A stretch of 7,033 nucleotides of DNA, taken from NCBI GenBank assembly GCA_028278625.1, contig JANQDY010000115.1, positions 1 to 7,033 on the forward strand, read 5' to 3'. The DNA is from Thermodesulfobacteriota bacterium (GTDB lineage: Bacteria; Desulfobacterota; DSM-4660; Desulfatiglandales; Desulfatiglandaceae). The first letter of the stretch is position 1, and each line of letters begins with the position of its first letter. The notes beneath the pieces are model-generated. The model was not told where the DNA came from. It searched no databases and saw only the letters and a program-made list of their open reading frames with translations. Below are positions 1 to 7,033 of the stretch, piece after piece. Position numbers and translations under genes: made by a program.

Positions 1-217
1 TGAGGTGAAAAAAATGGCCGCCCTGTACCGCACCCGTTTTGAGCAAATGCTCATAATATCGGCTTGACCGCGTTCTGACTTTTTACGAGACCATCAATGT
101 TAAATAACGAAAATAAGGGCGGGGAAGGCGAGGGATGGCTGGGTCACACTAAACTCACCGCTTGACACCCAAAAGGGGAGAAGGATCATTTATGGGTGAA
201 AATGTGAGCTGTCTCAA

Positions 218-250
218 TTGAAAAAAAGGCGGACGCCCCCTATTTTTCAA
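218..250. terminator. Probable bidirectional intrinsic terminator
   Basis: A perfect 8-bp outer inverted repeat (218-225 against 243-250) encloses a GGC/GCC core (228-230 and 235-237) with a 4-base loop. Read on the minus strand, the core is followed by seven T residues (221-227), the classic intrinsic-terminator layout for the serine kinase operon. Read on the plus strand, the core is followed by CCCTATTTTT, so it may also stop transcripts arriving from the left. It overlaps the last codons and the TAG stop of the hydrolase remnant. The GC core is only three strong pairs, extended by possible G-U wobbles, so efficiency is uncertain. Confidence 0.55.
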
Positions 251-449
251 AAGCACGGATGCTGACATCTACCCCGGTAAAGGCAATGGCGGTACCGGCG
301 TTGTTGAAGAAGAACCTGTCCGGGCCCAGACGACCGGCCAGATAACAGGGGGGCTTTAGTCCGGTGCAGTGGGAAACCCCGATTTTATCAACCCGAAGCT
401 CCAAAAACATCTCCGCGGTTTGTTCCTGCTGATTTGGAGGGATACCTGG
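240..449 (-). pseudogene. C-terminal remnant of a metallo-beta-lactamase-fold hydrolase
   Basis: This minus-strand frame of 69 codons ends in TAG at 240-242. It reads as the tail of an MBL-fold hydrolase of the dihydropterin/aminobenzene-phosphate-synthase-like group. The segment VDKIGVSHCTG contains the HCTG element whose histidine is normally the last metal ligand, and RFFFNNAGT follows as in the family's C-terminus. Everything before this is missing: intact family members are roughly 250-300 residues and need the N-terminal HxHxDH motif, which is absent here. The frame is the same as that of the serine kinase gene directly upstream, with only its TAG stop (450-452) between. An internal ATG at 408-410 could start a 56-residue peptide, but it has no Shine-Dalgarno sequence. 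The remnant has no internal stops or frameshifts, which suggests a recent truncation. A translated fragment kept for some purpose is less likely. Confidence 0.6.
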
Positions 450-1322
450 CTAATCAAAAAACAGAAACAATTCTTCTTCATAATATCGGCCATTGATGAT
501 TTGACCGGGACCGAAACGCTTTATTTTTTTCTTCTTCAAATGCGCAACGAATCGCTCATTTATCTCTTCTAAAGGGATATCCTCTTTAAGCCAGTTTGTG
601 GGGATATTCAGGTTAAGGGGTCGGGCCGGAATCAGATGACGGGTGGTTTTAGGGGCGAACACCTTTTTCTTTTTGACCGCTTCCAAAACCATTTCCTTGG
701 AAATCAGCGGCGTCCAGATGATGACCTGGTCCTCACCGACCCTTTCGTAGGATTCATCCTCAAATACCGACTGGCACGGCACATACCGCAGATTCGCGCC
801 TCTATCCACCAGATGCTTCTGGATCTTCTCCGCAAGGCCGTAAGCACTGACCGCGTCAGGAACCAGGGAATCGGGGAACCTGACAAGTGCAAAAGCGTCA
901 CCGTATTGGATGCCGCAGGGAAATTGATGCTTCTCCAACGCCTGTTTCAGAGCCTCCCGGCTTTTCACCCGCTGAATGCTTCCCCCCATCACTTCCCCAA
1001 GATGTTTCAATAGATCCGTGGTCTTGACGTTTAAAAGGTGCCTAAACCAATAACGCAACTGAACACATTCGTTACGGTAATCTATTTTGCAGACCGAAAT
1101 GTAATTGAACTTTAACTCTTTGAAGGCGAACAACCGGTGATGCCCGTCCAGCACCATGTGATCCCTGTCCACAATGATGGGATTCTTGAGATTCGTTGAG
1201 TTTCGGAATTCCATCATCAATTGATCGGCTTTACCGTGAATGATCTCTTCGTGCTGAGACAACAACTTCACCGGAACGACTTCCAACTGCAATCTCAGCT
1301 CTTCTGTATCAATGTAAAACAT
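450..1322 (-). CDS. SerK/SbnI-family free serine kinase (ParB-like fold)
   Basis: The 290-residue product resembles the ADP-dependent free serine kinase SerK of Thermococcus and staphylococcal SbnI, which convert L-serine to O-phospho-L-serine in the cytoplasm. Visible elements in order: a QHEE segment (residues 23-26), whose first glutamate matches the proposed catalytic glutamate after the conserved His; the ParB-like motif LDGHHR (58-63); an FALV strand (144-147); and the diagnostic KTTRH motif (225-229) followed by a proline-containing tail. Known members are about 240-255 residues. The extra length is a C-terminal extension rich in lysine (about 256-290) ending in aromatic residues. The start is fixed by an in-frame TAA three codons upstream of the ATG. 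The Shine-Dalgarno match is poor (a GGA about 14 bases away), so translation may depend on the gene upstream. It lies 43 bases behind the T-protein/SHMT fusion, which makes its serine substrate. A DNA-binding ParB-like regulator is the main alternative, but the KTTRH tail argues for the kinase. Confidence 0.75.
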   Translation of the reverse strand: MFYIDTEELRLQLEVVPVKLLSQHEEIIHGKADQLMMEFRNSTNLKNPIIVDRDHMVLDGHHRLFAFKELKFNYISVCKIDYRNECVQLRYWFRHLLNVKTTDLLKHLGEVMGGSIQRVKSREALKQALEKHQFPCGIQYGDAFALVRFPDSLVPDAVSAYGLAEKIQKHLVDRGANLRYVPCQSVFEDESYERVGEDQVIIWTPLISKEMVLEAVKKKKVFAPKTTRHLIPARPLNLNIPTNWLKEDIPLEEINERFVAHLKKKKIKRFGPGQIINGRYYEEELFLFFD

Positions 1323-1365
1323 ACGGTTTTAATGATTCCAAATAAGCAAATGAAAAGATCAATCG

Positions 1366-4023
1366 TTAAATCTGTGCCAGTAATGCTTGTATCAGGTCTT
1401 GATAGGCATCTTTGGGAAAGCAGTATCCGAGCTCAAGGAATTTTTTCCGAAAAGCTTTCACATCTGTTGCCACCGTGGCGTTTCCGATGACAACATCTTT
1501 GATCATCTGGGCCAGCACGCCGAAATCTTCCTGTTTCATGCCGAATCTCGTCATCTCGGAAACACCCAAGCGCAGCCCGCCGGCAGCCGTAAACCCCTCC
1601 TCCGTGGGAACCGCCTGATAGTTGCATATAATATTGTTGGCTTCCAAACGCCTGGCCAGATCGGGCCCTTTCGAGTACCCGACATGCACCACCACTTGAT
1701 GTGTTTCGGTGTAACCAACATCGGGGTCACCGGCCACATCCATGCCGCAGTTTCTAAGGGCCTTGGCAAATGCCTTTGCATTGGCAATGACCTGTTGCTG
1801 ATATTCATCCCTGAAATGGTTCATCTCATAGGCAGCGGCCAGAAGCCCCAGCAAGGTCCCCAAATGATGGTTTGAAACCGAACCGGGGAAGGTCCGCCGA
1901 ACGATCGCCTCCCAAAGAGCGTAGCGTTCATCCTGCTCAACATACCTGCTTCCGATAACCCCCCGCTGTGTCCCGAAAAACGTTTTGTGGGTGGAGCCGG
2001 TCACCAGGTCCGCACCTTCTTCAAAGGGGGACTGAAAATGAGAACCGATAAGCCCCAGAACATGTGCCATGTCATACATGAGTACTGATGCGATTCTCTG
2101 CTCGTCCAAAAACCGACGGATTTCCCGAACAGGCTCCTTGTGTATGACAAGGCTCTTGCCCAATATGATCAACTCCGGCCTGAATTCATCGATCAACCGA
2201 AGGGTGGCCGGCACATCCATTTTGTAAGGATTCCCTTCGAGAACCGGAAAGTTCTGCACTGCCGGGCGTTCCGTATGCGGATCTCGGGCCACGAAATCTT
2301 TAAGCGCACCCATGGGTTGGGCGCTTAAATGACCCCCTTTCCCGATATGGTTACACATGACCCTGGCTATCCGGCGAGGCTCGGTTTTGCGATCCGTACG
2401 GTTCAGGTAGTCCATGAGAGCGCTGAAAATGGCCATGTTGGCCATCTGCCCGCTGACAACACGCGTTTCCACCGCTTCACAACCGAGGAACGCAGCCATC
2501 TCCCTCTCCAAAAGCCATTCCACTTCCGAGATAAAATCAGTGCCCTGGTAGTACAGGATGTCGTCATTATAAAAGGCTTCGGATTTCTTGTGCTCCGCAT
2601 AACGAAACGCCGGATCCATCACGGACAAAAGCCTGACCATGGGGGAAGGGGTCATTTCCGATGGAATCAGATTTATGCACTCCCGCTGCCGCCAAAGCGT
2701 ATTATCAAGGGTCTTCTGAAGAAGCCTGCGAATTTTGATCGGTTCTTCCTCCAAAGCCGGTTCTTCGGTGGAAGCTTCATAACTTGAAAGAATCGGTCTC
2801 GCGTATGGCGGGGCATCGGAGCGCATATGGAATGGGACCACTTCCCCTGCGCGGCGTTTGCCGCGAATTTCCACGGAGACCCTGGTTTCTTCAATCACAT
2901 CGCTATCCATATACGCCAGGCAAATGGAGCGAAGCTGGTGTTCGTTGCTTTGAACGGATAACAACCCTTTGCCTTCCACGGACCAGTATGGAACCATCGT
3001 GCCGCTGGTGACATGGCCCACAAGCTTATCGCCCACGAAGATTTTCGACCCGGCCCGGGACACACCCCTGTCAATCATGGCAACCGGCTTGATCATCCGG
3101 GGGAGGTCCTTAATACGTGAATAATCTCTGGCCATTATCCCTTTGAAAGCCTCAAACTGCTTTAGTAGCGCATGGCGACCCAGAAAATCACCCTTCAGGG
3201 GAGAGAAGCTGACGGCAAATTTCGCCAGGGGACAGGCCATGACCGGGATTTCATTTCCCTCCGCATCAATGCCCAGTTCATGACCGTAGAGGGGAAGCCC
3301 CGCTTCCAGCCGAAGGGTATCTCTGGCGCCAAGGCCTATGGGAATGGCGCCTTTTAGAACTAGCTGATCCCAAAGCAGGAGACCTCGGCCGCGGTCAGCG
3401 AAAATCTCAAAACAGAGCGGTTCACCGGTATAACCGGTTCTGGCGATCATGACCCGGCCTTCGGGAGCGGGTATCACCTTTACACTGTTTCTCTTGGGCT
3501 CGGGAAGACCATTGGCACCAAACAACTCCGTCAGGATGCCCTTGGAATGAGGCCCTTGCAGGGAGAGCATTACCAGGGTTTCGGTGACATCAATCAGTTC
3601 CACGTTGTCGAATCCCGTGAGAATCGACGCAAAGTGTTGCCAGTCTTTTTCCCGATTGGCGGCATTTACGACCAAAAGGAACTCGTCATCCAAAAATCGA
3701 TACAGGTAGGCATCATCAATGGCGCCGCCCGTTTCATTCTGCACGAAGGTGTACTGGGCACCTGTTTCACTGGCATCAAGGGCTTCGGCATTGTTTGAAA
3801 GAACATACTGTAAAAACTCGAGGGCCCCCTCTCCGCGCACCAGAAACCTTCCCATATGGGAAACGTCGAATAAGCCGGATTTCTTGCGGGTTGCGAGATG
3901 CTCTTGTACAATGCCCGTGGGATACATGATCGGCATTTCCCAACCACCGAAATCAACCATCTGCGCTCCCAGATCTTTGTGCCGCCCATAAAAAAGGGTT
4001 CTTCGGATGTTGACGTTCATCAT
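1366..4023 (-). CDS. Fused aminomethyltransferase (GcvT) and serine hydroxymethyltransferase (SHMT)
   Basis: One uninterrupted 885-residue frame encodes two full enzymes. Residues 1 to about 405 are glycine-cleavage T-protein: MVDFGGWEMP (22-31), FDVSHMGR (52-59), the catalytic-aspartate DD pair (103-104), TGYTGE (196-201) with the folate-site glutamate, GARDTLRLEAG (232-242) and a C-terminal EIRGKRRAGEVV barrel segment. After an acidic linker (about 410-430) comes SHMT: LIPSE (452-456), YAE (475-477), GGHL with ring-stacking His565, DMAH (651-654), the PLP Schiff-base lysine K680 in STHK, FPGSVSNHH (712-720) and carboxylate-binding R818 in GGLRLG. The STHKTFFG, SNHH and TRxGMK elements resemble archaeal SHMT more than bacterial GlyA. 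Both active sites look intact, so the product probably forms methylene-THF from an aminomethyl donor and uses it to make serine from glycine in the cytosol. Two ATGs are adjacent. The second (4020) is better spaced (7 bases) from the AGGA at 4028-4031 and may be the true start. No P-, H- or L-protein gene is visible here. Confidence 0.88.
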   Translation of the reverse strand: MMNVNIRRTLFYGRHKDLGAQMVDFGGWEMPIMYPTGIVQEHLATRKKSGLFDVSHMGRFLVRGEGALEFLQYVLSNNAEALDASETGAQYTFVQNETGGAIDDAYLYRFLDDEFLLVVNAANREKDWQHFASILTGFDNVELIDVTETLVMLSLQGPHSKGILTELFGANGLPEPKRNSVKVIPAPEGRVMIARTGYTGEPLCFEIFADRGRGLLLWDQLVLKGAIPIGLGARDTLRLEAGLPLYGHELGIDAEGNEIPVMACPLAKFAVSFSPLKGDFLGRHALLKQFEAFKGIMARDYSRIKDLPRMIKPVAMIDRGVSRAGSKIFVGDKLVGHVTSGTMVPYWSVEGKGLLSVQSNEHQLRSICLAYMDSDVIEETRVSVEIRGKRRAGEVVPFHMRSDAPPYARPILSSYEASTEEPALEEEPIKIRRLLQKTLDNTLWRQRECINLIPSEMTPSPMVRLLSVMDPAFRYAEHKKSEAFYNDDILYYQGTDFISEVEWLLEREMAAFLGCEAVETRVVSGQMANMAIFSALMDYLNRTDRKTEPRRIARVMCNHIGKGGHLSAQPMGALKDFVARDPHTERPAVQNFPVLEGNPYKMDVPATLRLIDEFRPELIILGKSLVIHKEPVREIRRFLDEQRIASVLMYDMAHVLGLIGSHFQSPFEEGADLVTGSTHKTFFGTQRGVIGSRYVEQDERYALWEAIVRRTFPGSVSNHHLGTLLGLLAAAYEMNHFRDEYQQQVIANAKAFAKALRNCGMDVAGDPDVGYTETHQVVVHVGYSKGPDLARRLEANNIICNYQAVPTEEGFTAAGGLRLGVSEMTRFGMKQEDFGVLAQMIKDVVIGNATVATDVKAFRKKFLELGYCFPKDAYQDLIQALLAQI

Positions 4024-4026
4024 TTG

Positions 4027-4033
4027 TTCCTTT
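4027..4033 (-). promoter_or_regulatory. Ribosome binding site of the GcvT-SHMT fusion gene
   Basis: The minus strand reads AAAGGAA here. The AGGA core is 4 bases from the first ATG (4023) and 7 bases from the second (4020). The second is the more usual spacing, so the protein may begin at MNVN rather than MMNVN. Confidence 0.55.
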
Positions 4034-4111
4034 GTCTATGCCTTATATCTTACTTTCCCTTGGACGATTCAAGAGAAGGTCCGGAATCTTGGTTCTGGAT
4101 ACGAGATTATC

Positions 4112-4140
4112 ATGCTAACACAATCATGGAGCGTTTTCAA
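4112..4140 (-). promoter_or_regulatory. Candidate sigma-70 promoter for the GcvT-SHMT / serine kinase operon
   Basis: On the minus strand, TTGAAA (4135-4140, five of six matches to the -35 consensus) is followed after exactly 17 bases by TAGCAT (4112-4117, four of six to the -10). A TG one base before the -10 makes it an extended -10. Transcription would start near 4105 and leave an untranslated leader of about 80 bases before the fusion gene. I saw no glycine- or THF-riboswitch-like motif in that leader by eye. Confidence 0.45.
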
Positions 4141-4154
4141 CAAATGAGTGCCAT

Positions 4155-4177
4155 ATTTATGAGGAAATCGCATAAAT
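4155..4177. repeat. Inverted repeat, candidate operator in the divergent intergenic region
   Basis: ATTTATG (4155-4161) and CATAAAT (4171-4177) are perfect 7-base inverted arms around a 9-base spacer. The centre-to-centre distance is 16 bases, about one and a half helical turns. The repeat lies just upstream of the minus-strand promoter candidate and upstream of the plus-strand one, a position where a dimeric regulator could act on both. The region is AT-rich, so a chance match is possible. Confidence 0.3.
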
Positions 4178-4187
4178 TTCAAAAACG

Positions 4188-4270
4188 TATTGACCAAATC
4201 ATCAATTTGTTATAGGCAAACTTCTGAAAAGTGCCACTGTTCCTTGGGGTGGGGTTCTAGCAGGTCAATA
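4188..4270. repeat. Widely spaced 8-base inverted repeat pair
   Basis: TATTGACC (4188-4195) and GGTCAATA (4263-4270) are perfect inverse copies whose starts are 75 bases apart, close to seven helical turns. The left arm overlaps the candidate -35 box of the amidohydrolase gene and the right arm ends five bases before its Shine-Dalgarno sequence. They could be paired regulator half-sites or chance. An RNA stem between them would need a transcript starting upstream of 4188. Confidence 0.25.
4190..4216 (+). promoter_or_regulatory. Weak candidate promoter for the amidohydrolase gene
   Basis: TTGACC (4190-4195) is followed after 15 bases by TATAGG (4211-4216). Both boxes match the sigma-70 consensus in four or five positions, but the spacer is two bases short of optimal. 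Transcription would begin near 4223, giving a leader of about 65 bases. Confidence 0.25.
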
Positions 4271-4274
4271 TTTT

Positions 4275-4279
4275 GGAGG
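4275..4279 (+). promoter_or_regulatory. Shine-Dalgarno sequence deciding the amidohydrolase start
   Basis: A clean GGAGG sits 9 bases before the ATG at 4289. It selects that ATG over the longer in-frame opening at 4190, whose extra 33 residues look nothing like the family. Confidence 0.7.
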
Positions 4280-4288
4280 CATGCTTTC

Positions 4289-5449
4289 ATGGATTTAAAA
4301 AAAAGGGTTGGTGCATACGGAGAAGAGATCATCCGCATTCGACGCGACCTTCACCGTATTCCGGAACCCGGGCTAAAAGAGGAAAAGACTTCCGCAACCG
4401 TTGCCGATCTTTTGGAGAATCTGGGGCTGCCCGTGGAACGGGGTATTGCGAAATACGGCGTGGTCGGTCTTCTCACATGTAAAACACCCGGAAAGACCCT
4501 GATGATCCGTTCCGACATGGATGCCCTGAACATAACCGAGGAAACAGGTTTGCCGTTTGCTTCAACCCATGAAGGCTTCATGCACGCATGCGGTCATGAT
4601 GGCCACATGGCCATGGTTTTGGGCGCTGCAATGGTGCTGAGAGAACTGGGCGGGGTCCTGAAGGGCAACGTGAAATTCCTTTTTCAGCCGGCGGAAGAGG
4701 GTCCCGGCGGGGCCAAACCAATGATCCAAGCCGGGGTCATGGAAAACCCGAAGGTGGATTACGCGGTCGGTTGCCATCTATGGCCCGATCTATCAGAAGG
4801 GGTTTTCGGGGTGAAAGCCGGGCCTCTGATGGCGGCGATGGATCACTTTGAAGTCAAGATCATGGGAAGAGGAGGGCACGGGGCCATGCCTCACCTGTGC
4901 GTGGACGCCCTGGAAGTGGGGTCCCAGGTGGTCAACGGGCTTCAGAGAATCGTGAGCAGGCATATGAATCCATTGAATCCCGCGGTGGTGACCATCGGTT
5001 CGTTTCATGCGGGGACCACCTACAATGTGATCCCAAACGAGGCCGTACTGACCGGTACGACACGGACCTTTGATCGAAACATATGGCTCACTTGGCCCGA
5101 ACGTCTTGAAAAAATCATCAAAGGTGTCTGCGGCTCCATGGGCGCCCGGTATCGTTTGAACTACACACAAGGATATCCGCCAACGGTAAATGACCCTGGC
5201 ATGGGTGAACTGGTCAGAAAATGCGCCAGCCAGGTGTCGGGCCCTGAAATGGTGGTGGCGCCCGAACCCACCATGGGCGGAGAGGATATGGCATTTTATC
5301 TGGACCGCTCGCAGGGCTGCTACTTCTTTTTGGGGGTTGGCCGCCCCGAGTGTGCCCCCCTTCACAACGCCAAATTCGATTTTGACGAGCAGGTGTTGCT
5401 GAAGGGTGTGGAAGCCTATTGCCGCATTGCCACAGAATTGCTGAGCTGA
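4289..5449 (+). CDS. M20D-family N-acyl amino acid amidohydrolase (hippurate hydrolase-like)
   Basis: This 386-residue zinc/manganese-dependent amidohydrolase belongs to peptidase subfamily M20D, whose members split N-acyl amino acids such as hippurate, N-acetyl amino acids or indole-acetyl conjugates. The length is typical (about 380-400). Metal ligands are visible: C101 and H103 in HACGHDGH, E137 in FQPAEEG (the preceding E136 being the catalytic base), H163 in GCHLWP and H359 in PLHN. GRGGHGAMPH (193-202) begins the lid/dimerisation domain and TMGGEDM (328-334) precedes the last ligand. There is no signal peptide or membrane segment, so it is probably cytosolic. It is transcribed alone, divergently from the fusion operon and convergently to etfA. 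Substrate cannot be read from the sequence. The divergent arrangement with glycine/serine genes makes an N-acylglycine or other amino acid conjugate conceivable, but that is inference. Confidence 0.85.
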   Translation: MDLKKRVGAYGEEIIRIRRDLHRIPEPGLKEEKTSATVADLLENLGLPVERGIAKYGVVGLLTCKTPGKTLMIRSDMDALNITEETGLPFASTHEGFMHACGHDGHMAMVLGAAMVLRELGGVLKGNVKFLFQPAEEGPGGAKPMIQAGVMENPKVDYAVGCHLWPDLSEGVFGVKAGPLMAAMDHFEVKIMGRGGHGAMPHLCVDALEVGSQVVNGLQRIVSRHMNPLNPAVVTIGSFHAGTTYNVIPNEAVLTGTTRTFDRNIWLTWPERLEKIIKGVCGSMGARYRLNYTQGYPPTVNDPGMGELVRKCASQVSGPEMVVAPEPTMGGEDMAFYLDRSQGCYFFLGVGRPECAPLHNAKFDFDEQVLLKGVEAYCRIATELLS

Positions 5450-5452
5450 AAA

Positions 5453-5525
5453 AAAGAAAACCCTGTAGACCCTTCATAGAAACACGGAAAACGGTGAAAA
5501 GGTATTTCTTGAAAGGTCTCAGGGT
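5453..5525 (-). terminator. Probable terminator of the etf operon
   Basis: Arms at 5460-5471 (ACCCTGTAGACC) and 5515-5525 (GGTCTCAGGGT) pair over 11 bases with one bulged base, around a 43-base loop. On the minus strand the stem is followed at once by TTTTCTTTTTTT (5459 down to about 5450), as expected downstream of etfA. The T run is the A-rich tract right after the amidohydrolase stop. The long loop is unusual for an intrinsic terminator, so confidence is moderate. Confidence 0.4.
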
Positions 5526-5555
5526 AACCGCACACCCGGTTAAGTGAGGCTCACT
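5525..5555. repeat. Two small hairpins at the end of etfA
   Basis: TAACCG (5525-5530) pairs with CGGTTA (5537-5542) around six bases. Immediately next to it AGTGA (5543-5547) pairs with TCACT (5551-5555) around three bases, including the etfA TGA stop codon. Neither has a T run of its own. They may stabilise the 3' end of the mRNA or belong to the neighbouring terminator. Confidence 0.3.
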
Positions 5556-6537
5556 GAATGTACTTCTTCACTTCCTCCGAGAGGGCGGGGACCACGTCGA
5601 AAAGATCTCCCAGGATACCGTAGTTGGCCACCTTGAATATGGGCGCTTCAGGATCGGTATTGATTGCCAGAATGACCTTGGAACTTCCCATGCCGGCAAC
5701 ATGCTGAATGGCACCGGAAATGCCGCACGCCACATAGAGGGTCGGTGAGACCACCTTGCCGGTTTGCCCCACCTGGTCTGATTCAGGGCGCCATCCCGCA
5801 TCCACCGCGGCCCTGGAAGCACCAACCGTTGCGCCCAGGAGATCGGCCAGTTCCTCCAGGATCTTGTAGTTTTCAGGCCCTTTCATGCCCCGGCCCCCGG
5901 AGACGATCCTGTCGGCTTCCGTGAGATCCGGTTTTTCGCTGTCACCGGCAATCACTTCCACGACTTTGGTTTTGAGGGCCTCTTCCGGCAGGGACACGGG
6001 TACATCAACCATTTCCCCTTGTCTTGTCGTGTCCGGATCGGCAATCTCCATCTGGTTGGGCCGTATTGTCACCATTTGGGGCCAGCTCTCCTTGAACGTC
6101 ACTTCCACGTACGCTTTTCCCGAATAAACCGGCCTTAGGGCAACCAGCCGCCCCTCATCGATTGACAGCTGGGTACAGTCCGGCGCAACCATCACCTTGA
6201 GTCTGGCACCCAGCCGGGCTGAAAGATCTTTTCCCTGCATGGAGGCCCCCATGATCAGTATTGCGGGATCGCTCGATTTGACCAGATCTCCGATCACGTG
6301 AACAAAAGCGTCGGTGGTGTAGATGGCAAGACCCGGGTCATCCGCCACCAGTATTTTGTCGGCACCATATTGACCCAGTTCCGCTGCCTGCTCTTTGATA
6401 TCACTCCCCAGCACCAAAACAGCCAGGTCCTGGCCCAGGGCATCAGCAAGACGTCTCCCCTCGCTGACGGCTTCATAGGTGATTCTTCTAAACTGGCCGT
6501 CTCTTTCTTCGGCGACGACCCATACTCCACTAGGCAT
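5551..6537 (-). CDS. etfA: Electron transfer flavoprotein, alpha subunit
   Basis: The 328-residue EtfA holds the electron-carrying FAD of the cytosolic ETF heterodimer and passes electrons from acyl-CoA or related flavin dehydrogenases to a membrane quinone oxidoreductase. The N-terminal half (about 1-195, starting GVWVVAE) is the adenine nucleotide alpha-hydrolase-like domain. The C-terminal FAD domain shows GGRGMKG (214-220), GASRAAVDAGW (239-249), QVGQTG (255-260), and the EtfA signature from LYVACGISGAIQH (267-279) to AIN (291-293), followed by DPEAPIF and an ADYG-like ANYG. Length and motifs are fully standard. The ATG is preceded by AAGGAG (6543-6548) at 5 bases. It lies 15 bases behind etfB, so the two are co-transcribed in the usual B-A order. 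Its dehydrogenase partner is not in the window. Confidence 0.96.
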   Translation of the reverse strand: MPSGVWVVAEERDGQFRRITYEAVSEGRRLADALGQDLAVLVLGSDIKEQAAELGQYGADKILVADDPGLAIYTTDAFVHVIGDLVKSSDPAILIMGASMQGKDLSARLGARLKVMVAPDCTQLSIDEGRLVALRPVYSGKAYVEVTFKESWPQMVTIRPNQMEIADPDTTRQGEMVDVPVSLPEEALKTKVVEVIAGDSEKPDLTEADRIVSGGRGMKGPENYKILEELADLLGATVGASRAAVDAGWRPESDQVGQTGKVVSPTLYVACGISGAIQHVAGMGSSKVILAINTDPEAPIFKVANYGILGDLFDVVPALSEEVKKYIQ

Positions 6538-6552
6538 TTCCGCTCCTTCTTA

Positions 6553-7033
6553 TTAAATGACCTTGGCTTCTTCATGAAGCAGTCGGGCCGCCCCGGCTGC
6601 CTGCTCCTGCGGGGTTTCACCCTGGACCATGGTAACTTCGGGTCTGGCGGGTGGTTTCATCATCTTGAGCACCGTCAATTTGCTGGCCTGTTCCCCGAAT
6701 TCACTGGGATCCAAGCCCAGGTCCGTCAGCGTCATCTGGTCCAAAGGCTTTTTCTTGGCCTTCATAATGTTGGGCAATGTGGCATAACGGGGTTCATTCA
6801 ACCCTTTCTGGGCCGTTATCAAAGCGGGAAGCCCCGCTTCAATGACCAGGGTGCGCCCTTCGATAGGACGGTGGGCCCTTAAAGACTTACCGTCGTCCGA
6901 GATCTCCAATTGGCGGATGACCGAGAGCTGGGGAATATCGAGCATTTCAGCCATGTACGCCCCAACCAGACCCATATCCTGGTCAATGCCCCGTTGCCCC
7001 GTAAAAATAAGGTCGAAATCAAAGTCCGCCACG
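6553..7033 (-). CDS. etfB: Electron transfer flavoprotein, beta subunit (C-terminal part)
   Basis: About 160 C-terminal residues of EtfB are present; roughly 100 N-terminal residues lie beyond the right edge, so the true start is not visible. The fragment begins in the nucleotide-binding strand DLIFTGQRGID (7-17 of the fragment), continues through EGRTLVIEAGLPALIT (58-73), and contains the recognition loop LNEPRYATLPNIMKAKKK (78-95), nearly identical to that of mitochondrial ETF, with the leucine that anchors dehydrogenase partners. It ends in the usual LLHEEAKVI-type tail. The loop and the GIDQD (rather than DGDTAQVGP-like) nucleotide segment suggest a conventional, non-bifurcating ETF, but the missing N-terminus prevents a firm assignment. 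It is the upstream partner of etfA. Confidence 0.94.
   Translation of the reverse strand, partial: VADFDFDLIFTGQRGIDQDMGLVGAYMAEMLDIPQLSVIRQLEISDDGKSLRAHRPIEGRTLVIEAGLPALITAQKGLNEPRYATLPNIMKAKKKPLDQMTLTDLGLDPSEFGEQASKLTVLKMMKPPARPEVTMVQGETPQEQAAGAARLLHEEAKVI

Follow-up and report, generated by a model that had tools for sequence, protein, structure and literature searches.

The window, by which we mean the whole stretch of 7,033 nucleotides of DNA that was analysed, encodes a protein in which a glycine cleavage T-protein (GcvT) and a serine hydroxymethyltransferase (SHMT) are joined in one chain. The gene lies at 1366..4023 on the minus strand and forms a single open frame in the list of open reading frames (4023..1366; 885 codons plus a stop), with the GcvT domain N-terminal and the SHMT domain C-terminal in the 885-residue product; the plus-strand reading of 1366-4023 is interrupted by stops. 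The protein is probably a bifunctional enzyme, made up of the T-protein of the glycine cleavage system (GCS) and a derived folate-dependent SHMT, that would interconvert two glycines and serine together with CO2 and NH3. The computed basis for this reading comprises both domains, their kept catalytic residues, the conservation of either fusion or gene adjacency and an association with gcvH and gcvP in several relatives.

Pfam models delimit the two parts of the chain, all on the minus strand. The GCV_T folate-binding domain (PF01571, 241 bits, E 1.6e-71) covers residues 12-252 (3268..3990) and is followed by a partial match to the GCV_T_C barrel (PF08669, 33.7 bits against a cut-off of 25.9, E 3.5e-08) at residues 365-397 (2833..2931). 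The SHMT domain (PF00464, 129 bits against a gathering cut-off of 27, E 1.9e-37) covers residues 437-841 (1501..2715). A preliminary description of this DNA had proposed a single-chain fusion of GcvT and SHMT in one frame, with the catalytic residue sets of both halves in the same chain; both proposals are borne out, and the gene is now assigned to the minus strand where the description gave none.

The fusion is real. Three protein searches were performed with the window protein, the Vescimonas fusion and the fusion of planctomycete genome G022 as queries, and the best 120 of several thousand matches were listed for each. PF01571 and PF00464 are both present in all 360 listed proteins, among them that of the window, and the lengths are 839-913 amino acids. 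An assembly artefact, which the preliminary description had named among the possible refutations, is ruled out by this shared build, which includes proteins from Desulfoluna spongiiphila, D. butyratoxydans and a replicon of Vescimonas fastidiosa.

Far from being a single odd case, the fusion belongs to a large and widely spread family. Proteins with GCV_T followed by SHMT, for which the preliminary description had suggested a database search, were found across sulfate reducers, Clostridia, Planctomycetota and other labelled phyla. Source labels among the listed matches of the window protein include Desulfobacteraceae, Desulfobacterales, Deltaproteobacteria and Acidobacteriota, and the nearest named ones among them are metagenome-assembled genomes (MAGs) of Desulfobacteraceae and Desulfobacterales. 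Labels among the listed matches of the third search include Dehalococcoidia, Chloroflexota, a Thermoplasmata archaeon, Candidatus Zipacnadales (an Armatimonadota order) and the two Desulfoluna species; the fusion also occurs in Vescimonas (Clostridia) and Planctomycetota. MAG labels may be wrong, and Desulfoluna and Vescimonas are named taxa. A single cluster, 93% identical to the Vescimonas protein, comprises 2497 sequences. The source host of Vescimonas is Homo sapiens, and the genus is of gut origin.

Where names are shown, the fusions are called GcvT, aminomethyltransferase or glycine cleavage system T protein, and two UniRef names begin with ‘Aminometh’ and ‘Pyridox’; because the labels mostly give GcvT or aminomethyltransferase only, the SHMT part of the named fusions goes unseen. 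No description of a GcvT-SHMT fusion was found in the literature covered, which consisted largely of titles and the opening lines of abstracts, with subscription journals mostly outside its scope. The main text, as accessed, of a 2026 study on the reductive glycine pathway in Desulfobacterota (PMC12827605) contains no words beginning with ‘fus’, ‘bifunctional’ or ‘chimer’. As far as these searches show, two known enzyme families are combined here in a chain that is widespread in databases and apparently undescribed in the literature covered. At 19 genome-contig loci with GcvT matches, an SHMT of either kind was found in none within the DNA examined, several of these stretches ending near the match. 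Viral contigs gave two partial GcvT matches, one of them at a contig end. On virus-collection contig L024 (34-504), an open reading frame starts with about 60 residues of GcvT and continues into unrelated sequence, as in a chimera or recombination product.

The T half of the window protein scores 249 bits on the TIGR00528 gcvT equivalog model and passes its cut-off of 235.85, as do the six other T halves scored (242-284 bits; seven of seven in all). The subfamily model PRK00389 (cut-off 300) is narrowly missed by the window protein (298.6) and by that of G072 (297.1). Positions that we take to be catalytic or folate-side residues are kept throughout the listed fusions: the Asp pair in 360 of 360, three Tyr in 359-360, an Arg in 360 and the Asp that follows this Arg in 353. 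Asp104 (3712..3714, minus strand), kept in 360/360 listed fusions, aligns with the second Asp of the IDD motif of the T. maritima T-protein, where its counterpart Asp96 is presumably catalytic.

Judged by its sequence, the S half is a derived SHMT that retains its PLP and catalytic residues. Lys680 (1984..1986, minus strand) corresponds by alignment to E. coli Lys229, presumably the PLP Schiff-base lysine, and is present in 359 of 360 listed fusions, the one remaining row having a gap. In E. coli numbering, Ser35, Tyr55, Glu57, Tyr65, His126, Ser175, His203 and Arg363 are kept in all 360, and Asp200 (359/360) and Tyr64 (356/360) nearly so. The preliminary description had treated this half as an ordinary GlyA, a view that fails on the SHMT model NF000586 (PRK00011, cut-off 335): the window S half scores 243 bits and those of six other units 238-261 bits, so that none of the seven passes. 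All six standalone sister SHMTs scored (from 23 found) pass with 377-393 bits, and E. coli GlyA scores 678.

Several other positions are replaced in an equally fixed manner. Gly58 is changed to His in 360/360 listed fusions, Ser99 to Gln in 357, Asn347 to Gln in 359, Lys346 to Tyr or Phe in 359 and His129 to Ala or Ser in 358. Tyr802-Gln803 of the window protein (1615..1620, minus strand) thereby take the places of Lys346-Asn347 of E. coli GlyA, which we take to be positions of the folate-side NKN motif. The RYAEH motif and the Gln residues at 99 and 347 are absent from all 10 standalone sister SHMTs compared, and all 10 retain His129; Tyr at 346 does occur in two, G205 and G285. A plain GlyA merely appended to a T-protein is ruled out by the missed SHMT cut-off together with these fixed substitutions. 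The earlier statement that all key active-site residues are visible therefore stands as regards the T half and the SHMT half's PLP chemistry; it does not extend to the folate-side motif and several other fixed SHMT positions, which are changed.

In SHMT, folate is contacted by Asn347 and the residues around it, and other SHMTs with substitutions at these positions bind folate less well. Because of the fixed changes, folate use by the S half is not assured, and this half could instead be a serine- or threonine-type PLP aldolase or transaldolase that is no longer a folate-dependent SHMT, supplying or removing glycine beside the cleavage system while only the T half uses folate. We consider this unlikely. 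The window protein scores 119 bits on the fluorothreonine transaldolase model TIGR04506, below its cut-off of 650. Glu57 and Tyr65, which presumably serve the folate reaction of SHMT, are among the residues kept in every listed fusion. Since Gln at 347 is itself kept in 359 of 360, this position is constrained rather than relaxed.

Along the minus strand, the window contains an EtfB-like gene cut by the window end, an EtfA-like gene, the fusion and a SerK-like gene, with an M20 carboxypeptidase-like gene on the plus strand between the EtfA-like gene and the fusion. This last gene (4190-5449) is of the M20 amidohydrolase/carboxypeptidase kind, is divergent from the fusion and scores 409 bits on the CpsA model (cut-off 500). 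The electron transfer flavoprotein (ETF) pair (5551-7032, minus strand) has a complete alpha gene, whose best-scoring model, of the acryloyl-CoA reductase type, gives 312.6 bits (cut-off 600), and a beta gene truncated by the window end. No gcvH, gcvP, lpdA or cyclo-ligase gene was found in the 7-kb window.

The SerK/SbnI-like gene (450..1322, minus strand) starts 43 bp past the stop of the fusion on the same strand. It matches NCBIfam NF053625 with E 5.5e-18 and 65 bits, below the cut-off of 380, and the free serine kinase 5x0b in the PDB with E 3.8e-08, Glu30 of 5x0b, which we take to be catalytic, being aligned with Glu25 here. Serine as the product in this genome would accord with such a gene lying downstream, much as serine ammonia-lyase genes accompany gcv and glyA elsewhere; the gene scores far below the SerK cut-off, and its product may phosphorylate the serine. 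As a conserved partner of the fusion the gene was rejected, given that tblastn found it at none of 17 loci (nine T-S loci, some on short contigs, and eight gcv loci of the same genomes). It was also absent from all plasmid records at E 1e-5, and the literature covered gave nothing on a serine kinase with SHMT.

In several relatives, the fusion or its split form is associated with other glycine cleavage genes. On Vescimonas fastidiosa NZ_AP023416.1, the fusion, gcvH, gcvPA, gcvPB, lpdA and a 5-formyl-THF cyclo-ligase gene lie on one strand; the cyclo-ligase within this cluster is a further point against an S half that has become an aldolase or transaldolase. Near the same cluster (L020, 5601-10546) are genes for a homocysteine S-methyltransferase-family protein, a DUF2284 protein, a cobalamin-dependent protein and an amidohydrolase, which may point to additional C1 metabolism.

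Full-length matches at E <= 1e-100 were obtained in two of 99 genomes of the phylum group of L009 and two of 149 of that of L001; both groups are counted as Planctomycetota, and the two genomes, G072 and G022, are the same. The L009 record (WYBR01000070.1) is titled Vicinamibacteraceae, probably in error, since its phylum group yielded the same genomes as that of the Planctomycetota-titled record. A search with only the SHMT half as query matched 26 of 392 genomes at E <= 1e-30; only G172, G072 and G022 exceed 420 bits, the other 23 genomes scoring 215-295 bits. At the locus of G172 and 19 of the 23 sister-SHMT loci, tblastn recovered the S match in 20 of 20 and GcvT in G172 only, some contigs ending near the gene. 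One standalone sister SHMT locus (L084 of G391) has a GcvH-like stretch at 6823-7179 and lacks GcvT in the DNA examined.

Of the 101 genomes in the family to which G172 belongs, 11 gave a match at E <= 1e-60, comprising two fusions (G429 and G425), four adjacent pairs of T and S genes (G172, G445, G419 and G459, the S gene of the last being cut by a contig end) and five plain GcvT matches. The split form, confined here to one planctomycete family, consists of neighbouring genes with stops between the halves (L071 7796-10485, and also L102, L103 and L104). Planctomycete T-S units thus total eight genomes, four fused and four split. Because a natural split form exists, the covalent linkage can be dispensed with.

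Genomes G172, G419 and G445 carry gcvH-gcvPA-gcvPB with no gcvT alongside, the gcv contig of G445 being only 3.3 kb long and cutting gcvPB. Other GCV_T matches are weak in G172 (44.8 bits) and G419 (59.3 bits) and lacking in G445; the T of the T-S unit therefore appears to be the only convincing T-protein in these three. Together with the Vescimonas cluster, this supports the functional tie to glycine cleavage raised in the preliminary description. In G459, gcvH, gcvPA and gcvPB are divided between two contigs, and a T fragment lies at the end of a contig; next to it is apparently the neighbour also seen at the T-S locus, and the fragment is probably a strain variant. In G429 and G072 a second gcvT lies near gcvP, so the fusion need not be the main T-protein there. 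No P-protein was found in G022 and G425, whose assemblies may be incomplete. A separate ordinary SHMT/GlyA is present in G072, G022 and G172 and as a fragment in G459; none was found in G419, G425, G429 and G445, assemblies that may again be incomplete.

The genomes in which the fusion occurs without a detected P-protein or beside another T near gcvP could also be read as showing a T half that uses a different aminomethyl or methyl donor, in the manner of sarcosine and dimethylglycine oxidases or trimethylamine N-oxide (TMAO) demethylase, with the S half capturing the C1 unit as serine and the link to the GCS being secondary. The ETF gene pair in the window, some 1.5 kb upstream of the fusion, points the same way, but an opposite-strand gene separates the two. 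This reading is very improbable in view of the GcvT equivalog scores of all seven T halves, the Vescimonas gcv cluster and the three planctomycetes with gcvHP in which the unit provides the only convincing T. Scores on the soxA and TMAO demethylase models fall well short of the cut-offs, which counts little because these models span further domains.

Trees of the T and S parts were built with 19 units in each. All T halves of the units fall in a single clade (100/98), and all S halves likewise (100/100, stem 0.87). Window-type and Vescimonas-type proteins are grouped in both trees (89/95 and 88/99), and further groups common to both are G429 with G425, G172 with G459 and G419 with G445. The recurrence of the same groups fits one origin of the pairing followed by joint inheritance or transfer. 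In the T tree the split pairs are nested with two fused planctomycete proteins (97/97), but a topology constrained to unite every fused row in a single clade is not rejected (p-AU 0.188 for T and 0.183 for S). The split form may have arisen by fission or may represent an older, ancestral gene pair.

The linker between the halves occupies residues 409-427 (2743..2799, minus strand) and is variable in sequence and nearly constant in length. The preliminary description placed an acidic linker of about 20 residues around 2734-2808; its place and its acidity in the window protein (6 of 19 residues) hold, but acidity is no family trait, the median being 19% acidic residues in 97 representatives of the listed fusions at 80% identity. 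A whole-chain structure model from 125 sequences reached pLDDT 92 and pTM 0.90, and this predicted two-domain model implies a fixed arrangement of the halves. A first model from 60 sequences was poor (pLDDT 64, pTM 0.49) and was discarded. The best-ranked SHMT by structure comparison is that of M. jannaschii (4uqv/4bhd), also the best sequence match among solved structures; no PDB chain spanning both halves was among the best 50 matches listed in either structure comparison.

These data bear on what the linkage is for. It is possible, though rather less probable than not, that two working enzymes are tied for equal dosage or assembly and pass no intermediate directly, an explanation that agrees with the bifunctional reading and opposes channelling only. 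Such a tie is consistent with the coexistence, in the 101 genomes of the G172 family, of fused units and units encoded by neighbouring genes and with the poor conservation of the linker, whose mean majority-residue frequency is 0.27 against 0.64 and 0.71 in the halves. Set against it are the pTM of the whole-chain model and the distance between two anchors flanking the linker, which is 39-42 residues in 85 of the 97 representatives.

For the bifunctional enzyme, we infer both activities as follows. The T half would take the aminomethyl group from H-protein to give methylene-THF and NH3, and the S half would add the methylene group to a second glycine and return THF, so that both parts of a single chain would use folate. 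In concert with P-, H- and L-protein, the overall reaction would be 2 glycine + NAD+ <-> serine + CO2 + NH3 + NADH. Both steps being reversible, the same enzyme could run in either direction, with the roles of the halves swapped in reverse. In the other modes, with both halves making methylene-THF (from serine and from glycine) or both using it, the sites would compete for folate and channelling would be meaningless; a fusion that serves channelling should therefore have glycine-serine interconversion as its physiological reaction. Channelling, raised as a possibility in the preliminary description, would involve direct passage of the folate from site to site; it is plausible, with indirect support from the near-constant linker length and the pTM of the whole-chain model. 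We tentatively extend the proposal to a dedicated glycine-to-serine synthase, in which one folate would shuttle between two fixed sites and the S half would have been rebuilt (NKN to NYQ, loss of His129, a new loop) so as to accept methylene-THF handed over by its partner T half and not from solution, an arrangement kept across distant phyla and, in one planctomycete family, also in the form of two genes whose products would make up a complex. Glycine-serine exchange and much of the C1 supply depend on the glycine cleavage system and SHMT, and it is difficult with separate enzymes to establish whether methylene-THF is handed over directly. The fused protein, with the naturally split pairs serving as controls, allows a direct test.

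Among known systems, ordinary GcvT proteins (TIGR00528, PF01571) are not joined to SHMT, unlike the T-S units, which are fused or gene-paired with one. Four aligned ordinary T-proteins also lack insertions carried by seven of eight aligned T-S rows, the exception being G022. The closest known SHMTs are GlyA, especially of the M. jannaschii type, and the bacterial standalone relatives; compared with these the S half, below the SHMT cut-off, has NKN changed to NYQ, a THG to SAQ-type change, SGSQAN changed to SGQMAN and an insertion before the YY motif, and sits on the long stem branch noted above. L-Threonine transaldolase (7k34, which we take to be of the ObaG type) is, like the S half, an SHMT-fold PLP enzyme without NKN in the alignment; we know of no T-protein partner for it. 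Sarcosine oxidase alpha, dimethylglycine dehydrogenase and TMAO demethylase likewise join a GcvT fold to a partner enzyme. In these amine-oxidase fusions the GcvT-like part takes C1 from the oxidase or demethylase, and the matched part is C-terminal, whereas the T half described here lies at the N-terminus and is joined to an enzyme that uses C1. Clusters of gcvP, gcvT, gcvH, glyA and a serine ammonia-lyase gene, as on a plasmid of Arthrobacter sp. NicSoilB8, follow the same logic of glycine cleavage and SHMT and then a serine-using enzyme; they employ separate proteins and serine ammonia-lyase, whereas the window has a fused protein and a serine-kinase-like gene.
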